Assembly: GCA_011391085.1 (NCBI GenBank) | Contig: JAABRD010000017.1 | Location: forward strand, 1-64,000 | DNA from: Thiotrichaceae bacterium | GTDB lineage: Bacteria; Pseudomonadota; Gammaproteobacteria; Beggiatoales; Beggiatoaceae | Direction: 5' to 3' | Length of the DNA stretch: 64,000 bases | Part shown: positions 1-64,000 of the stretch, one piece after another | Numbering within the stretch: position 1 is the first letter of the stretch | Layout: the number at the start of each line of letters is the position of its first letter | Made by a program: the position numbers and the translations under genes | The notes under the pieces: generated by a model | What the model was told of the DNA's origin: nothing | The model's database searches: none | The model's input: the letters and a program-made list of their open reading frames with translations, nothing else

Positions 1-419
1 AGTTTCGCAAAATACTCGTGGGTGCGAACGGTCACGTTAGCGGACTGTCGTTTGGGGTCGTAGAAGGTCTTTTTTTTCCGCGAGATTCCCATTCGCCGAA
101 GTGCACGGCTCATTGCCGAAAGGCTGACGGTCACCCCCCTGTGTTCTTCATATCGAGCACATAATTGCCACAACGTCAAGTCTGAGTGTTCCCCTAGCCA
201 CCGTCTGAGCATTTTCTCCCCAGCCTGGTCAATGACGCTACGATTTCCACCGCCCGCAGGCTTTGGGTCAATTCGACCAGTTTGACGAACTCTCTTTAGA
301 AGTTGAAACACAAACTGAAAAGAGACCTTAAACCTCTTTGCCAACTGTCGCATCGAACCTTCGCCACGTTGGTACGCGTCTATAACTCGGCTACGAAGTT
401 CGGTTGGATAAGCTTTCAT
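1..419 (-). CDS. IS630-type transposase, N-terminal part (cut by window edge)
   Basis: Reading the minus strand from an ATG at 419 gives an open frame of about 139 codons that runs off the left edge. The product begins MKAYPTELRSRVIDAY and has a helix-turn-helix stretch (QLAKRFKVSFQFVFQLLKR), a basic linker with DPKPAGGG, and a second HTH-like region ending SRKKKTFYDP. This order is typical of the paired N-terminal DNA-binding half of IS630/Tc1-mariner transposases. The DDE catalytic half would lie outside the window, so I cannot say whether the element is intact. A Rpn or other IS family is unlikely because of the two HTH units. Confidence 0.8.
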   Translation of the reverse strand, partial: MKAYPTELRSRVIDAYQRGEGSMRQLAKRFKVSFQFVFQLLKRVRQTGRIDPKPAGGGNRSVIDQAGEKMLRRWLGEHSDLTLWQLCARYEEHRGVTVSLSAMSRALRRMGISRKKKTFYDPKRQSANVTVRTHEYFAK

Positions 420-482
420 AAAAAATTCCTCTCAAATTAAAGTTAACATTTAAGTTATTTTATCTTAGAAGTTGATAGTTAA

Positions 483-1235
483 TCAAGTGAGAAATGCTAT
501 ACCAAATCGCAGAGAGTGTTGTTTTCGAATGGCGTTCAACTCTGTTTCCAACCACCTATTGATGAAGGGAGTGAATAGAGTTTGGTTCGGGTGATGTTCT
601 TTCCGTTTAATATTCTTATCAATATTTTTATAGAAACCCAATTTGCTTGGCAAGGTTCGATATAACCAAATTGGAATGGGCAGTAGTCCAAATAGATAGG
701 TGCTATAGTCGACTTGATAGCCAAGCTGTTTCAATTGCTGACTCAACCTCCCTATCGTATATCTTCTAAAATGTCCAACCTGTTGGTCATGGTTGGACCA
801 GAGAAAAGGATAGGCTGGCACCGTCATAAAGAGTTTTCCATTGCGGACCAGAACCTGTTTCACACGGTCCAAGAACTCGCTGTCATTTTCGATGTGTTCT
901 AACAAGTCAAACAGTCCAATAGCAGGAATAACATTTTCAGAAAAGCCACATTCCTCGAAAGTAGCACAGAGTATCTGTGTTATCCCGCGTTTCTGCGCAT
1001 TTTGAATACCGGTGAATCCAGGTTCTACGAGAGAAACATCAAACCCCAGTTTTTGAAGTTCCCGCGACACCACGCCATTGCCACCACCGACATCAAAAAA
1101 TGGAGTTCCTTTCGCTAGATGCTGTTTGACAACTTCACAAATACAGCGGTTCCGATGAGAATACCAAAATGAAGAATCTTCTACTTCAAAACAAATTGCC
1201 TGATTCTCTTCAGGGTACGAAATGGGTTTAATCAT
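483..1235 (-). CDS. class I SAM-dependent methyltransferase
   Basis: The 250-residue product carries a Rossmann methyltransferase core: motif I FFDVGGGNGVV near residues 47–57, the acidic loop VSLVEPG, and the post-motif GLFDLLEHIEND, close to the DxLEH pattern of UbiG/Methyltransf_11 enzymes. The later segment VLVRNGKLFMTVPAYPFLWSNHD is the usual strand 5 region of sugar- or lipid-modifying methyltransferases of glycan clusters. Substrate is not readable. It sits next to a GT-C type membrane glycosyltransferase on the same strand, separated by a repeat array, so a role in surface glycan or lipid modification is an inference from context only. Confidence 0.8.
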   Translation of the reverse strand: MIKPISYPEENQAICFEVEDSSFWYSHRNRCICEVVKQHLAKGTPFFDVGGGNGVVSRELQKLGFDVSLVEPGFTGIQNAQKRGITQILCATFEECGFSENVIPAIGLFDLLEHIENDSEFLDRVKQVLVRNGKLFMTVPAYPFLWSNHDQQVGHFRRYTIGRLSQQLKQLGYQVDYSTYLFGLLPIPIWLYRTLPSKLGFYKNIDKNIKRKEHHPNQTLFTPFINRWLETELNAIRKQHSLRFGIAFLT

Positions 1236-1363
1236 TAGTGAAATCCAAATATGGGTGAAATAGGATATGCTGAAGTGGAGGCTTTATATAGGTGAAATAG
1301 GATATGCTGGAGTGGTGGCTTTAGCCGGTGGGGGTTGGCACCGAGTTAAACTCAGGGGAAAAG

Positions 1364-1567
1364 CCACCAGCTAAAGCCTCTACTCCAACACCGCCACCGG
1401 CTAAAGCCTCTACTCCAACACCGCCACCGGCTAAGGCCTCTACTCCAACACCGCCACCGGCTAAAGCCTCTACTCCAACACCGCCACCGGCTAAGGCCTC
1501 TACTCCAACACCGCCAGGGGAACAGCCGCCGGCTAAAGCCTCTACTCCAACACCGCCACAAGCTAAA
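1364..1567. repeat. tandem array of a 30-bp unit of repeat family A
   Basis: A 30-bp unit beginning CTAAAGCCTCTACTCCAACA repeats head to tail from about 1364, with units at 1371, 1401, 1431, 1461 and 1491 and a last one after a short insertion near 1517–1531. Units alternate between CTAAAG and CTAAGG. The unit is one arm of the GGCTTTAGCCGG / CCGGCTAAAGCC palindrome family found throughout the window; an oppositely oriented arm lies at about 1307–1336. The array is open in one plus frame (repeating PPPAKASTPT) but that is a by-product of a period divisible by three. There are no spacers, so it is not a CRISPR. Confidence 0.9.
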
Positions 1568-1569
1568 AC

Positions 1570-3123
1570 TTAATTTCTTCTCCTCAACAGTTGAAAATTT
1601 CCCGGCAAGCCAGAAATCGGAACCAGTTGGAAATTTTCTATAATATATTCCCAAACCAACCTATGAGTGTTCCGAAAGCGCAAATCATCGCGTCCATCTA
1701 GCGCAACATCTCCCAGTAAGATCCAATTCACCCGGTGAGTTTGCAAATCTGAAATCATTTTCCGCGCTTCTGGTTCAGAGATTCTCCAGGCCAAATAAGT
1801 GTCCCACCAGGGAGATTTTCTTTGCAATATCGGATAGAACGCCGGCCAGTGCGGGGCAATGACGAAGCTTTCTTCAGGTGAAACGAGTTCGGTATTAATT
1901 TGGATAACCGTTTGGATAAGCTTGGCGGTATAAGTATCAATCCATAAATTCTCACCACGAAGATTGAACAGCACGAAATTCTCTTGAGGTTGGATAAGCT
2001 TCCGGTAAACTGGATGGACTTTTCCTACCGTCAGCAATGACAAAGAACACAGCACCACTAGCAAGCTGTTAAATATTTTTTTGGAAATCGATGGTTGATA
2101 TAACATTGGCAATGCCAACAGTCCGATTAAGAGAGGATGGATGGCAAACGCCAGGTGTCCTAAATCAGCGCGGGAAAATGCGTATTGAAGATAGGTTACT
2201 TCGGCAAAGAAGCAGGCGATAAGAGGCGCAACTGTTTGAAGAGGTCGTTTCGCCCAAATGAGATACATTCCCACCAGCACACAGAAGACTGGTAGAAGCA
2301 GAAAAAATAGTCCGGTCGATACCGCAGTGGCTATGTCTGACCCATTCCCCTGGGTGAAATCGACCAACCATGGCCAGGGCACCGGTAAGGGTAAGTTAAA
2401 GCCCTCCCGAGTGAAGATAAACTCGACGCGTTGCACGAAACTTTCCCAAACACCGGGGATGCCGATGAACATGAGAAGCATTGGAAGATAGCCTACTCCG
2501 ATTCCGACACTCCACACGACGAGTCGTTTGAACAGGTCGTGCCGATCGATTTTATACCATATCATCAAGATTAATCCCAACGACGAAACGCTTCCGAAAA
2601 AACCATGATGTTCTCCAAAACAGGCCATGATACCAACCAGTATTCCTATGAGAAAATGTCTATGCAACGAAGGTTTTTCAATCAACAGAGTTCCTCCATA
2701 GACGAACATCATAGTTAGGCTATGTTCAAAGACCTTATGATAAGGATACATCCAGATCAGCAACAACAGTCCGATAAGGCATAATGTTATCCAGGAACGT
2801 GTGAGACGACGTATGGTCAGTAATCCACAGGTTAATCCGATCACTTGGAATATTGCAATACTGGCGCGAACTCCCAAAATACCTTGGCCAAATAAAAATG
2901 ACCAGGCCGCCGTCCAGTAATATCGTCCAGGTTGATAAGACCGAAAATCTCGAAGCGGAATGTCTCCCATAGCGGATCGCCAGGTACCGTACCAAAGATA
3001 ACCTTCATCAGCTAAACCGAGGCCAATATGACTTTGTAATAAAAAGGAAATAATAACAAGTGCGACTGCTATTGATATAATGGTTAGAGTTTTCGTCATT
3101 TTCATAATTTTCATATAAGTCAA
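1570..3123 (-). CDS. GT-C type membrane glycosyltransferase (PMT/ArnT-like)
   Basis: The product (517 residues, or about 5–9 fewer if one of the later ATG codons is used) has an N-terminal membrane segment, then ADEGYLWYGTW around residue 38, the acidic loop motif expected in the first periplasmic loop of GT-C enzymes that use polyprenyl-phosphate sugars. About ten further hydrophobic segments follow (for example LCLIGLLLLIWMYPYHK, LLIGLLALPMLY), then a soluble C-terminal domain with the EESFVIAPHWPAFYPIL stretch. Family assignment rests on topology and the DE loop; the donor and acceptor cannot be named. It is transcribed toward the methyltransferase at 483–1235. Confidence 0.65.
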   Translation of the reverse strand: MTYMKIMKMTKTLTIISIAVALVIISFLLQSHIGLGLADEGYLWYGTWRSAMGDIPLRDFRSYQPGRYYWTAAWSFLFGQGILGVRASIAIFQVIGLTCGLLTIRRLTRSWITLCLIGLLLLIWMYPYHKVFEHSLTMMFVYGGTLLIEKPSLHRHFLIGILVGIMACFGEHHGFFGSVSSLGLILMIWYKIDRHDLFKRLVVWSVGIGVGYLPMLLMFIGIPGVWESFVQRVEFIFTREGFNLPLPVPWPWLVDFTQGNGSDIATAVSTGLFFLLLPVFCVLVGMYLIWAKRPLQTVAPLIACFFAEVTYLQYAFSRADLGHLAFAIHPLLIGLLALPMLYQPSISKKIFNSLLVVLCSLSLLTVGKVHPVYRKLIQPQENFVLFNLRGENLWIDTYTAKLIQTVIQINTELVSPEESFVIAPHWPAFYPILQRKSPWWDTYLAWRISEPEARKMISDLQTHRVNWILLGDVALDGRDDLRFRNTHRLVWEYIIENFQLVPISGLPGNFQLLRRRN

Positions 3124-3175
3124 TACTTAGGACAAGTTGGCCAAAATCATATAAAATAGATGACTTTAAAGAGAA

Positions 3176-3285
3176 CAATGTGGGTGGTTTTCTGTAGGGG
3201 CAACCCTTGTGGTTGCCCTTGAAGATAGCGAGTCTCACCTCCCCACGGGCAACCACAAGGGTTGCCCCTACATCACCCACATTGC
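3176..3285. repeat. inverted repeat / possible MITE
   Basis: Arms at 3194–3218 and 3247–3271 are exact reverse complements (GTAGGGGCAACCCTTGTGGT... and its complement), and the match continues outward with CAATGTGGGTG near 3177 and CACCCACATTG near 3275. The element lies in the 250-bp gap upstream of the glycosyltransferase gene. It contains no ORF of note. A folded transcript would form a strong hairpin, so it could also act on expression of the flanking genes. Confidence 0.8.
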
Positions 3286-3373
3286 ATCACTACCCAAAAC
3301 ACATACTTTTTACGAATTTAATCAAATAGTCCGAAGTATTGAAGGAAACAAGGTTGCTTAATAACACCGCGTC

Positions 3374-4033
3374 TCACTCATTTTTGACAGGTTGTGTGTC
3401 ACGCCCGCCAATTTGATTCATCAGATAATCGGCACTCATAACATACCCTTTGACCAGCGGATACCCCGCGACTTCCAAGGCCGACGCGGTCCAGTGATTG
3501 CAATTATTCAGCAAATGGTATTGACCCTGCGCCTGGTAAAAAAAACCTTGACCATACACACTGTTACCCACTGGCAAAGCCCGACCTTGAATGTCATGGA
3601 GATAACTAAGATGAATATATTCACATAGGTGAATAAATCCGTCCTCTGATAGACGTACTTCCGCGACTTGACCTGGTGGAAAACTCACCTTGGGCGAATT
3701 TGGCAAAACGACAACATGCAAAACGCTGGCACTGGGAAATAACAATGCTTGCAGACCTTGACTGAGAGACGGTTGTCGCGCCTGATAATAATCGGCGGCC
3801 CCCCACCCCACTTCCAGATAATTTGCATGGAGAAAGTCACCAACTTCTGGCCAAATCGTCTCAGGTATGTCACTTCGTTTGATGGCAATACCAGTATGTT
3901 TGCCATGATTGACAACATAGACCATTTTAACCAGTTGCTGTGGTGAAAGTAAAGACGGACTAGATTGAGGATTCGCACAACTGTTAATAAATAGCAGAGA
4001 AAACAGAAGGCAAAGGTTGTTTAACATGGTCAA
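3374..4033 (-). CDS. DUF2459 family lipoprotein
   Basis: The 219-residue product starts with a lipoprotein signal (LCLLFSLLFINSC, lipobox Cys near residue 19). The body matches the DUF2459/TIGR02117 family as I know it: VYVVNHGKHTGIAI, EVGWGAADYY, a central SASVLHVVVLP strand, and a C-terminal YHLLNNCNHWTA, whose Asn-Cys-Asn-His-Trp resembles the thiol-type active-site region of papain-fold amidases. That family has no assigned function. An outer-membrane or periplasmic location follows from the signal. It is monocistronic as far as can be seen. Confidence 0.8.
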   Translation of the reverse strand: MTMLNNLCLLFSLLFINSCANPQSSPSLLSPQQLVKMVYVVNHGKHTGIAIKRSDIPETIWPEVGDFLHANYLEVGWGAADYYQARQPSLSQGLQALLFPSASVLHVVVLPNSPKVSFPPGQVAEVRLSEDGFIHLCEYIHLSYLHDIQGRALPVGNSVYGQGFFYQAQGQYHLLNNCNHWTASALEVAGYPLVKGYVMSADYLMNQIGGRDTQPVKNE

Positions 4034-4259
4034 TTCAGGTTTGTATCAAAGAAGAATGAGGCTGGTATTGGAGGACCGGAAGCTTACGCCTCCATGCCAT
4101 CCAGTTGGTGTAGTTGGTGTAGCTAGAGTAGGGTGGGCAACAGCTTTATCGTTGTCCACCATTTTCGTGTGAATGGGTGGGCAAAGAATCTGTTGATGGT
4201 GTTAGAGTAATACATCTTTTTCTAGTACAACAAACCTTACATACTAAAAAATTAGGTAT
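4034..4259. other. intergenic, with degraded repeat family D
   Basis: No gene was recognised. The stretch holds a degraded copy of the GTAGGGTGGGCAACAG…TTGTCCACC palindrome at about 4130–4196. It is the downstream flank of the group II intron remnant; I looked for a 3' exon of the secreted-protein gene truncated at 6779 and could not identify one. Confidence 0.5.
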
Positions 4260-4271
4260 TCCCCCCACCCC

Positions 4272-4306
4272 AAACCGTGCGGGAAACGGTAGCGAAACAC
4301 GGCTTT
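4272..4306 (-). ncRNA. candidate group II intron domain V
   Basis: On the minus strand this reads AAGCCGUG – 18 nt – CACGGUUU: an 8-bp stem with the AGC triad near the 5' side and GGUU at the 3' side, the layout and length (about 34 nt) of a group II intron domain V. It lies about 120 nt downstream of the stop of the intron-encoded protein, the expected place. The distal stem is not the standard GAAA-capped hairpin, so either the intron is degraded or the fold is unusual. The exact 3' splice site was not determined. Confidence 0.55.
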
Positions 4307-4424
4307 CAAAAGTTTTGGTCTAGGTATTTTGACCCATGACCGCGGTTAGTTTTGTAAGTTTGGGGTGGTTAGGTATTCCATTCAGAATGGCCTCCATGTT
4401 AAGTTTTCTGGCAGTTTTGCAAAT

Positions 4425-6024
4425 TCAGTTTCTTTTTCTAATCGGTGTATCTATCTCTTTATGACATTGTTGGTGATAGAGGTTCACGTTCTTGTTTTTG
4501 TCCTTCCCTCCTTTGCCCTTCGCCACAATGTGGTGAGTTTCTAGGTCTTCAATTCTATCAAGTGTGAATCTTCTCTTGCAGTGGGGACAAACTCCGTTCT
4601 GTACTTTGTAGAGAAATTTCTTTCTTTGGGTAAGTCCAGTCAGGTTTCTCTTTTCCCAATATTCTTTATTTTCCAACCATGTACTCCCTTTTGCTACCGA
4701 GATATATTTGGTGGTTTTTGGGACCTCTGCAAATCTTACTTGTCCAATGTCATACTCATCAAGGAGTTTATGGTTTCTTCTGGTTATTTCAAAGTCTATT
4801 TTTCTGAGTTGTTTCCACATTTTGCCGCTGGAGAATTTTGCCGCGTAGTTGTGTACGCCTCTCCGTATTGAGTTAGTCTCTTTTTGTATTCGGTGTTGCC
4901 CTCTGCCATATTTCAGACTTTGTTTTAGTGCCACTCGTGTCTTCTTTGTCATCTTGGTGGCTAGTCTGATTCTCTTTCCTCTTTGTATTTCATATCCCAG
5001 AAAGTCAAATGGTTCCTCGGTGATAATTCTAGTTTTTGATGACTTGAGTTCAAGTCCTGCTATTGTCAGTTGTTTGGTTAGCCAGTCTATGACCTTCTGT
5101 GAGACTTCAGGTTGCCATTTATGGTCTTTGCCTCGATGTTTTGGTACGATGGTTATTACCAAGTTGTCGGTGTATGTTGTTAGGTTTATGGATTTTATGT
5201 ATTTTCCGGATACTGTCTTAGGTGTTTTGATTATTTGGGCGTCAAGTATAGTTCTCAGAACCAAGTTGCTTAGTGTGGGACTTATGATGCTTCCTTGTGG
5301 TGTTCCCATATCCTCTGTCACTAGCGTGTTGTCGGTCTCTACAGGTCCCGCCTCCAATAGTCTTTCTACGAATTTTCCTATGACGTTTTCAGTCGGTAGT
5401 GACCTGATGTATTCATGGTTTATTTTATCAAAACATTTGGCAATATCTGCTTCAATGACTATTGCAGTTTTTCCTTTGTGTGCAAAGGTGGTAAGGCTTG
5501 CTATTGCATCAGCCGTTGAGTGGTTCTTTCGGAATCCATAACTTATGACTGTGTATCAAGTGTTCAATCTCAATTTCTAGTATTGATGTAAGGATGTTTT
5601 GCGCAACTCTGTCGTATTGGGTTGGTATTCCCAGTGGTCGTTTGGTGCCGTCTGGTTTTGGGATGTATTTCCTTCTAGTTGGCATTGGTCTCCACTTTTC
5701 ATGGTTTAAATCTCGTCTTAGATTGTCCATAATTTTTGACACTTGCCGCTGGTTGGTTAGTTTATTCTTAATTCTATCCACCCCAGCGGTTTTCTTGCCT
5801 CTGTTTTGTTGGGCAAGTTTGTACAGTGAGGGTATTTTGTTGTATTGGCTATTTTTCATTAGTAGTTGGAATCTGTTTATTTTCTTTAACTTACATTCGC
5901 TAACCGCCCTAAACAGTTGTGTCTGCAATTCTTGTACTTGTTTAGCGGTCTGTTTGATTAGACCACTGGTAAAGTTGTTTCTCTTCTTGGTATCAGAAGT
6001 TCTTAATCTATTACCTTTACGCAT
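4425..6024 (-). pseudogene. group II intron reverse transcriptase/maturase with HNH domain, frameshifted
   Basis: Two overlapping frames together encode one intron-encoded protein of about 530 residues. The first (6024 to 5509) covers RT0–RT2 with KIPSLYKLAQQNRGKKTAGVD and KRPLGIPTQYDRVAQ; the second continues SYGFRKNHSTADAI, IEADIAKCFDKINH, GTPQGSIISP, the maturase region and a C-terminal HNH domain (CPHCKRRF, THHIVAKGKGG, NLYHQQCHKE). The switch needs one extra base near 5541–5547. The catalytic YADD box reads YTDN, losing the second aspartate, so polymerase activity is doubtful even if the frame were restored. Both faults point to an immobile, decaying element. Confidence 0.9.
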
Positions 6025-6410
6025 TTATGTGTTGAACCAGATATTCAACAACTATTTCGGAAACTTCCTAGCGTCACTTCCGTCCCTTATTCCCTTGGGT
6101 TTCAGCGTTTCTATCAGCCTGAATATTGTTATGATTCCATTCTACACGTACTTTTGCGCTTCTGTAAATTCTGAATCAACTTGCTATAACTTTGGTCGGC
6201 CTTGATCTGTTTCATACCTCATCTCGTATTTTGATTAGCAAGAATTTATTGATTAATTTAGGTTGTGACTATACCCCTTGCACCTTTAGATGATTCTGAA
6301 TGTCTGTTTACGCATTCAGATAAGTGCTTTAACTCTGTGTAGCTTTAGAGGCTTCAATTATTTCTTTGCTTGCGCTAACCTTATTAATCTCTCTACTCAG
6401 GTGGCAACTT

Positions 6411-6788
6411 CTAACAGAGTCTCCTAATCTTGCCTCTCCCTTTTGTCCCCCCGCTATACACCCTGATACTCTTATAGGAGTCCAGAGGTCTGGGGGTTAG
6501 TACTCCACTTCTCATCAGTGGCGGGAAAATCTCACCCTATTTCTTTCTATCTTTCGTCATAACTGTTTGAATTATCGAGTTTTATTATGATTTTTTACGA
6601 CACACTAACAGTGCCTCCTAAGTGAACCTTTCCGCATTTGTCCTGTCGCTATACACTCTAATAGTTTGTTAGAACGAGAGTGGTCTGAGAGTAAGGACTT
6701 CATAAACTACCCAGATTACAGCAGTTTCTGGTTTTCACTCAATGAAGGGGGAATCTCACTCCATTTCTTGACGCCTAACTAGGCACAC
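6411..6788 (-). ncRNA. group II intron 5' region, two diverged copies
   Basis: On the minus strand a GUGUGCC sequence begins at 6788, fitting the GUGYG 5' end of group II introns. Domain-I-like RNA follows. Two homologous blocks are visible: 6605–6769 and 6411–6545. They share GAGTGAGATT/GGGTGAGATT, a GTGTATAGCG box with an upstream pairing strand, and CTCTGTTAG/CACTGTTAG, but differ at many positions and in loop lengths. Only the second block lies at the usual distance (about 500–550 nt) upstream of the protein start at 6024, so the first block may be the 5' end of a second related intron. Boundaries are approximate. Confidence 0.6.
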
Positions 6789-6934
6789 CCCACCCTACAC
6801 GGGCTGAAAACCGCTTCCGAGAGGAGGTAATCGTCACTCATTGATGGGTCCGCCAGCGCGGGCGGGCTGATGGTCAGTAAGCCAAGTGTGGTCAGCAACA
6901 CTTGCTGGTAAATAAGTGATTGAATAAATTTCAT
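6779..6934 (-). pseudogene. small secreted protein, truncated at the intron junction
   Basis: A frame of 51 codons starts at an ATG at 6934, preceded by AAAGGA at good spacing. It encodes a clear Sec signal peptide (basic MKFIQ, hydrophobic VLLTTLGLLTISPP, ALA cleavage site near residue 28) and only about 20 further residues before it runs into the intron 5' end at 6788 and stops at 6779. The ribosome site and signal peptide argue that this was a real gene, cut by the intron or by the GTAGGGTGGG repeat that abuts the junction. The original function is unknown. Confidence 0.55.
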
Positions 6935-7020
6935 AAGAGTGTTATCCTTTAAGTTAAGTAGTTATCATCAATTTGACACTACCGGAGTTGTTTACTTTTC
7001 AATTGTTCAGGAGAATCACC

Positions 7021-7251
7021 ATGTTATCATTCACTGCCAAAGTCAATAATTCTCATGGCCGACAATCTATCCTCTTACCCAAAGAAATTCAGTTGTCGGC
7101 AACCGAAGTGGTTATTTGTCAACACGGGGAGGAGATTATTCTGTCTCCCAAATTACCTACTTGGGAACATTATTTAGCCACCGCCCGCCCAGCACCGGCC
7201 GAATTTATGATGGAGGTGACTGATGAACCTCCTCAAGAGAGGAGTTTTTAG
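7021..7251 (+). CDS. vapB: VapB-type antitoxin (AbrB/SpoVT-like)
   Basis: I start at 7021, where CAGGAG precedes the ATG by 7 nt; an earlier in-frame start at 6973 lacks such a site. The 76-residue product begins MLSFTAKVNNSHGRQSILLP and contains the swapped-hairpin DNA-binding pattern (short β strands, ILLPKEIQL) followed by an acidic tail with WEHYLATARPAPAEFM, the toxin-binding region of VapB antitoxins. It is followed 2 nt later by a PIN toxin gene, the standard VapBC order; the complex usually represses its own promoter. Confidence 0.8.
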   Translation: MLSFTAKVNNSHGRQSILLPKEIQLSATEVVICQHGEEIILSPKLPTWEHYLATARPAPAEFMMEVTDEPPQERSF

Positions 7252-7253
7252 TC

Positions 7254-7667
7254 ATGCACCGTCGTTATTTGCTGGATACAGATACTTGTAGTTACGTGAT
7301 GAAACGTCATCCTTTATCGGTCTTGACACAGTTGCAAATGGTAGAGGCATCACGTTTGGGTATTTTGGTTATCACCTTGGCAGAGTTGCGTTACGATGTG
7401 GAACGTTTAAATTCCAGTCGTTTTACCCAATCCGACATTGATTCTTTTATTAGCTACTTGACGGTGCATCCGTGGGAAGCACGGGCGACTCAACATTATG
7501 CCACCTTGCGTACCAAATTAGAACGTCAAGGGACTCCGATTGGCAATCTGGACCTGTTGATTGCCGCCCATGCTTTGAGTTTGGATGCCATTTTGGTGAG
7601 TAATAATCAACGTCACTTTTCCAGAGTGTCTGGATTAACTTTAGAAAATTGGGTCGAGGTGACATAA
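7254..7667 (+). CDS. vapC: VapC-type PIN ribonuclease toxin
   Basis: The 137-residue PIN protein starts YLLDTDTCSYVMKRHP (first catalytic Asp), has the second acidic site in ITLAELRYDVERLN, and ends with IGNLDLLIAAHALSLDAILVSNNQRHF, giving the third and fourth acidic/NN positions. It looks intact. The ribosome site GAGAGGAG lies inside the end of the antitoxin gene, so the two are translationally linked. VapC enzymes cleave structured RNA such as tRNA; the target here is unknown. Confidence 0.88.
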   Translation: MHRRYLLDTDTCSYVMKRHPLSVLTQLQMVEASRLGILVITLAELRYDVERLNSSRFTQSDIDSFISYLTVHPWEARATQHYATLRTKLERQGTPIGNLDLLIAAHALSLDAILVSNNQRHFSRVSGLTLENWVEVT

Positions 7668-8540
7668 GTAGGATGCGTCCCACGCACCATTCTATTAATA
7701 GTCAGAATCAGAATTTACAGAATGAACCCCCACCAACCCATGTCTTCCAATTCTAAAATTCTGCAAATTCTGATTCGAACATAAACGGCAAAGACCTCGT
7801 AAGTTTTGAAAACCTACGAGGTCTGATGGAGGTTGGAGTACGGAATTAATTCCGTCCAACTCTCCTTATCGCCACCATCCCCACTGACGACCGCATTAAA
7901 CTTCACCTGTTGCGTTGTAGCGTTGTAGCGTTGTAGGGTGCGTTAGCAACCGCGTAACGCACCATCGTATAAATTGCTATAAAACCATAAAAATAGTGCG
8001 TTACGTCGCAAACACACGCGCCTAACGCACCCTACAGGTCTCATGGAGGTTGGAGTACGGAATTAATTCCGTCCAACTCTCCTTATCGCCACCATCCCCA
8101 CTGACGACCGCATTAAACTTCACCTGTAGCGTTGTAGCGTTGTAGGGTGCGTTAGCGTTGTAGCGTTGTAGGGTGCGTTAGCAACCGCGTAACGCACCAT
8201 CGTATAAATTGCCATAAAACCATAAAAATGGTGCGTTACGGCGCAACAACACGCGCCTAACGCACCCTACACTCGCTAAAATTCTGCAAATTCTGATTCT
8301 GACAAGCAGTTGTCAAATAGTCAAGTCATAAACGGTAAAGACCTCGTAGGTTTTGGAAACCTACGAGGTCTGGGAGGGTTAAACTTGATAGAGTAGGGTG
8401 GGCAACCGCTTTATCGTTGCCCACCATTGGGGAGTAAATTGGTGGGAAAATAAACATTTGCCCACCCTACACGGACTCCAGTGGTAGATTGAAACGGTGG
8501 AGTCCAAGACACGTCTTGGACTCCGATTGAGGCTGTCAAC
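7668..8540. repeat. gene-free block of nested duplicated repeats
   Basis: No gene was seen in 870 bp. A segment of about 210–235 bp is duplicated in tandem (about 7821–8033 and 8038–8272); each copy holds a GTAGGGTGCGTTAGC…TAACGCACCCTAC palindrome and a GGAATTAATTCC box. The pair is framed by two copies of the perfect hairpin GACCTCGTAGG…CCTACGAGGTC, at 7793–7823 and 8340–8370, each preceded by the same AATTCTGCAAATTCTGATTC sequence. A family D element follows at about 8393–8472. The arrangement looks like growth by duplication of a repeat composite. Confidence 0.85.
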
Positions 8541-9239
8541 CTATGGCTTTCTCTCCTCTTCGCCAATCTTGTTGATGGATTCTACCACAAAGATTTCGGT
8601 CCCCAAAATGGGCATCCATTTTAAGGTGACTGCGTATCTTTCGGTGTAGTGCCCATAATCTTTGCCAACGATAGGGTTCAACAGAGGCATTTTGACATCC
8701 ACGGCTGGTAGTGTGGCGAGTCCTTGGTCTAAGTCAAACCGGGCGCAGGTCGTATCTGCTTCCACTTTAACCAGTTGTGTCACTTCTTGAAGCACGAAGC
8801 GGTCATTGGTGCCATTCACCTGTTTCAAGGTGGTTTCATAGTAGAGACTTTCGCCCAGTGGGTCACCCATTAGGGACAGTAGTGGAATTTCCAGAACGGG
8901 GATGGTGAGGGTGTAGTCTTCTATGGAATAGCGGGCGTGTTCACTACAAGTTGGCCAGATGGTGATGTCATTTTCGCCAAATGGAGGACAAGTGTTGCCT
9001 GTGCAAGAAGGAGAAGAAGTGAAATTCGCCGTCACACTCTTATTGGCCGTCATGGTCACTTGGCAACTGGTTCCAGAACAATCGCCACTCCAATTGGCAA
9101 ACTGGTAACCACTGTTGGGGGTGGCAGTTAGAGTCAGTTGCGTATCCTTTGGATAGGAAGTTTGGCAGGTGTCACCGTTGCATTTGACCGTGCCGTTGGT
9201 AGCATTGGTGGTAAGAGAATATGGACCACCACTATTTAA
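8541..9239 (-). pseudogene. 3' part of a repeat-module secreted protein, in a shifted frame
   Basis: The frame is open from 9239 to 8541. It begins, without a start codon, with an InlB/Listeria-Bacteroides-type repeat (GTVKC, TLTATPNSGYQFANW, SGDCSG, VTMTANKSVTANF), then two copies of a module with a Cys start and alternating β strands (CSEHARYSIEDYTLTIPVLE; CARFDLDQGLATLPAVDVK). The same module occurs twice at the end of the gene ending at 9232 in the other frame, 8 nt away. The simplest reading is one former gene broken by a frameshift at 9231–9240; independent translation from an internal ATG at 9059 is possible. Confidence 0.6.
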
Positions 9240-10350
9240 TCACCTCAATCAACTTCACCTCTTGCACTTGTAATATTCCCAAATCAATCGGGTTAGTTTC
9301 AATGTGTTGCAACGTCACTTCATAAATACTGATAGGTTTGCCTTCCTTTACGGTAGGGAAGGTGGTGAGTACGGTGGGTACTTCTACCATCGGAATTTTG
9401 AGGGTGCGATTTTCGTAGGTGTACACCGCATGACAAGGGTCGCCCACCGGTTCACCAGAGGTATCTGGTTTGACTGACGAGTCTATCACTTCAAAATCTT
9501 GATCGGCGTTTAACCGCAAGCGAATGTTTTTGAAAACTGCTATCCCCCCGGTGGCATCTGGACTGGTTTCTCTGAGCGTGGGTAAGTCAGTAAATGGAAT
9601 GCTCACTTTACCGGTGACAACGGAATAGTGAGCGCGTTTAGCTGGGTCTTTGCAGGTCGAAGATTGATATTTGAGGGTACCAAATATTAAATCATCAAAC
9701 CCGATAGTTCCAGTGCTATAGTCATGGATTTTCACCGAATGAATGCCTTCGGCAGAAAGACTAAGCGTTTCTCCTCCCGTATCTTTTACGGTGGAACTGG
9801 CTACCAAATTGCCACCAATTCCAAATCCTTCAATGGTGACATCAGCACCTGAACCAGCTAAATCTCCACGAATAGAAACGAAGTTAGTCACTGCCTTTAC
9901 GGTGGCATTGGTAGGTTCAAAAAAGGAGATAGTAATCGGAGAGGCATAGCTCAACTTGTTGTTGGAATCCGCTCCACCTATTCCCATAATTCCACTTGGC
10001 GTATGAGTGAATCCTATCTCCGCATCAGCCGTTCCTAAGTTGACAATAGCGACATAACCAGCATCTGAACTAAACAAGACTCCATATGTGGGTAACAGTT
10101 GGTCTGTTAAGCGTGAAGTCGTTGGAACAGGATAGCCTGGGAAGTAATACATCCCATCCTGTGAAAATTGTTCAAAGTCAATGACAGTATTAGCACACAC
10201 ACTCGCAGGTACCGCTAAACTCCCCGCCACCAACGCTAACGCCATATTCCAAGCCAACCGCTTCTTCTGCCATCCAGGCGCGGCCATTTCGCCCCCTACT
10301 TGACTATTGGGGGTCATCGTATTAAAATGAGAGTTGAAACTCTTGTTCAT
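9232..10350 (-). CDS. secreted protein with repeated β-strand modules
   Basis: This 372-residue protein has an extended N terminus and a signal segment (WNMALALVAGSLAVPASVCANT, cleavage near residue 54), a β-rich domain with FEQFSQDGMYY, YGVLFSSDAGY and FDDLIFGTL typical of secreted surface domains, and two C-terminal modules starting at Cys residues (CKDPAKRAHYSVVTGKVSIP and CHAVYTYENRTLKIPMVEVP). GAGGAA stands 8 nt before the ATG. The modules continue in another frame downstream. I do not recognise a named family; an extracellular or surface role is inferred from the signal and domain style. Confidence 0.65.
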   Translation of the reverse strand: MNKSFNSHFNTMTPNSQVGGEMAAPGWQKKRLAWNMALALVAGSLAVPASVCANTVIDFEQFSQDGMYYFPGYPVPTTSRLTDQLLPTYGVLFSSDAGYVAIVNLGTADAEIGFTHTPSGIMGIGGADSNNKLSYASPITISFFEPTNATVKAVTNFVSIRGDLAGSGADVTIEGFGIGGNLVASSTVKDTGGETLSLSAEGIHSVKIHDYSTGTIGFDDLIFGTLKYQSSTCKDPAKRAHYSVVTGKVSIPFTDLPTLRETSPDATGGIAVFKNIRLRLNADQDFEVIDSSVKPDTSGEPVGDPCHAVYTYENRTLKIPMVEVPTVLTTFPTVKEGKPISIYEVTLQHIETNPIDLGILQVQEVKLIEVIK

Positions 10351-10425
10351 AAATAATTTCCTCTAAAAGGATGTTTAAAAAACGGGTAGTGTTGTAGTGG
10401 TAATGGTATCAAACTGCCTCAACTC

Positions 10426-10645
10426 CAGGAGTCCAAAGCGTAGCTTTGTGCGTGACCCGGACAAAGCTACGCTTTGGACTCCTGAACCATTACCTCTATA
10501 ACACTACCAGAAAACGAGTGTTTAGGTCAGACTGGTGGACTAGACCGGTCTGGCCAACTATTTCAATTAAAGTGGATAAGAGTTAACTGCTTATCCGTCA
10601 GATTGGTTACCACAGAAACTCAGTTTTTTAAAAAACTGAGTTTCT
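10426..10645. repeat. family B palindrome and a perfect AAACTCAG hairpin
   Basis: 10426–10484 is a family B palindrome (CAGGAGTCCAAAGCGTAGC… / GCTACGCTTTGGACTCCTG). 10614–10645 is a perfect 32-bp palindrome centred on TTTTTTAAAAAA with arms AGAAACTCAG. Both lie in the 600-bp region upstream of the secreted-protein gene; a degraded family D element follows at about 10867–10902. Nothing else was recognised in 10351–10964. Confidence 0.8.
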
Positions 10646-10964
10646 TTCTGTGTTATGGTGAAACGTATTTCGTTCCCATGCCCCTATATATAGTTGCCAG
10701 TCGCAATGGTTACAAGTTCGAGTGTACTACCCCTAGTACACTATAACCTCCCGACGTAGAAAATTGGCATGATTATTGCTTAAAGTGAACTATTTCACTT
10801 ATTCAAAATAATGTGAATAATGGAAGGACTAGCAGTCCTAAGTTCTCATCCAATCAAGTAGAATAGATTGGTGGGCAAATAAACACTTGCCCACCCTACT
10901 TTAACTACTCTTGTAGCCCCCCAACCCCCCGCTGTAAATTAAAATGTTAGTATCCACCCAATGT

Positions 10965-11171
10965 TTATCGTTCATTGGCTTCTTCTCGGTTAAATTGATA
11001 GTGACTTAAATTGGCACAATACTTATCAAAAAAACGTTCAAAGTCTCCCTCTGGGAGTTGAGGAACAGGTGGTTGGGGCCGAATCAAACGTTTGAGAAAA
11101 CTATAAACGGTTTCCAACTTATCGTCACCCAAGTGGTCAATTTCAGCCAAAATCAGTTCTCTGGTAGTCAT
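10965..11171 (-). CDS. small protein resembling DUF2281-type antitoxins
   Basis: I place the start at 11171 (MTTRELILAEIDHLGDDKLE) because the upstream extension to 11288 reads through repeat-derived sequence and homologues of this kind begin at that motif. The 68-residue product has a helical N terminus with the ExxxL(P/G)DxxLxxVxxFLxxL pattern of DUF2281/VapB-like antitoxins and a Pro-rich linker. No toxin gene follows: downstream is repeat DNA, so it is an orphan or the toxin was lost. Confidence 0.5.
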   Translation of the reverse strand: MTTRELILAEIDHLGDDKLETVYSFLKRLIRPQPPVPQLPEGDFERFFDKYCANLSHYQFNREEANER

Positions 11172-11562
11172 ACTAGCAACACCTTTATGGTAACAAAGCT
11201 TCGCTTTGTACTCCTGGGTTAGGGGCGAGTGTGTGGTCTCGCCAAAGAGTATGATGTTGTTTAGAAGTGCCTCCGTTGGGGGAGGCACGTTGTTGTTGGT
11301 ACGATTTCATACCGGTTTTCCTCCAAATATGTCAGTTTAAGTTAATGAGTGTGAGATTTGTCTTCAGATTGGTCAACTCTTCGAGAGTTGACAAATCTCT
11401 CTTCGGTAGGGGGGGTCAGCCTGAGTCTTATGTGATTGACCTGAGTTTGTCCTCAATGTTAGTAAGACGGAATCAATTCCGGACTCCAAAGTCGTTGTAG
11501 TTGAATTCGGTGCTTCTTAGTTATAGTTAACGTAACATTTGCCAAAATTCTCCAAACTTATT

Positions 11563-11685
11563 TTAAATAAATTTTTTCCTTTGTGTTTTCAAGGAATTAT
11601 CCGAAAGTAGCGGCTGGTCGGCATCGTCAAGTAGCAAGCGAATTAACACATTCGTGTCAGCCACTATCATCGGTGGCGCCATCAT
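11563..11685 (-). pseudogene. VapC-type PIN toxin, truncated
   Basis: An ATG at 11685 overlaps the stop of the antitoxin gene (ATGA overlap, usual for vapBC). The product has the PIN N terminus PMIVADTNVLIRLLLDDADQP with the first catalytic Asp, then leaves the family and stops after 40 residues. A full PIN toxin is about 130 residues, so the gene is a remnant. A second remnant with the same N terminus lies at 12775–13095. Confidence 0.75.
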
Positions 11686-11906
11686 TGTAGTGCGCCTTTC
11701 ACAATAGCTTCTTCCATCTGCTCCAACGTGACCGAACGTTTCGGTTTGTATAGCCCAAAGGCGTCTTCGATACGAGACGGTTTCGGTCTCTCCGTTGACT
11801 TCAAATGGAGGGTTTGCGCCAGTGTATGTACAATAAACGCATTGGGGTCTGCAAAACGGTTCAGACGTTCGCCAAGTGCGTCAGGAACTTCTAACAAGAG
11901 TTGCAT
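11682..11906 (-). CDS. VapB-like antitoxin
   Basis: The 74-residue protein (MQLLLEVPDALGERLNRFAD…, then TLEQMEEAIVKGALQ) is a typical small antitoxin with an N-terminal β/helix DNA-binding part and a C-terminal helix ending in the EEAIxxGA pattern found in VapB partners of PIN toxins. It is translationally coupled to a truncated toxin. A near-identical but broken copy is at 13094–13233. With no active toxin partner next to it, it may act on a related toxin elsewhere or be decaying. Confidence 0.65.
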   Translation of the reverse strand: MQLLLEVPDALGERLNRFADPNAFIVHTLAQTLHLKSTERPKPSRIEDAFGLYKPKRSVTLEQMEEAIVKGALQ

Positions 11907-12190
11907 AGGCTTTCAAATTTATCAGTTTAAGCAACGGAATAAATTCCGTACTCCAAAGTCGTTGACGGAATCAATTCCGGACTCCAAATGGCCGTTGGAG
12001 TACGGAATTTATTCCGTTTCAGTGGCGGAATCAATTCCGGACTCCAAATGGCCGTTGGAGTACGGAATTTATTCCATTTCAGTGGCGGAATCAATTCCGG
12101 ACTCCAAAGTCGTTGTAGTTGGTCGGCCTGAGTCTTATGTGATTGACCTGAGTTTGTCCTTAATAATTAGTTAATCAGCAGGTTTTCCCG

Positions 12191-12376
12191 TCACTGGGCG
12201 GTTGACATGCCCTTGGGGTTGGCTTGCTTTCTAGCTTGTTGCCGTTGCCGAAATTCTTCGGTGCAGCGTTGCCAATAGGCCAACTCCTCAGCTATCGTCA
12301 TGCCTTTGGTTTCTTCATAAATCTGTTCGGCACCACGATGTTGTAACGCGACACAATCAAATGTTCTATCCTTCAT
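12191..12376 (-). CDS. small protein downstream of a PIN toxin, likely antitoxin
   Basis: The 61-residue product (MKDRTFDCVALQHRGAEQIYEE…) is charged and helical, with a basic Gln-rich tail (FRQRQQARKQ). Its start overlaps the end of the PIN gene by 11 nt, and it contains YEETKGMTIAEELAYWQR, a motif I associate with the small partners of PIN proteins of this type in cyanobacteria and sulfur bacteria. The toxin-first order is reversed relative to classic vapBC. Antitoxin function is inferred from position and size. Confidence 0.65.
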   Translation of the reverse strand: MKDRTFDCVALQHRGAEQIYEETKGMTIAEELAYWQRCTEEFRQRQQARKQANPKGMSTAQ

Positions 12377-12833
12377 AGTTAAGTACCTCTAGTGGTGAAT
12401 AAATGTGAATGGCTTCATAACCATTGACTAAGTTGATCCCTTGATATAGAGGAATCTTTTGGAAATGCACAATATGTTTAAAATTCCAACTGATTATCAA
12501 ACGACATCTGGCAACGGTGGCCAATGCTACGTGGAATGCATCGGCAACCGATTTAATTGTGACAATACCAGCGTTTAAGTATGCCTGGCGAAGTTGTAAC
12601 GCTTCTTCAGTGCTGTCGATAAAATCGGCTAGGCTGGCTAAATCCTCAACCCATTCCTGTACTCTTGCAGGTGCCGCGCTAATCTCTTGTTGCACCACGG
12701 GCGAGATGACCAGTTGAAAACGTCCGTCGGTCACTTGTTGAAAAAAAGCGCGACTGGCGGTTTCAAAAATTTCATCAAAGACTCCCCCGAAAACCGAGGT
12801 GTCTGCATATACGCGAATCGGTGAGGTATTCAT
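12366..12833 (-). CDS. PIN domain protein, putative toxin
   Basis: The 155-residue product begins IRVYADTSVFGGVFDE (first catalytic Asp), contains LVISPVVQQEISAAP (acidic site), SVADAFHVALATVARC (third site) and IISWNFKHIVHF, the NF variant of the last motif common in this PIN subgroup. It looks complete. The gene overlaps a small downstream gene, giving a toxin-antitoxin pair. The last 35 nt of the gene are echoed at about 13300–13335, a sign of past duplication. Confidence 0.8.
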   Translation of the reverse strand: MNTSPIRVYADTSVFGGVFDEIFETASRAFFQQVTDGRFQLVISPVVQQEISAAPARVQEWVEDLASLADFIDSTEEALQLRQAYLNAGIVTIKSVADAFHVALATVARCRLIISWNFKHIVHFQKIPLYQGINLVNGYEAIHIYSPLEVLNYEG

Positions 12834-13095
12834 CGGTCAATTCTCTATAATTTAGTGCCAAGCTTCGCTTTGTCAACTCTTCAGATTTGTCTTCAGATTT
12901 GTCAACTCTTCGAGAGTGTACAAATCTCTCTTCGGGTTTTTGACCTGGGTTTTTCCCATACTTAGTAATGTACCATTGCAGTATCGCAATAGCCAATTGA
13001 CGTGCCGCCTGGACTTGTTGCGGTTGGTCTGCATCGTCAAGTAGCAAGCGAATTAACTCATTCGTGTCAGCCTTTATCATCGGTGGTGCCATCAT
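12775..13095 (-). pseudogene. VapC-type PIN remnant, second copy
   Basis: From an ATG at 13095 the product repeats the N terminus of the remnant at 11563–11685 (MMAPPMIKADTNELIRLLLD), continues with about 25 plausible PIN residues (AARQLAIAILQWYITKYGKNPG) and then enters repeat-derived sequence until a stop at 12775, inside the next gene. The substitution of Val by Lys and Glu near the catalytic Asp compared with the other copy suggests relaxed selection. Confidence 0.7.
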
Positions 13096-13233
13096 TGTAG
13101 GACGCCTTTCACAATAGCTTCTTCCATTTCCTCCAACGTGACCGAACGTTTCGGTTTGTATAGCCCAAAGGCGTCTTTCGATACGAGACGGTTTCGGTCT
13201 CTCCGTTGACTTCAAATGGAGGGTTTGCGCCAG
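13094..13233 (-). pseudogene. VapB-like antitoxin remnant, second copy
   Basis: This stretch is nearly identical to the middle and end of the antitoxin at 11682–11906 but has one extra T (GCGTCTTTCGATAC against GCGTCTTCGATAC), which throws the frame, and its N terminus is replaced by a GTGGGAATGC palindrome element at about 13232–13295. It is a clear single-base example of how the duplicated TA copy was lost. Confidence 0.8.
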
Positions 13234-13347
13234 CGTGGGAATGCAGTGTAGCTGTCGTGGGCCCACGCATTTCCACGCTGGCGCGTGGGAACGAGGAAAG
13301 TACCTCTAGTGGTGAATAAGTGTGAATAGCTTCTTTATTCGTGGTTG

Positions 13348-14064
13348 CTAACTTTTACAACTATTGGGATGACAAAAAATCAGAATGGCCGGGACCAACA
13401 CAATGCCGACCACAATGTTTCCAACCACATCTGCCACCGCCGCAAAGGGCACTAGCAGGTATAGCAGTGGTTGTCCTTTCTCAATATGGGTGACCGTCAT
13501 GAAGTCGCTTTGAAGCAGGGTCACTGGGTGATATTCTTCTAAGGTAGTGGTATATATCACTTGCTTATTGGCATGGTAGTGACCCATCTCATATACCGTT
13601 TCTGAGGTCTCAGGAAGGGGACGTAGTGATTGTTGTTGTTCAATCGTCAAAGTATTTGGAAGAGTTTGAACCTTCACTGATTTCCAAGTGGCGGTGGCAG
13701 GTTTATGGCGATAAGGACATCCCAATACCACTTGGTCTCGCGGCACGGTTTGGGACTTAATCATGGTGTCAGGAGAAGAGGTCGGCGCCTCGTTTTTCAA
13801 GGTTTGCATGGGTATCCGAAAGGCATATTCTTGTACTGGTGGTTTTCCTTCATAGAGTCCCCGAATACATACGATAAGTTCTTGATGGTCCGTTACATAA
13901 GCAGCGGTCACTTGGTCAAGGGTATCATTGCGAACTTCGGTAAATTGTCGGTCAGTGGCTTTGTCCATGAGGTTCTTACTAAGATTTATGCAGCCGCTAG
14001 TGGTCAATAGAATGGGTAAGATAGCGCATGTTAGGATAAGTTGGGTTATGGGTTGGTGTTTCAT
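13348..14064 (-). CDS. lipoprotein of unknown function
   Basis: The 238-residue protein has a lipobox (ILTCAILPILLTTSGC, Cys near 25), a soluble middle with several β-type segments, and a hydrophobic C-terminal segment (VPFAAVADVVGNIVVGIVLVPAILIFC) that resembles a membrane hairpin, ending in CHPNSCKS. I do not recognise a family. Signal and tail suggest a periplasm-facing, membrane-attached protein. It lies 100 nt downstream of the CHAP amidase gene on the same strand and may be co-transcribed. Confidence 0.6.
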   Translation of the reverse strand: MKHQPITQLILTCAILPILLTTSGCINLSKNLMDKATDRQFTEVRNDTLDQVTAAYVTDHQELIVCIRGLYEGKPPVQEYAFRIPMQTLKNEAPTSSPDTMIKSQTVPRDQVVLGCPYRHKPATATWKSVKVQTLPNTLTIEQQQSLRPLPETSETVYEMGHYHANKQVIYTTTLEEYHPVTLLQSDFMTVTHIEKGQPLLYLLVPFAAVADVVGNIVVGIVLVPAILIFCHPNSCKS

Positions 14065-14166
14065 GAGTTTATACCTCTATTAATTCGGTAGAAATGAGAT
14101 GTGGGGGATAGGTACAGTCAGGATTGCCAGAGGGCTTGCACCACAGAAACTTAGTTTCTTTACTGG

Positions 14167-14835
14167 TCATTTCGTGGAGACATGTTTCCAACCAAGAAGA
14201 TAGCCATCTAATATCCAATATTTGCCCGCCTTTTCCACCATCGGCAAAGTCCTGGCATAGTCCGCAGGCCATTTGGCATTCGCGAAATTTTGTTCGGCAA
14301 TGTTAAGCACCCCAGAGTGTTTATCAACCTGAGTAATGATGGCAACGTGTCCCGTGTTTAGATACTCCTTGGCATAGATTAGCAAATCTCCCACTTGCGG
14401 GACGGTGGGGGCCCCATTGAGATGAGACTCAAAGGGGAGAGGGGTGCCATCCGATACACGAGTAACGGTATGGAGTTTCCATATATCTGCGGCAGTGTCA
14501 ACATCGCCATAAACGACGCCGGTCTGATTGAGTAACCAACGCCGGGCAAACTCGACACATTGCCATTTGAGGCCCGTGTAAGTGTCTTTCTCCCGATTCG
14601 GTTCCAAGATGACACATTTGGCATTGCAGTTGGAATAGGCGGTAACATTCCCAGGGGCGCGACCTAACACTTGGCCATAGGGGGTGGCACAATCCGTTTG
14701 GCAAGCCGCCGGTGGCGCAGAGGAGGTTGGCAGGGAAGCAGAAGGAGAAGGTTCACCAGCCCATGAGAAGGTGGATAGGGTGAGAGTGGTAAGAGAAAGG
14801 GTGAGAATGGTTATGAGTAAGTATTTTGATTTCAT
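14167..14835 (-). CDS. secreted CHAP-domain amidase, glutathionylspermidine-amidase-like
   Basis: After a signal peptide (LLITILTLSLTTLTLSTFSWA) the 222-residue protein has a CHAP fold: YGQVLGRAPGNVTAYSN, KWQCVEFARRWL with the catalytic Cys93, a DVDTAADIWKL segment, TGHVAIITQ with the catalytic His163, and NIAEQNF then LGW. This order and wording follow the amidase half of glutathionylspermidine synthetase/amidase (E. coli Gss). Here the protein is exported and lacks the synthetase half, so its substrate could be glutathionylspermidine or a peptidoglycan peptide. The sequence assignment is firm, the substrate is not. Confidence 0.8.
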   Translation of the reverse strand: MKSKYLLITILTLSLTTLTLSTFSWAGEPSPSASLPTSSAPPAACQTDCATPYGQVLGRAPGNVTAYSNCNAKCVILEPNREKDTYTGLKWQCVEFARRWLLNQTGVVYGDVDTAADIWKLHTVTRVSDGTPLPFESHLNGAPTVPQVGDLLIYAKEYLNTGHVAIITQVDKHSGVLNIAEQNFANAKWPADYARTLPMVEKAGKYWILDGYLLGWKHVSTK

Positions 14836-14861
14836 AGTGTCAAGTAGGAAGTAATGTTTTG

Positions 14862-15005
14862 TTATAGGGTAGCCGTAGGGTGGGCAACAGGTTTATCGTT
14901 GCCCATCACTTCAACAGGGTCTATGGTTGCTACCTGTTCAGCCTGGGAAGTCCACTGACCATCCACATGAAAATACACGATCAGATTGGTGTCTGCCACA
15001 ATCAT
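14862..15005 (-). pseudogene. VapC-type PIN toxin cut by a family D repeat
   Basis: The frame starts with an ATG overlapping the stop of the antitoxin gene and reads MIVADTNLIVYFHVDGQW, a PIN N terminus, but after 34 residues it enters the palindrome GTAGGGTGGGCAAC…GTTGCCCA (14875–14908) and stops at 47 residues. The repeat therefore appears to have replaced the rest of the toxin gene. Only the antitoxin remains whole. Confidence 0.75.
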
Positions 15006-15244
15006 AACCGTCCCTCACTCTTAGCCGCTTGTAATTCCTCGTCGGTCAAGAAATAATGGGCGGTTCGTTTGCGCGATTCCCGCACTTCAGTCAAGAGGGC
15101 ATCCACATCAATCTTAGGCGCGTACACCACCTGTTTCAAACTCGTCAGTATCTCCTCTGTCAAGGTACGACCATGTTGCACCGCCCGTTGTTCTAACTGT
15201 TGATATAATTCTTCTGGACAATTGTCTATGGTCAAAGTTGTCAT
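15002..15244 (-). CDS. ribbon-helix-helix antitoxin (FitA/VapB-like)
   Basis: I use the ATG at 15244 (MTTLTIDNCPEELYQQLEQR). The 80-residue protein has the β strand TLTIDNCPEELYQQL followed by two helices RAVQHGRTLTEEIL, the arrangement of Arc/MetJ-type RHH repressors named FitA-like, and a C-terminal toxin-binding stretch VDALLTEVRESRKRTAHYFLTDEEL. The partner PIN gene is broken by a repeat. Confidence 0.75.
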   Translation of the reverse strand: MTTLTIDNCPEELYQQLEQRAVQHGRTLTEEILTSLKQVVYAPKIDVDALLTEVRESRKRTAHYFLTDEELQAAKSEGRL

Positions 15245-15288
15245 AAGAGTTTCACACCTCGTCAATTGAAATTAACTTACTTTGCGCA

Positions 15289-15354
15289 AGAAGAAACTAA
15301 GTTTCCGTAGTGCCGTCGCGAAGAAACTAAGTTTCTTAAAGAAACTTAGTTTCT
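15289..15354. repeat. family F hairpins (AAGAAACTAAGTTTC)
   Basis: Three copies of the AAGAAACTAAGTTTC / GAAACTTAGTTTCTT motif; 15321–15354 forms a perfect hairpin with arms AGAAACTAAGTTTCTT. It lies between the Ca2+-ATPase stop at 15363 and the next gene and, as a hairpin just downstream of that stop, could act as a terminator or 3' stabiliser. More copies occur at 58865–58881 and 59637–59716. Confidence 0.8.
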
Positions 15355-15362
15355 ACACCGTT

Positions 15363-18059
15363 TTAGAACTTCGCCCCCGCCAACACCGGATTCCCAAACC
15401 ACGTATTGCGAATCTTCTTCCTTAGCATATCTATCGGGATGAGGATTGCCGCTAACAGGAGGACATGCACCCATTCATGGAACGTCAGTCCCACGGTCCG
15501 CATGATGTTACCGCCAAACGTAACCAGCAGAATTTGAATTACGATGATGCCACTGATCACGCTTGGAAAGATTTTATTCTCAAAGAAGTTCTCAAACAAG
15601 TTGAGACTTTGCGTCCGCGCATTGAACGTGTTGAATATGTGCATGAACACAAAGAAGGCAAAGAACGCGGTGAGAAAGTTAGCTTCTGCGGCCTTAGAAT
15701 CCAGTGGGTACCCACCCGCGAAAAGTTCAAAGATAAAATCTGAGGTCAGGAAGATGACACTCATCAATGCGGCGATGCCTCCATTGAGAAGAATCGCAGA
15801 CCACATGTCGTTGTTAATCAAGCGTTCATCCTTGGGAGTGGGTTTTTCCAACATATAACGTTGCAATGCCGGTTCGCCCGCAAAGGCGAGTCCCGCCAGG
15901 GTGTCCATGATGATGTTAATCCACAGCAGTTGAGTCATGGTCAGAGGCAGTTCAAATCCCAAAAATTGTCCGCAGAAAGAGACTAACACCGCAGATAAAC
16001 CAACAGTCAGTTGGAACACGATAAATTTGCGGATGGATTTAAACAAAGTGCGTCCGTATAACACGGCTTTGGTGATGGAGGAGAAGTTGTCATCCAAAAT
16101 CACAATGTCACTCGATTCTTTGGTCATCTCCGTGCCACTGCCCATGGCGAAACCGACATCGGCATTTTTCACCGCAGGCGCATCATTCACGCCATCGCCG
16201 GTCATGCCGACGACCCAGTTCATGTCTTTGGCCAGTTTGACGAGACGACTCTTATCGGTGGGGAAGGCCCGGGACACGACATACAGATGAGGTAGAATCT
16301 TCTTCACTTCGTCGTCCGATAAAGCGGCCAATTCAGTGGAAGTGAGAATTTTCGCTTGGTCATCCCCTTCTAACAAGCCGACATCTTTGGCAATTGCTTC
16401 CGCCGTTTCTTTAGCATCACCGGTAATCATGACGACATGAATACCAGCACTCTTGGCCAATTTTACGGCAGAGTAAGAGGTTGGACGTAGTGCATCACGT
16501 AATCCAAAAATGCCCAGCAACGTCAGTGAACTCGGCAATTCTTTGGTCTCCTTCAGAGGCATGTCGGTGACGGCTACCGCCAGTAAACGCATAGCACGTT
16601 TAGATAAACCACGCATCTCGTCATCCAAGATATTTTTGTCAGTCAAAGGTACGGCTTGCCCGTCAGCGTTGATGTAGTGAGTACAATTTTTCAAGAGGAC
16701 TTCGGCAGCCCCTTTGACTAGGGTGAGATTTTTCTCGCCTTGGACTTGGGTCGCAGAGAATTTGCGACTGCTGTTAAAGGGGACCACCTCGACAATATCA
16801 ATCTCCTGTTCCTGTTTCAACAAGGGTGTGACAAAACGCAACATCGCTTGGTCAGTACGGTCTGCGCCTACCATTTTCGGTAGGACCGGGTCACTGAGGT
16901 CAATGACGGCACTGGTATTATTCCGCAACGCAAAGGCAATCAGATAGCGCAACGTCTCAGGCAGGTTCTCCAACTTCTGATGGTGCTGACCATTTCCCAT
17001 CACCACCTCCTCCACGGCCAACTGTCCCTGCGTCAGCGTCCCCGTTTTGTCGCTAAACAAAATGGTTAAACTCCCCGCCGTTTCAATGCCTAACAGTTTG
17101 CGCACCAGCACTTTGACGTTGAGTAACTTTTTCATGTTCATCGCCAACACCATGGCAATGACCATCGGTAAGCCTTCAGGTACCGCGACCACAATGACGA
17201 TAATCGCCAAAATCATGGCCGTGAGGACATGTTGAATAATCAGCCCGGTTTCATGGGTGGCGAGATAACCTGTAATACCTCCTTCTGGTTGCCAAAACAT
17301 ACTGTTTCCAATAAAGGACAGGAAAATCACGACGGCACCAATATAGCCAAACATGGCAATATGTTTGCCTAACACCACCAATTTTTCTTGCAGAGGCGAG
17401 AGACGGTCTTCGGCGGAGAGAATTTCCTTCATCGTTTCCCCATAGCGCGTCTTATCGCCCACCGCGGTGGTACGCATCACGGCTTCTCCATCTTCAATCA
17501 GGGCGGCCCGAAACAATTTATGCTCCTCCGTTGCGGTCTCCTCCTTGACCTTTTCTGGCAAAGAGACTTTGTGAACGGCTTCGGATTCCCCCGTCAACGA
17601 GGCTTCATTGACTTCTAAGTGACCTGCGATTAACAGGCCATCCGAAGGAATCGTATCGCCCGGTTGCAAGAGAATGTGGTCTCCGACGACCAATTCGGTA
17701 ATATTGAGTTGACCGAGTTTGCCCTCGCGAAACGTTTTGACTTGAATGATGGAAGCCTCCTCCAACAATTTTTGGAAGGCACTTTCATTGCTATGTTCGG
17801 ACCAGGTTGCCACAAACGTGGCGATGACGACGGCCAAAGCAATGCCGACGCCTTCATACCAATGGGCGTAACCCAGGAAAGCTAGGACAATGGTAATGAT
17901 CAGTGCCACGACCAAGATGATGATAAGGGGGTCTTTGAAGTTGTCTAACAACTTATCCCAAAATGTTTCGCGTTCCATCGTGGTGATGGTATTGCTGCCA
18001 TATTGGGCACGAGACGCTTCCACTTGTTGGGAAGACAGACCTGTAAAGTTAAATTTCAT
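15363..18059 (-). CDS. PMCA-type Ca2+-translocating P-type ATPase
   Basis: The 898-residue protein shows the whole P-type plan: actuator loop LTGES near 155–159, the ion-site helix VPEGLP at 293–298, phosphorylation motif DKTGTLT at 337–343, the nucleotide-binding domain with KGAAEVLL, the hinge TGDGVNDAPA, and a six-helix C-terminal membrane domain. VPEGLP and the C-terminal helices (NIIMDTLAGLAFA) match the plasma-membrane Ca2+-ATPase subtype found in bacteria (TIGR01517-like). It should export Ca2+ from the cytoplasm. GAGG precedes the ATG. It is monocistronic. Confidence 0.88.
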   Translation of the reverse strand: MKFNFTGLSSQQVEASRAQYGSNTITTMERETFWDKLLDNFKDPLIIILVVALIITIVLAFLGYAHWYEGVGIALAVVIATFVATWSEHSNESAFQKLLEEASIIQVKTFREGKLGQLNITELVVGDHILLQPGDTIPSDGLLIAGHLEVNEASLTGESEAVHKVSLPEKVKEETATEEHKLFRAALIEDGEAVMRTTAVGDKTRYGETMKEILSAEDRLSPLQEKLVVLGKHIAMFGYIGAVVIFLSFIGNSMFWQPEGGITGYLATHETGLIIQHVLTAMILAIIVIVVAVPEGLPMVIAMVLAMNMKKLLNVKVLVRKLLGIETAGSLTILFSDKTGTLTQGQLAVEEVVMGNGQHHQKLENLPETLRYLIAFALRNNTSAVIDLSDPVLPKMVGADRTDQAMLRFVTPLLKQEQEIDIVEVVPFNSSRKFSATQVQGEKNLTLVKGAAEVLLKNCTHYINADGQAVPLTDKNILDDEMRGLSKRAMRLLAVAVTDMPLKETKELPSSLTLLGIFGLRDALRPTSYSAVKLAKSAGIHVVMITGDAKETAEAIAKDVGLLEGDDQAKILTSTELAALSDDEVKKILPHLYVVSRAFPTDKSRLVKLAKDMNWVVGMTGDGVNDAPAVKNADVGFAMGSGTEMTKESSDIVILDDNFSSITKAVLYGRTLFKSIRKFIVFQLTVGLSAVLVSFCGQFLGFELPLTMTQLLWINIIMDTLAGLAFAGEPALQRYMLEKPTPKDERLINNDMWSAILLNGGIAALMSVIFLTSDFIFELFAGGYPLDSKAAEANFLTAFFAFFVFMHIFNTFNARTQSLNLFENFFENKIFPSVISGIIVIQILLVTFGGNIMRTVGLTFHEWVHVLLLAAILIPIDMLRKKIRNTWFGNPVLAGAKF

Positions 18060-18125
18060 GGTGAGAAAACCTCTTGATATAATAAAGATAAAATCAGATT
18101 GTAATGAGAAATGAAAACGGGCCCC

Positions 18126-18390
18126 CCGGTGGAGTGGAGGCTTTAGCCGGTGGGGGTTGGCACCTCCTCCAAAATAGGGGCAACCCTCACCGGCTAAAGC
18201 CTCTACTCCACCGGGGCAACCCTCACCGGCTAAAGCCTCTAGTCCACCATGGCAACCGGGGTAACCCTCACCGGCTAAAGCCTCTAGTCCACCATGGCAA
18301 CCGGGGTAACCCTCACCGGCTAAAGCCTCTAGTCCACCATGGCAACCGGGGTAACCCTCACCGGCTAAAGCCTCTACTCCACCGGGGCAT
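18126..18390. repeat. family A palindrome with a 45-bp tandem array
   Basis: One forward arm (GTGGAGTGGAGGCTTTAGCC at about 18128) is followed by five reverse arms (CCGGCTAAAGCCTCTAGTCC). Three central units repeat with an exact 45-bp period (AACCCTCACC at 18218, 18263, 18308 and 18353), including the extra CATGGCAACCGGGGT. The array fills the gap upstream of the ATPase gene. A 103-codon frame through it is repeat-derived and not a gene. Confidence 0.9.
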
Positions 18391-18411
18391 TTTTTCCGCA
18401 GATTTGAAATG

Positions 18412-18984
18412 TTAGGTAATCAGTACTTCCTGCACTTCCTGCGTCGAACTTGCGTCTTGCTGTACAACATTAATCAGTTGTTCCAGCGTTTTCAGTCCCT
18501 TTAATGTCCCTGCCCGACTGGTATTCACCAATTTTGGCGAATCGCCCGTATTGTCAATGGTCGCCAGGCAACACACGTTGCCAATATCGCCGGTATCCAC
18601 GGTCACTGACATGCTTTTCCCCGTTTCATTGGTGAGGGTCAGATTCACGTCACTGTCTTTAAACCGGGCGGATTTTCCATGTTGCACCATGTTGTAGTCC
18701 CAGCAACATATCCATACAGACTTCATGTCGTCTAGTCGACAAATTTGCATGGTCTCTTCGTTATTCCCGCCTTTGTCGCCAACGCCTTCATCCTTGTTCA
18801 AACTCATGTAAGGAAAGGCGTTTAGATTACCTAAATCGCCAAAATACACGATGCCTTGTTTCCCGTCCTTGGTTTCATAAATCGTTGCCAGATCAAAATC
18901 CGCGGCGGTGGACCATTTCATCGAAATGGTTAGTTGTTGAAATTGGTCAATCCATGCGGCATGACCTTTTTGAGTTAGTTCCAT
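18412..18984 (-). CDS. TerD-like stress/tellurium-resistance family protein
   Basis: GAGGTG stands 3–8 nt before the ATG at 18984, so I prefer it to an upstream GTG. The 190-residue product shows the TerD fold signs: ADFDLATIYETKDG, FGDLGNLNAFPYMSL, and an acidic Ca2+-type loop EGVGDKGGNNEETMQICRL, then VWICCWDY and the second acidic strand. TerD proteins bind Ca2+ and occur with stress and phage-defence genes. It stands beside a Ca2+ pump but transcription is from its own region. There are unusually many Cys residues for the family. Confidence 0.65.
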   Translation of the reverse strand: MELTQKGHAAWIDQFQQLTISMKWSTAADFDLATIYETKDGKQGIVYFGDLGNLNAFPYMSLNKDEGVGDKGGNNEETMQICRLDDMKSVWICCWDYNMVQHGKSARFKDSDVNLTLTNETGKSMSVTVDTGDIGNVCCLATIDNTGDSPKLVNTSRAGTLKGLKTLEQLINVVQQDASSTQEVQEVLIT

Positions 18985-19062
18985 AATCACCTCATGTTAA
19001 CGTTTTTGTGAATGTCACAGTTTTATTATATCACATTTATATCGGGGTGCAAAGAAAAATTC

Positions 19063-19188
19063 AGGACTTACGCAACTGTTTTTGTAACTCGTGGAGTTGA
19101 CACCCCCCTAGCCCCCCCGCACGCGGGTGGGGAATGACTCCCTCCCCGTGTGCGGGGAGGGTTGGGGTGGGGTGAGTGCGTAAGTCCT
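19063..19188. mobile_element. MITE-like element with 12-bp terminal inverted repeats
   Basis: The ends AGGACTTACGCA (19063–19074) and TGCGTAAGTCCT (19177–19188) are exact inverted repeats flanking a GC-rich core (CCCCCTAGCCCCCC…CCCTCCCCGTGTGCGGG). No transposase is inside. A second copy with the same left end and core starts at 62185 but has lost the right end. Two copies with shared ends are what a non-autonomous transposon would leave. Confidence 0.75.
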
Positions 19189-19337
19189 AAAATTTAAAAA
19201 AAAAAATGTTAAATTAGAAATTAATAATTTCTTGAGACGATTTTCAAGGTAATCGTGTGGAGTATTAGGAGTATTGGATGCGTCTTTGCTCAAAGCATAA
19301 CAATCAGCAGGCACTTAACCCCCCCAGGAATCTAACC

Positions 19338-19391
19338 CAGGAGTCCTTCGCTGTGCTTTGTACGTGACCAAGCTACGCTTCGAACTCCTGG
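19338..19391. repeat. family B palindrome (diverged)
   Basis: A degraded copy of CAGGAGTCC…GCTTTG / CAAGCTACGCTTCGAACTCCTG just downstream of the mltD stop at 19401. Its position after a gene end is shared by several other copies in the window. Confidence 0.75.
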
Positions 19392-19400
19392 GGTTGTGTA

Positions 19401-21014
19401 TCACTTCCTCACGGTTAGTTGTCCAACTGAGTCGTCTTCTCTGAAAAATGGCGCAGTTGATGATTGTGGCACCGGCAAGGGAGTGACGCCCACTGTGGGA
19501 GGCGCTGGCACGGTAAGAATGGTGCCTGCCTTAATTAAGTTATTTGGCAAACGATTCAGCAGACGTAATTGAGTGACTGACGTTCCGTAGCGATTCGCGA
19601 TGTGTTCCAAAAATTCGCCTTTACTGACGACATGTTGTTGAGTTTTTGCCTCTGCGGTTGCAGGCGGTTGCAAAGACATGCCTGGCACCGTGGCAGAAAA
19701 CGACGCTAACGAATTATTAGCGGCAACGAAATTGACATTACTGAGTCCGTTGCCATAAGTCAGCGTTGTTGGTAGCCGTTGTGGCAAATTAAGTTTGGCC
19801 AGGCGTTGCTTAAACAAATGGGCCTTGTGAAGTGGTAATGTCAACTTTTGAGGACCATCTGGGGTCGTGACTCCTTGGCTATAACCGGCATTGAGACTCA
19901 ACACGTCTGTCGCAGACAGTTCTACAAGCTGGGCCGCTAACGATAAACTGATTTGGCCTTCGAACTCGACCTGCTTCAAGTATGGACTGTCAGGAATCGA
20001 GGGCAGTCGAATCCCATATTCTTGGGGATTGGCAATGACTTTGGCCAATGCCAGTAATTTGGGAACATACCAACGGGTTTCTCTGGGTAACTCTAGTGAC
20101 CAGAAATCGGTGGGTTTGCCTCGCGCCTCATTCCGGCGAATGGCTTGTTTCACATTGCCTTCCCCGTAATTGTAAGCGGCCAGTGCATTTAGCCAATCAC
20201 CGTCAAAGAGGTCATGGAGTTTTTCCAAATAATCCAAAGCGGCTTCGGTAGAAGCAATAATGTCGCGCCTTCCGTCATACCAGGCAGTTTGTTTGAGACC
20301 ATAGTCTCGGCCGGTATTTGGGATAAATTGCCAAAGACCTGCGGCCCTTTTAGGCGAGGTGGCAAAGGGTTCAAAGCCACTTTCGATAGCAGGTAACAAG
20401 GCAATTTCCAATGGCATTCCGCGTTGTTCCACTTCGGTCACGATGTGGTACAAATAGGGTTTTGCCTTGAGAGAAATATTCTCAAAGTAACTCGGATGGT
20501 TGACATATTTCTCTAGCGCCCGTTGGATGTAGCTATTGTCAACCACTTCCAACTTATAACCATCGCGGATACGGCACCACAAGTCAAATTTTCCAGAGGG
20601 TGGTGGCGCCTGGTTTTTACTAGGGCCATTGTTCAACTGGTCAATTTTGAACAAGCGTGTGGGTGTCCATAAGCGCGAACTGGGTTTCTCGTTCCTGGTT
20701 TCAAGCAGTCCTTGGATAGGGACTTCTTCTTGTACTAACTCAACTGTCGCCAGCGGAGAAAACAATGTTTGACATTGTTCCGCAGGCGCTGCTGACAAAA
20801 AGTCCAGGTCAGTAGGGTCATCGTATAATTCATGATCCGAATGGGCATACGAATTATTTTTACGAGGATTTACCGCCCCGATATGTTTTACCGCCCCTTT
20901 GGTCGAAGGGGTGGCAGTATCACCAGAGTTTTCATCTGGTTTGGTAGCAGTGCTGCTACAGCCATAAAGGCTTGCAGTGGTTAACAGTAGTAAAAGTGTG
21001 TTGTATGTTTTCAT
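19401..21014 (-). CDS. mltD: membrane-bound lytic murein transglycosylase D
   Basis: The 537-residue lipoprotein (LLLLLTTASLYGC, Cys19) has an SLT domain with the catalytic Glu211 in LLPAIESGFEPFATS, the AGLWQFIP and GLKQTAWYDGRRDI motifs, and NALAAYNYGEGNVKQAI, then a single C-terminal LysM (QHVVSKGEFLEHIANRYGTS…). E. coli MltD has two LysM units; only one clear copy plus a weak earlier one (FEGQISLSLAAQLVELS) is seen. It cleaves peptidoglycan glycan strands from the outer membrane inner face. Confidence 0.92.
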   Translation of the reverse strand: MKTYNTLLLLLTTASLYGCSSTATKPDENSGDTATPSTKGAVKHIGAVNPRKNNSYAHSDHELYDDPTDLDFLSAAPAEQCQTLFSPLATVELVQEEVPIQGLLETRNEKPSSRLWTPTRLFKIDQLNNGPSKNQAPPPSGKFDLWCRIRDGYKLEVVDNSYIQRALEKYVNHPSYFENISLKAKPYLYHIVTEVEQRGMPLEIALLPAIESGFEPFATSPKRAAGLWQFIPNTGRDYGLKQTAWYDGRRDIIASTEAALDYLEKLHDLFDGDWLNALAAYNYGEGNVKQAIRRNEARGKPTDFWSLELPRETRWYVPKLLALAKVIANPQEYGIRLPSIPDSPYLKQVEFEGQISLSLAAQLVELSATDVLSLNAGYSQGVTTPDGPQKLTLPLHKAHLFKQRLAKLNLPQRLPTTLTYGNGLSNVNFVAANNSLASFSATVPGMSLQPPATAEAKTQQHVVSKGEFLEHIANRYGTSVTQLRLLNRLPNNLIKAGTILTVPAPPTVGVTPLPVPQSSTAPFFREDDSVGQLTVRK

Positions 21015-21290
21015 AGCAATTTGATACTACGAAAAGAAATTACAAAGTTCAATAGGTATAGTATATAATTTTTTTCTAACATTCTAATAGACCGGGTTTG
21101 TATTCTTTAAAACAACTAGCAGGATTAATACCAATTGTGTAGATCGGGCATGAGATGGCGTGCAAATAATATTTTTTTATCATGGAATAATTTGTCTATT
21201 AAGGTGCGCCGGACCTGTCAGGTCTTGTGAAGGCTTTGGAGTAGAGTGGTAAATAAGAGGCTTACGCCGGCGGTAAAGAATTAAAAGAGT

Positions 21291-21459
21291 GGTGGACTAG
21301 AGGCTTTAGCCGCAATGCCATTAAGTTAAGGAATATCCAGCCAATGTAGGGTGGATTAAGCGTCAGCGTATCCACCAGTTTCGGGGATGGTGGATACGCT
21401 AACGCTTAATCCACCCTACCTTAACTTAATGGCATTGAGGCGTTAGCCTCTAGTCCACC
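21291..21459. repeat. nested palindrome: family C inside family A
   Basis: Outer arms GTGGACTAGAGGCTTTAGCC (from 21292) and its variant complement ending at 21459 enclose a TGCCATTAAGTTAAGG / CCTTAACTTAATGGCA pair, which encloses a family C palindrome at 21346–21419 (GTAGGGTGGATTAAGCG… / …CGCTTAATCCACCCTAC). Three shells of symmetry are thus stacked. It lies in the 755-bp gap before nuoM; the rest of that gap (21015–21290, 21460–21774) shows nothing I can name. Confidence 0.9.
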
Positions 21460-21774
21460 TGTATTTATTTCACGGAGGTTTTCATACTTTGTGTGCAACA
21501 CCATCTAAAACGGGTTTTGGAACGCTACTCTCAAAATGTGGACTAACAGATGGACAACTTCTAAAAAATTGCCAAATCTTAATCCAAATCTCAAATCCCT
21601 TGACATTATTTTGACCAAGGTATTATACTGTTAACGGCTTAATTTCCCAGGCGTTTCGTCTCATCATCATTTCACTTGCCTTTAATGGCGCGTCTGTCCG
21701 GGAACGAATCGTTTATCTTGCATCTCTCAACGTTTCATTCAACTTTACCTAATTTATTATAAGGAAACCATTAC

Positions 21775-23289
21775 ATGTTTGGAGAAAACTTCCCTTTACT
21801 CAGTCTGTTAGTTTGGCTACCCATACTCGGTGGCGTATGGTGTTTGTCAGCGGGTACTAATGAAAACGCCCGCCCCATTGCCCTCATTGTTTCATTGGCC
21901 ACTTTTTTGCTGTCATTGCCTCTCTATTTTGAATTTGATACCACCACCGCCGCTATGCAATTTAGCGAAAAACTCTCGTGGATACCTGCGTTTGGCATCT
22001 ATTACCATTTGGGTGTCGATGGCTTCTCGATGCCTCTCATTCTCCTCACAACCTTTACCACGGTTCTCGTCATCTTAGCCGGTTGGGAAGTTATCCAATA
22101 TAAGGCCGCCCAATACATGGCGGCATTTCTTATCATGGAAGGCCTGATGGTGGGCGTCTTCTCCGCATTGGATGCCATGTTGTTCTATGTCCTCTGGGAA
22201 GCGATGCTGGTACCCATGTTTATCATCATTGGTGTCTGGGGCGGGGCACGCCGGGTGTATGCAACGATTAAGTTCTTTTTATACACATTCCTTGGTTCTG
22301 TATTGATGTTAGTTTCATTGCTGTACCTCCATTATCACGCCAACAGCTTTGCGATTTTAGATTTTCATAAACTCGCGATTCCCATGACGGCCCAAATTCT
22401 TATCTTCCTGGCCTTCCTCGTCGCCTTTGCCGTCAAAGTGCCTATGTGGCCAGTTCACACTTGGTTGCCCGACGCCCACGTTGAGGCGCCCACCGGAGGG
22501 TCGGTCATTTTAGCGGCCATCATGTTAAAAATGGGCGGTTACGGTTTCCTCCGCTTCAGTCTTCCCATCACACCAGATGCCAGTCGCGAATTAGATTGGT
22601 TGATTATTGCCCTGTCTCTCACCGCCATCATCTATATTTCCTTCGTTGCCATTGTCCAACAAGACCTGAAAAAACTGATTGCTTACTCTTCCATCTCACA
22701 CATGGGGTTTGCCACCCTTGGCTTTTTCATTGCCTTTGACATTTTTGAACAAACTCAATCGTTTAGCGGTGGGGCGATGGCAATAGAAGGTGGGATGGTA
22801 CAAATGATTTCTCACGGCTTTATCTCAGGCGCCCTGTTTCTCTGTGTCGGCATTCTCTATGACCGTTTACACAGTCGGCAAATTTCTGATTATGGTGGCG
22901 TTGTCAATACGATGCCGCGGTTTGCCATGTATGCCGTTCTCTTTGCGATGGCCAATTCGGGACTGCCGGCCACGTCTGGATTTGTCGGCGAATTTCTGGT
23001 CATTCTCAGCAGTTTTCAAGCGAATTTCTGGGTAGCATTTCTTGCTGCTACGATTCTCGTATTAGGCGCCGCTTACACCTTGTGGATGGTCAAACGGGTG
23101 ATTTTTGGCAGTGTTGCCAATGATGGTGTGGCTTCATTGACCGATATTAATATGCGGGAGACGGTGATCTTAGCCACCCTAGCGATAGTGGTACTCTTTT
23201 TTGGTCTATATCCTGCGCCCATGTTAGACGTGATGCACACGTCGGTGCAGAATTTGTTGACCCATATAGCGCAGTCGAAGGTGATGTAG
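21775..23289 (+). CDS. nuoM: NADH-quinone oxidoreductase subunit M
   Basis: The 504-residue membrane protein has 13–14 helices and the NuoM hallmarks: LGVDGFSMPLILLTTF, the key membrane Glu in LWEAMLVPMF, the helix with VKVPMWPVHTWLPDAHVEAPT, LKMGGYGFLRFSL, LKKLIAYSSISHMGF and the late NSGLPATSGFVGEF. It is the proton-pumping antiporter-like subunit of complex I. AAGGAAACC precedes the ATG. No other nuo gene is in the window and both flanks are repeat DNA, so it is separated from the usual nuoL-M-N order. Confidence 0.93.
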   Translation: MFGENFPLLSLLVWLPILGGVWCLSAGTNENARPIALIVSLATFLLSLPLYFEFDTTTAAMQFSEKLSWIPAFGIYYHLGVDGFSMPLILLTTFTTVLVILAGWEVIQYKAAQYMAAFLIMEGLMVGVFSALDAMLFYVLWEAMLVPMFIIIGVWGGARRVYATIKFFLYTFLGSVLMLVSLLYLHYHANSFAILDFHKLAIPMTAQILIFLAFLVAFAVKVPMWPVHTWLPDAHVEAPTGGSVILAAIMLKMGGYGFLRFSLPITPDASRELDWLIIALSLTAIIYISFVAIVQQDLKKLIAYSSISHMGFATLGFFIAFDIFEQTQSFSGGAMAIEGGMVQMISHGFISGALFLCVGILYDRLHSRQISDYGGVVNTMPRFAMYAVLFAMANSGLPATSGFVGEFLVILSSFQANFWVAFLAATILVLGAAYTLWMVKRVIFGSVANDGVASLTDINMRETVILATLAIVVLFFGLYPAPMLDVMHTSVQNLLTHIAQSKVM

Positions 23290-23327
23290 AAGAATCATCG
23301 GCAAACGGCCACCGGCTGAAGCCTCAC

Positions 23328-23466
23328 TGCCATTAAGTTAAGGCACGGTGGAGTGGAGGCTTTAGCCGGCCTTCGGTAGGCGCCCCGCAATTTGAGTGTG
23401 GGGTGATGCCTACTGCCGGCCGGCTAAAGCCTCCACTCCACCGGGATTTTCCTTAACTTAATGGCA
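23328..23466. repeat. nested palindrome of family A within TGCCATTAAGTTAAGG arms
   Basis: TGCCATTAAGTTAAGG (23328–23343) and CCTTAACTTAATGGCA (23451–23466) flank a family A palindrome GGTGGAGTGGAGGCTTTAGC…GCTAAAGCCTCCACTCCACC whose centre is GGCGCCCCGCAATT…GGGGTGATGCC. A near copy lies at 29185–29305. It fills the gap between nuoM and the M15 peptidase gene. Confidence 0.88.
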
Positions 23467-23538
23467 TTGCGGCTGAAGTCTCTAGTCCATCTGAATTTGC
23501 TTATGCGGGACTGGAGGCTTTAGCCGGGTTGCCACCCG

Positions 23539-24300
23539 CTAAATCTCCTTCCTATCCAATTCCTCAGCCGTCTTCACAAAATATTTATCCGCCAAATATT
23601 TCGGTTCATAACAACGTACATCCAAATGAATCCAAGTGGGCGCAATATTGGACGGTTCTAACGCCTTGAGGTTGTTGGCACCCCACCCAATTTGACAATT
23701 GCTTTTTTCCACCAACAGGCCACGAACGGCGTCACAACGTTGGCAATCGTCTCGTTTGTCATCTCCTGCGTTCATGGGAAAATCGAAGTCGAGGGCCTTC
23801 CCTAAATGATTAGTGGTCGTCCGACCTTTCTCTTCGTTTTTGATCCAGCACCGGTATCCAGAAGTGACTAGGGCTTCTCCCAAATCGGCCCCTCTCGTAT
23901 AGAATCGGATTGCCCGAAAGGTATGTAAAACGGCTTTATGGATGCCTGGATATTCACGTTTATGAAAGGCTTCTATCTGTGCTTTACCAGATAAAAATTC
24001 GTTTTGAAACCGATTTTGACCAAAGCCTTGACATTGGCAGTTAGAACATTGAAGTTTGGCAAAGTCAATGGGAAATTCTTGGGCAAAGCGATCTAAACCT
24101 TGATAAGTGGCTTCGTCAACAATTCCAGAAGGATTTTCCATCTTCAGGTAGTCACGTTGAAAGGTGATAACTTGTAGTTCTGTGCCAGGACCGAATTCAC
24201 CGTCCCATAGAGTGCCACGAAAACCTGCTAGACGCAGTTGGAGTTCTGCCACCTCAGGGCCTGTGGCACCTTTGGAAAGAATATTTGCACCGAAAGTCAT
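23539..24300 (-). CDS. peptidoglycan-binding M15-type peptidase
   Basis: The 253-residue protein begins with a peptidoglycan-binding domain (LSKGATGPEVAELQLRLAGF, FGPGTELQVITFQRDY) and ends with a D-Ala-D-Ala peptidase M15-type domain: SGYRCW, NHLGKALDFDFP (zinc His and Asp) and WIHLDVRCY (second His). A Cys pair cluster CSNCQCQGF links the domains and a CQRC pair occurs later. No signal peptide is seen, which resembles phage-type endolysin modules or cargo secreted by a contractile machine. Hydrolysis of peptide cross-links is the likely activity. Confidence 0.75.
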   Translation of the reverse strand: MTFGANILSKGATGPEVAELQLRLAGFRGTLWDGEFGPGTELQVITFQRDYLKMENPSGIVDEATYQGLDRFAQEFPIDFAKLQCSNCQCQGFGQNRFQNEFLSGKAQIEAFHKREYPGIHKAVLHTFRAIRFYTRGADLGEALVTSGYRCWIKNEEKGRTTTNHLGKALDFDFPMNAGDDKRDDCQRCDAVRGLLVEKSNCQIGWGANNLKALEPSNIAPTWIHLDVRCYEPKYLADKYFVKTAEELDRKEI

Positions 24301-24325
24301 AAGAGTCTCCTCATATTAGAAAACA

Positions 24326-24476
24326 TATAGTAATATTCCTATAAATTTGTACACTTCCACTGGAGCGCAATCAAAATTATTGCGCCGTGCGCCCGCTATG
24401 CTACGGCGCGATACCGCGCAATAATTCTGATTGCGCTCCAGCGGGAATCGTACAAATTTGAACGAATATTACTATA
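24326..24476. mobile_element. MITE-like 151-bp element
   Basis: Terminal inverted repeats TATAGTAATATTC (24326–24338) and GAATATTACTATA (24464–24476) are exact. Inner arms CTGGAGCGCAATCA…ATTATTGCGC and GCGCAATAAT…TGATTGCGCTCCAG continue the symmetry. There is no ORF. Solo copies of the 13-bp end are at 58831–58843 and 62316–62328, and inner-arm fragments occur near 30866 and 47315, so the element has moved and decayed repeatedly. Confidence 0.8.
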
Positions 24477-24497
24477 TTAGAAAATGGGCTATCAAAT

Positions 24498-24544
24498 CCA
24501 GGGGCCAAAGCGTAGCTTTGACAAAACTACGCTTTGGACTCCTG
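24498..24544. repeat. family B palindrome
   Basis: CCAGGGGCCAAAGCGTAGCT…ACTACGCTTTGGACTCCTG, immediately beside the MITE at 24326–24476 and about 100 bp upstream of the PAS-array gene. Confidence 0.85.
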
Positions 24545-24640
24545 TTTTAAAAAAAGTTCAAAGCGTTGATTAGCTAAAATACTATTTATACGTCAACAAA
24601 GACTTGTAGGAATTGCTAATTGACCACAAATAATTGATAA

Positions 24641-27600
24641 TTGTCAATCCTCAATGACCCCTTGTCGACAAATAGTATATCTATGTTTCTTAATAATTCT
24701 CAACATCCTGATTTTTTTTCCACCTGTCAAACTTTATTCAGTGTCGTTGATCTGGACGGATATTTTTTGCAATTGAATGCGGCCTGGCAAAATTTGGGTT
24801 TTAACCCTGGCCAATTGCCTCCAGAATCTTTTTTGGAACTCACTCATCCAGATGATTTAGCGACCACTCAAGCATGTTTAAGTCAATTGCAAGCAGGTGG
24901 ACTATCTGTCACCTTTGCCAATCGTTTTCGCCATAAAGAGGGTACTTATCACCAAATCTCCTGGCAAATGACCCGTGTGGTTTCTGAAGTCACTTGTTAT
25001 GCGGTAGGTATGCTACACTCTGGAGAAATAAAAGCGACTACTACCCCGGTGCTAGAACCCGATTTGGCGGCCCCGCATAAGTCAGATACAAACACTCCCA
25101 AAAAATTGAGTTCTTCTCCCGTCGAATTGGAAATTCTCAAACTGCGTCAAAAAGTTAATGACTTGCAAACGATTTTAGAAGGGTTGCAAGAAGCAATTGT
25201 GGTGCAATCTGCCAATGGGCAGTTACAAACTCTAAATAGTCGAGTCGAACACATTTTGGGAATGGCCATGGAAACCTCCGATTTTGACTTGTTATGGCAA
25301 ACCGTAAATCAAAAACCAATAACAGATAAACCGGTGCCCATCTCTTTTCAAACGACTTCTGGAAATGGGTTAAAACTCTTAATACGTCCTCAAGTGTTGT
25401 CTCATCATAATACCAAAGTGATGAGTTTTCTTGACGTTACGGCCCTTTATCAACAAGAACTCGCTGCGCAACAATTAAAACAGAATTTAGAATTTGTTAT
25501 GCAAAGTAAGGGCGAAGGGTTACTGGAATGGAATTTGCGTAATAATCAGGTACATTACTCGTCGCAATGGAAGAATTTGTTAGGCTATACGCAAGAAGAC
25601 CTGGGGACTCAAATTAATGTGTGGTATTCGAGGATTCATCCCACCGACCATCCTACGGTTCTCAAGGAAGTTAAGAACTGTTTGGAAGGGCTGACTTCCG
25701 TCTATAATAAAACCCATCGCCTGCAACATAAAGACGGTAGCTATCGGTGGATGCACAGTCAGGGGGCCGTATGGCGTGATAACAAGGGGCAACCATATCG
25801 CTACTTGATAGCTTTTGTCGATATTACAGAAGCGAAACGTGTCGAACAATCGCTGGAAACCAGTCGCAAATATGAACACATTCTATTGGCACTGGGGGAG
25901 GCTACGTTACTGTTAGACCACCAAAGTAAAATTGTCGAAGCAAATCCATCCGCGTGTCAATTTTACGGTTACTCACGCCAAGAATTATTGCAATTGAAAG
26001 GGTCTGAGGTTTTCCTAAGCGATTGGAAATGGACCGAATCGCGCCTCGTTCAGGCCACTTATCATCGAAACAAAGCAGGCCGCTTGATACCGGTGGAAGT
26101 CATGATCAGTTCGTTCCTATGGCAATCCCAAAAATGGTTTGTGATGACTGTGCGAGATGTCACCAGTATCCGCGAATCAATAGTCACTCTCACCGAAAAT
26201 GAAGCCCGTTATCGTCTCTTATTTGATGCCCACGCGGAGGCCGTAATAGTCTTTGATACCGCCACTCTTCAAGTTTTGGAAGCCAATCCGGTGGCCCGCC
26301 GATTATATGGTTACACTCGTGATAAATGGCTACGTTTGCATGTTGAAGACATCCTGGCGGACCCCACGCAAAGCCTTACTCCACTTCGTCTGGCCGGCAA
26401 ACAAAAGAACTACAAAATAGCAATAGACTGGCATCGAAAAGGAGATGGTACCGTTTTTCCCGTCGAAATCTCCACAGGCAGTTATAAACTCAAAGACCGC
26501 ACCCTCGTCTGTACCATCCTCCGGGACTTGACGGAACGGCTGAAAATGGAGGAAGACTCGCAAAAGGCGTTAAAATTTGTCAATGCCCTGATCCAAACTT
26601 CGCCCGCGTTTTTTATCACCATCACGCCCGCGGGCAAAATCACGATGCTGAATGATACGTTGCTAAAAAACCTGGGTTACACCGCCGAAGAGGTAATCGG
26701 TAAAGATTATCTGACTTTGTTGATTCCAGAAGCGGACCGCCCCGTGATTTTTAGCAACATGAACGCCCTCATTAATCAACATGAAGAACGCATGTTGTCG
26801 GAAATGACCATTTTAGCCAAAAATGGACGTCCTTTATTGGTGGAATGTCATTGTCGCATCATGTTGGATGCCAAAGGACAAGTAGAATATTTATTTGCGG
26901 TTGGCATTGATATTGGAGAACGTCGGCAAGTTCTCCAAGAATTGCAAATGTTTAAAACCATTGTGGAACATTCCAACGAAGCTATTGCGATTCGAGGGGC
27001 CGATCGAACCCTCATTTACATTAATTTAGCCCATCAAAAATTGTTCAAACATTCCTTTGAGGAGGCACGTCAATCGCATTATCGTGACTATTTGCCGTCC
27101 ACCAAAACCAGTCGGAATGTGAACCAAGAAATTCGGAACTGTATTGAAAAGCAAAAAATCACCTGGGAAGGTGTTCTGGACATGGTTGATACACAAGGGC
27201 AATCTTTCCCCGTGTGGGCCCGTTTTGATGCCGTGTATGATGAACAAGGTCAAGTGTTATTTGCCTTTTCCATGATGCACGACATTTCTGAACATCAGAG
27301 TATGGAGGCGGATTTGCGTTATGAACGGGAACAATATGAAACAATTTTTCATTCCGCCCCGCTGATGATTTTTTATAAAGACCGGGAAAGTCGTTTCATT
27401 CGCGTCAATCGCTATGCTGCCAAAATATTTGAAACGACGCCAGAAGAGATGGAAGGGAAATCCGATGAGGACGTTATGCCGGAATTTGCCAAGCAGTATC
27501 AGGCGGATGATAAAGAAGTGATGCGGTCCGGCAAACCCAAATTGGCGATTATCGAACGTTATCCCAAAGGCTATCTACGCACGGATAAAATTCCTTACCT

Positions 27601-29170
27601 GGATGCCGCGGGAAAAATTTCAGGTGTCATGGTCTTCTCGATGGACATCACGGAACGTATCCAGGCCGAACTGGCATTACGTTATGAACATGAACAATAT
27701 GAAACCATTTTTCACACGGCACCCTTGTCCATTCTTTATAAAGACAAAGAAAATCGAATCATTCGTGCCAACTTACATGCGGCCACCCAGATGGGAGTCC
27801 ATGTCAAACAATTAGAAGGCATGTCTCTCTATGACTTGTCTCCTGACCATGCGAAAGAATATCATACCAGCGATTTAGAAGTGATCTGTTCTGGTAGGCC
27901 CAAATTGGGATTGATCGAAAAAAATCGTAGCGGTTTTTCGCAAGTCGATAAAATACCGTATCGCGATGCCGAAGGTAATATTCAAGGTGTTATCGTCTTT
28001 TCCATGAATATCACCAAGCGCGTCAAAATGGAACAAGCGTTACGGCAAAAGCAACAAGTTTTACAAGAAAGCGAGATGAACTTACGAATGGCTTTAGAAA
28101 CATTGCCCACCATGTTATATGCCATTGATGGTAAATTTAACTTCGTCCTGTGGAATCGAGAATGTGAACAAGTGACCGGTTATACTGCCGCAGAAATTAT
28201 TAACAATCCAAACGCTTGGGAACTTCTCTATCCGAATCCAGAGTATCGGGAAGAAATGTTAATTACGACCAGGGAGATGGTAGAAAATTATGCTGGTTTT
28301 CGGGATTGGGAATGGATTTTAACCTGTAAAGATGGGATGCAGAAAACCATTTTGTGGTCCGGTTCCAGTGACGCGCAAACCCTCGATTTCTTGCTATGTG
28401 CAGTAGGTCAAGACATCACAGAACATGACCAGGTTTTGCAAATTTTATGTGACAGTGAAGAACGTCTGCGTCAAGTGATAGAAAATATGCCGGTGATGTT
28501 AGTCGCTTATGATGAACGCGGGCAACTGATAATGTGGAACCGTTTCTGTGAAAAGGTGATGGGATATAAATCCACCGAAATTGTTCGCAATCCCAAGGCA
28601 TTGGAATGGTTATATCCACAAGCGGCGTATCGCGAGAAAATTCAGGAACAGCAAAAGAACGGACCGTCTTACACTCATTGGGAAACCGAAATGACCTGCA
28701 AACACGGTGAATCCAGAATCATTGCCTGGTCCAATGTCTCCAAAGAGTATCCCATTCCAGGCTGGTTTGGTTGGATGATTGGAGAGGATTTGACAGAGAT
28801 TAGAAAAACTCAACAAGTGTTCAGTCACCCAGAAACCCTGCTGGCAGAAATTTTAAATGGCATCCATCCAGCAATCTGTGTCACCGATGGGCGTGGACGT
28901 TTTGTGTATGTCAATACTCGTTATTGCCAACTTTATGGTTATAATGTAAGTGAATTGATTGGTAAAACGTTTTCTGTTGTGATACCCTCTGGTTATCATC
29001 AGACTGGGCTACGCCATTACTTTCGTTTTCTGACCAACCCTTACGAAAATTCTTTTCAAGGTACTTGGGAGACAGTCAACCGAGATGAAAAGGTTTTCAA
29101 AATTCAGTTTGTAGCCCAGCGTGTGGAACTTTGGCAAACTTATGTGGTGTGGACGGTGGAAACTGTCTAA
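24641..29170 (+). CDS. giant multi-PAS sensor protein without an output domain
   Basis: The 1509-residue product contains about twelve consecutive PAS domains, recognisable by repeats of LFxxxxEAxxVxD…VLExNPxAxxLYGY and the PAC ends xxGxxxxxxxxxxDITExxxxE. Approximate starts: 26, 180, 285, 410, 525, 645, 768, 895, 1018, 1145, 1268, 1395. Domains 8 and 9 are close copies (YETIFHSAPLMIFYKD and YETIFHTAPLSILYKD), as are 10 and 11. No histidine kinase, GGDEF, EAL or HTH follows; it stops right after PAS 12. The first codon is TTG at 24641; an ATG at 24683 is the alternative, and neither has a strong ribosome site. It is likely cytoplasmic. Confidence 0.88.
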   Translation: MSILNDPLSTNSISMFLNNSQHPDFFSTCQTLFSVVDLDGYFLQLNAAWQNLGFNPGQLPPESFLELTHPDDLATTQACLSQLQAGGLSVTFANRFRHKEGTYHQISWQMTRVVSEVTCYAVGMLHSGEIKATTTPVLEPDLAAPHKSDTNTPKKLSSSPVELEILKLRQKVNDLQTILEGLQEAIVVQSANGQLQTLNSRVEHILGMAMETSDFDLLWQTVNQKPITDKPVPISFQTTSGNGLKLLIRPQVLSHHNTKVMSFLDVTALYQQELAAQQLKQNLEFVMQSKGEGLLEWNLRNNQVHYSSQWKNLLGYTQEDLGTQINVWYSRIHPTDHPTVLKEVKNCLEGLTSVYNKTHRLQHKDGSYRWMHSQGAVWRDNKGQPYRYLIAFVDITEAKRVEQSLETSRKYEHILLALGEATLLLDHQSKIVEANPSACQFYGYSRQELLQLKGSEVFLSDWKWTESRLVQATYHRNKAGRLIPVEVMISSFLWQSQKWFVMTVRDVTSIRESIVTLTENEARYRLLFDAHAEAVIVFDTATLQVLEANPVARRLYGYTRDKWLRLHVEDILADPTQSLTPLRLAGKQKNYKIAIDWHRKGDGTVFPVEISTGSYKLKDRTLVCTILRDLTERLKMEEDSQKALKFVNALIQTSPAFFITITPAGKITMLNDTLLKNLGYTAEEVIGKDYLTLLIPEADRPVIFSNMNALINQHEERMLSEMTILAKNGRPLLVECHCRIMLDAKGQVEYLFAVGIDIGERRQVLQELQMFKTIVEHSNEAIAIRGADRTLIYINLAHQKLFKHSFEEARQSHYRDYLPSTKTSRNVNQEIRNCIEKQKITWEGVLDMVDTQGQSFPVWARFDAVYDEQGQVLFAFSMMHDISEHQSMEADLRYEREQYETIFHSAPLMIFYKDRESRFIRVNRYAAKIFETTPEEMEGKSDEDVMPEFAKQYQADDKEVMRSGKPKLAIIERYPKGYLRTDKIPYLDAAGKISGVMVFSMDITERIQAELALRYEHEQYETIFHTAPLSILYKDKENRIIRANLHAATQMGVHVKQLEGMSLYDLSPDHAKEYHTSDLEVICSGRPKLGLIEKNRSGFSQVDKIPYRDAEGNIQGVIVFSMNITKRVKMEQALRQKQQVLQESEMNLRMALETLPTMLYAIDGKFNFVLWNRECEQVTGYTAAEIINNPNAWELLYPNPEYREEMLITTREMVENYAGFRDWEWILTCKDGMQKTILWSGSSDAQTLDFLLCAVGQDITEHDQVLQILCDSEERLRQVIENMPVMLVAYDERGQLIMWNRFCEKVMGYKSTEIVRNPKALEWLYPQAAYREKIQEQQKNGPSYTHWETEMTCKHGESRIIAWSNVSKEYPIPGWFGWMIGEDLTEIRKTQQVFSHPETLLAEILNGIHPAICVTDGRGRFVYVNTRYCQLYGYNVSELIGKTFSVVIPSGYHQTGLRHYFRFLTNPYENSFQGTWETVNRDEKVFKIQFVAQRVELWQTYVVWTVETV

Positions 29171-29184
29171 CGAAGGAATCCAAT

Positions 29185-29325
29185 TGGAATGGAGGCTTTA
29201 GCCGGCCGGCGGTGGGCGCCCCGCAATTTTAGTGGGGGGTGATGCCTACGGCCGGCCGGCTAAAGCCTCCACTCCACCGGAATTTTCTTTAACTTAGCAT
29301 TGCGGCTAAAGCCACTACTCCAACA
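29185..29325. repeat. family A palindrome, copy of 23328–23466
   Basis: ATGGAGGCTTTAGCCGGCC … GGCCGGCTAAAGCCTCCACTCC with the same GGGCGCCCCGCAATTTTAG core as at 23390, followed by a degraded AACTTAGCATTGCGG arm. It lies between the PAS-array gene and queD. Confidence 0.85.
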
Positions 29326-29363
29326 TTTCTTCTCTTATTATATAGCTTTATATTAAGATTCTC

Positions 29364-29789
29364 ATGTACAAAATCATTATCAAACTAGAATACGAATACG
29401 CCCACCGCTTAATCTATCATCCCGGCAAATGTCGAAATTTGCACGGCCACCATGGAAAGGCTATCGTTGAACTGGGGGCGAATACGCTAAACGAAAACGG
29501 TTTCGTCATGGATTTCGGCGACCTCAAAAGTCCTTTAAAGAAATGGATTGATGAACAGTGGGATCATGCTTTCTTAGCCAATGAAAATGACCCCTTGTTG
29601 ACTCCTTTACAAGCCGAAGGTCTCAAGATTTTTATCTTTTCACAAGAACCCAGTGCCGAAGTGATGGCGAAACGCCTATTTGAGGAAGTCACCGCCTTGG
29701 TGTTACCGACAAACGTGATTCCTTTAAGTGTGACGATTCGAGAAACGTGTACGGGGTTGGCTTATTATGAACCGCGGGTGATAGAGTGA
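29364..29789 (+). CDS. queD: 6-carboxytetrahydropterin synthase
   Basis: The 141-residue protein has the QueD/PTPS fold: the zinc histidines in YEYAHRLIYHPGKCRNLHGHHG, the catalytic Cys in GKC, FVMDFGDLK, the second His in WDHAFL, and the C-terminal TIRETCTGLAYYE with the pterin-binding Glu. It makes 6-carboxy-tetrahydropterin in the queuosine/preQ0 pathway. queE lies 1.3 kb downstream on the same strand, with an MNT/HEPN pair and repeats inserted between, so the queDE pair has been separated here. Confidence 0.92.
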   Translation: MYKIIIKLEYEYAHRLIYHPGKCRNLHGHHGKAIVELGANTLNENGFVMDFGDLKSPLKKWIDEQWDHAFLANENDPLLTPLQAEGLKIFIFSQEPSAEVMAKRLFEEVTALVLPTNVIPLSVTIRETCTGLAYYEPRVIE

Positions 29790-29883
29790 AGAGAGACACC
29801 GCTGGACTAGAGGCTTTCGCTGCAATGCCAATCAGTTTTAGAACGTTGGAGTAGAGGCGTTAGCCGCAATGCCATTAAATTAA

Positions 29884-29957
29884 GGTAGGGTGGATTAAGC
29901 GAAGCGTATCCACCTGAGTTGCGACAATGGTGGATACGCTTCGCTTAATCCACCCTA
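29884..29957. repeat. family C palindrome
   Basis: GTAGGGTGGATTAAGCGAAG … CTTCGCTTAATCCACCCTAC, downstream of queD, preceded by a TGCCATTAAATTAAGG arm and family A arms at 29800–29875. Confidence 0.9.
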
Positions 29958-30055
29958 CGAGAGGGACATAGGAGTGGGAATATCACTGTGGTTCAAATAT
30001 TTCACCGAAATTTCATCACCACCGAAAATGGTTTATTAACCAGAGGCCAATCATT

Positions 30056-30376
30056 ATGATTTCCCAAGAAACGATTCAACAAGCGGTTTCAACCTTGGTT
30101 GCCGTAGCCAAGCCGCAAAAAGTCATCCTCTTTGGTTCCTATGCCAGAAATGAAGCAACGGAGGACTCTGATTTAGATTTGTTAGTGATTGAAGACCAGT
30201 TAGAAGACAAATTTGCGGAAATGGGCAAGTTAAGACATGCCATCGGTCAGATTGGCATAGGCATAGATGTTCTCGTCTATTCGCAGCAGGAGGTGAATAA
30301 ACGAGGACATATCCCAAGTTCGGCCCTTTATTGGGCGCTAACCGAAGGGAAGGTACTTTATGAAGCAACCCACTAG
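30056..30376 (+). CDS. MNT-type nucleotidyltransferase (antitoxin of a HEPN/MNT pair)
   Basis: The 106-residue protein carries the minimal nucleotidyltransferase signature GSYARNEATEDSDLDLLV (GSxxR…DxD) at about 27–44 and the third Asp in IGIDVLVYS. It overlaps the next gene by 17 nt. In MNT/HEPN systems the MNT protein AMPylates and neutralises the HEPN RNase. The active-site residues are all present. The pair is inserted between queD and queE. Confidence 0.88.
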   Translation: MISQETIQQAVSTLVAVAKPQKVILFGSYARNEATEDSDLDLLVIEDQLEDKFAEMGKLRHAIGQIGIGIDVLVYSQQEVNKRGHIPSSALYWALTEGKVLYEATH

Positions 30377-30758
30377 AGAAGAATTACATGAGGAGGCATT
30401 GCTATTTCTGCGAATGGTGGAGAGAGATGTGGAAGCCTTTCAAGTGCTTAAACAGGCGCCAACGGTTCACATTTCCAGGGTGTGTTTCTTTGCACAACAA
30501 GCCGTCGAGAAAAGTTTGAAGGCAATTTTGATATTAAACGGTGTTGAATTACGCAAAACCCACGATTTGGAAAAACTCGTTGCATTGTTACTAGACATCA
30601 ATATCACGCCTCCTTATACTTCTGAAACACTTGGCCGTCTTAATCCCTACGCGGTGACATTACGTTACGATGATACAGAGATTGAACGTATAAGTCGGGC
30701 TGACATTGAAGAAATAGTGAACACCACACAACGTTGGGCTATCGAATGGGTTGGATAG
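30360..30758 (+). CDS. HEPN domain protein (toxin of a HEPN/MNT pair)
   Basis: The 132-residue helical protein starts at an ATG overlapping the MNT gene. It has FFAQQAVEKSLKAILILNG (conserved helix of the HEPN fold) and LRKTHDLEKLV, where the R-x-x-H spacing is shorter than the Rx4–6H of RNase-active HEPN proteins but is common in the MNT-linked group. The end WAIEWVG is close to a repeat. It appears complete. Confidence 0.85.
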   Translation: MKQPTREELHEEALLFLRMVERDVEAFQVLKQAPTVHISRVCFFAQQAVEKSLKAILILNGVELRKTHDLEKLVALLLDINITPPYTSETLGRLNPYAVTLRYDDTEIERISRADIEEIVNTTQRWAIEWVG

Positions 30759-30762
30759 TATT

Positions 30763-30983
30763 TGTAGGGTGGGCAACTGTTTTTTTGCCCACCAGTCTAT
30801 TTTTTCGTGGTGGGCCACGATAAACCTGTTGCCCACCCTACTTGACTCCAACGCTGACAATCTGCGCAATAATTCTTATTGCACTCCAGATGAAATGCTA
30901 AGTAGTGAAGCAGAAGTTTTCTGGTATAACGACACCCTCACCCCCGGCCCCTCTCCCTCTGGGAGAGGGGCCGGGGGTGAGGG
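30763..30983. repeat. family D and family K palindromes
   Basis: 30763–30841 is a family D palindrome (GTAGGGTGGGCAACTG … GTTGCCCACCCTAC). 30866–30890 is an inner-arm fragment of the 151-bp MITE. 30935–30983 is a perfect family K palindrome (CCCTCACCCCCGGCCCCTC / GAGGGGCCGGGGGTGAGGG), seen again at 34574–34670. They fill the HEPN–queE gap. Confidence 0.85.
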
Positions 30984-31072
30984 CGACGATTGAAAATACC
31001 GTAAAATTTCTGCTTCGGTACTTATAAGCTTAGGTGAAATACGACTATAAAAGAATAATAGCAACATATTCC

Positions 31073-31753
31073 ATGAAAATCAGCGAAATTTTTTACACTC
31101 TCCAAGGCGAAGGCAAATTGATAGGCGTCCCTTCCACATTTGTGCGTACTTGTTACTGTAACTTACGTTGTCAATGGTGTGATTCAACCTATACCAGTTG
31201 GCAACCAGAAGGGTATGAAATGACCGTGGCAGACGTGTTTGAACAAGTGAATCAAGTGGGTGCTAAACATGTTGTCATCACCGGTGGCGAACCTCTTTTG
31301 CAAAAAGAGGAGGTGAGTGAACTCTGTGAAAAACTTTCGTTGACTTCTCATCACATCACCATTGAAACCAATGCAACGGTCTTTGTGCCGGTGACAGCCG
31401 ACTTGATTTCCATGAGTCCCAAACTAGCCAGTTCGACACCTTCTCAAGACGCGCTTTGGGGGCCACGTCATGCACAAGGACGCCTTCAAACAGAAGTCAT
31501 TCGTCAATTTCTCAATCACTATGAATGTCAAGTTAAATTTGTGATTGATACCTTCCAAGACATGGCAGAAGTCAATCATCTGGTGAAAGAAATTCCGATT
31601 CCCCAAAATGCGGTAATATTGATGCCGCAGGGAAGTGATATGAAGGAAATTAATTCGCGACAGCCGTGGTTAGCAGAAATTTGTAAAGAACACGGTTATC
31701 GTTACTCACCCCGGTTGCATATCCATATTTGGGGGAATCAACGAGGCACCTGA
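31073..31753 (+). CDS. queE: 7-carboxy-7-deazaguanine synthase (radical SAM)
   Basis: I start at the ATG at 31073 (MKISEIFYTLQGEGKLIG), the family's usual beginning, not at 31034. The 226-residue enzyme has the radical SAM cluster motif CNLRCQWC, VVITGGEPLLQ, and the conserved SPKLA region with an enlarged C-terminal LMPQGSD. It converts 6-carboxytetrahydropterin, the QueD product, into 7-carboxy-7-deazaguanine. No strong ribosome site is visible, and the upstream palindromes may affect its expression. Confidence 0.9.
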   Translation: MKISEIFYTLQGEGKLIGVPSTFVRTCYCNLRCQWCDSTYTSWQPEGYEMTVADVFEQVNQVGAKHVVITGGEPLLQKEEVSELCEKLSLTSHHITIETNATVFVPVTADLISMSPKLASSTPSQDALWGPRHAQGRLQTEVIRQFLNHYECQVKFVIDTFQDMAEVNHLVKEIPIPQNAVILMPQGSDMKEINSRQPWLAEICKEHGYRYSPRLHIHIWGNQRGT

Positions 31754-31757
31754 AAAC

Positions 31758-31862
31758 ATAGTGGATAGTGGATAGTGGATAGTGGAAAATGAAAAACACC
31801 AGGCCGGACTGGAGGCTTCAGCCGGGTGACGTGCCACTTTCACCGGCTAAAGCCTCTAGTCC
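31758..31862. repeat. heptamer repeat and family A palindrome
   Basis: 31758–31785 is GATAGTG repeated about four times. 31803–31862 is a compact family A palindrome (CCGGACTGGAGGCTTCAGCC … GGCTAAAGCCTCTAGTCCGG). They lie between queE and gspG. Confidence 0.88.
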
Positions 31863-31904
31863 GGTATCCATTTTCCATTAAATTAAAACTCGAGGTAATT
31901 ATTT

Positions 31905-32330
31905 ATGAAACAACACGCTTTTACTCTACTTGAAATGCTAGTCGTTTTGGTCATCATCACGCTAGTGGCAGGACTGGTCGGTCCACGTCTGCTTGGCCAT
32001 GTGGACTCTTCCAAGGTTGAGACAGCCGGCACTCAAATCAAAATGCTGAAAACGACCTTGAGTGCCTTGTACTTAGACATTGGACGTTATCCTACCGACC
32101 AAGAAGGCTTAACCCTTCTCAACACACCTCCCGCTGATGAAAAAGTGAAATCTCTGTGGAGGGGGCCGTATCTGGATGAACCTGTTCCGCAAGACCCTTG
32201 GAATCATTCTTATCAATACAGCACCCAAGGCAGTCAAGGCCAACCATTTGCCTTATACTCGTTGGGGTCCGATGGACAACTGGGTGGCACCGATTACAAT
32301 GCCGATATTGGATACTTGCCGCCGCGGTAG
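31905..32330 (+). CDS. gspG: type II secretion major pseudopilin GspG
   Basis: The 141-residue protein has the prepilin start MKQHA/FTLLEMLVVLVIITLVAGLVGP with the Glu5 residue, then the GspG-specific YPTDQEGLTLL, the WRGPYLDEPVPQDPWNHSYQY loop and the C-terminal Ca2+-binding SLGSDGQLGGTDYNADI. The residue before the cleavage point is Ala, where PilD substrates nearly always have Gly (all other pseudopilins here do); that is worth noting. GspG forms the body of the pseudopilus. It is first in the G-H-I-J-K-L order. Confidence 0.95.
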   Translation: MKQHAFTLLEMLVVLVIITLVAGLVGPRLLGHVDSSKVETAGTQIKMLKTTLSALYLDIGRYPTDQEGLTLLNTPPADEKVKSLWRGPYLDEPVPQDPWNHSYQYSTQGSQGQPFALYSLGSDGQLGGTDYNADIGYLPPR

Positions 32331-32343
32331 TATCAAAAAAACT

Positions 32344-32401
32344 CAGGAGTCCAAAACGTAGCTTTGCCAGGTCACGCACAAAGCTACGCTTTGGACTCCT
32401 G
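32344..32401. repeat. family B palindrome between gspG and gspH
   Basis: CAGGAGTCCAAAACGTAGCT … AGCTACGCTTTGGACTCCTG starts 14 nt after the gspG stop. A hairpin here can uncouple gspG, needed in large amounts, from the downstream minor pseudopilins; that effect is inference. Confidence 0.85.
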
Positions 32402-32538
32402 GAACTTTATCTTTACTTTTTTATTTTTCAAATGCAAGACATGGACGTAGTGATTGATTACAAACAGCAAAAGATGACTGTCAATCCCGCGTCCCCCTAC
32501 GTTGCCAGGACCGTATTAAAGATTCTTTACCACCCTAA

Positions 32539-32961
32539 ATGACAAAGTTTTCTCACTCCCACGGTTTCACCTTACTAGAACTTATCATTGTCCTCTTTAT
32601 CTTTAGCTTACTCGTGGCTTTTGCGATACCAAAACTCACTCAGTTATCTGACAGTGTGCAAACCGCCTATGAACGAGAAGAGGTATTAATGCGATTAAGT
32701 GGACTCAGTTTTCTGGCGTTTCAACAACATCGAGAATTTGATTTAATCAGCTATCCTCCTCCTAAAAGTCCACCAGAAGACTCTCAACGATTGGGGCCAG
32801 CACCATTAGAACTTCCAGAAGGTTGGCAAATTCATGCAGAACAACCCATTCATTTCTTTGCCAGCGGGGCTTGCCAAGGTGGCGTGGTAGAGATACAACA
32901 TCAGACACAAAAATTTCGAATACAGTTGAAACCTCCCTTTTGTACCCCCATTTATCAGTAA
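32539..32961 (+). CDS. gspH: type II secretion minor pseudopilin GspH
   Basis: The 140-residue protein starts MTKFSHSHG/FTLLELIIVLFIFSLLVAFAIP, a prepilin signal with Gly at −1 and Glu5, followed by a short β-rich globular domain typical of GspH (LPEGWQIHAEQPIHFFASGACQGG, VEIQHQTQKFRIQL). It is placed between gspG and gspI, as in standard gsp operons. The overall similarity beyond the helix is weak, so GspH rests on position and length. Confidence 0.85.
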   Translation: MTKFSHSHGFTLLELIIVLFIFSLLVAFAIPKLTQLSDSVQTAYEREEVLMRLSGLSFLAFQQHREFDLISYPPPKSPPEDSQRLGPAPLELPEGWQIHAEQPIHFFASGACQGGVVEIQHQTQKFRIQLKPPFCTPIYQ

Positions 32962-33019
32962 ACCCAATCCTTCTTTAGAAAAATAGCAGCAGTTAACTCA
33001 AAACGATAAGGAGTTGTTT

Positions 33020-33343
33020 ATGCAATTATCACCTATCTATTTAAAATGGCTGGAAGAAACCCTATGACAAGGGATGCAAGAAGGCATCCAGCAAGGTGTG
33101 CAGCAAGGCATCCAGCAAGGCATCCAGCAAGGTGTGCAACAAGGTCTGTTACATGCCCAACAACGTTGGGTGGAAGGAGTGCTAAAATCTCGCTTTGGCG
33201 GGATTGACAAGACTTTGGCAAAAGTGATTGACCCCTTGTTGAAACTGTCCCCAGAAGCCGCCGCCCGCTGGCTAGTCGAATCGTCACGCCAGGAATTGGT
33301 GGCAAAATTTGGGAAGAGAACAAAGAAGACTGTAGCGGTGTGA
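33020..33343 (+). pseudogene. Rpn/DUF4351-like C-terminal fragment with in-frame stop
   Basis: An ATG at 33020 with AAGGAG 6 nt upstream starts MQLSPIYLKWLEETL, then a TGA at 33065–33067, after which the same frame continues QGMQEGIQQGVQQGIQQG, a Gln-Gly tandem repeat, and KSRFGGIDKTLAKVIDPLLKLSPEAAARWL. The end resembles the DUF4351 tail of Rpn (PD-(D/E)XK) transposase-like nucleases. The nuclease domain itself is absent. It lies inside the gsp block and may be a transposition scar. Confidence 0.7.
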
Positions 33344-33403
33344 GTAGGTAATCCCCTGAATTAGAGGCTTCAGCCGCAATGTCATTAAGACTTTCCATAT
33401 CAA

Positions 33404-33482
33404 GTAGGGTGGATTAAGCGAAGCGTATCCACCTGCGTTGCGTCTCTAATGTGGTGGATACGCTTCGCTTAATCCACCCTAC
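33404..33482. repeat. family C palindrome between gsp genes
   Basis: GTAGGGTGGATTAAGCGAAG … CTTCGCTTAATCCACCCTAC, 28 nt upstream of gspI, preceded by a degraded AGAGGCTTCAGCCGCAATG family A arm. Confidence 0.9.
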
Positions 33483-33509
33483 CTTATTTGAGGTATCATA
33501 AATGTTACT

Positions 33510-33932
33510 ATGAATAAGAAACTACACGGTTTTACCCTCTTAGAAGCAATTGTGGCCTTGGTCCTAATGGCCACCACGGGCGTTACTGTATTAAGTTGGA
33601 TAAATACCAATCTGTTAACTCTCCAACGCTTACAACAGATTCAACAACGTCACGAAGCGATTCGTAATGCGTTGACATTTATAGACACCCGCAACCCTCT
33701 TGAACAACCGCAAGGGGAAGAAACGGTGGGCGTCTATAAATTTAGTTGGAATGCCACCGTTGTCGAACCACCCAAAAGTGGTGCCGATGCCAGCGGCGCC
33801 AAAACGACCTTTGAAGTGGGTCTCTATGATACCCACATCAAAGTGTTTTCCAAAGACATTTTCCTAGCTGAATTGACCGTGCGCCAAGTTGGCTATCGAC
33901 AACTTTATAAAGACATTCCAGATGATTTTTAA
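33510..33932 (+). CDS. gspI: type II secretion minor pseudopilin GspI
   Basis: The 140-residue product has MNKKLHG/FTLLEAIVALVLMATTGVTVLSW, with the GspI-typical Ala-Ile after Glu5. The C-terminal region includes KFSWNATVVE and a strand LAELTVRQVGY expected for GspI. It overlaps gspJ by 11 nt, so the two are translationally coupled. GspI, J and K form the tip of the pseudopilus. Confidence 0.92.
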   Translation: MNKKLHGFTLLEAIVALVLMATTGVTVLSWINTNLLTLQRLQQIQQRHEAIRNALTFIDTRNPLEQPQGEETVGVYKFSWNATVVEPPKSGADASGAKTTFEVGLYDTHIKVFSKDIFLAELTVRQVGYRQLYKDIPDDF

Positions 33933-34533
33933 ATTACGGCACCCCAAATATCATTTGCATGGTTTCACCCTATTAGAGATGCTAGTCGTCTTAGTGTTGG
34001 TCAGCCTCATTAGCACTCTACTATTACAAAGTCTCTCCTATATTTTACAATTACGTTCCCATTTGCAGGTCCACCTAGACGATTTACAACATGGCGCCAT
34101 TCAAGAGGCTTGGTTTCGTAGCACCACCGCGGGAATTATAACCGATTATTACGATGGCAAAAATATTTTTCAAGGTACAGAACGAGAATTTAGCGGCTTA
34201 ACTCTCAACCCATTGGAAGCCAATTTAGGTGCCTTGTCTCCGTTTGCTTGGCAATTACAAACCGAAGGTGGACGAACCAGTTTACGTTATCGCAAAAGTG
34301 ATGGCGAGTATTGGGAAGTAGCCAGTTGGACCGGTGAACCAGGAACGTTTCGTTATATGGATATACAAGGAAAATGGCACACCCAATGGCCACCTCCATT
34401 TTTCAGTGAAACGCCTCCTCAAATTCCGCGTTTCATTTTACTAGAAGCGCAACGTCGTCAAACTGCTATGACCTGGATGGTACAACTGGCGGACCGCAAT
34501 ATAGCTAGATTTGATAATCGTGGAAAGGACTGA
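33922..34533 (+). CDS. gspJ: type II secretion minor pseudopilin GspJ
   Basis: I choose the ATG at 33922, inside the gspI stop region (GATGATTTTTAA), because the resulting leader MIFKLRHPKYHLHG/FTLLEM is a normal prepilin leader; 33889 would add 11 odd residues. The 203-residue protein has Glu5, a long hydrophobic helix and the GspJ-like segments RTSLRYRKSDGEYWEVASW and PRFILLEAQRR. It is followed by a family K repeat before gspK. Confidence 0.9.
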   Translation: MIFKLRHPKYHLHGFTLLEMLVVLVLVSLISTLLLQSLSYILQLRSHLQVHLDDLQHGAIQEAWFRSTTAGIITDYYDGKNIFQGTEREFSGLTLNPLEANLGALSPFAWQLQTEGGRTSLRYRKSDGEYWEVASWTGEPGTFRYMDIQGKWHTQWPPPFFSETPPQIPRFILLEAQRRQTAMTWMVQLADRNIARFDNRGKD

Positions 34534-34573
34534 GAACTCCTGTCTCTGGTAGTGATGCAATCTGGGTGGTTTA

Positions 34574-34670
34574 CCCTCACCCCCGGCCCCTCTCCCTACG
34601 GGCGTGGGGAGAAAACCACTGGTGCCGCCGTTCCCCCCACGCCCTCTGGGAGAGGGGCCGGGGGTGAGGG
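34574..34670. repeat. family K palindrome between gspJ and gspK
   Basis: CCCTCACCCCCGGCCCCTCT … AGAGGGGCCGGGGGTGAGGG with a 40–50 nt degenerate centre; flanked by CTGGGTG/CACCCAG extensions from about 34563 to 34695. Just after it is a TATTATTCAT heptamer run (34715–34740) leading to the gspK start. Confidence 0.85.
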
Positions 34671-34742
34671 AAACTCTATGAATATCACCCAGATTGCATC
34701 ACTACCCTGTCTCTATTATTCATTATTCATTATTCATTCACA

Positions 34743-35822
34743 ATGCGTCCCCCTCAAACCGGTTTCATCTTAGTCACCACCGTCTGGATGCTGGCCATCC
34801 TAACAATTGCGGCGGGTTTCTTCGCCCTCTGGACCCAACGCGCCCTCGATATTGCCCAATCTCTACAAGAAGATGTGCAAGGAGAGATTGATATGTATAA
34901 TACCAAGTCAACGATTTGCTACTTGTTTAGCACCCAACGAATGACCATTGGTGGTTTAACTGTTCCACTTCCCAAAACTGAGAAAGAGACTAAAAGTTTA
35001 TCAAAGAAAATGGTTGAACAAGTCCTCACCGATTATTATAATGACCCGGCCAAGGGTACCGAAATCGTTTTAGATGACCGTCCCTATTTTGGTCAAGGGA
35101 AAGCTTTCTTTGCTATGCAAGATGTAGGAGGTTTGCTGAATTTAAATGTGGCCCCAGGGGAGATGATAAGTCGTCTCTTGGGTACGTTAGGCGTAGCTGA
35201 GGATTTACGCGACCCCTTGTTAGCAAAATTGCAAGATTACATGGACTTAGATGATTTACATCGTCTCAATGGGGCGGAATCCTATCATTATCGTCAAGCC
35301 CATTTACCACCACCAACGAATCACTATTTGACGAATCCGTTGGAAAGCATACGCATTTTGGAATGGGACAAGCAACCTGGGTTATGGGAAAATAACGCCC
35401 TTGTTCAATTGACTCAAACTCTGGTATCATTGCATCCCAATTTTAACACTGCCCCCGCCAAAGTATTGCAAGCGGCTTATAATATGGATGCAGAACATAC
35501 AGAAAAGTTTATCAAACTGCGTCAAACCACGCCCTTTTACGACTTGGATCTGATTTCTCAAGTGGCGGAAGTCAATATTGATATGGACCCGTTTGACGCC
35601 AATTACTATCCGGCGGATGTGTTGCGACTGACGCTTTGGTATCAAGATTGGCATCAAATGCGGCAATTTTTCCTCAGATCGGATCCAAAAGGGAATACTT
35701 CTAAACCCTGGGTCATAGAATATTCTTTCGAATCCAAGTTACTTCCTAGTTATACCGAAACCTTACCTCGCCATGCCCAAACGACTCTTTTCCACTCCGC
35801 GTTATCTTCAGAAACGCCATGA
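34743..35822 (+). CDS. gspK: type II secretion minor pseudopilin GspK
   Basis: The 359-residue protein starts MRPPQTG/FILVTTVWMLAILTIAAGFFA; as in other GspK proteins Glu5 is missing. Later segments fit GspK: DVGGLLNLNVAPGEM, YMDLDDLHRLNGAES, and SLHPNFNTAPAKVLQAAYNM, where the protein normally has the two α-domain halves. It is the large tip pseudopilin. Its last 50 nt overlap gspL. Confidence 0.93.
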   Translation: MRPPQTGFILVTTVWMLAILTIAAGFFALWTQRALDIAQSLQEDVQGEIDMYNTKSTICYLFSTQRMTIGGLTVPLPKTEKETKSLSKKMVEQVLTDYYNDPAKGTEIVLDDRPYFGQGKAFFAMQDVGGLLNLNVAPGEMISRLLGTLGVAEDLRDPLLAKLQDYMDLDDLHRLNGAESYHYRQAHLPPPTNHYLTNPLESIRILEWDKQPGLWENNALVQLTQTLVSLHPNFNTAPAKVLQAAYNMDAEHTEKFIKLRQTTPFYDLDLISQVAEVNIDMDPFDANYYPADVLRLTLWYQDWHQMRQFFLRSDPKGNTSKPWVIEYSFESKLLPSYTETLPRHAQTTLFHSALSSETP

Positions 35823-36825
35823 ACTTGTGACTCCCGAACAACGCGGTAAAAATCGTTGTGAATGGGTGCTATGTCGCAGTGTGTGTCACTACCAATTATG
35901 GTCACTCACCGAGATTCCAGCGTCTCGGCGAAGTAGTGTATTGCAATTGAAAATGCAACAATGGAGCCCTTTTTCTGAATATGATAGCTACCAAGTGTGG
36001 CAAGGAGGACAGGTACAAGTATGGATTTGGGATAAACAGAAGCAACAGCAGTTACTTGCTGAAACGGGTATCAAGAAAGCCTCTCTAATCCCTGAAACGC
36101 TTTTGCGTCCGAAGGCGACGACAGAGGTGGTACAATTAGTCGACAGTATGGAAGGTATCGAAGGTCAAATTTGGAAAGACGGATTACTGGTTGGTAGCCG
36201 CTGGTGGCCGCAATTACCTAGTCAAACTGAATGGGAACACTTTCAACGGGCGCATGGTTTGCCAGCCCTTCCACAACTGCCCTCCGTGGTTGAACAACCC
36301 CTATTAGACCGACCTTGGGGACGCCATACCGCCCGTGCTGGGAGTCAATGGACGGCTGTACAAGAGAGGTTCGCGGTGTTGTTAGGCATCGCTATTTTCA
36401 CCGTCTTCTTGACTTGGGAAATGGTAGGTATCTTCAAATGGAAACCTGCTTTAACGACGGTGCGAACGCAAATTGAAGAGTTAACGGAAAAGATGGCACC
36501 GATTCTAAAAGCCCGTAATCAAGCGATGACCGATAAGCAATTGATTGAATCACAATTGGCATTGAATCCTTATCCATCGCAAATTGAACTAATGACTCAA
36601 GTGATAGAAAAATTGCCCGGTCCAGAAGCCAAGTTATTAGAATGGGACTATCAAACTGGGGTGTTGAGTTTCACAGTGGAAGTGAATCAACCGGATCCGA
36701 CCTTTTATGTGAAAACGTTTCAAGCGTTGCCCGTTTTTAAAGAAGTCAAAGCCAAAGTTGGAAGCGGCGCCCGGGCGAATCTGATTGTGATTAGTATGGA
36801 AGTGAAGCTGGTGAATGACAATTGA
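35773..36825 (+). CDS. gspL: GspL/PilN-like type II secretion assembly protein
   Basis: The 350-residue product has a cytoplasmic part (RCEWVLCRSVCHYQLWSLTEIP, QLKMQQWSPFSEYDSYQVW), a single membrane segment near residues 205–220 (RFAVLLGIAIFTVFLTWEMV), a short coiled coil (LTTVRTQIEELTEKM) and a C-terminal ferredoxin-like domain (KLLEWDYQTGVLSFTVEV). This is the GspL layout; the final domain is like PilN/GspL. It follows gspK directly, which supports the call, but the sequence is diverged and gspM, gspC and gspE are not adjacent. Confidence 0.8.
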   Translation: MPKRLFSTPRYLQKRHELVTPEQRGKNRCEWVLCRSVCHYQLWSLTEIPASRRSSVLQLKMQQWSPFSEYDSYQVWQGGQVQVWIWDKQKQQQLLAETGIKKASLIPETLLRPKATTEVVQLVDSMEGIEGQIWKDGLLVGSRWWPQLPSQTEWEHFQRAHGLPALPQLPSVVEQPLLDRPWGRHTARAGSQWTAVQERFAVLLGIAIFTVFLTWEMVGIFKWKPALTTVRTQIEELTEKMAPILKARNQAMTDKQLIESQLALNPYPSQIELMTQVIEKLPGPEAKLLEWDYQTGVLSFTVEVNQPDPTFYVKTFQALPVFKEVKAKVGSGARANLIVISMEVKLVNDN

Positions 36826-36841
36826 TAACGGTTACCCTCAC

Positions 36842-37126
36842 TGGTGGACTAGAGGCTTCAGCCGGATGGCGTTGGACTAGAGGCTTCAGCCGGGGGCCAG
36901 GCTACGGTGGACTAGAGGCTTCAGCCGGGGGCCAGGCTACGGTGGACTAGAAGCTTCAGCCGGGGGCGGGGCCCCGCAATTTCAATTCTGTTCTGCACCC
37001 ACCGGCTAAAGCCTCTAGTCCACCGCGACCCTCCCACCGGCGCAGTTCCACACCGGCTAAAGCCTCTAGTCCACCGCAACCCTCCCACCGGCGCAGTCCC
37101 CCACCGGCTAAAGCCTCTAGTCCACC
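36842..37126. repeat. cluster of family A arms, four forward and three reverse
   Basis: Four copies of TGGACTAGAGGCTTCAGCCG (36843–36965), two of them with a GGGGCCAGGCTACGG linker, face three copies of CCGGCTAAAGCCTCTAGTCC (37001–37124) with a CACCGGCGCAG linker. The centre is CGGGGCCCCGCAATTTCAATTC. It fills the gap between gspL and the methyltransferase gene and can form several alternative hairpins. Confidence 0.9.
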
Positions 37127-37149
37127 GTAGAAATTTTTCAACTTAAACC

Positions 37150-37929
37150 ATGAACACCATAACTTGGAAAGACCTATTTTCAAAACAAGCCCAGAATTAC
37201 GCCAAATATCGTCCTTACTATCCTCAAGAACTTTACCATTTCCTGGTCAATTTGGTAGAAGAGAGAAAGGTTGCCTGGGATTGTGGGACTGGCAACGGTC
37301 AAGTGGCCACTCAACTGGCCGCGTTTTTTGACCAGGTGATTGCCACCGATGCCAGTTCCTCTCAATTGGCCCAGGCAACTCAGTTACCCAATCTTGAGTA
37401 TCGCGTGGCCACGGCGGAACAATCGGGGTTGCGTTCACAATCGATTAATTTTATCAGTGTTGCACAAGCCATTCATTGGTTTCATTTTGACTCATTTTAC
37501 CAAGAAGTGCGTCGAGTGGCGGTGCCAAACGCAGTGATTGCCGTGTGGGGCTATGGACTACTCAATATTTCAGCACCCGTAGATGAGGTGTTACATCACT
37601 TATATTCTCACCTGTTAGACCCCTACTGGGAGTTGGAAAGGAGACATTTGGACCAATCTTATCAAACCATTCCTTTCCCTTTCCCGACGTTGAACACACC
37701 TTCGTTCACCATGCAATCATTTTGGAATTTGGCCGAATTGTTGGGATATTTAAACACCTGGTCAGCGGTTCAAAAATTCCAAGAAGTTCATCATGAGAGT
37801 CCATTGGAGGAGATAACCAACGATTTGCAAAACCGTTGGGGAGAGGCTTCAGCATCAAAACTGATTCAATGGGAGATTTATTTGAAGGTGGGAAAAGTGA
37901 ATGCCAGCGACAGGAGTTCAATGCGTTAG
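37150..37929 (+). CDS. class I SAM-dependent methyltransferase
   Basis: The 259-residue protein begins with FSKQAQNYAKYRPYYPQELYHFL, a common start of UbiE/Tmt1-type small-molecule methyltransferases, has motif I AWDCGTGNGQVA near 43–54, the acidic VIATDASSSQL loop, and AQAIHWFHFDSFYQEVRRV. It resembles the fungal/bacterial trans-aconitate-methyltransferase-like group; the substrate is unknown. The last residues (ASDRSSMR and stop TAG) are encoded by a family B palindrome that starts at 37911, so the natural C terminus may have been altered. Confidence 0.82.
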   Translation: MNTITWKDLFSKQAQNYAKYRPYYPQELYHFLVNLVEERKVAWDCGTGNGQVATQLAAFFDQVIATDASSSQLAQATQLPNLEYRVATAEQSGLRSQSINFISVAQAIHWFHFDSFYQEVRRVAVPNAVIAVWGYGLLNISAPVDEVLHHLYSHLLDPYWELERRHLDQSYQTIPFPFPTLNTPSFTMQSFWNLAELLGYLNTWSAVQKFQEVHHESPLEEITNDLQNRWGEASASKLIQWEIYLKVGKVNASDRSSMR

Positions 37930-37963
37930 CTTTGTTTTGACAAAGCTACGCTTTGGACTCCTG
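37911..37963. repeat. family B palindrome overlapping a gene end
   Basis: CAGGAGTTCAATGCGTTAGC … AAAGCTACGCTTTGGACTCCTG. Its left arm carries the last codons and the TAG stop of the methyltransferase gene; its right end is 11 nt from the end of the convergent htpG gene. It could serve both genes as a terminator. Confidence 0.85.
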
Positions 37964-37973
37964 GAGAAAATGT

Positions 37974-39905
37974 TTAGTCCGGCAAAATCAGCCGTGACGC
38001 GGGTTTTACCATCCCCATAAACATCTGATTGAGACGGTTGACAAAGGTGGCGGGGTCATCCAATTGGCCCCCTTCACTTAACAACGCCTGGTCAAATAAA
38101 ATCCAAACCCAGTCGTTGAACCGCACCTCATCCTGTTCCGTTTGGAGAGTTTCTAACAATGGGTGATGCGGGTTAATTTCAAAAATCCGCTTACTACCAC
38201 CCATCATCGGTTGACCGGCAGCTTTGAGGAGGCGTTCTAAATGCACATCCATGCCGTTTTCGTCGGCCACCAAACATGCGGGTGACGTGGTGAGACGATA
38301 GGTGACGCGAACTTCTTTGACTTTGTCACCTAAGACATTTTTGATGCGTTCAACCAGCGGTTTCAATTCCGTGGAGGCTTGTTCGGTTTCCTTCTTCTCG
38401 GCGTCATTTCCTAAATTACCTAAATCCAGTTGTCCTTTGGTGACCGATTGCAATTTTTTGCCTTCAAATTCGGTCAGATTGGAGACGACCCATTCATCTA
38501 CGGGTTCATGCAAGAGGAGGACTTCAATCTCTTTCTTGCGGAAAATTTCTAAATGGGGACTGTTTTTGGCAGCGGCGAACCCTTCGGCAGTGATGTAGTA
38601 AATCTTCTCTTGCCCTTCTTTCATGCGGCCAATGTAGTCTTCCAGAGAGACTGCCGAAGAGGGGTTGTCGTCGTGTGTGCTAGAGAGGCGTAATAATTTG
38701 GCGACTCGTTCCCGGTTACCGTGGTCGTCCACGATGCCTTCTTTAAAGACGCGCCCAAATTCTTTCCAGAAGGTGGCGTAGCGGTCTGGTTCATTTTTGG
38801 CCAGTCCTTCCAACGCACCTAAGACTTTTTTCACGGCGCCAGAACGAATGTTATCAATTTGCTTGTTGTGTTGTAACATTTCGCGGGAGATATTCAATGG
38901 CAGGTCGTTGCTGTCAATGACGCCGCGAATGAAGCGCAGGTAGGGAGGCAACAGTTTTTCGTTGTCGTCCATGATAAAGATGCGCCGCACGTATAGTTTT
39001 ACGCCTCGACGGTTGGTGCGGTCCCACAAATCAAAGGGGGCGCGGGCAGGAATGAAGAACAGGGTGGTGTATTCGTTGGTGCCCTCGACTTTGGTATGAA
39101 TGTGCGTCAAAGGGGCTTCAAAGTCGTGGGCGATGTGCTTGTAAAACTCGGTATATTCTTCTTCCGTAACTTCTCCTTTGGCCAGCGCCCACAGGGCTTT
39201 GGTAGAGTTGACGACTTCTTCTTCAATCGTCTTCTCATTGTTGTCCTTGTCGGTGGTGATTTTCGGCATCACGATGGGCCAGGTGATGTGGTCGGAATAT
39301 TTTTTGACGATGCCACGCAGACGATATTCTTGTAGAAATTCGTCTTCGTCAGGGCGCAAGTGTAGGATAACTTCGGTGCCACGCGAGGGACGTTCCACCG
39401 TCTCAATAGAGTAGTCACCTTCGCCTGCTGACTCCCATCTGACGCCATGTTCAGGTCCGACACCGGCCCGGCGGGTGTATAAGGTGACTTTGTCGGCCAC
39501 AATGAATGAGGAGTAAAAACCGACTCCAAATTGGCCAATGAGTTGGGTATCTTTGGCTTGGTCGCCGGTGAGGGCTTTGAAAAATTGTTGGGTGCCAGAT
39601 TTGGCGATGGTGCCGATGTTGTCTATCACCTCGTCACGGGACATGCCAACGCCGTTGTCTCGCACGGTGATGGTGCGTGCGTCTTTATTGATTTCTATCC
39701 ACATTTTCAGTTCTGATTGGCCTTCATACAGGGCGTCATCTGAAAGGGCGAAAAATCGCAGTTTGTCATTGGCATCAGACCCGTTGGAAATTAATTCGCG
39801 CAGAAAAATTTCCTTGTTGCTATACAAGGAATGAATCATTAAATCCAGCAGTTGTTTGATTTCGGTTTGAAAACCGAGGGTTTCTTTATGGGCTTGAACT
39901 GTCAT
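37974..39905 (-). CDS. htpG: Hsp90-family chaperone HtpG
   Basis: The 643-residue protein has the complete Hsp90 plan: [61 protein letters not shown] (ATP lid), RGTEVILHL, the middle domain with [10 protein letters not shown] and [12 protein letters not shown], and a C-terminal dimerisation domain. Note that the usual NASDA is NGSDA here, so Asn and Asp of the ATP site remain (Ala to Gly). Length is normal. It is a cytosolic ATP-dependent chaperone. Confidence 0.97.
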
Positions 39906-40497
39906 AGTGGTGTTTGAAAACGTTGTGGTACCTGAAAATGTGAATGTGCCTAAAATATAGGGCTACGCGGGGGAGTTTCAAGGTCAAGTCATGGGCAAAC
40001 GTTTTCTGGGTTGTCTATGACTGGTTTAGCATGACAGACAGTTGGGTAGTTTATTCCTACAAGGCTATCCACATTTTTTTATTTTATTTTCAAATCCTTA
40101 AAAAATACTTTGAATGACCCGCTTGAAAATATGCTGTCATAACCCCATGTTATGTGGCATGTCACTGTTTTCAAAATTAGTCAAGCATGAACTGAACGAG
40201 AACATCTGAATCCAAATAATACCATATATGGCCACTTCTTCTGAAGTATTAAACCGGCGCCGGGCCGGGATTTTACTGCACATCACCTCGCTACCCTCCA
40301 CGTTGGGATTGGGTTCATTGGGCAAACACGCTTATCGGTTTATTGATAATTTCCATAAGTGTGTTGTGTCTGTGTAGCAGGTGTTATCTATTCATTGCTG
40401 GCATCAAGTGTAAAATTGAGTATAAATTAGAACCTCTTAATCAAGATTTTCTATTGTCCTACCAAAATAATTATTGAAATAATACGCACATTGGGGA
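39906..40497. other. 590-bp gap upstream of the ATPase/PIN operon
   Basis: The gap holds the divergent upstream regions of htpG and the operon at 40498. It is AT-rich near the operon. No convincing gene and, notably, none of the palindromic repeats that fill most other gaps. No confident promoter or σ32 site was made out. Confidence 0.5.
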
Positions 40498-41853
40498 GTG
40501 TTAAAGGAAAAAGACCTGAAGGGATTTAAAAAGAACGATCTTTTCAGTGACCTTATTGAAGCCATGAATTTGACACCACTTAAATCGGTAAAAAGCTTTT
40601 ATTTACTAGAATACTTTTACGTTCTTCTCAAAAGTGTCGAAAAATATTCGGATGAACCTAAAATATTTGAATCGTTCAAAGCTTTGAAGCAAGAACATCG
40701 CTTGGGAGAGTCTAAGTATAAAAAACTCACTTGGGATCATGACCGAAATATTTTATCTAAACTGCAAGAGGACCGTTATCAGAAGACTTTTAAAGAGGTG
40801 TTGGAGGAATCTCAAGAATATAACCTGATTGAAAATGTTAACGACTATTGGAGACTCACTGAAGAAGGTAGAAAATTACTCACCCGTTATCAAAGTGAAG
40901 GTACTCTGCCTTTTAATCGGGCCCTCTTCAAATTGATGGAGGCCAAATATCAGGCTTTTCGTCAGCTAGTAACTCTATTCTACAAAGCTAATAAATATCA
41001 ACCTGGCTTGCTGATTTTTCCAAGTTATTCCCCAAGATTACTGGATCTCGAAAAACCGGCGATTAAAACTACAGCGGATATTATTCAATATTCAAAGCTA
41101 TTGGTTAATCGACTTCAGCAAGATATACAGAAGTATTTAGGAGAAAGTAGAAATTTACAGAAAGAGAATGATGAACTTTTAGCACGACTGACTGAGAGTA
41201 AACTGTTACCTGCCAATCTAAATGATAAGTTTGACCCCAAGGAATATCATAGTATTATAAGCAAATTTAGAAATTTCTGGAGGATCTATTTTCTCCGGGA
41301 AATTTACCAATACGAATCTATTATGTTCTCGTTTGACCGATGGATTTATCGAGGTAAACAAATTGGAGTCATTCATGCCACTGACTTCTATCCGTACTTT
41401 CATGGTAAAATTGTTTATCCCATTTCAGTCATAACCAAAGCCACGGCATCTAAAGATTTCCAAAAACTCTATGATTACCCTGATGATATTGGATTTTATG
41501 TTCACCATCCTATAGTGGAGGACAACGACAATCAAAATAAATTTGTTGACGGTCTGGTTAAGGCGTATTTTGGCTTACGACGTTCCAATCGTAGCTATTT
41601 CGTTAATCTTTTGGCAGTTCGAGAACTGGTCTGTTATAATCTGAAGATACCTGAATATTTATTTGATCAATTTTTAGAAGAAGCCTATAAACTCAATCTT
41701 CGAGGTCAATTAAACATTGGTATTTCCCTTGAGGTGGACCGTTTGCCAGAAGAGACACAAGCGTTATATTTGGCCCAAGAACCCGTGATGGTGGAGGGTA
41801 AGTACCGGAACATTATCGCTATTGAAGTAGGAAAAAGAGGAAACAGTAGATGA
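40498..41853 (+). CDS. unrecognised large protein with winged-helix-like segment, operon gene 1
   Basis: The frame begins with GTG at 40498 just after GGGGA, a poor spacing, so the true start may be a later codon such as the ATG at 40564. The 451-residue product is charged, with a possible winged-helix wing YNLIENVNDYWRLTEEGRKLL near 108–128, a coiled coil at about 203–235, and a mixed α/β second half with GFYVHHPIVED and LLAVRELVCYNLKIPEYLFD. No family was recognised. The stop overlaps the ATPase gene by 4 nt, implying a shared complex. Confidence 0.7.
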   Translation: MLKEKDLKGFKKNDLFSDLIEAMNLTPLKSVKSFYLLEYFYVLLKSVEKYSDEPKIFESFKALKQEHRLGESKYKKLTWDHDRNILSKLQEDRYQKTFKEVLEESQEYNLIENVNDYWRLTEEGRKLLTRYQSEGTLPFNRALFKLMEAKYQAFRQLVTLFYKANKYQPGLLIFPSYSPRLLDLEKPAIKTTADIIQYSKLLVNRLQQDIQKYLGESRNLQKENDELLARLTESKLLPANLNDKFDPKEYHSIISKFRNFWRIYFLREIYQYESIMFSFDRWIYRGKQIGVIHATDFYPYFHGKIVYPISVITKATASKDFQKLYDYPDDIGFYVHHPIVEDNDNQNKFVDGLVKAYFGLRRSNRSYFVNLLAVRELVCYNLKIPEYLFDQFLEEAYKLNLRGQLNIGISLEVDRLPEETQALYLAQEPVMVEGKYRNIIAIEVGKRGNSR

Positions 41854-43253
41854 GTAACAAATTGTTAAATAAACCACGTAAACCACTCCCCGAAGGGGCC
41901 GGGAAGTTTCAGCAATTCCACTTAGCCGAAAATCCGTTTCCCGCTGAACCTACGGTGAATAAAGACTCTAAGGACAAGAGAATTAACGGCAACATTTATG
42001 AAATGGAAATTCGTCAACACGAATATGAACAGTTTAACACCGCATTTTTAAAACGACCTCAAGCTGACCCAAATCACCTGCGTTTAGGGTATCTGATTGA
42101 CACATCTTATATTGGGCGTGGCAATGGTAAAACTGCATTTCTAGTGAACTTGCAGCAGGATATTAACAGGGAATATTGTTTGGATTTATCGGAGGGCTTA
42201 AACAAATGTTTTGCCATTTATTTGTCTCCAGATTTGGGGGGCAGAACCAAGACCTTTCTTAATTTTGCGGACCTTCTGTTTCAAGCACTGTTAAGTTCTC
42301 AGGTCATTGAGAACTGTTTGGCCAGCTTACGATTGGAGGCGATTGGCCAATTATACCCGGATCAGAATTTGGACATGGAATTGGCAGATGAAAAATTGTT
42401 GGTCAATCATCTCAATTCAGAAAATTGGTTTGGGGAACACAATTTTGATATAGTCAAGATTGTGCGAACTGTCTTCAAGAATGAATACTTACAAGATATT
42501 CCTAATGATTTTCCGCTGTTTCAAGAAAGAAACAGTCTAATCCCTAAGTTGGTTTCATCAATAGATTTTAAGCAACACTATCTTGACTTAAAAGCGAAAG
42601 ACCGGTTGGATTTTTTGTTTTCTCACTTAATTCGCTTCTTTCAAGCCGCTAACTTCAATGGCGCGTATGTTCTGATAGACGATTTTGAACGGATTCCGGA
42701 CTTCCAGAGTGCCAGGCAAAAACGAGATTTTGCATTAGAATTACGGTCCTGTTTGTTTGATGGCTTATATGTCAATGCCAGACTAGGTTTTTATAACTTC
42801 TTGCTGGTATTACATGCAGGGGTACAACGCCTTATCAGTGATGCCTGGACCCAGTCCGGGATGGAAAATCGTGCCCCACTTTCCCCACAAACTGCTTCCA
42901 GACATATTATTCCTTTTGAAAAATTGAGTAGGGAACATGCTTCTTTACTGTTGAAAAAATATCTTGCCGAATATCGCACGGAAAAAACGACAGATGCGCT
43001 GTTTCCCTTTACCGAAGATGCAGTGGGTAAAATGGGTGAATTATCCGAGTATAACGCTGCCAAGATTCTCAAAATGGCTTATGATCTTTTGGAAAAAGCC
43101 GTAGCATTAAAAAGCACGCCTAAAATTGATGCTAAGTTTGTGACCGAACATATCGAATCACAATCACTGGCTTCTTATTCTAGTAGCCTCCCCACGATTG
43201 ATAAGGCAGATACAATAGATTTACAGAAGAAGTTGGTCCATCAGGAGGAATAA
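41850..43253 (+). CDS. P-loop ATPase (ORC/STAND-like), operon gene 2
   Basis: The 467-residue protein starts at an ATGA overlap with the gene before. Residues 80–100 read as a P-loop, YIGRGNGKTAFLVNLQQ (GKT at 93–95), which lacks the first Gly of the classic GxxxxGKT. Walker B is AYVLIDDFERI (DD at 277–278), followed by a sensor-like strand NFLLVLHAGVQRLI and a helical lid with ELSEYNAAKILKMAYDLL. The layout suggests an AAA+/ORC-type or STAND ATPase. An N-terminal FHLAENPFPAEP motif is like the start of some transposition or phage-defence ATPases. Function unknown. Confidence 0.75.
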   Translation: MSNKLLNKPRKPLPEGAGKFQQFHLAENPFPAEPTVNKDSKDKRINGNIYEMEIRQHEYEQFNTAFLKRPQADPNHLRLGYLIDTSYIGRGNGKTAFLVNLQQDINREYCLDLSEGLNKCFAIYLSPDLGGRTKTFLNFADLLFQALLSSQVIENCLASLRLEAIGQLYPDQNLDMELADEKLLVNHLNSENWFGEHNFDIVKIVRTVFKNEYLQDIPNDFPLFQERNSLIPKLVSSIDFKQHYLDLKAKDRLDFLFSHLIRFFQAANFNGAYVLIDDFERIPDFQSARQKRDFALELRSCLFDGLYVNARLGFYNFLLVLHAGVQRLISDAWTQSGMENRAPLSPQTASRHIIPFEKLSREHASLLLKKYLAEYRTEKTTDALFPFTEDAVGKMGELSEYNAAKILKMAYDLLEKAVALKSTPKIDAKFVTEHIESQSLASYSSSLPTIDKADTIDLQKKLVHQEE

Positions 43254-43261
43254 GGAAGCCA

Positions 43262-43639
43262 ATGCACTATTGCATGAACAAGGAGGAATTAAGGCAATTT
43301 CTTGACTACCAACTCCACCATCGTGAAGTTAGCAATGAAGAACTGCGTAAGTGGATAGACCAAGCAGAAAATTGGGAAGACGAATTGGGTTGTCTGGCTT
43401 ACCTGTTTGCCGAAATCTTAGAAAAGCAAGCCAAACTAGGTGTGAATTGCCAACCGTTGATAGAACTGTTATACCAACTGCCCGAACAGATGAATCTTTC
43501 CATTCAGGAATTTGATTCGGACTTTGTTGAATACCTGTTGCGAAACACCAGAGAACCCGGTTTGTCACTGGAAGAGGAGTTAGTAAGGCTACAAAATGGT
43601 TTAAGAGAACGTCGGTATGACAAAACGTTACGTTATTGA
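43262..43639 (+). CDS. small acidic protein, operon gene 3
   Basis: The 125-residue product (start at 43262, or MNKEEL at 43274) is helical and acidic, with WIDQAENWEDELGCLAYLFAEIL and LSLEEELVRLQNGL. It lies 8 nt after the ATPase gene, whose end carries a GGAGG ribosome site, and overlaps the PIN gene by 23 nt. Size, charge and coupling to a PIN gene are what an antitoxin or adaptor would show, but there is no DNA-binding motif. Unrecognised. Confidence 0.7.
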   Translation: MHYCMNKEELRQFLDYQLHHREVSNEELRKWIDQAENWEDELGCLAYLFAEILEKQAKLGVNCQPLIELLYQLPEQMNLSIQEFDSDFVEYLLRNTREPGLSLEEELVRLQNGLRERRYDKTLRY

Positions 43640-44063
43640 CACAAACTCCCTAATTTTCTACTTTAATAAAATATTTGGAGAACCTGACAAGTTATCTGCA
43701 AAGGCTCGCCTCCTGATAGAACGGGCCGTGAGTAGTTCAGAGAGTGACATCAAATTGAGTATTCCTGCGGTGGTTCTGGTGGAGATATTTGAAAAATGGA
43801 TACGAACTGAAGAATTCGGGGCCAAGTTTCATTACGAAGTATTTAGCTTAATTAGTCAATCGCCCAATATTGAAATAAAACCGATTGAACGAGAAGTGCT
43901 GGAAAATTTATTGAAAATTGGTGCTGAGTTGCGTAATCATGATTTGCACGACAAGATTATTTTGGCCTCGGCCATGATGCTTGAGTGTCCCCTTATCACT
44001 ACTGACAACAAAATTATTGAGTATGTTAGGAAGTATCACGTTATTCCAGGAATTATCAATTAG
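43617..44063 (+). CDS. PIN-domain nuclease, operon gene 4
   Basis: The 148-residue protein has all four acidic PIN positions: Asp8 in RYVIDTNSLIFYF, Glu56 in AVVLVEIFEKW, Asp112 in RNHDLHDKIILASAM, and Asp130 in LITTDNKII. It appears complete and catalytically competent as an RNase. Unlike ordinary VapC it is the last gene of a four-gene, overlapping operon with an ATPase, which suggests the nuclease is controlled by the ATPase complex. Confidence 0.85.
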   Translation: MTKRYVIDTNSLIFYFNKIFGEPDKLSAKARLLIERAVSSSESDIKLSIPAVVLVEIFEKWIRTEEFGAKFHYEVFSLISQSPNIEIKPIEREVLENLLKIGAELRNHDLHDKIILASAMMLECPLITTDNKIIEYVRKYHVIPGIIN

Positions 44064-44103
44064 TCAACGTCCGTGAACAGCCAGCTATGACGGCCAATTA
44101 GGC

Positions 44104-44649
44104 ATGTTGAAACTAAACACGCAAAAGGCATCCTTCTATCCACTGTATCAACAAGATATGAACTCCGTGGTCTTAGACGACACCGGCAATTTGATGTTGA
44201 CCACCAGTGATAAGCAAGCCTATCTATGGAAAATGGGCGAGTTTGAAAAACCTCTGGTCACTTATCCTGAGACGTTAAGTGGCACCTGGTGGGCCGCCTT
44301 GAGTCCAGATGCCCAACAAATTGCCGTGGTAGGCCGCTATTTTGTGATTAATCTGTATCCTCAAAATAATGAACCGCCTTATACTCTAGCAGGTCATAAA
44401 GACAGTGTCTTACGCGCTATTTTCAGTCCCGACAGTCTCCAATTGGCGACAATTGGAGGAGACAACACGATTCGGTTTTGGGATTTGCTGCAACACAGTG
44501 AGTTATTCACTCTCACTTTGCCCACCGCAGGTAAAAATGTGGTTTGGGATTTTGATTTTCGTTGCACCACCACGGAACCACACTGTTGGATGGCGGCGCC
44601 GTTGACGAAAAATAAGCAGGTGGTAGTGTATGATTTGGGGAAGTATTGA
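44104..44649 (+). CDS. WD40-repeat protein, short
   Basis: The 181-residue product holds about three WD40 blades: LDDTGNLMLTTSDKQAYLWKM, LSPDAQQIAVVGRYFVINLY, and the best one, LAGHKDSVLRAIFSPDSLQLA with IRFWDL. A closed propeller needs about seven, so this is either a fragment or part of an oligomeric propeller. It starts 40 nt after the PIN gene on the same strand and could be a fifth operon member or the remnant of a larger NACHT/WD40-type protein. Confidence 0.6.
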   Translation: MLKLNTQKASFYPLYQQDMNSVVLDDTGNLMLTTSDKQAYLWKMGEFEKPLVTYPETLSGTWWAALSPDAQQIAVVGRYFVINLYPQNNEPPYTLAGHKDSVLRAIFSPDSLQLATIGGDNTIRFWDLLQHSELFTLTLPTAGKNVVWDFDFRCTTTEPHCWMAAPLTKNKQVVVYDLGKY

Positions 44650-44749
44650 GTGTTTCAGCTTTGGAGTGGAATGAAAGCTTTTTGGAGTGGAGGCTTCAGT
44701 TGCAATGCCATTCAACTAAGGAGTTGAAGTAGCAAAGAAATTAAAACAG

Positions 44750-44836
44750 CGGTGGACTAGAGGCTTCAGCCGGTGGGGGGGCACGATAATTTCAATATCT
44801 GTTCGGCACTCTCCGGCTAAAGCCTCTAGTCTACCT
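44750..44836. repeat. family A palindrome
   Basis: GGTGGACTAGAGGCTTCAGC … GGCTAAAGCCTCTAGTCTACC, with the GGGGGGCACGATAATTTCAATA centre, between the WD40 gene and the convergent cytochrome c' gene. Confidence 0.88.
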
Positions 44837-44950
44837 GGCGATTCATTTCGGGGGCTTTTTTTCTTAGCTGATATGAACAAAAAATACCCACGAAATCCTT
44901 TTCGACTTCGCAGGTATTAATGGTTTAAAACTTGCCGTCAGAGAAAGGAA

Positions 44951-45430
44951 TTAATCTTCCTTGAAATTCTCATGGCAATCTTTGCACAATTTGGCCGTGT
45001 CTTGGAATTGCGCCTTGACATCCTCTGCGGAGGCCGCGGTTTTGGCAACTTCAGCTAATTTTGCGGTGGCTTCTTGGAATTTCGTTTGGCCTTCTTTGAA
45101 TTTTTCCCAGTCTTTCCACACTTCAGGCTTGGCTTCGGTGTGATAACCTTTTTCAGAGCCTTTGACTTCAAAGCCCTCGATTAGCATTTTCGTCATCACA
45201 TTGACTCTGTCGGCCTTTTCCGCCAACACTTTGGCATCAAAGGGCATTTCGCCTTTTACCATAGCACCAATGGCGCCAAAATTCCAGGCGATGACAAAGT
45301 AGGCACCTTGCCGATATTTGACGGCTTTTTCTGGTAAAGAGGCGTTTTCGTCAGCATTGGCTATCGTGGCATAGTTGCCAATGCCAAGGGCTAATAGACC
45401 CGCGAGGGTGGTTTTGAGTCGTTTATTCAT
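44951..45430 (-). CDS. cycP: cytochrome c'
   Basis: The 159-residue precursor has a Sec signal (TTLAGLLALGIGNYATIANA, cleaved near 27) and a mature four-helix domain: LPEKAVKYRQGAYFVIAWNFGAIGAMVKGEMPFDA, VWKDWEKFKEGQTKFQ, and the C-terminal haem site CKDCHENFKED. Family members are periplasmic NO-binding haem proteins used against nitrosative stress or bound NO during denitrification. Fe ligands: C-terminal CxxCH His. In the beginning the PEKAVKYRQ stretch shows the usual position of Arg/Lys near the haem. It is monocistronic. Confidence 0.92.
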   Translation of the reverse strand: MNKRLKTTLAGLLALGIGNYATIANADENASLPEKAVKYRQGAYFVIAWNFGAIGAMVKGEMPFDAKVLAEKADRVNVMTKMLIEGFEVKGSEKGYHTEAKPEVWKDWEKFKEGQTKFQEATAKLAEVAKTAASAEDVKAQFQDTAKLCKDCHENFKED

Positions 45431-45689
45431 GTATGATACCCAAAAGTAAATTGCGTGAAATAATAGTGTGAATGAAAGTTCTAAAACAACTACATAATAG
45501 TGACAAAATCTTAAAACTTGCTTAAACTTCTTGATGTTAAGCTGTCACAGGTCTATATTATATAATAATAACTAAAAAAAAATCATCCCTCCCCCTTGTA
45601 TTTTTGGATTTGACACACTATATTTTAGACATCGTAAGGCGGGTATACCGCTTTGCGTAATAGACCTAAGTGAGTAGTGAGTATGAATC

Positions 45690-45742
45690 CATTATCCATT
45701 ATCCGTTAAATATCCATTATCCATTATCCATCATATTCACTA
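45690..45742. repeat. heptamer tandem repeat
   Basis: ATCCATT repeated (ATCCATTATCCATTATCCG…) in two short runs, upstream of tRNA-Pro. The same heptamer recurs at 49131–49316 and at 52757–53055. Confidence 0.85.
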
Positions 45743-45759
45743 TTCACCGACGGTCTTTC

Positions 45760-45836
45760 CGGGGTGTAGCGCAGCCTGGTAGCGCACCTGCTTTGGGAGC
45801 AGGCTGTCGGGGGTTCAAATCCCTCCACCCCGACCA
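45760..45836 (+). tRNA. tRNA-Pro(UGG)
   Basis: A 77-nt cloverleaf: acceptor CGGGGTG paired with CACCCCG, D arm GCGC…GCGC, anticodon stem CCTGC/GCAGG with loop TTTGGGA (anticodon TGG), T arm with GGTTCAAATCC, and an encoded CCA end. First in a run of three tRNAs. Confidence 0.95.
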
Positions 45837-45864
45837 ATTTTGAGTCCATTCACACATTTAATCT

Positions 45865-46253
45865 GCGCCCGTAGCTCATCTGGATAGAGCATCGGCCTTC
45901 TAAGTTCTTTGGACCCCTGATGAGAAACAGGAATCATTAGGGTGGATGGTGCTATATCGGTGAACCCTGATGGTTTTAATTCATTTAAACAGTGAGTATA
46001 ACTGTGGCAACCCCGAGGAAACTTGGTGGATAATAAATGGGTACGTTATTGAGTTGACGTACAGGTAGTTATCCCGTCAATTATATGACAAGGTTCCGTA
46101 GAGGCCATACGCACCAAACCTGAGAAGGTTAAGATATGGTCCAGCCCACAAACAATGTTAAATTTTTTTGTAGAATTAAGGTTAATATTGGTAGCGAAAG
46201 CTATAGTGGGATGAAGCCGAGGGTAACAGGTTCGAGTCCTGCCGGGCGTACCA
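45865..46253 (+). tRNA. tRNA-Arg(UCU) interrupted by an intron
   Basis: The exons 45865–45901 and 46214–46253 join to give acceptor GCGCCCG/CGGGCGT, D arm GCTC…GAGC, anticodon stem TCGGC/GCCGA with loop CTTCTAA (anticodon TCT), T arm CAGGTTCGAGTCCTG and a CCA end. The intron lies after the third anticodon base. Read without the intron, the tRNA is complete and pairs well (G1·U72, one A·C at the T stem base). Confidence 0.92.
45902..46213 (+). ncRNA. group I intron in the tRNA-Arg anticodon loop
   Basis: 312 nt without an ORF. The 5' exon ends in U, the intron ends in G, and the guide GGA (45911–45913) pairs with exon UCU with a U·G at the splice site. A P2 stem CCCTGATG/CATTAGGG follows. The core resembles the Azoarcus tRNA-Ile intron in order and wording: GGATGGTGCTA…GGTGAACCC, GTGGCAACCCCGAGG, GTAGAGGCCATACGCACC and AGATATGGTCCAG. 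The intron is probably self-splicing and of the small tRNA subgroup (IC3). Known relatives occur in Azoarcus and Agrobacterium tRNAs. Confidence 0.88.
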
Positions 46254-46306
46254 AATTAGTTTTTGAAAGTGTACCAAATTAGTTTTTCAAATTATCCCTC
46301 ATCAAT

Positions 46307-46384
46307 GGTGGGCGTAGCTCAGGTGGCTAGAGCTCCGGATTGTGGTTCCGGTTGTCGTGGGTTCGAGTCCCACCGTCCACCCCA
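46307..46384 (+). tRNA. tRNA-His(GUG)
   Basis: Acceptor GTGGGCG/CGTCCAC with an encoded extra G at −1 (46307) opposite C73, D arm GCTC…GAGC, anticodon stem CCGGA/TCCGG with loop TTGTGGT (anticodon GTG), T arm GTGGGTTCGAGTCCCAC, and encoded CCA. The G−1 and anticodon agree on His. Confidence 0.95.
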
Positions 46385-46500
46385 TCTTTTTGGTTTTATT
46401 CCTATCCTAATTTATTGAATCCCGTTGCTTTCCTTGTTCCTAAGTGGACGTCTGGCATTTCTATCACTCCAGTTGTATCACTACCCTGAAGCCTCAATGA

Positions 46501-46655
46501 GTAGGGTACGTCCTACGCACCATTGTGGGCGGGCGCCGTGCGGTTTCAAATATGGTGCGTGGGACGCACCCTACTAAGGTCTCTACAGTTCTCGCCGGCT
46601 AAAGCCTCTAGTCCAACTCTCTAAAGTCTCTAGTCCAGTCTTTCTCACTGGTTAA
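46501..46655. repeat. family E palindrome and degraded family A arms
   Basis: 46501–46574 is GTAGGGTACGTCCTACGCAC … GTGCGTGGGACGCACCCTAC. Degraded CCGGCTAAAGCCTCTAGTCC arms follow at about 46591, 46617 and 46647. This is the gap between tRNA-His and hypC. Confidence 0.85.
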
Positions 46656-46704
46656 AACTTCTAGTCCAATTTTATATTTTACTGCGAAGACAGGATTTAT
46701 TCTT

Positions 46705-46935
46705 ATGTGCTTAGGCATCCCCATGCAAATTACTGAAATCAATGGTTTTAACGCCCGTTGCACGGCCAAAGGGGTTGATCGTGACATCAGTTTATTTATG
46801 TTACAACATGAACCTATTGAAATCGGTGACTTTGTGATGGTTCATGTCGGTTATGCCATCGAAAAAATGACTCCCCAAGAGGCTTCTTCTACCTGGGAAT
46901 TGTTTGACCAGTTGTTGGAAGCGGAGGAGACTTGA
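46705..46935 (+). CDS. hypC: hydrogenase assembly chaperone HypC/HybG
   Basis: The 76-residue protein starts MCLGIPMQI with the essential Cys2, and has the OB-like strands GVDRDISLFML and IGDFVMVHVGYAIEKM then EEA/QEASSTWELFDQLL, all family marks. HypC binds HypD and carries the Fe(CN)2CO unit to the hydrogenase large subunit precursor. hypA follows 3 nt later. No hydrogenase structural genes or hypBDEF are within the window. Confidence 0.95.
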   Translation: MCLGIPMQITEINGFNARCTAKGVDRDISLFMLQHEPIEIGDFVMVHVGYAIEKMTPQEASSTWELFDQLLEAEET

Positions 46936-46938
46936 AAG

Positions 46939-47295
46939 ATGCACGAACTTTCTATTTGTCAAGCCCTTTTAAACCAAGTTGAAACATTGGCCACTCAACA
47001 TCATGCAACTTATGTCTCCCGCGTGACGGTTCGACTGGGGCCCTTGGCTGGAGTGGTGCCTGAACTGCTTCAACATGCTTTTACGCTTGCCCGCGAGGCA
47101 ACGGTAGCGGCCCAGGCGGAGTTGTTGATAGAAGATTTGCCAATACGAGTTCATTGTCAAACGTGTGGGGCCGAGAGTGAGGCTACACCTAATCAATTGG
47201 TGTGTGGTAGCTGTGGCGATTGGCATACGGAACTGATTAGTGGGGATGAGATGTTGTTAGCAGAGGTGGAATTAGAGGTGAGTGCTGAATCGTGA
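46939..47295 (+). CDS. hypA: hydrogenase nickel incorporation protein HypA
   Basis: The 118-residue protein begins MHELSICQALL (N-terminal Met-His-Glu nickel site), and has the structural zinc site CQTCGAES…CGSCGDWH. The GPLAGVVPELLQHAF segment is the family core. HypA delivers Ni2+ with HypB. It lies in a two-gene unit with hypC. Its last 103 nt overlap, on the other strand, the reading-frame tail of the Nudix gene. Confidence 0.95.
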   Translation: MHELSICQALLNQVETLATQHHATYVSRVTVRLGPLAGVVPELLQHAFTLAREATVAAQAELLIEDLPIRVHCQTCGAESEATPNQLVCGSCGDWHTELISGDEMLLAEVELEVSAES

Positions 47296-48275
47296 GAGTT
47301 CTTAATATACTCCTCTGGAACGCAATCAGAATGATTGCGCCACACCCCCCGAATCCCCGCAATCCCTTGACCTCCATGGGACCATGTTTTGAGCATATCT
47401 GATTTGGACATACCTCCTAACGCATAGACAGGCCCATTGGCCAATTCCGTTAACTGAAAAAATGAGGACCAACCTAACGGTTTCGCATCAGGGTGAGACA
47501 AAGTGGGCTTGACGGGACTGAGTACCATAAAATCAGCTTGAATGCGATTGGCCTGCTGAATCTGTTGGGCATCATGGCAAGAAGCGGCTACCCATAAGTG
47601 AGGAGGTAAGGGACGTTGCGAATAACGTTGTAACCGTTCCCCATTTAAATGAACGCCATGCGTTCCCACTGCAATAGCCAATTCTGGCGCGGCATTCACG
47701 AGTAAATGGGCCCCATAACGATTGGATATGGTCAAAGCCCTTTCCGCACATTCGCAAAACTCTTGGTCAGAGAGATGAGGGGCACGTAATTGTACCAAAG
47801 AAATATCATTGTCTAAACAAGTTTCTAACTGGTAAAAAAAACGTCTATCCTGCTTGGACAACGGTTCTGGCGTAATCAAATAAATCGACGGCAATTGGAC
47901 TGCCGTGATAATCGGATAATTCGCGGCAGGAAACGCTTTTTCGCGCAGGCGTTGCGGAGGGCACCACTGCAACAATTGCTGTTCCTTCCCCCACGGTAGC
48001 CCCTGCCATTTTTCCACTTGCCACACATCTAATAAAATCGACTTTTCAGGATAAGTATGATGAATGCGAATCAGTGGACGGATTTGTTGAATCACAAGGT
48101 CAAGTTCCTCCCACAATTCTCTTGCCAAAGCTTGTTCAGGCGTCTCCCCCCTTTCACATTTCCCGCCGGGAAATTCCCAAAGACCACCTTGATGAAGGTG
48201 GTCTGGGCGACGGGCAAGGAGGATTTCACCTTGAGGATTGGTAATGACACCGGCGACGACATGAATGGGGTTCAT
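47193..48275 (-). CDS. Nudix hydrolase fused to a ThiE-like domain
   Basis: Residues 1–130 are a MutT-type Nudix domain: GGLWEFPGGKCERGETPEQALARELWEELDL contains the Gx5Ex7REUxEExGU box. Residues 135–310 are a TMP-synthase-like barrel (VQLRAPHLSDQEF, GVHLNGERL, FMVLSPVKPTLSHPDAKPLGW, VYALGGMSKSDM). This fusion is known in gammaproteobacteria, where the first half may act as 8-oxo-dGTPase. The natural end is probably near GIRGVW (about 47330); the last 45 residues run through a MITE-like fragment and antisense to hypA, so the original stop was likely lost. Confidence 0.85.
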   Translation of the reverse strand: MNPIHVVAGVITNPQGEILLARRPDHLHQGGLWEFPGGKCERGETPEQALARELWEELDLVIQQIRPLIRIHHTYPEKSILLDVWQVEKWQGLPWGKEQQLLQWCPPQRLREKAFPAANYPIITAVQLPSIYLITPEPLSKQDRRFFYQLETCLDNDISLVQLRAPHLSDQEFCECAERALTISNRYGAHLLVNAAPELAIAVGTHGVHLNGERLQRYSQRPLPPHLWVAASCHDAQQIQQANRIQADFMVLSPVKPTLSHPDAKPLGWSSFFQLTELANGPVYALGGMSKSDMLKTWSHGGQGIAGIRGVWRNHSDCVPEEYIKNSHDSALTSNSTSANNISSPLISSVCQSPQLPHTN

Positions 48276-48308
48276 AGAATTTATGTTAAGTGAGTGTAAT
48301 AAGGTGTT

Positions 48309-48347
48309 CAGGAGTCCTTCACTGTGACACTACGCTTTGGACTCCTG
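48309..48347. repeat. family B palindrome, shortened
   Basis: CAGGAGTCCTTCACTG / ACTACGCTTTGGACTCCTG, 11 nt after the hemD stop at 48358. Confidence 0.8.
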
Positions 48348-48357
48348 AGTTTGGTAA

Positions 48358-49119
48358 TTACCGAACACAACCTTGGGCCGCTTCCAAAGTGGCCTCCAAC
48401 AGTCCTTCATCACTGGCGGTGGGGGCTACAAAAATGGAGGCACGTACACCCAATTGTTGGGCTTGTGGGACGAGACGTTGACTCATTAGCACCAATGGCG
48501 TCTCATATAACCACGGTTGCCCTTTTAACAGCGTGAACAAATTTTGTAGCCCTTCGCCAGAAGTCACGATGATAAGGTCCATTTTTTCTTTATCCAGCCA
48601 GTCTGGCGGAAGCGAAGGTAACTCGCGTCGATACACATTGACATAATGAACCGTTGCCCCCCGTTGTTGTAAGGTAGTAGCCAACCATTCGCGTCCTCCT
48701 TCACCACGAAAAATTACGACATGTCGATTTTGGATGGCGGAAGGTTGTAACTGTGACAGGGTTAACACCGCTTCACTGTTAAACGGAGGTGGTGGACACA
48801 AAGCCAATTGCCCCTGCGCTGTAAGCATTTCCACAGTGCGTTTGCCTACCCCTATGAGTTGTAAATGCGAGGGTAAAGGACCTGCGCTTAACAAGATTGG
48901 AAGAGATTTTTGAACGGCATTGGTACTGATAAAAATGGCAATATCAAATTGGTGCAACTGGTCACGACACTGATATAATGGAGTGAGGTCTTCGACATTC
49001 ACAATGTTTATCACCGGCAAACGTACTGGTTGTCCCCCGTGGGTTTCTATTAAGTTACATAAATGTTCTGCTTGTTCGGCAGGTCGAGTGACTAAAATTT
49101 TTAAATGTTTGAGAGTCAT
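48358..49119 (-). CDS. hemD: uroporphyrinogen-III synthase
   Basis: The 253-residue protein has the HemD layout: ILVTRPAEQAEHLCNLIETHG start, FDIAIFISTNAVQKSLPIL, VGKRTVEMLTAQGQ, HVVIFRGEGGREWLATTLQQRGA and the final IIVTSGEGLQNLF … ASDEGLLEAT. It closes hydroxymethylbilane to uroporphyrinogen III. hemC, the common neighbour, is not present. The flanks are repeat DNA on both sides. Confidence 0.88.
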   Translation of the reverse strand: MTLKHLKILVTRPAEQAEHLCNLIETHGGQPVRLPVINIVNVEDLTPLYQCRDQLHQFDIAIFISTNAVQKSLPILLSAGPLPSHLQLIGVGKRTVEMLTAQGQLALCPPPPFNSEAVLTLSQLQPSAIQNRHVVIFRGEGGREWLATTLQQRGATVHYVNVYRRELPSLPPDWLDKEKMDLIIVTSGEGLQNLFTLLKGQPWLYETPLVLMSQRLVPQAQQLGVRASIFVAPTASDEGLLEATLEAAQGCVR

Positions 49120-49130
49120 GGGAGTGGGGA

Positions 49131-49316
49131 ACGGATAGTGGATAGTGGATAGTGGATAGTGGATAGTGGGGAATAAATTATGCTGGACTAGAGGCTAAAG
49201 CCTGTGACGTGCCCCTGCCTCCGGCTGAAGCCTCTAGTCCACCCTGATTCACTATCCACTATCCACTATCCGTTATCCACTATCCACTATCCGTTCCCCA
49301 CTATCCACTATTATTC
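49131..49316. repeat. GGATAGT heptamer arrays around a family A palindrome
   Basis: 49131–49170 is (GGATAGT)n on the plus strand; 49179–49239 is a compact family A palindrome (CTGGACTAGAGGCTAAAGCC … GGCTGAAGCCTCTAGTCC); 49250–49316 is the inverted (ACTATCC)n array, which runs into the ftsW gene. The whole block is a large palindrome made of tandem repeats. Confidence 0.9.
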
Positions 49317-50511
49317 GCGCCAGTAATCCTACCATCACACAACTTACAACCAAACTGGAACCGCCATAACTCATCAATGGCAATGTCAACCCCTTGGTGG
49401 GCAACAGTCCTAGATTTACGCCCACATTCATGGCCACTTGTAATCCGAATGCTAACCCAATTCCAGAAGCCACATAAGAGGCAAATTCTAATTTTGCCCG
49501 TTTTGCTTGTTTGGCAATCGTAAAGGCACGGAAGATGATCCAACCAAATAAACTCAGTACGATTACCACTCCTATCAAGCCTAATTCTTCGGCAAGGATC
49601 GCAAACAAAAAATCTGTATGGGCTTCTGGTAAAGAAGTCAATTTTTGCACACTGTTGCCTAATCCCACTCCCAGCCAGCCACCGCGACCGATTGCAATCA
49701 ATGCTTGGGTCAACTGAAAACCACTGGCAAAGGGATCCGCCCAGGGGTTCACAAAGGTGGTCAAGCGTTGCACACGATAGGGGGCTAACAGCATGACCCC
49801 AAGTAATACCACTGTTACGACGATGACCCATAATAGGAACTGACGTCCTGGGACTCCTGCTAAAAATAACATACCTAAGACCGTGCCAAATAACACGACA
49901 ACCGTTCCATAGTCGGGTTCCACAATTAAGAGTCCTGTGATAACACAAACGACCACGAGAGGTTTGACGAAACCGCTAACACGGTCACGTACCTCCTCCC
50001 GCCGGCGCACCAAGTAACCAGCTAAGTACAAAATGAGACAGACTTTCATTAGTTCGGAAGGTTGTATTTGCACGGCACCGACTCGTAACCAACGCATACT
50101 GCCTTTCACTTCGTGACCGAGTCCGGGGATAAGTACCAAGATTAATAATCCTAAACCGGTCAATAATAATGGAACACTCCAACGTTGCCAAACGTCGATA
50201 GGTATTTGTAAAACTATCACGGTTAACAAAATTCCCACTCCCGCAGAACCCAGTTGCTTCCAGAAATAATACCACGGTTCTCCGAAAGTCACTTGTGCAA
50301 CATTGAGAGATGCGGAAGCGACCATCACTAAACCTAATAGTAATAAAGCGAGACTACTGAGAATGAGACTCCAGTCGAAACCACCTGGTGCAACCTCACG
50401 GCGTCGTTTTGAGGTGACGGCTGAGGGAGGAATCGAAGAATATTTATCGTTGTGACGAAAATGTAAAAATAGATAAGTGAACCAAGTATGAAAATGAGTG
50501 GTGAAGTGCAT
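49273..50511 (-). CDS. ftsW: peptidoglycan glycosyltransferase FtsW
   Basis: The 412-residue protein has 10 membrane helices with SEDS signatures: GLGHEVKGSMRWLRVGAVQIQPSELMKV, IVEPDYGTVVVLFGT, GFQLTQALIAIGRGGWLGVGLGNS, LPEAHTDFLFAILAEELG, and the final GLTLPLMSYGGSS. The sequence RIIVDSGERIVDSG and the stop at the C terminus are encoded by the GGATAGT heptamer array. An N-terminal region with many aromatic residues may be translated from an early start. FtsW polymerises septal peptidoglycan. The neighbouring gene order is not the normal mur/fts cluster. Confidence 0.93.
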   Translation of the reverse strand: MHFTTHFHTWFTYLFLHFRHNDKYSSIPPSAVTSKRRREVAPGGFDWSLILSSLALLLLGLVMVASASLNVAQVTFGEPWYYFWKQLGSAGVGILLTVIVLQIPIDVWQRWSVPLLLTGLGLLILVLIPGLGHEVKGSMRWLRVGAVQIQPSELMKVCLILYLAGYLVRRREEVRDRVSGFVKPLVVVCVITGLLIVEPDYGTVVVLFGTVLGMLFLAGVPGRQFLLWVIVVTVVLLGVMLLAPYRVQRLTTFVNPWADPFASGFQLTQALIAIGRGGWLGVGLGNSVQKLTSLPEAHTDFLFAILAEELGLIGVVIVLSLFGWIIFRAFTIAKQAKRAKLEFASYVASGIGLAFGLQVAMNVGVNLGLLPTKGLTLPLMSYGGSSLVVSCVMVGLLARIIVDSGERIVDSG

Positions 50512-50579
50512 AATAAACGTTGCGGCTCAAATTTTGTATTGTTCATAAGGAGTGGGGGGGCCCCTCGCTATCATCTTAA

Positions 50580-51422
50580 TTAATCCTGTCGTTGCGAAGA
50601 GGTTTCTTGATTCAAGGGAGGTACCTCATTTTCTTCCCCCCCCATTGTTAGGAATCGGGCCGCCCGGCGTTTGCGTTTTTGTAATAATGTCCAAATGGGG
50701 CCAGAAGCCGCATACAGTGAAAAAACTAAAAATAAAACCTGTGGTGGGTCAATGGAAATCAATACAAATATCATCACCACAAACAAAATCGTCACGAATC
50801 GTACCCGTCCCCTTAAATTTAAATCTTTGAAACTCCGGTAGCGCACGGTACTGACCATCAGGAAGCCAATCAGGATGGTAATAAAAAACGCGCCTAATGC
50901 GACGACTAAGGTTTTGCCTTCAATGTTATAATCTGCACATAGCCAAACAAATCCTAACATCACAGCCGCTGCCGCAGGACTGGGTAAGCCCTGAAAATGG
51001 GCTTTATTGACCTTTCCCACTTGGGTGTTAAATCGTGCCAGGCGTAGGGCCGCCGTGGCGGTGTAAAAAAACGCGGCTAACCATCCTGGTTTACCGAGAC
51101 TCACTAATGACCACTCATACATGACCAATGCGGGTGCTAAACCAAATGAAATGACATCCGCTAAACTATCATATTCGGCCCCGAAGGCACTTTGAGTATT
51201 GGTTAAGCGTGCCACTCGTCCATCTAAACCGTCCATGATCATGGCGACAAAAATAGCAATGGCGGCGGCTTCAAAGCGTTCATTATTGGCCGCCACGATA
51301 GCATAAAAGCCGGAGAATAAGGCAGCCGTTGTGAACAAGTTAGGAAGTAGGTAGATACCGCGACGTTTACGTTTCTTCTTTTCGGAAACTGTTTCTATTT
51401 TTTCTACACTGTCATCAGTCAT
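50580..51422 (-). CDS. pssA: CDP-diacylglycerol–serine O-phosphatidyltransferase
   Basis: The 280-residue membrane protein contains the CDP-alcohol phosphotransferase motif MDGLDGRVARLTNTQ…FGAEYDSLADVISFG with the expected spacing of the Asp residues. Eight or so helices follow. Upstream tail KKKRKRRGIYLLPNLFTTAAL is typical of class II PssA. It makes phosphatidylserine. It lies near ilvC, a pair seen in many gammaproteobacteria, but here a 300-bp repeat block separates them. Confidence 0.93.
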   Translation of the reverse strand: MTDDSVEKIETVSEKKKRKRRGIYLLPNLFTTAALFSGFYAIVAANNERFEAAAIAIFVAMIMDGLDGRVARLTNTQSAFGAEYDSLADVISFGLAPALVMYEWSLVSLGKPGWLAAFFYTATAALRLARFNTQVGKVNKAHFQGLPSPAAAAVMLGFVWLCADYNIEGKTLVVALGAFFITILIGFLMVSTVRYRSFKDLNLRGRVRFVTILFVVMIFVLISIDPPQVLFLVFSLYAASGPIWTLLQKRKRRAARFLTMGGEENEVPPLNQETSSQRQD

Positions 51423-51449
51423 ATTGGGTTACTCTCCTGGTGAAAAATG

Positions 51450-51715
51450 GAAAATGGAAATGCCGGCTATGGTGGAGTAGAGGCTTATGCCTCCATGCTA
51501 TTCAGTTAAGGAATTAAAATAGCCAAAGAATTAAAATAGCGGTGGACTAGAGGCTTTAGCCGGTGGGTGGGGCCCTGCGATTTCAATTCTGTTCTGCACC
51601 TTCCGGCTAAAGCCTCTAGTCCACCTGTATTTTAGTTTCGGGGCATTTATCCCTTACCATTTAATGGCATTGAGGCGGAAGCCGGTGGGGTTGACAACTT
51701 TTGGAAAGTTGTCAA
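51450..51715. repeat. family A palindrome with degraded outer arms
   Basis: 51540–51624 is GGTGGACTAGAGGCTTTAGC … GGCTAAAGCCTCTAGTCCACC with the GGGGCCCTGCGATTTCAATTC centre. Outside are degraded arms (GGTGGAGTAGAGGCTTATGC at 51470; AATGGCATTGAGGCGGAAGC at 51662). It separates pssA from ilvC. Confidence 0.88.
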
Positions 51716-51718
51716 GCC

Positions 51719-52735
<1,017 letters not shown>

Positions 52736-52756
52736 TCAAACTTCCCCTTTATTTAT

Positions 52757-53060
52757 ATAGTGGATAATGGATAATGGATAATGGATAATGGATAATAGAA
52801 TGTGAAATCATAACAGCTTATTGTTTTCGAAATCAACCATAAATACACTGCAATAATTCTATAAATGTCTCGTTCCCACGCGCCCGCGAGGGAATGCGGG
52901 GCTTCCGCGCCAGCGTCCCGTTCCCGCCACGCGGGCGCGTTGCCCACGGCATTCCCACGCGGGCGCGTGGGAACGAGAGAAAAATAGGTCATTTTAGCAT
53001 CATCCATCATTATCCATTATCCATTATCCATTATCCATTATCCATTATCCACTAACCCAA
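52757..53060. repeat. heptamer arrays around a GC-rich palindrome (family L)
   Basis: 52757–52795 is (GGATAAT)n; 52869–52978 is a palindrome CTCGTTCCCACGCGCCCGCG … GCGGGCGCGTGGGAACGAG; 53005–53055 is (ATCCATT)n. Thus direct-repeat arrays of opposite orientation frame a third repeat, the same architecture as at 49131–49316. The block is the ilvC–gspF divergent promoter region. A family L fragment is also at 13232–13295. Confidence 0.9.
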
Positions 53061-53071
53061 TCCACTAACCC

Positions 53072-54277
53072 ATGGCTATTTATCAATTTACCTATCAAGC
53101 CTGCGACATTGAAGGCAACATTTTATCAGGCCGTCTGGCCGCTGAAAGTCAGCAAGAAGTGGTTGCAAACTTGCAAAGTCAGCTATTGATACCCTTGAAA
53201 ATCGAACAAGAGGAAGAGGCGGGCGGTCTTATTATACGCCAATCCATCTCTACTGGTGATATTATTAATTTCACCGAAGGATTGTGTACCCTTGTGGAGG
53301 CCCGTGTCCCCATCGACCGGGCGTTAGGGTTATTGCAAGGGATTACTGAAAAACCTGTGGTTCAACAATTGATTGACGATTTACGGCGCGAAGTGAAAGA
53401 AGGTAAAAGTTTAGCGGACGCCTTACAAACGCGCCCGGAAGTGTTTTCGCGCATGTATGTCAACATGGTACATGCGGGTGAAGAAGGTGGCATTTTAGAT
53501 AAATTGTTACCTAAATTAGCCAATTTCCTAGCCTCGGCAGACCAAGCCAAACGTACTATCATTTCGTCGTTAATTTACCCCGCTATTTTGTTGATGACAG
53601 GATTAATTAGCGTCACATTGTTAATGATATTCGTGGTGCCCTCCTTTGCCACTTTATTTGAAGACATGGGGCCAAATACGCCGCGTTCTGCCACGTTTTT
53701 ACTGTATTTAAGCGGTTGGTTGAAAACTTACGGTTGGACCATGCTTGCATTACCGGTTCTATTTTGGTATGGTTGGAAACAACTCGATGCGACTCCTGAA
53801 CGACGTTTACAACGTGACCAGTTTATGTTGTCTTTACCTCTCTTAGGGAAACTGATTTTACAAGCCGAATCTTCACGTTTTTGTCGAACCCTGGGTGCCT
53901 TGCTAGTGGCCGGTATTCCCTTGTTAAAAGGACTCAGTATTGTCCGAGGCGTCCTGGAAAACCAAGTTCTCTCCAATGGTCTCATTCAAGTGGAAGAGGC
54001 GGTACGCAGCGGTACCAGTTTAGGCAAAGCCTTAGCAACCCAAGCCATCTTTCCCGTGCTTCTCGCCCAATTGGTCATAGTAGGCGAAGAATCCGGACGA
54101 ACTGCGGCCATTTTAGAGAGATTGGCGGAGAATTTCGATGCCACCGTCAAACAGCAAACGGCTAGATTAGTCGCCTTATTAGAACCTTTGTTGATTCTAC
54201 TTTTAGGTGTGGTAGTAGGCGCCATCGTCATCACGATGTTATCGGCTATCTTTAGTATTAATGAAGTCAATTTTTAA
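53072..54277 (+). CDS. gspF: type II secretion inner-membrane protein GspF
   Basis: The 401-residue protein starts IYQFTYQACDIEGNILSGRL, and has two copies of the T2SSF domain (about 68–190 and 272–394), each with the LxxAGxxxGxL pattern (MVHAGEEGGILDKLL; VGEESGRTAAILERL), and three membrane helices (LLMTGLISVTLLMIFVVPSF; WTMLALPVLFWY; ILLLGVVVGAIVITMLSAIF). GspF sits at the base with GspE and L. It is followed by gspD, separate from the G–L genes 17 kb away. Confidence 0.94.
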   Translation: MAIYQFTYQACDIEGNILSGRLAAESQQEVVANLQSQLLIPLKIEQEEEAGGLIIRQSISTGDIINFTEGLCTLVEARVPIDRALGLLQGITEKPVVQQLIDDLRREVKEGKSLADALQTRPEVFSRMYVNMVHAGEEGGILDKLLPKLANFLASADQAKRTIISSLIYPAILLMTGLISVTLLMIFVVPSFATLFEDMGPNTPRSATFLLYLSGWLKTYGWTMLALPVLFWYGWKQLDATPERRLQRDQFMLSLPLLGKLILQAESSRFCRTLGALLVAGIPLLKGLSIVRGVLENQVLSNGLIQVEEAVRSGTSLGKALATQAIFPVLLAQLVIVGEESGRTAAILERLAENFDATVKQQTARLVALLEPLLILLLGVVVGAIVITMLSAIFSINEVNF

Positions 54278-54287
54278 AGGATTCAAA

Positions 54288-54352
54288 ACCACCGGCTAAA
54301 GCCTCTAGTCCCGCTGGCTGTAAATAAGGGGACTAGAGGCTTTAGCCGGTAG
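54288..54352. repeat. family A palindrome between gspF and gspD
   Basis: CCACCGGCTAAAGCCTCTAG … CTAGAGGCTTTAGCCGGTAG; here the arms face the other way round from most copies. It leaves 30 nt to the gspD start. Confidence 0.88.
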
Positions 54353-54380
54353 TCTAACTCACTAAACATTTAAGTATTTT

Positions 54381-56609
54381 ATGTCATTCACTTTACTGAA
54401 AAAACTAAGTACCATTCTCGTCTTTAGCAGTATTTTAGTCGCCTGCGCGGCGCCTCACAAACGCACTTCGGCACCTCCGCCACGGGCTTCTACCCTGGCT
54501 ACCAGCCAATTACCGCCAGACACGCCTGTGGTCAATCCACCGCTTTCTGACCTGCCCTTGGTGGAACTGCCAACCACTTCTCCTAAACCTCTCAAAGAAG
54601 TGAATCGCGTGGGGGAAGTGCCAAAAGTGACTGAATTATCCGATAACACATTGGAGAATATCAGTTTGGAAGAAATCCCTCTCGACAAACCATTGCAACT
54701 CGACCTTGAACAAGTACCCCTCCGACAAGTTATTGAAAATATTGGAGATGTGTTAAAACTTAATATGGTTATTGACCCTGCCATTGGTGACAAGGTAACG
54801 GTTCGTACTTCTAAAGACAAGCCTTTACGCAGGCAAGACCTATGGCCATTGTTGCAACTCCTTCTCACCGAAGCAGGAGTGACTGTGGATAAAAGAGGGG
54901 AAGTGTATTATTTTAACAAGACCGGTCCCTCTATCCCCGGCACCATTGGTATTTCGCCTGATGCTTTGACAGGTAGCGATGCTTCTGAAGTTCTCCAAGT
55001 GACTCCACTACGCTTCATTTCCGTGGACACGGCGTTGGCCGTATTGATGCCACTGGTGCAACCGAAGGGGCGAATTATTAGCTTGCCTAACGTCAATGTG
55101 ATAGGCATTATCACCAACCCACAACGTTTGGAACGGGTGAATAAACTGCTGGCCATCATTGACACTGACCCCTTTTTGCATCATGGGATGCGCTTGTTTC
55201 GCTTGATCAATTCCAAAGCGACAGAATTGCAACCGGAATTGGAGAGAATTTTTCAAGCTATCTATTGGAAAACTCCACCTGCTTATCAAACCATTGCGTT
55301 GGAACGTATCAATTCCGTGTTAGTGGTAGCCCCGCCCGGTGGTCGTTTTGACGACGTAGAAATGTGGGTCAACATTCTGGATGAGAGAAGTGAAGAAAGT
55401 GGGGAACAAGTTTTCATTTACCGCGTTCGAAATTTGGAAGCCGCAAAACTAGCTGCCACGTTGACCAATGTATTTAAATCGGAAGAACAACGCCGTGAAG
55501 ACGAAATTGTTCAACAACGTCAACAACAAAACGAAGGTCAGCTTCTCACTCCTGAAGGTGAACCGATTCCGCCACCGCCACCGTTGCCCAATCGACCCAA
55601 TCAGCCAGGTGGCACCGGGGTACCCGTTTCGGCAGAGTTAAAAGTCAACATTGTAGCCGACGAAAGTACGAATAGTTTATTGATTCGCGCCAATCCTCGC
55701 GACTATCGGCAACTGTTGGAAACGATTTATGCCCTTGACCAGGTCCCCAAGGAAGTGATGATCAACATCGTGATTGCCGAAGTCTCCCTCACCGAAGCCA
55801 ATAAATTTGGGATTGACTGGCAAGCCATGTTTGGAGGCCGCCGGGGAACGGATGGCAAACAGCAAAGTTATATCGGTTCTAACTTCAATGTCCCAGGGAA
55901 CAGCACGGCGGAAAGTCCTTTGACGGGGCTGGTGATTGACCACATCGCAGGCAGTTTGACAGCCGTGTTAAACGCAGTGGCCTCCACCAATGACATCAGC
56001 ATTTTATCACGTCCTTCCCTCTTGGTGCGGAACAATGAAGAGGCATCCATGAATGTCGGTGCCAACGAACCCTTTCTTGGTTCCATCAACCGGTCCAACC
56101 TGAATAATGAACAAGTCTCTCAAGATGTGCAGTACAAAGACACCGGTATCACCGTCAAAATCACACCGCGTATCAATGACGACGGGATTATCAATCTGAA
56201 AATTGAACAAGAACTGTCTCAAGTGGGACCGACGCGCACCACGCAAAATTTGCAATCTTTTATTCAACGTAAAGTGGCAACTTCCGTGGTCGTCCAAGAT
56301 GGCAGTGCCATTGTCATTGGTGGCCTAATTCAAACCAACCGCCGCAGTGACCAACAAGGTATTCCGGTGTTAAAAGATTTGCCTTTGATTGGGAATACGT
56401 TATTCTCCTCCACAGATAGAGAAGATTCACGCACCGAGTTGGTACTGATCATGGTGCCCACGATTGTTCAACCTGATTCAAATAACAGTTTATTGATGGA
56501 CGATTTTAGACGGCGTATGAAATTGGTTTCGGAATTACTTAACCAAGAGGAGTATGTGTTGGATTCGCCAGTGACGGGGAATAGACATAATGGGGGGATG
56601 CCTAAATAG
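54381..56609 (+). CDS. gspD: type II secretion outer-membrane secretin GspD
   Basis: The 742-residue lipoprotein (VFSSILVACAAP, Cys22) has a long Pro-rich linker, the N0 domain (LDLEQVPLRQVIENIGDVLKL), N1 (TPLRFISVDTALAVLMPLV, ISLPNVNVIGII), N2 and N3 (FIYRVRNLEAAKLAATLTNVF; VNIVADESTNSLLIRANP), and the secretin core with SILSRPSLLVRNNEEASMNVG and VIGGLIQTNRRSDQQGIPVLKDLPLIGNTLF. A Pro-rich insert PPPPPLPNRPNQPGG lies in N3. The lipobox suggests it can reach the outer membrane without a separate pilotin. Confidence 0.95.
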   Translation: MSFTLLKKLSTILVFSSILVACAAPHKRTSAPPPRASTLATSQLPPDTPVVNPPLSDLPLVELPTTSPKPLKEVNRVGEVPKVTELSDNTLENISLEEIPLDKPLQLDLEQVPLRQVIENIGDVLKLNMVIDPAIGDKVTVRTSKDKPLRRQDLWPLLQLLLTEAGVTVDKRGEVYYFNKTGPSIPGTIGISPDALTGSDASEVLQVTPLRFISVDTALAVLMPLVQPKGRIISLPNVNVIGIITNPQRLERVNKLLAIIDTDPFLHHGMRLFRLINSKATELQPELERIFQAIYWKTPPAYQTIALERINSVLVVAPPGGRFDDVEMWVNILDERSEESGEQVFIYRVRNLEAAKLAATLTNVFKSEEQRREDEIVQQRQQQNEGQLLTPEGEPIPPPPPLPNRPNQPGGTGVPVSAELKVNIVADESTNSLLIRANPRDYRQLLETIYALDQVPKEVMINIVIAEVSLTEANKFGIDWQAMFGGRRGTDGKQQSYIGSNFNVPGNSTAESPLTGLVIDHIAGSLTAVLNAVASTNDISILSRPSLLVRNNEEASMNVGANEPFLGSINRSNLNNEQVSQDVQYKDTGITVKITPRINDDGIINLKIEQELSQVGPTRTTQNLQSFIQRKVATSVVVQDGSAIVIGGLIQTNRRSDQQGIPVLKDLPLIGNTLFSSTDREDSRTELVLIMVPTIVQPDSNNSLLMDDFRRRMKLVSELLNQEEYVLDSPVTGNRHNGGMPK

Positions 56610-56621
56610 ACTCATTCATGT

Positions 56622-56724
56622 CCAGGAGTCCAATATCTCCATGAGTCCAAAGCGTAGCTTTGTCCGACAAAGCTACGCTTTGGACTCCTGGTCAGGTCTG
56701 ACAAAGCTACGCTTTGGACTCCTG
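56622..56724. repeat. family B palindromes in tandem after gspD
   Basis: CCAGGAGTCCAAT…, GAGTCCAAAGCGTAGCTTTG, CAAAGCTACGCTTTGGACTCCTG and one further right arm up to 56724. Two overlapping hairpins can form between the convergent gspD and rhodanese genes, a terminator-like position. Confidence 0.85.
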
Positions 56725-56732
56725 GTCCTGGT

Positions 56733-57200
56733 TTAACACTGATCCCACGGCAACCCATGAAACCGCCAACCACCGACACTGCTACGGTGATGTTCACCAT
56801 CTAAGGCGCCTTCAAAGCCTTCTGTGACATTATACACGTTAGTGAACTCTTCCTTAACCAGCAAATGACCGGCCTCCAAAGAACGCCGGCCACTACGACA
56901 GATAAGGAGAACGGGAACACTTTCGATATTGCTGTCTTCGGGGTTATACACAATGCCACCCAGTAACACTTTCCGCACTTCGACGGCAAATCTGGGATTG
57001 ACTTTCCAATCCGGTTCGTCAATCCAAGCAACGTGTATAGCCCCCTTGGGATGGCCAACAAAGAGATATTCCATTTCCGAACGGATGTCAATCAGTACCG
57101 CTTTGGGATTTTCCTGCATTAACTGATAGGCTTCTTTGGGGCCAATGGAATGCAGTTCATGCAGATTCTGGGAAGGTGATGAAGATGTGACTTCACTCAT
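56733..57200 (-). CDS. rhodanese-like sulfurtransferase
   Basis: I use the ATG at 57200, which overlaps the NfeD stop and has GAGGAA upstream. The 155-residue protein has one rhodanese domain: AVLIDIRSEMEYLFVGHPKGAIHVAW and the active-site loop LICRSGRRSLEAGHLLV with catalytic Cys. The FVGHPKGA motif is like the PspE/GlpE-type single-domain rhodaneses seen in sulfur-oxidising bacteria. It transfers sulfane sulfur. Its coupling with NfeD/SPFH genes is notable. Confidence 0.88.
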   Translation of the reverse strand: MSEVTSSSPSQNLHELHSIGPKEAYQLMQENPKAVLIDIRSEMEYLFVGHPKGAIHVAWIDEPDWKVNPRFAVEVRKVLLGGIVYNPEDSNIESVPVLLICRSGRRSLEAGHLLVKEEFTNVYNVTEGFEGALDGEHHRSSVGGWRFHGLPWDQC

Positions 57201-57690
57201 AATAATTAAATTCCTCTTGTGATTGTGATTTGGTAGGTTCGACTGCAACCGGTTTCACTTGCAGACGAATACCGTTGACGCCAATGACTTTGACGTTCGT
57301 GCCCAGGGCAGCGTCTGGACCCTCGACACTCCAACTGGTATCATCAATATCGGTTCTGCCGCGACCATTGACAATGGGTTCAGTAAGAGTGAAAATGCGT
57401 CCAATACATTCTGCACCGCGTTGATTGAGAAACGGTTGGTCGGTTGACTCTGGATTTTTGGTTAAATAATAGCGGCTAACAAAAACACTGACAATGGAAG
57501 CGAGGGCAAAGATGAAGATTTGATACTCCACGATCAGAGTGGGGACCAGTAGTATCAACAGCCCCATCCCAATGGCGGCTATCGCCGGCCATAAGAAGAA
57601 GGTGCCAGGAATAAGGACTTCGAGGACGAGAAGAGATACCGCTATCGTCCACCAGTGCCAATAAGTGATTGCAATAGTTGGTTCTATCAT
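57193..57690 (-). CDS. NfeD-family membrane protein
   Basis: The 165-residue protein has three or four membrane helices (YWHWWTIAVSLLVLEVLIPGTFFLWPAIAAIGMG…) and a C-terminal OB-fold domain (RGAECIGRIFTLTEPIVNGRGR…DTSWSVEGPDAALGTNVKVIG), the standard NfeD1b/YbbK-partner plan. It starts 3 nt after the SPFH gene stop. Partners of this kind work with a stomatin/SPFH protein in membrane quality control. Confidence 0.9.
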   Translation of the reverse strand: MIEPTIAITYWHWWTIAVSLLVLEVLIPGTFFLWPAIAAIGMGLLILLVPTLIVEYQIFIFALASIVSVFVSRYYLTKNPESTDQPFLNQRGAECIGRIFTLTEPIVNGRGRTDIDDTSWSVEGPDAALGTNVKVIGVNGIRLQVKPVAVEPTKSQSQEEFNYYE

Positions 57691-57693
57691 ATC

Positions 57694-58644
57694 TTACTCG
57701 ATTCGAGACAGCGGACGGTCTTTCGTGAAAGACGCTTTCGTGAGTTCACTGATTCCACCAATTGCACCGATGACGCCGGAAGCGTCTAAAGGCATAAAGA
57801 TGAGTTTTTGATTATCTGCGGAGGCGATTTTCTGGAGGGCTTCTACATATTTTTGGGCGACAAAATAGTTGACGGCTTGGATACTGCCTTTGGCGATGGC
57901 TTCGGAGACCACGAGGGTGGCGTTCGCTTCCGCCTGGGCCAGACGTTCTCTGGCTTCGGCTTCTCGAAAGGCCGCTTCTTTACGTCCTTCGGCGGCCAAG
58001 ATGGCCGCTTGCTTTTCACCTTCTGCCTTTAAAATTTCGGCTTGCCGTTTGCCTTCGGCTTCCAAAATATTGGCACGTTTGTCACGTTCGGCTTTCATTT
58101 GTCTCCCCATTGATTCAACCAGGTCTAGGGGAGGTGAAATATCTTTAATTTCCACACGCAACACCTTGACGCCCCAAGGATTAGTGGCTTCATCCACGAC
58201 TCGTAGCAGTTGGTGATTAATCTCGTCGCGTTTGGAGAGAAGTTCGTCTAAATCCATGGACCCCATGACGTTACGAATATTGGTCATGGTGAGATTTAAA
58301 ATAGCAGAGCGGAGATTTTTGACCTGATAGGCCGCTTTGGCAGCGTCGATGATTTGGTAAAAGACCACACCATCAACTTTGACCATCGCATTGTCTTTGG
58401 TGATAACCTCTTGGGCGGGAATGTCCATGACTTCTTCCATCATACTCAATTTTTGGCCAATGAGGTCAACAAATGGGTAAATCAGGTTCAGACCGGGTTT
58501 AAGGGTGGTTCGGTACTTTCCAAAACGTTCGACAGTGTACTCCGTACCTTGCGGGACCGATTTGACGCCCATAAAGAGTACGACGGCGGCCAGGGTAAGA
58601 AATATAAAAGCAAAGATGGCAATAAAACTGAGGCTAGTTACCAT
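57694..58644 (-). CDS. qmcA: SPFH/stomatin-like protein (QmcA type)
   Basis: The 316-residue protein has one N-terminal membrane helix ([21 protein letters not shown]), the SPFH domain ([57 protein letters not shown]), a charged helical region with repeated AEGxRQAxIxxAEGEKQA, and ends with a conserved C-terminal [16 protein letters not shown]. It forms oligomers in the inner membrane, usually linked to FtsH control. It is the first gene of the SPFH–NfeD–rhodanese operon. Confidence 0.93.
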
Positions 58645-58724
58645 AATGTTCCTCTTGAGTATAGATTTCTAAAGTTGAGTTGGAGTATATTGTATCATTA
58701 CTTTTGTACCTTCTCTCTTTTCCT

Positions 58725-58881
58725 GTAGGGTGGATTAAGCGAAGCGTATCCACCAAATCCTATAACCCGTGGTGGATACGCTTCGCTTAATCCACCCTAC
58801 ATTTTAAATCAAAATGGTACAAGGGTGAAAGAATATTACTATATGACTTGCGCAACAAAGCCAAAGAAACTAAGTTTCTTC
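58725..58881. repeat. family C palindrome, MITE end and family F motif
   Basis: 58725–58800 is a family C palindrome (GTAGGGTGGATTAAGCGAAG … CTTCGCTTAATCCACCCTAC); 58831–58843 is a lone GAATATTACTATA end of the 151-bp MITE; 58865–58881 is AAGAAACTAAGTTTCTT. The gap is between the divergently transcribed SPFH and TtcA-like genes. Confidence 0.88.
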
Positions 58882-58918
58882 TCACTTTGCGTAATTTTAA
58901 AACTAAAATTTTTAGACT

Positions 58919-59656
58919 ATGAATCATTTTATCACACCACCCAAATCTTTACTAAGTTGCGCCGGCCGTGCCATTGCCGATTACACCATGATTCAGGCCG
59001 GTGACCGCGTGTTGGTAGCCCTATCAGGGGGTAAAGATTCCTTGTCACTGTTACACATTTTAGCACATTTACAACGTCATGCGCCTGTCTATTTTGAATT
59101 GGGGGCCATGACGGTGGATCCCCAGATTCCAGGTTTTGACCCCTCGCCTCTCAAAGATTATCTGGCAAAATTAGACATTCCTTATTTTTACTGTACCCAA
59201 CCCATTTTGGAAGAGGCTACGCAAAGAATGGGCAATGACTCTTTTTGTGCCTATTGCGCCAGAATGAAACGGGGTATTATGTATACAACGGCGCGTCACC
59301 ACCATTACAACGTCTTAGCATTGGGCCAACATCTGGATGATGTGGCTGAAAGTTTCTTGATGTCGGCCCTCTATCAAGGCAATTTACAAACCATGAAAGC
59401 GCATTATACCAATGATGCAGGCGATGTGCGAGTGATACGTCCATTAATTTATGCACGGGAACGGCAAACGGCTGATTTTGCTAAAAATTTACCTGTGATT
59501 GCGGATAATTGTCCGGCCTGTTTTAGTCAACCGACACAACGTACCCATATTAAGGGATTCTTAGCTAATGAAGAAGCCCAGCATAAACATATTTTTAAAA
59601 ATTTGCTTCATGCGATGCGGCCGTTAATGGATGAAAGAAGAAACTTAGTTTCTTGA
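58919..59656 (+). CDS. ttcA: TtcA-family tRNA thiolation enzyme
   Basis: The 245-residue protein has the PP-loop ALSGGKDSLSLLHI, the CAYCARMKRG Cys pair and a third Cys in NCPACF, as in TtcA, which binds a [4Fe-4S] cluster and makes 2-thiocytidine 32 in tRNA. GQHLDDVAESFLM and VRVIRPLIYARE are also family marks. It lacks about 60 N- and C-terminal residues of E. coli TtcA (311), and the tail ERRNLVS with the stop comes from a family F repeat, so the C terminus may be shortened by the repeat; short family members do exist. Confidence 0.85.
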   Translation: MNHFITPPKSLLSCAGRAIADYTMIQAGDRVLVALSGGKDSLSLLHILAHLQRHAPVYFELGAMTVDPQIPGFDPSPLKDYLAKLDIPYFYCTQPILEEATQRMGNDSFCAYCARMKRGIMYTTARHHHYNVLALGQHLDDVAESFLMSALYQGNLQTMKAHYTNDAGDVRVIRPLIYARERQTADFAKNLPVIADNCPACFSQPTQRTHIKGFLANEEAQHKHIFKNLLHAMRPLMDERRNLVS

Positions 59657-59716
59657 AGAAACTTAGTTTCTCATCGTTCAAAAAAACTTAGTTTCTTCAA
59701 GAAACTTAGTTTCTCA
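59637..59716. repeat. family F hairpins at the end of the TtcA-like gene
   Basis: Four copies of GAAACTTAGTTTC, two of them inverted, with AAGAAACTTAGTTTCTTGAAG forming hairpins. The first copy encodes the last codons of the TtcA-like gene. Confidence 0.88.
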
Positions 59717-59744
59717 TCATGATTTCCATAGACCCTAATCATAT

Positions 59745-62180
59745 ATGATGAATTTCCTAAACTATATTCCAGTACCACAAGAATCGATTGTCTTACTCGG
59801 TAGCCTACTCGTCAGCGGTTTATTTTCCTTGATTCTCTGGCTATGGGCGACAGAATGGCAAAATCGTCAACGTTTGCAACGTGAATATCAGGAACGTCTC
59901 TTGACGGAGGAGAATTTACGTCTTCAATGCACTTCTCAGTTGCAACAATTGGCTGAACAAAATGCCCAATTACAACAAGACCTCCAAAACCATCTTCAAC
60001 TTTCAAAGGCATTACGTGCTACCGAAGAACGTTTTGAACTGGCCATGCGTGGCGCCAGTGATGGTTTATGGGATTGGGATTTACAAACCAATGAGGCTTA
60101 TTTTTCGCCACGCTGGAAACAAATGTTGGGATATTCTGACGAGGAACTGATGAGTCATTTTGATGAATGGCATCAACGCCTCCATCCAGAGGAATTTGAC
60201 AAAGTTATGTTGGACATCGACGCCTACCTGGAAAAAAAGACGCCCAGTTACGAAAGTCTCCACCGCATGAAACATAAAGATGGCCACTATGTTTGGATGT
60301 TGGTACGGGGACTGGCTTTATGGAATGCACAGGGTGACGCATTGCGCTTTATTGGTACCTATATGGATATGACTGCGCAAAAAGCGGCAGAGGAGAGGTT
60401 ACGAGACAGTGAACAATATCGGCGCACCCTGATTGAAGAATCTCTCTTAGGTCTGGTGTTGGCCGATCTGGAAGGTCACATTCAAGAAGTCAATCCCGCG
60501 TATGCCAAGATTGTTGGTTACACGGTGGCAGAACTGAGTCAATATAGTTTACGGCACCTCGTTCCAGACAAATATTACTCTCTCGTTCAAGACCAATTGG
60601 AGAAAGTGAAAGCAACAGGACGTCTGGGACCGATTGAAAAAGAATATTTGCATAAAGATGGACATCTGGTGCCTGTCAGATGGTCCGGCTTGACCATTGA
60701 CATTAAAGGTCGAACCCTTATTTGGAGTCATCTGGAAGACATTACCGAACAGAAACGGGCCGAACAAGCCGAACAAGCTAGATTGGAAGCGGAACTGGCG
60801 AATCGTGCTAAGAGTGCCTTTTTGGCCAACATGAGTCATGAGTTACGCACCCCCCTAAACGGCATTTTAGGCTACGCCCAGATTCTTAAAATGGATAGGG
60901 AGTTGACCACGGAACAACAAGAAGGCGTTCAAATCATTCAACAATGCGGTGAATACTTGTTGACTCTGATTAATGACATCCTGGATATTTCTAAACTAGA
61001 AACGGGGGAGTTGCATCTATATCCTTCAGATTTCCACTTTGGAGATTTTCTCACCCATCTGACACAACTGTTTCAACTGCGGGCCCAAGAAAAAAAGATT
61101 TCTTTTGTGTATGAACCCTTGTCACGTCTGCCTGTCGGTGCCCACGCCGATGAAAAAAGATTACGTCAAATTTTGGTGCATCTGCTTGGCAATGCGGTAA
61201 AATTTACCAACAAGGGCGGAGTTACCTTGCAAATCAGTTATTCCGACGGTAATATTCATTTTGTCGTCGAAGACACCGGCATTGGAGTTGTGCCTACGGA
61301 TCTGGAAAGAATCTTTTTGCCCTTTCAACAGCCCAGTAAGCAATACAATTATGCCAAAGTCGATGGTTTAGGCGTAGGACTGCCTTTGACCCAAAAATTG
61401 GTCCGGTTGATGGAAGGAGAAATCCAAGTACAGAGTACGTTAGGACGTGGTAGCACCTTTTCAGTCACGGTGAAATTACCAGAAATCCCCGGCTTAGTGA
61501 GACCCAAAACGCAATCACCAGTGATTCTTGGCTTTGAAGGCAAACCACGGGTATTATTGGTAGTGGACGACAAATGGGAAAATCGTTCCGTACTGGTGAA
61601 TCTATTAAAACCGTTAGGATTTGATTTGATTGAAGCCAACAATGGTCAGGAGGCATTAAATATCGTCCATGAAATACAACCCGACTTGATTTTAACGGAT
61701 TTAGTGATGCCAGTGATGGACGGTTTTGAATTGGCCAGACAAATTCGGAAGATACCGGAAATCTCACATATTCCGATTATCGCCCTCTCTGCCAGCGTAT
61801 TGGAACCGGGACAAACAGAAAGTATTCTAGCAGGTTGTAACGTCTGTCTGATGAAACCCATTCAGGCTTCAGAACTGCTAGACGCCTTGCAAAACTATTT
61901 GGGAATCACCTGGATTTATGAACAACCAGATTCTGGACAAAACCTCAACTGCTATGGAGTTCTGGGGGACGAGGTTACCAATTTAATAGGCCCTGCGAAT
62001 GAACAGGCGAATATTCTGTATCAATTGGTCCTCACCGAAGAACTTGGAGAAGTCGTGAAGGAAGTAGAAAAAATGGAACAAGACGATCCACAATTGACAC
62101 CGTTTGCCAATCGAGTTCGGGAATTGGCCAAAGAATTTTGTGAAGAGAAAATTTGTGAATTGATTGAGAGATTTCTTTAA
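59745..62180 (+). CDS. hybrid sensor histidine kinase (TM–coiled coil–PAS–PAS–HisKA–HATPase–REC)
   Basis: The 811-residue protein has one N-terminal membrane helix (15–36, SIVLLGSLLVSGLFSLILWLW), a coiled coil (45–90), two PAS domains (about 95–215 and 222–335), the HisKA motif with His365 in NMSHELRTPLNG, an HATPase domain (about 475–590, LLGNAVKFTNKGG, DTGIGV, GVGLPLTQKLVRLMEG), and a receiver domain with Asp652 in LILTDLVMPVMDG. A helical C-terminal tail of about 80 residues has no Hpt His that I can name. PAS 1 is related to PAS 3 of the giant protein at 24641. No response regulator gene is adjacent. Confidence 0.92.
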   Translation: MMNFLNYIPVPQESIVLLGSLLVSGLFSLILWLWATEWQNRQRLQREYQERLLTEENLRLQCTSQLQQLAEQNAQLQQDLQNHLQLSKALRATEERFELAMRGASDGLWDWDLQTNEAYFSPRWKQMLGYSDEELMSHFDEWHQRLHPEEFDKVMLDIDAYLEKKTPSYESLHRMKHKDGHYVWMLVRGLALWNAQGDALRFIGTYMDMTAQKAAEERLRDSEQYRRTLIEESLLGLVLADLEGHIQEVNPAYAKIVGYTVAELSQYSLRHLVPDKYYSLVQDQLEKVKATGRLGPIEKEYLHKDGHLVPVRWSGLTIDIKGRTLIWSHLEDITEQKRAEQAEQARLEAELANRAKSAFLANMSHELRTPLNGILGYAQILKMDRELTTEQQEGVQIIQQCGEYLLTLINDILDISKLETGELHLYPSDFHFGDFLTHLTQLFQLRAQEKKISFVYEPLSRLPVGAHADEKRLRQILVHLLGNAVKFTNKGGVTLQISYSDGNIHFVVEDTGIGVVPTDLERIFLPFQQPSKQYNYAKVDGLGVGLPLTQKLVRLMEGEIQVQSTLGRGSTFSVTVKLPEIPGLVRPKTQSPVILGFEGKPRVLLVVDDKWENRSVLVNLLKPLGFDLIEANNGQEALNIVHEIQPDLILTDLVMPVMDGFELARQIRKIPEISHIPIIALSASVLEPGQTESILAGCNVCLMKPIQASELLDALQNYLGITWIYEQPDSGQNLNCYGVLGDEVTNLIGPANEQANILYQLVLTEELGEVVKEVEKMEQDDPQLTPFANRVRELAKEFCEEKICELIERFL

Positions 62181-62184
62181 ATCC

Positions 62185-62328
62185 AGGACTTACGCAACCA
62201 CTTTTGTAACTCGTTGAATTGACACCCCCCTAGCCCCCCGCACGCGGGGGGAAGTCACTCTCCCCGTGTACGGGGTCACTCCCTCCGTGTACGGGGGCAG
62301 GGGGGTATAAATGAAGAATATTACTATA
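62185..62328. mobile_element. MITE-like element, truncated, plus an end of another MITE
   Basis: AGGACTTACGCAACC…TTGTAACTCG…CACCCCCCTAGCCCCCC starting at 62185 matches the left half of the element at 19063–19188; the right terminal repeat is missing, replaced by short duplicated CTCCCCGTGTACGGGG units. A GAATATTACTATA end of the 151-bp MITE follows at 62316–62328. This gap lies downstream of the kinase gene. Confidence 0.7.
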
Positions 62329-62408
62329 ATATGGAATGTAACTTTTTATGATTGATGGGTTGTTATGTCAGTACCTGTGCATAACAACCCCTCATCCAGT
62401 TGACAATG

Positions 62409-62837
62409 TTAGCTGTCATACGGTTCAAACCGCCTTTTATCAAAGTGAAAAGTCATGAAATCCCCGTCCTCATCAATCACCCCTAACACTATATCCAACG
62501 GTTCGCGGAAATAGGGGGAACCAGGCTCGCGGTCAGCTTGTTCGAGAGTTTTCTCTAACAGTTCCATGACAATAGCAGGTTGACCTTCCTTGGGTAACTT
62601 CTTATTCTTCAAGCCCGGTTTCCATTTCACCAGTTGTCTTTGTTGGAAGGTGTGAGTTTGGAAAAAGCTATCGTGTGCAGCTTGCAGTTTTTGAGTATCA
62701 GCCTCACCATAGCTGTTTATTACTGGTCCAGTCTGTAATTGGGCGAAAAGCTTCAGAATCATTTCTGGATTCTGTTTCAGTACGGTCTTTATGCCTTCTT
62801 CTAATAGGACCTTTATTTCTTTGGAACTATCCGACAT
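62409..62837 (-). CDS. hypothetical protein
   Basis: The 142-residue soluble protein (MSDSSKEIKVLLEEGIKTVL…) has an N-terminal helical part with the TGPVINSYGEADTQKLQAAHDSFFQ segment, a basic middle (KWKPGLKNKKLPKEGQPAIV), and a C-terminal domain ending in DIVLGVIDEDGDFMTFHFDKRRF. I do not recognise it. It follows the gene at 62916–63899 in the same direction after 78 nt and could be co-transcribed. No membrane segment or signal is seen. Confidence 0.65.
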   Translation of the reverse strand: MSDSSKEIKVLLEEGIKTVLKQNPEMILKLFAQLQTGPVINSYGEADTQKLQAAHDSFFQTHTFQQRQLVKWKPGLKNKKLPKEGQPAIVMELLEKTLEQADREPGSPYFREPLDIVLGVIDEDGDFMTFHFDKRRFEPYDS

Positions 62838-62915
62838 ATCTTACGTCTCCTTTGTTATGGTACTTCATGAGTAGGTAGTGAAGAAATTGTATCTGGAATG
62901 AATGGGGTAAATTCC

Positions 62916-63899
62916 CTAAGCGGCACGCTTCGTTTCCCATTCTTTACAGTTCGTTCCCCATTCTTCATTTGCTGCGGATTTCTCAATTTTGAATGGTTGG
63001 TCTACCAGTTGTTGTAGCACTTGTTCTAAAATTTCTCTTGAAATTCCATAAATTAATTCAGTTGGTGAGGCACCACTGAGGCGTTGGCCCGGCTTGGGTA
63101 GCCAATCCTCATCTATAGTGTCACAACTGACGGCTTCAATTTGAGAAACTCTTTCGTCATAGTAGGTAGTGACTTGGTAAACCCAATGATTTTCGGCACC
63201 CCGAAAAGCATCGTATAAATCAATTTGTCCAGTGCGAATCGCCACCAGGCGTTGCGGTGATAGATTGACATATAGCCAAAAGTCGGCGCTTTCAGTTTCG
63301 TCAAACCAAACTGCCAAAAAGAGTTGTCCACACGCATTTTGGCAAGTAAATAACCTTGGCCAATCATAGAATACATGAACTTCCATGATTGTAAGACTCC
63401 CCAGAAAAGTATGGGTGGGAAGCAGATGCTGAAGTTGTCGCGGATGACGGTGAATGAGAGGAGAAGTCATCTCCTTATCTATCAAATTTTGCATCTCTTC
63501 ACACCCCGCGTTTTCTACCAGCCAAGCCTTAATCAAACCTTTCGCAAGGTCTCTACTTTCTTCGGATAGTTCTAAGACGATCACTAATTCTTTTATCGTT
63601 TCTTGGTCATCTCCCGTAGGAAATTCATCTAGCCAAGCCGAAATAACTAAATGGTCGTTGGTAAGTTCTTCTTGGATAATTCTCACGGCCCTGTTTAAGG
63701 ATGGACAAAGAACGCTGAAGATGGGATTACCATCAAAAAACTTCACGCCATTAGAGAACCTAGTTTTTAGCCACTCTCTACAAACCAGTGAAGTACCATT
63801 CTGCGACAACAGGTTATCAAACTGGTCTTTCCAGTCGTTTTCATTCAAAACATAGACTTCCTGATTTTCTAAGAAATCTTTGAACAGATGATGTACCAT
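62916..63899 (-). CDS. hypothetical protein with a DUF6575-like domain
   Basis: The 327-residue protein begins MVHHLFKDFLENQEVYVLNEN; AAGGAG stands 8 nt before the ATG. The part from about 165 to 245 (TFLGSLTIMEVHVFYDWPRLFTC, LAVWFDETESADFWLYVNLSPQRL, IDLYDAFRGAENHWVYQVT) resembles the DUF6575 family as I remember it, proteins of unknown function often near other unknown genes in accessory regions. The N-terminal part has an acidic, helical character. The end EEWGTNCKEWETKRAA contains a short duplicated Glu-Trp stretch. Function unknown. Confidence 0.65.
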   Translation of the reverse strand: MVHHLFKDFLENQEVYVLNENDWKDQFDNLLSQNGTSLVCREWLKTRFSNGVKFFDGNPIFSVLCPSLNRAVRIIQEELTNDHLVISAWLDEFPTGDDQETIKELVIVLELSEESRDLAKGLIKAWLVENAGCEEMQNLIDKEMTSPLIHRHPRQLQHLLPTHTFLGSLTIMEVHVFYDWPRLFTCQNACGQLFLAVWFDETESADFWLYVNLSPQRLVAIRTGQIDLYDAFRGAENHWVYQVTTYYDERVSQIEAVSCDTIDEDWLPKPGQRLSGASPTELIYGISREILEQVLQQLVDQPFKIEKSAANEEWGTNCKEWETKRAA

Positions 63900-63911
63900 A
63901 GTTTAACTCCT

Positions 63912-64000
63912 TTAGGGGACAAAGGCTTTACCTTTTATCACTTCAATATCAACTTGAATGCCTTTCACTTTGATACCTTTGGGAAAACTTATGGAAACCT
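63912..64000 (-). CDS. C-terminal end of an unknown gene (cut by window edge)
   Basis: The minus strand is open from the right edge to a TAA at 63912–63914 and encodes SISFPKGIKVKGIQVDIEVI followed by KGKAFVP. The next gene's ribosome site (AAGGAG) directly follows the stop, only 12 nt before its ATG, so the two appear to form an operon. The fragment is too short to identify. Confidence 0.5.
   Translation of the reverse strand, partial: VSISFPKGIKVKGIQVDIEVIKGKAFVP

Follow-up and report, generated by a model that had tools for sequence, protein, structure and literature searches.

Counter-invader loci that combine an ORC/Cdc6 AAA+ ATPase with a multi-wHTH protein and a nuclease form a recurrent theme in the available portions of two surveys (PMC10853773, PMC12839542). 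The accessible text on DefensePredictor describes PIN domains as essential in two phage-defence systems, DS-3 and DS-5 (PMC13092281), and that on RADAR describes an RdrA AAA+ ring together with the RdrB deaminase (PMC9994260). Here we describe a compact operon of four genes, A to D, in a 64,000-nt stretch of a Thiotrichaceae bacterium contig (hereafter the window), which encodes a winged-helix protein, a putative AAA+ ATPase, a small protein and a PIN protein. We lean slightly towards the view that the four genes form one horizontally moving functional unit in which an AAA+/winged-helix sensor controls a PIN RNase, acting as a counter-invader or addiction module.

A four-gene operon shared by two distant genomes

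The tightly packed operon at positions 40498-44063 described in the original prediction was reproduced in its ORFs and all of its junctions, with a 4-nt overlap of A and B, an 8-nt gap between B and C, and a 23-nt overlap of C and D:

Gene A, 40498-41853, + strand: ORF with a GTG start, 451 aa; basic (pI 8.9), residues outside approximately 33-141 without assignment
Gene B, 41850-43253, + strand: ORF, 467 aa; predicted AAA+-like ATPase with IGRGNGKT, YVLIDD and an N-terminal ENPFPAEP motif
Gene C, 43262-43639, + strand: ORF, 125 aa; acidic, candidate inhibitor or adaptor of D
Gene D, 43617-44063, + strand: ORF, 148 aa; PIN-domain nuclease, D8/E56/D112/D130

The true start of gene A may be the ATG at 40564 rather than the GTG at 40498, because the part that can be aligned with its relative starts near there. 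A WD40 ORF of 181 aa starts 40 nt downstream of D, as previously noted, and no direct or inverted repeats at least 12 nt long were detected within the gap before the operon. Scans of positions 39850-45000 returned 20 promoter-like sites versus 12.3 (sd 3.5) in shuffles, and four terminator-like sites versus 4.2 (sd 2.2).

A second copy (locus L004) lies in a Spirochaetia MAG, its four genes matching in order and strand and nearly so in lengths and junctions:

Relative of A, 4897-6249: 49% identity
Relative of B, 6246-7640: 52% identity
Relative of C, 7645-8019: 27-29% identity, BLASTP 3e-15 (single pair)
Relative of D, 8001-8450: 50% identity

The complete gene order, which the original prediction had proposed to seek elsewhere, is thus present in one distant genome. 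A-B-C-D is a real four-gene unit whose order is kept in an unrelated genome, and it represents more than chance adjacency because the whole unit recurs. The WD40 ORF is absent 3′ of the L004 operon in the short stretch available, where the contig ends approximately 650 nt past D.

Proteins A and B

The predicted winged helix of A was supported within about residues 33-141 of a locally confident structure model, a region that aligns with PadR/MarR/MukF-type winged helices at Z up to 9.3. Past residue 269, the pLDDT of the model is below 50 nearly throughout; a second winged helix there is hinted at by low-confidence secondary structure alone, and we make no claim for it. Searches of Pfam, PADLOC, NCBIfam and PHROGs returned no usable family for A, the single integrase match, in PHROGs, being weak (E 0.012), and Foldseek returned no match at E ≤ 0.001. 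An identity of A as DUF4007/SspB was rejected, with no match to PF13182 or in PADLOC and an hhalign E of 0.73 against one DUF4007 protein.

Protein B contains both of the motifs reported for it, the atypical P-loop IGRGNGKT and the Walker B YVLIDD. The first glycine of the canonical GxxxxGK[ST] is replaced by I88 and is missing in both copies, while the G-x-G-K-[TS] core is kept (IGRGNGK[TS]), and the Walker B reads YILVDD in L004. Common to both copies are IGRGNGK, ENPFPxEP and YxLxDDFERIPDFQS. The structure model of B is of low confidence (pLDDT 57, pTM 0.55), and its nearest folds, at Z 9-10, are ORC2, TnsC, BrxC and RuvB, the top rows being tied: ORC2 (1w5t) at Z 9.9 and rmsd 3.6 over 173, TnsC (8fcu) at Z 9.4 and rmsd 4.0 over 168, and BrxC (9zll) at Z 9.2 and rmsd 4.6 over 188. 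Foldseek gave no match for B at E ≤ 0.001, and Pfam gave no family for B at E ≤ 1 or for its L004 relative at E ≤ 10. A divergent AAA+ member could still go unrecognised by such profiles. Sequence searches against solved structures gave no usable match for any of the four proteins.

Residues 260-404 of B weakly match an HslU AAA+ protein (E 5.1e-4 at the scale of one genome, although it ranked first among 398 screened), and in a shuffle test of summed local scores this HslU, pre-picked as the best of 398, reached z 9.3 (0/300 shuffles as high). Against the TniB-like protein P0001, the shuffle test gave z 2.5 (6/300) and hhalign gave E 0.0096 (1/200 shuffles as high); two SspC-like proteins gave z 1.3 (34/300) and −0.8 (247/300), and two non-AAA controls −0.1 and −0.2. 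By the summed local scores, with 300 shuffles for each comparison, B therefore lies no nearer to SspC than expected by chance, and a kinship with P0001 has marginal support. P0001 itself matched only two designed repeat proteins among solved structures. DS41_1 was rejected as an identity for B (NCBIfam E 0.056), its matches occurring in 5 of 19 genomes, in none of the 19 above cut-off, and not in the window's genome. Placing B in the AAA+ class has moderate support; on its low-confidence model it resembles divergent ATPases of the ORC/Cdc6, TnsC and BrxC kind, with a deviant P-loop. As to its original designation as a P-loop ATPase, the reported motifs are present, with the first glycine of the P-loop lacking, and an ATPase-like fold is suggested by this model.

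Protein C and the PIN protein D

Protein D matches the Pfam PIN family PF01850 (1.5e-9, 39 bits, cut-off 23.6), as does its L004 relative (25.4 bits, above the same cut-off). Its four acidic residues D8, E56, D112 and D130, which we take to be the catalytic residues of PIN, are invariant in both copies, in agreement with the complete PIN domain originally proposed. A weak match to a PhoH-like PHROG was also found (E 0.038). The description of C as small and acidic applies to the window copy (pI 4.8) and less so to the relative (pI 5.9). C has no usable family or solved-structure match in Pfam, PADLOC, NCBIfam, PHROGs or solved chains, and is a candidate inhibitor or adaptor of D.

Ordinary VapBC modules consist of two genes, without two extra large ones. 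The operon might be an enlarged toxin-antitoxin (addiction) module in which D would be a VapC-like toxin and C its antitoxin, with A and B regulating or stabilizing the pair and no sensing of phage. D is a PIN protein, C lies immediately upstream of it with an overlap of 23 nt in the window copy and 19 nt in L004, and C is the least conserved member (27-29% versus 49-52% for A, B and D), all of which would suit such a module; C, however, has no usable family match in the searched libraries, and therefore no known antitoxin domain is seen, and the C-D pair is retained together with two large genes. We consider this reading rather unlikely.

Distribution and genomic setting

Searches around the window's genome covered sets of relatives, order, class and phylum that overlap one another. 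B was detected in 1 of 57 relatives, the genome of the window itself, and, across the 398 phylum genomes, in two, namely the same genome and the HslU of another, a generic AAA+ match; A was detected in 1 of 398, again its own genome. Profile A1 was positive for B in 1 of 42 genomes of the window's order and positive in 1 of 369 of its class, in both cases the window's own, and, among 344 genomes from the phylum of the Spirochaetia MAG, in one, the L004 genome itself. Peptide-pattern scans of genome contigs yielded 269 pattern stretches for D, with L004 as the single relative, and 10 stretches for B without any relative; the scan with B overlooked even L004, and the method is therefore poorly sensitive. 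By tblastn, B had no match in plasmids or phages, and A, D and the L004 relative of B had none in plasmids. Repeated scans of viral contigs recovered no relatives. Four stretches with the P-loop peptide were discarded as non-relatives, two lying in long terminase-like ORFs (judged by eye) and two in 14-residue frames. P0001, P0002 and P0003 had no match in plasmids, nor did P0001 in phages; the search for P0001 in its host's order covered that single genome. No third copy was found in these searches, whose sensitivity is limited, and the known copies appear to number two.

The GC contents of A, B, C and D are 0.364, 0.402, 0.418 and 0.380, respectively. Compared with 35 other ORFs hand-picked as likely genes (mean 0.460, sd 0.023, minimum 0.408), A, B and D lie below every reference ORF, while C falls inside their range. 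We infer, with moderate confidence, that the operon was gained horizontally. Among 18 distinct neighbours in the window scanned with Pfam, 17 belong to ordinary families and one has no match, and therefore no defence island is seen in the window; no defence gene and no PglZ or sulphur-modification family occurs among them. The defence-island setting raised in the original prediction is thus not found in the window, and only the relative adjoins a restriction-modification gene, the L004 operon coming after a gene for a type IIG restriction enzyme-methyltransferase (PADLOC 1.4e-186).

These surroundings bear on two further readings. The operon could be part of a mobile element, with an ORC/TnsC-TniB-like B and a DNA-binding A serving maintenance or movement and C-D as a passenger or addiction module. 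The model of B resembles TnsC among others, the copy in the window has a low GC content, and in the Spirochaetia MAG the operon is bracketed by two inverted copies of a palindrome, one of which folds far better than its shuffles; no further copy was found in the 3.0-Mb assembly. Each palindrome, however, sits past a gene's 3′ end and may instead be a terminator or REP-like element, no bracketing repeats were detected around the window copy, and A-D match no transposase, their single integrase match being the weak one of A; we give this reading little weight. It is very improbable that the operon is a cellular RNA-processing or stress unit with no counter-invader role, its ATPase working with the PIN RNase as in PIN-PhoH, an analogous pairing of an ATPase and a PIN RNase: an ATPase-like protein and a PIN protein do occur together among housekeeping genes, and D has its weak PhoH-like match, but the unit is found in so few genomes of its order (1/42) and of the relative's phylum (1/344), is low in GC, and in L004 adjoins a restriction-modification gene.

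A possible mechanism

In the reading we favour, a sensor controlling a PIN RNase, the basic winged-helix protein A would bind nucleic acid, and B would assemble with A, the ATP state of B reporting a trigger, for instance foreign DNA that invades or replicates. D would be kept silent by C, by the A-B complex, or by both, until the trigger releases or recruits it; RNA would then be cleaved, and growth would stop or the invader, perhaps a virus or a plasmid, would be blocked. The original prediction likewise proposed an ATPase-gated nuclease with a possible role against phages or plasmids. A more specific version, which we put forward tentatively and hold somewhat less probable than not, is that the operon is a counter-invader system not described before: a divergent AAA+ protein of the ORC/Cdc6-like type would, together with its winged-helix partner, detect foreign nucleic acid and permit the PIN RNase to act by way of a small protein serving as dedicated adaptor, the cassette passing between phyla.

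No family model in the searched libraries covers A, B or C, although the unit as a whole is intact in two distant genomes; it therefore represents a small, cloneable system overlooked by the homology-based PADLOC. Should the PIN enzyme be gated by the ATPase, the theme of ORC-type AAA+ and winged-helix sensors would extend to a PIN effector, and the operon would offer a simple model, of four genes, in which to see how these sensors are set off.

Comparison with known systems

The original prediction could match the set to no named defence system, and PADLOC-DB 2.0.0 likewise returned no match for A-D at E ≤ 1, including none to an SspC/BrxC-type ATPase, or for the L004 relatives at E ≤ 10. Neither A nor B matched a housekeeping family in the libraries searched, in addition to the gene order being kept elsewhere. 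In the open-licence literature, no title among the matches listed was recognised as this four-gene set.

With VapBC type II toxin-antitoxin systems, the operon shares a PIN protein that follows an overlapping small gene; it differs from these two-gene systems in having four genes kept in both loci, two of them large, and a C without a recognised antitoxin domain. RADAR likewise joins an AAA+ protein to an enzyme acting on nucleic acid, and RdrA turns up among B's weak Foldseek matches (E 0.027), but RADAR comprises two genes with another effector, and RdrA was not listed when solved chains were searched by sequence with B. DS-3 and DS-5 resemble the operon in that a PIN RNase domain is the defence-essential part; going by the available description, DS-3 consists of a single protein and DS-5 of a PIN protein and a DUF5830/AcrIF4-like one, with no ATPase described there (PMC13092281).

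Locus L026 of another genome encodes a 369-aa protein without an assigned family, a PIN-like protein and a TniB-like AAA+ protein inside an Ssp/BREX-like locus. Its proteins are of kinds similar to those of the operon, and the TniB-like ATPase shares with B the NPFPxxP motif and co-linear Walker B and lid residues; gene order, sizes and the P-loop (GEYGSGKT) differ, and no similarity could be detected between A or D and the corresponding L026 proteins.

The ORC/Cdc6 neighbourhoods, including Ssp SspB/SspC and HerA/FtsK capture, share with the operon a winged helix, an ORC-like AAA+ protein and a nuclease, and their multi-wHTH protein DndG, at 450-500 residues, is similar in size to A, as far as the available portions of the surveys describe them (PMC10853773, PMC12839542). 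Unlike them, the four-gene unit has no DUF4007/SspB, SspC/BrxC, PglZ, HerA or sulphur-modification gene, A shows one winged helix, the effector is a PIN protein, the P-loop of B is deviant, and A-C match no model. The combination of a winged helix, an ORC-type AAA+ ATPase and a nuclease is a recognised theme; the A-B-C-D gene set appears to be a new form of it.

A four-gene operon that recurs in a second genome

The original prediction described four closely packed genes in the window, encoding a winged-helix-like protein (A), a P-loop ATPase (B), a small acidic protein (C) and a PIN nuclease (D), and read them as an ATPase-gated nuclease, possibly for phage or plasmid defence.

40498-44063, + strand: A-B-C-D operon, four ORFs

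The ORFs encode proteins of 451 (A), 467 (B), 125 (C) and 148 aa (D), and their junctions (4-nt overlap for A/B, 8-nt gap for B/C, 23-nt overlap for C/D) are as first described. A scan of genome contigs with D recovered one relative in JAOUOT010000012.1 (L004), deposited as a Spirochaetia MAG, where A, B and C lie upstream of the PIN gene in the same order as in the window (450, 464, 124 and 149 aa for A to D; 4-nt A/B overlap, 4-nt B/C gap and 19-nt C/D overlap). Identity over the alignments is 49% for A, 52% for B and 50% for D, while C is the least conserved of the four proteins (27%; BLASTP 3e-15, single pair). Because the four genes stay together with such junctions at ~50% identity, sequence comparison gives strong evidence that A-B-C-D is a unit under selection. 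The window's HtpG reaches at most 57.9% identity to plasmid-collection records; the 12 matches listed out of 315 come from Aeromonas, Salmonella, Escherichia, Klebsiella and Proteus, and the majority of the 315 from other genera, Rhizobium for example. The window is presumably proteobacterial, and the two hosts presumably belong to different phyla. The gene order sought in other genomes was found in one of them, which both confirms and strengthens the operon observation, and the functional interpretation stands as a plausible candidate. In line with the original prediction, the set could be assigned to no named defence system in the libraries searched; Pfam, PADLOC, NCBIfam and PHROGs yielded nothing usable for A, B or C (every listed match with E > 0.01).

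Directly 3′ of the window operon is a WD40 ORF of 181 aa (44104-44649), below the size of a full propeller and probably a fragment outside the operon. Further 3′ is an inverted repeat (44751-44835) with 23-nt arms that are 91% complementary.

Searches with B matched one of 57 relatives, the window's own genome, and two of 398 genomes of the phylum, one being the window's own and the other an HslU. With B or its profile, a single genome was matched among 42 of the window's order and among 369 of its class (in both cases the window's own), as well as among 344 of the relative's phylum (that of L004 itself). No B was found in plasmids or phages, no A, D or relative's B in plasmids, and the viral contigs searched yielded nothing. 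Since the B-based scan of genome contigs failed to recover L004, the real copy number may be well above two.

Protein features

The model of A is poor overall (pLDDT 51) and confident at residues ~41-70 and 91-130, which together with the intervening stretch superpose on the winged helices of PadR, MarR and MukF proteins (Z up to 9.3), in agreement with the predicted winged-helix-like character. Helices at ~191-260 are fairly confident too, but carry no fold assignment. With a pI of 8.9 in the window and 9.3 in L004, A is a basic protein in either genome.

For B (pLDDT 57, pTM 0.55), the nearest folds are tied between archaeal ORC2 (Z 9.9, rmsd 3.6, 173 aligned), TnsC (Z 9.4), the RuvB lid (Z 9.4, rmsd 2.0, 74 aligned) and BrxC (Z 9.2, rmsd 4.6, 188 aligned), values that are suggestive only, because a best Z of 7-8 is usual without a clear match, as the tool warns, and the chains compared were preselected by Foldseek. 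From their titles and class, we take the listed structures to be AAA+ or STAND-type ATPases and, as Walker motifs are also present, B is likely an AAA+ ATPase. Its P-loop keeps G-x-G-K-[TS], but neither copy has the first glycine, as expected from the atypical Walker A originally noted.

The small protein C, predicted to be acidic, is so in the window (pI 4.8) but less so in L004 (5.9). Sequence supports the predicted complete PIN domain of D with its four acidic residues: D reaches 39 bits with the Pfam PIN profile, for which the cut-off is 23.6, and D8, E56, D112 and D130 are invariant between the two copies.

Genomic context and mobility

As to a location in defence islands, only L004 has a restriction-modification gene next to the operon. 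There, a type IIG restriction enzyme-methyltransferase gene lies directly upstream of the operon (PADLOC 1.4e-186), followed by housekeeping genes, as read from ORFs. In the window, 17 of 18 distinct neighbouring proteins match ordinary families in a Pfam scan, including cytochrome c′, thiamine and haem enzymes, FtsW/RodA, ketol-acid reductoisomerase and T2SS parts, and one matches none; an HtpG gene lies upstream of the operon.

The GC content of A (0.364), B (0.402) and D (0.380), and not that of C (0.418), falls under that of all 35 other ORFs hand-picked as likely genes (mean 0.460, sd 0.023, minimum 0.408), a compositional difference that fits a recent gain of the operon. In L004, the operon lies between inverted copies of a palindrome, one on either side (L004:4790-4840 and 8460-8505; the longer is 51 nt), one of which folds far better than its own shuffles (z -9.1). 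These are the only two matches in the 3.0-Mb assembly (44-letter pattern, ≤3 mismatches), a draft MAG that may lack or collapse others. The palindromes point to a mobile cassette, as a lead and not proof; no such bracketing repeats were found around the window operon. At the end of the contig, downstream of the L004 operon, a truncated ORF (L004:8808-9100) carries a PD-(D/E)XK-like IECK motif by eye and appears nuclease-like; no Pfam or PADLOC model matched it.

A parallel arrangement among defence genes

DUF4007/SspB was rejected as a relative of A (hhalign E 0.73). The search made for that test, in which 5 of 166 genomes contained DUF4007, yielded L026, a locus with Ssp/BREX-like genes; its genome (G852, contamination 7) belongs to the same class as the window.

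L026:969-4009: trio of a 369-aa protein without an assigned family, a PIN-like protein and a 409-aa TniB-family AAA+, among Ssp/BREX-like genes

The second protein begins IVDTCSLIN and is PIN-like by reading of its sequence, with no Pfam match. B and this ATPase have an NPFPxxP motif in common as well as Walker B and lid residues that are co-linear, and their similarity is marginal by both hhalign (E 0.0096, 1 of 200 shuffles as high) and pairwise comparison (z 2.5, 6 of 300 shuffles). Neither the 369-aa nor the PIN-like protein has detectable similarity to A or D. L026 is an example of a locus with defence genes in which an ORC/TniB-type ATPase and a PIN-like protein are encoded side by side; as to kinship with the window operon, it is a possible distant parallel, not proof.

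Proposed mechanism and relation to known systems

The four genes, the fact that they are conserved together and the PIN residues of D are observed, and B is probably of the AAA+ class; we infer the assembly, gating, target and purpose of the system. Most likely, A and B would form a nucleic-acid-bound, ATP-dependent sensor, C would restrain or couple D, and D would cleave RNA upon activation. As the chief alternative, the operon may be a toxin-antitoxin module in enlarged form, with C as the antitoxin.

For the proposed sensor-gated nuclease, published accounts offer precedents. Two phage-defence systems are reported to need their PIN domains (PMC13092281). Of two surveys (PMC10853773, PMC12839542), one counts PIN endoRNases among the backup effectors of BREX loci; in the surveys, the pairing of ORC/Cdc6 AAA+ ATPases with nucleases and with multi-winged-helix proteins that evolve fast is a counter-invader theme met repeatedly. 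The gene set is without a named-system match in the libraries searched, and its architecture follows this recognised theme, the window operon likewise joining a winged-helix protein, a probable ORC-type AAA+ ATPase and a nuclease.
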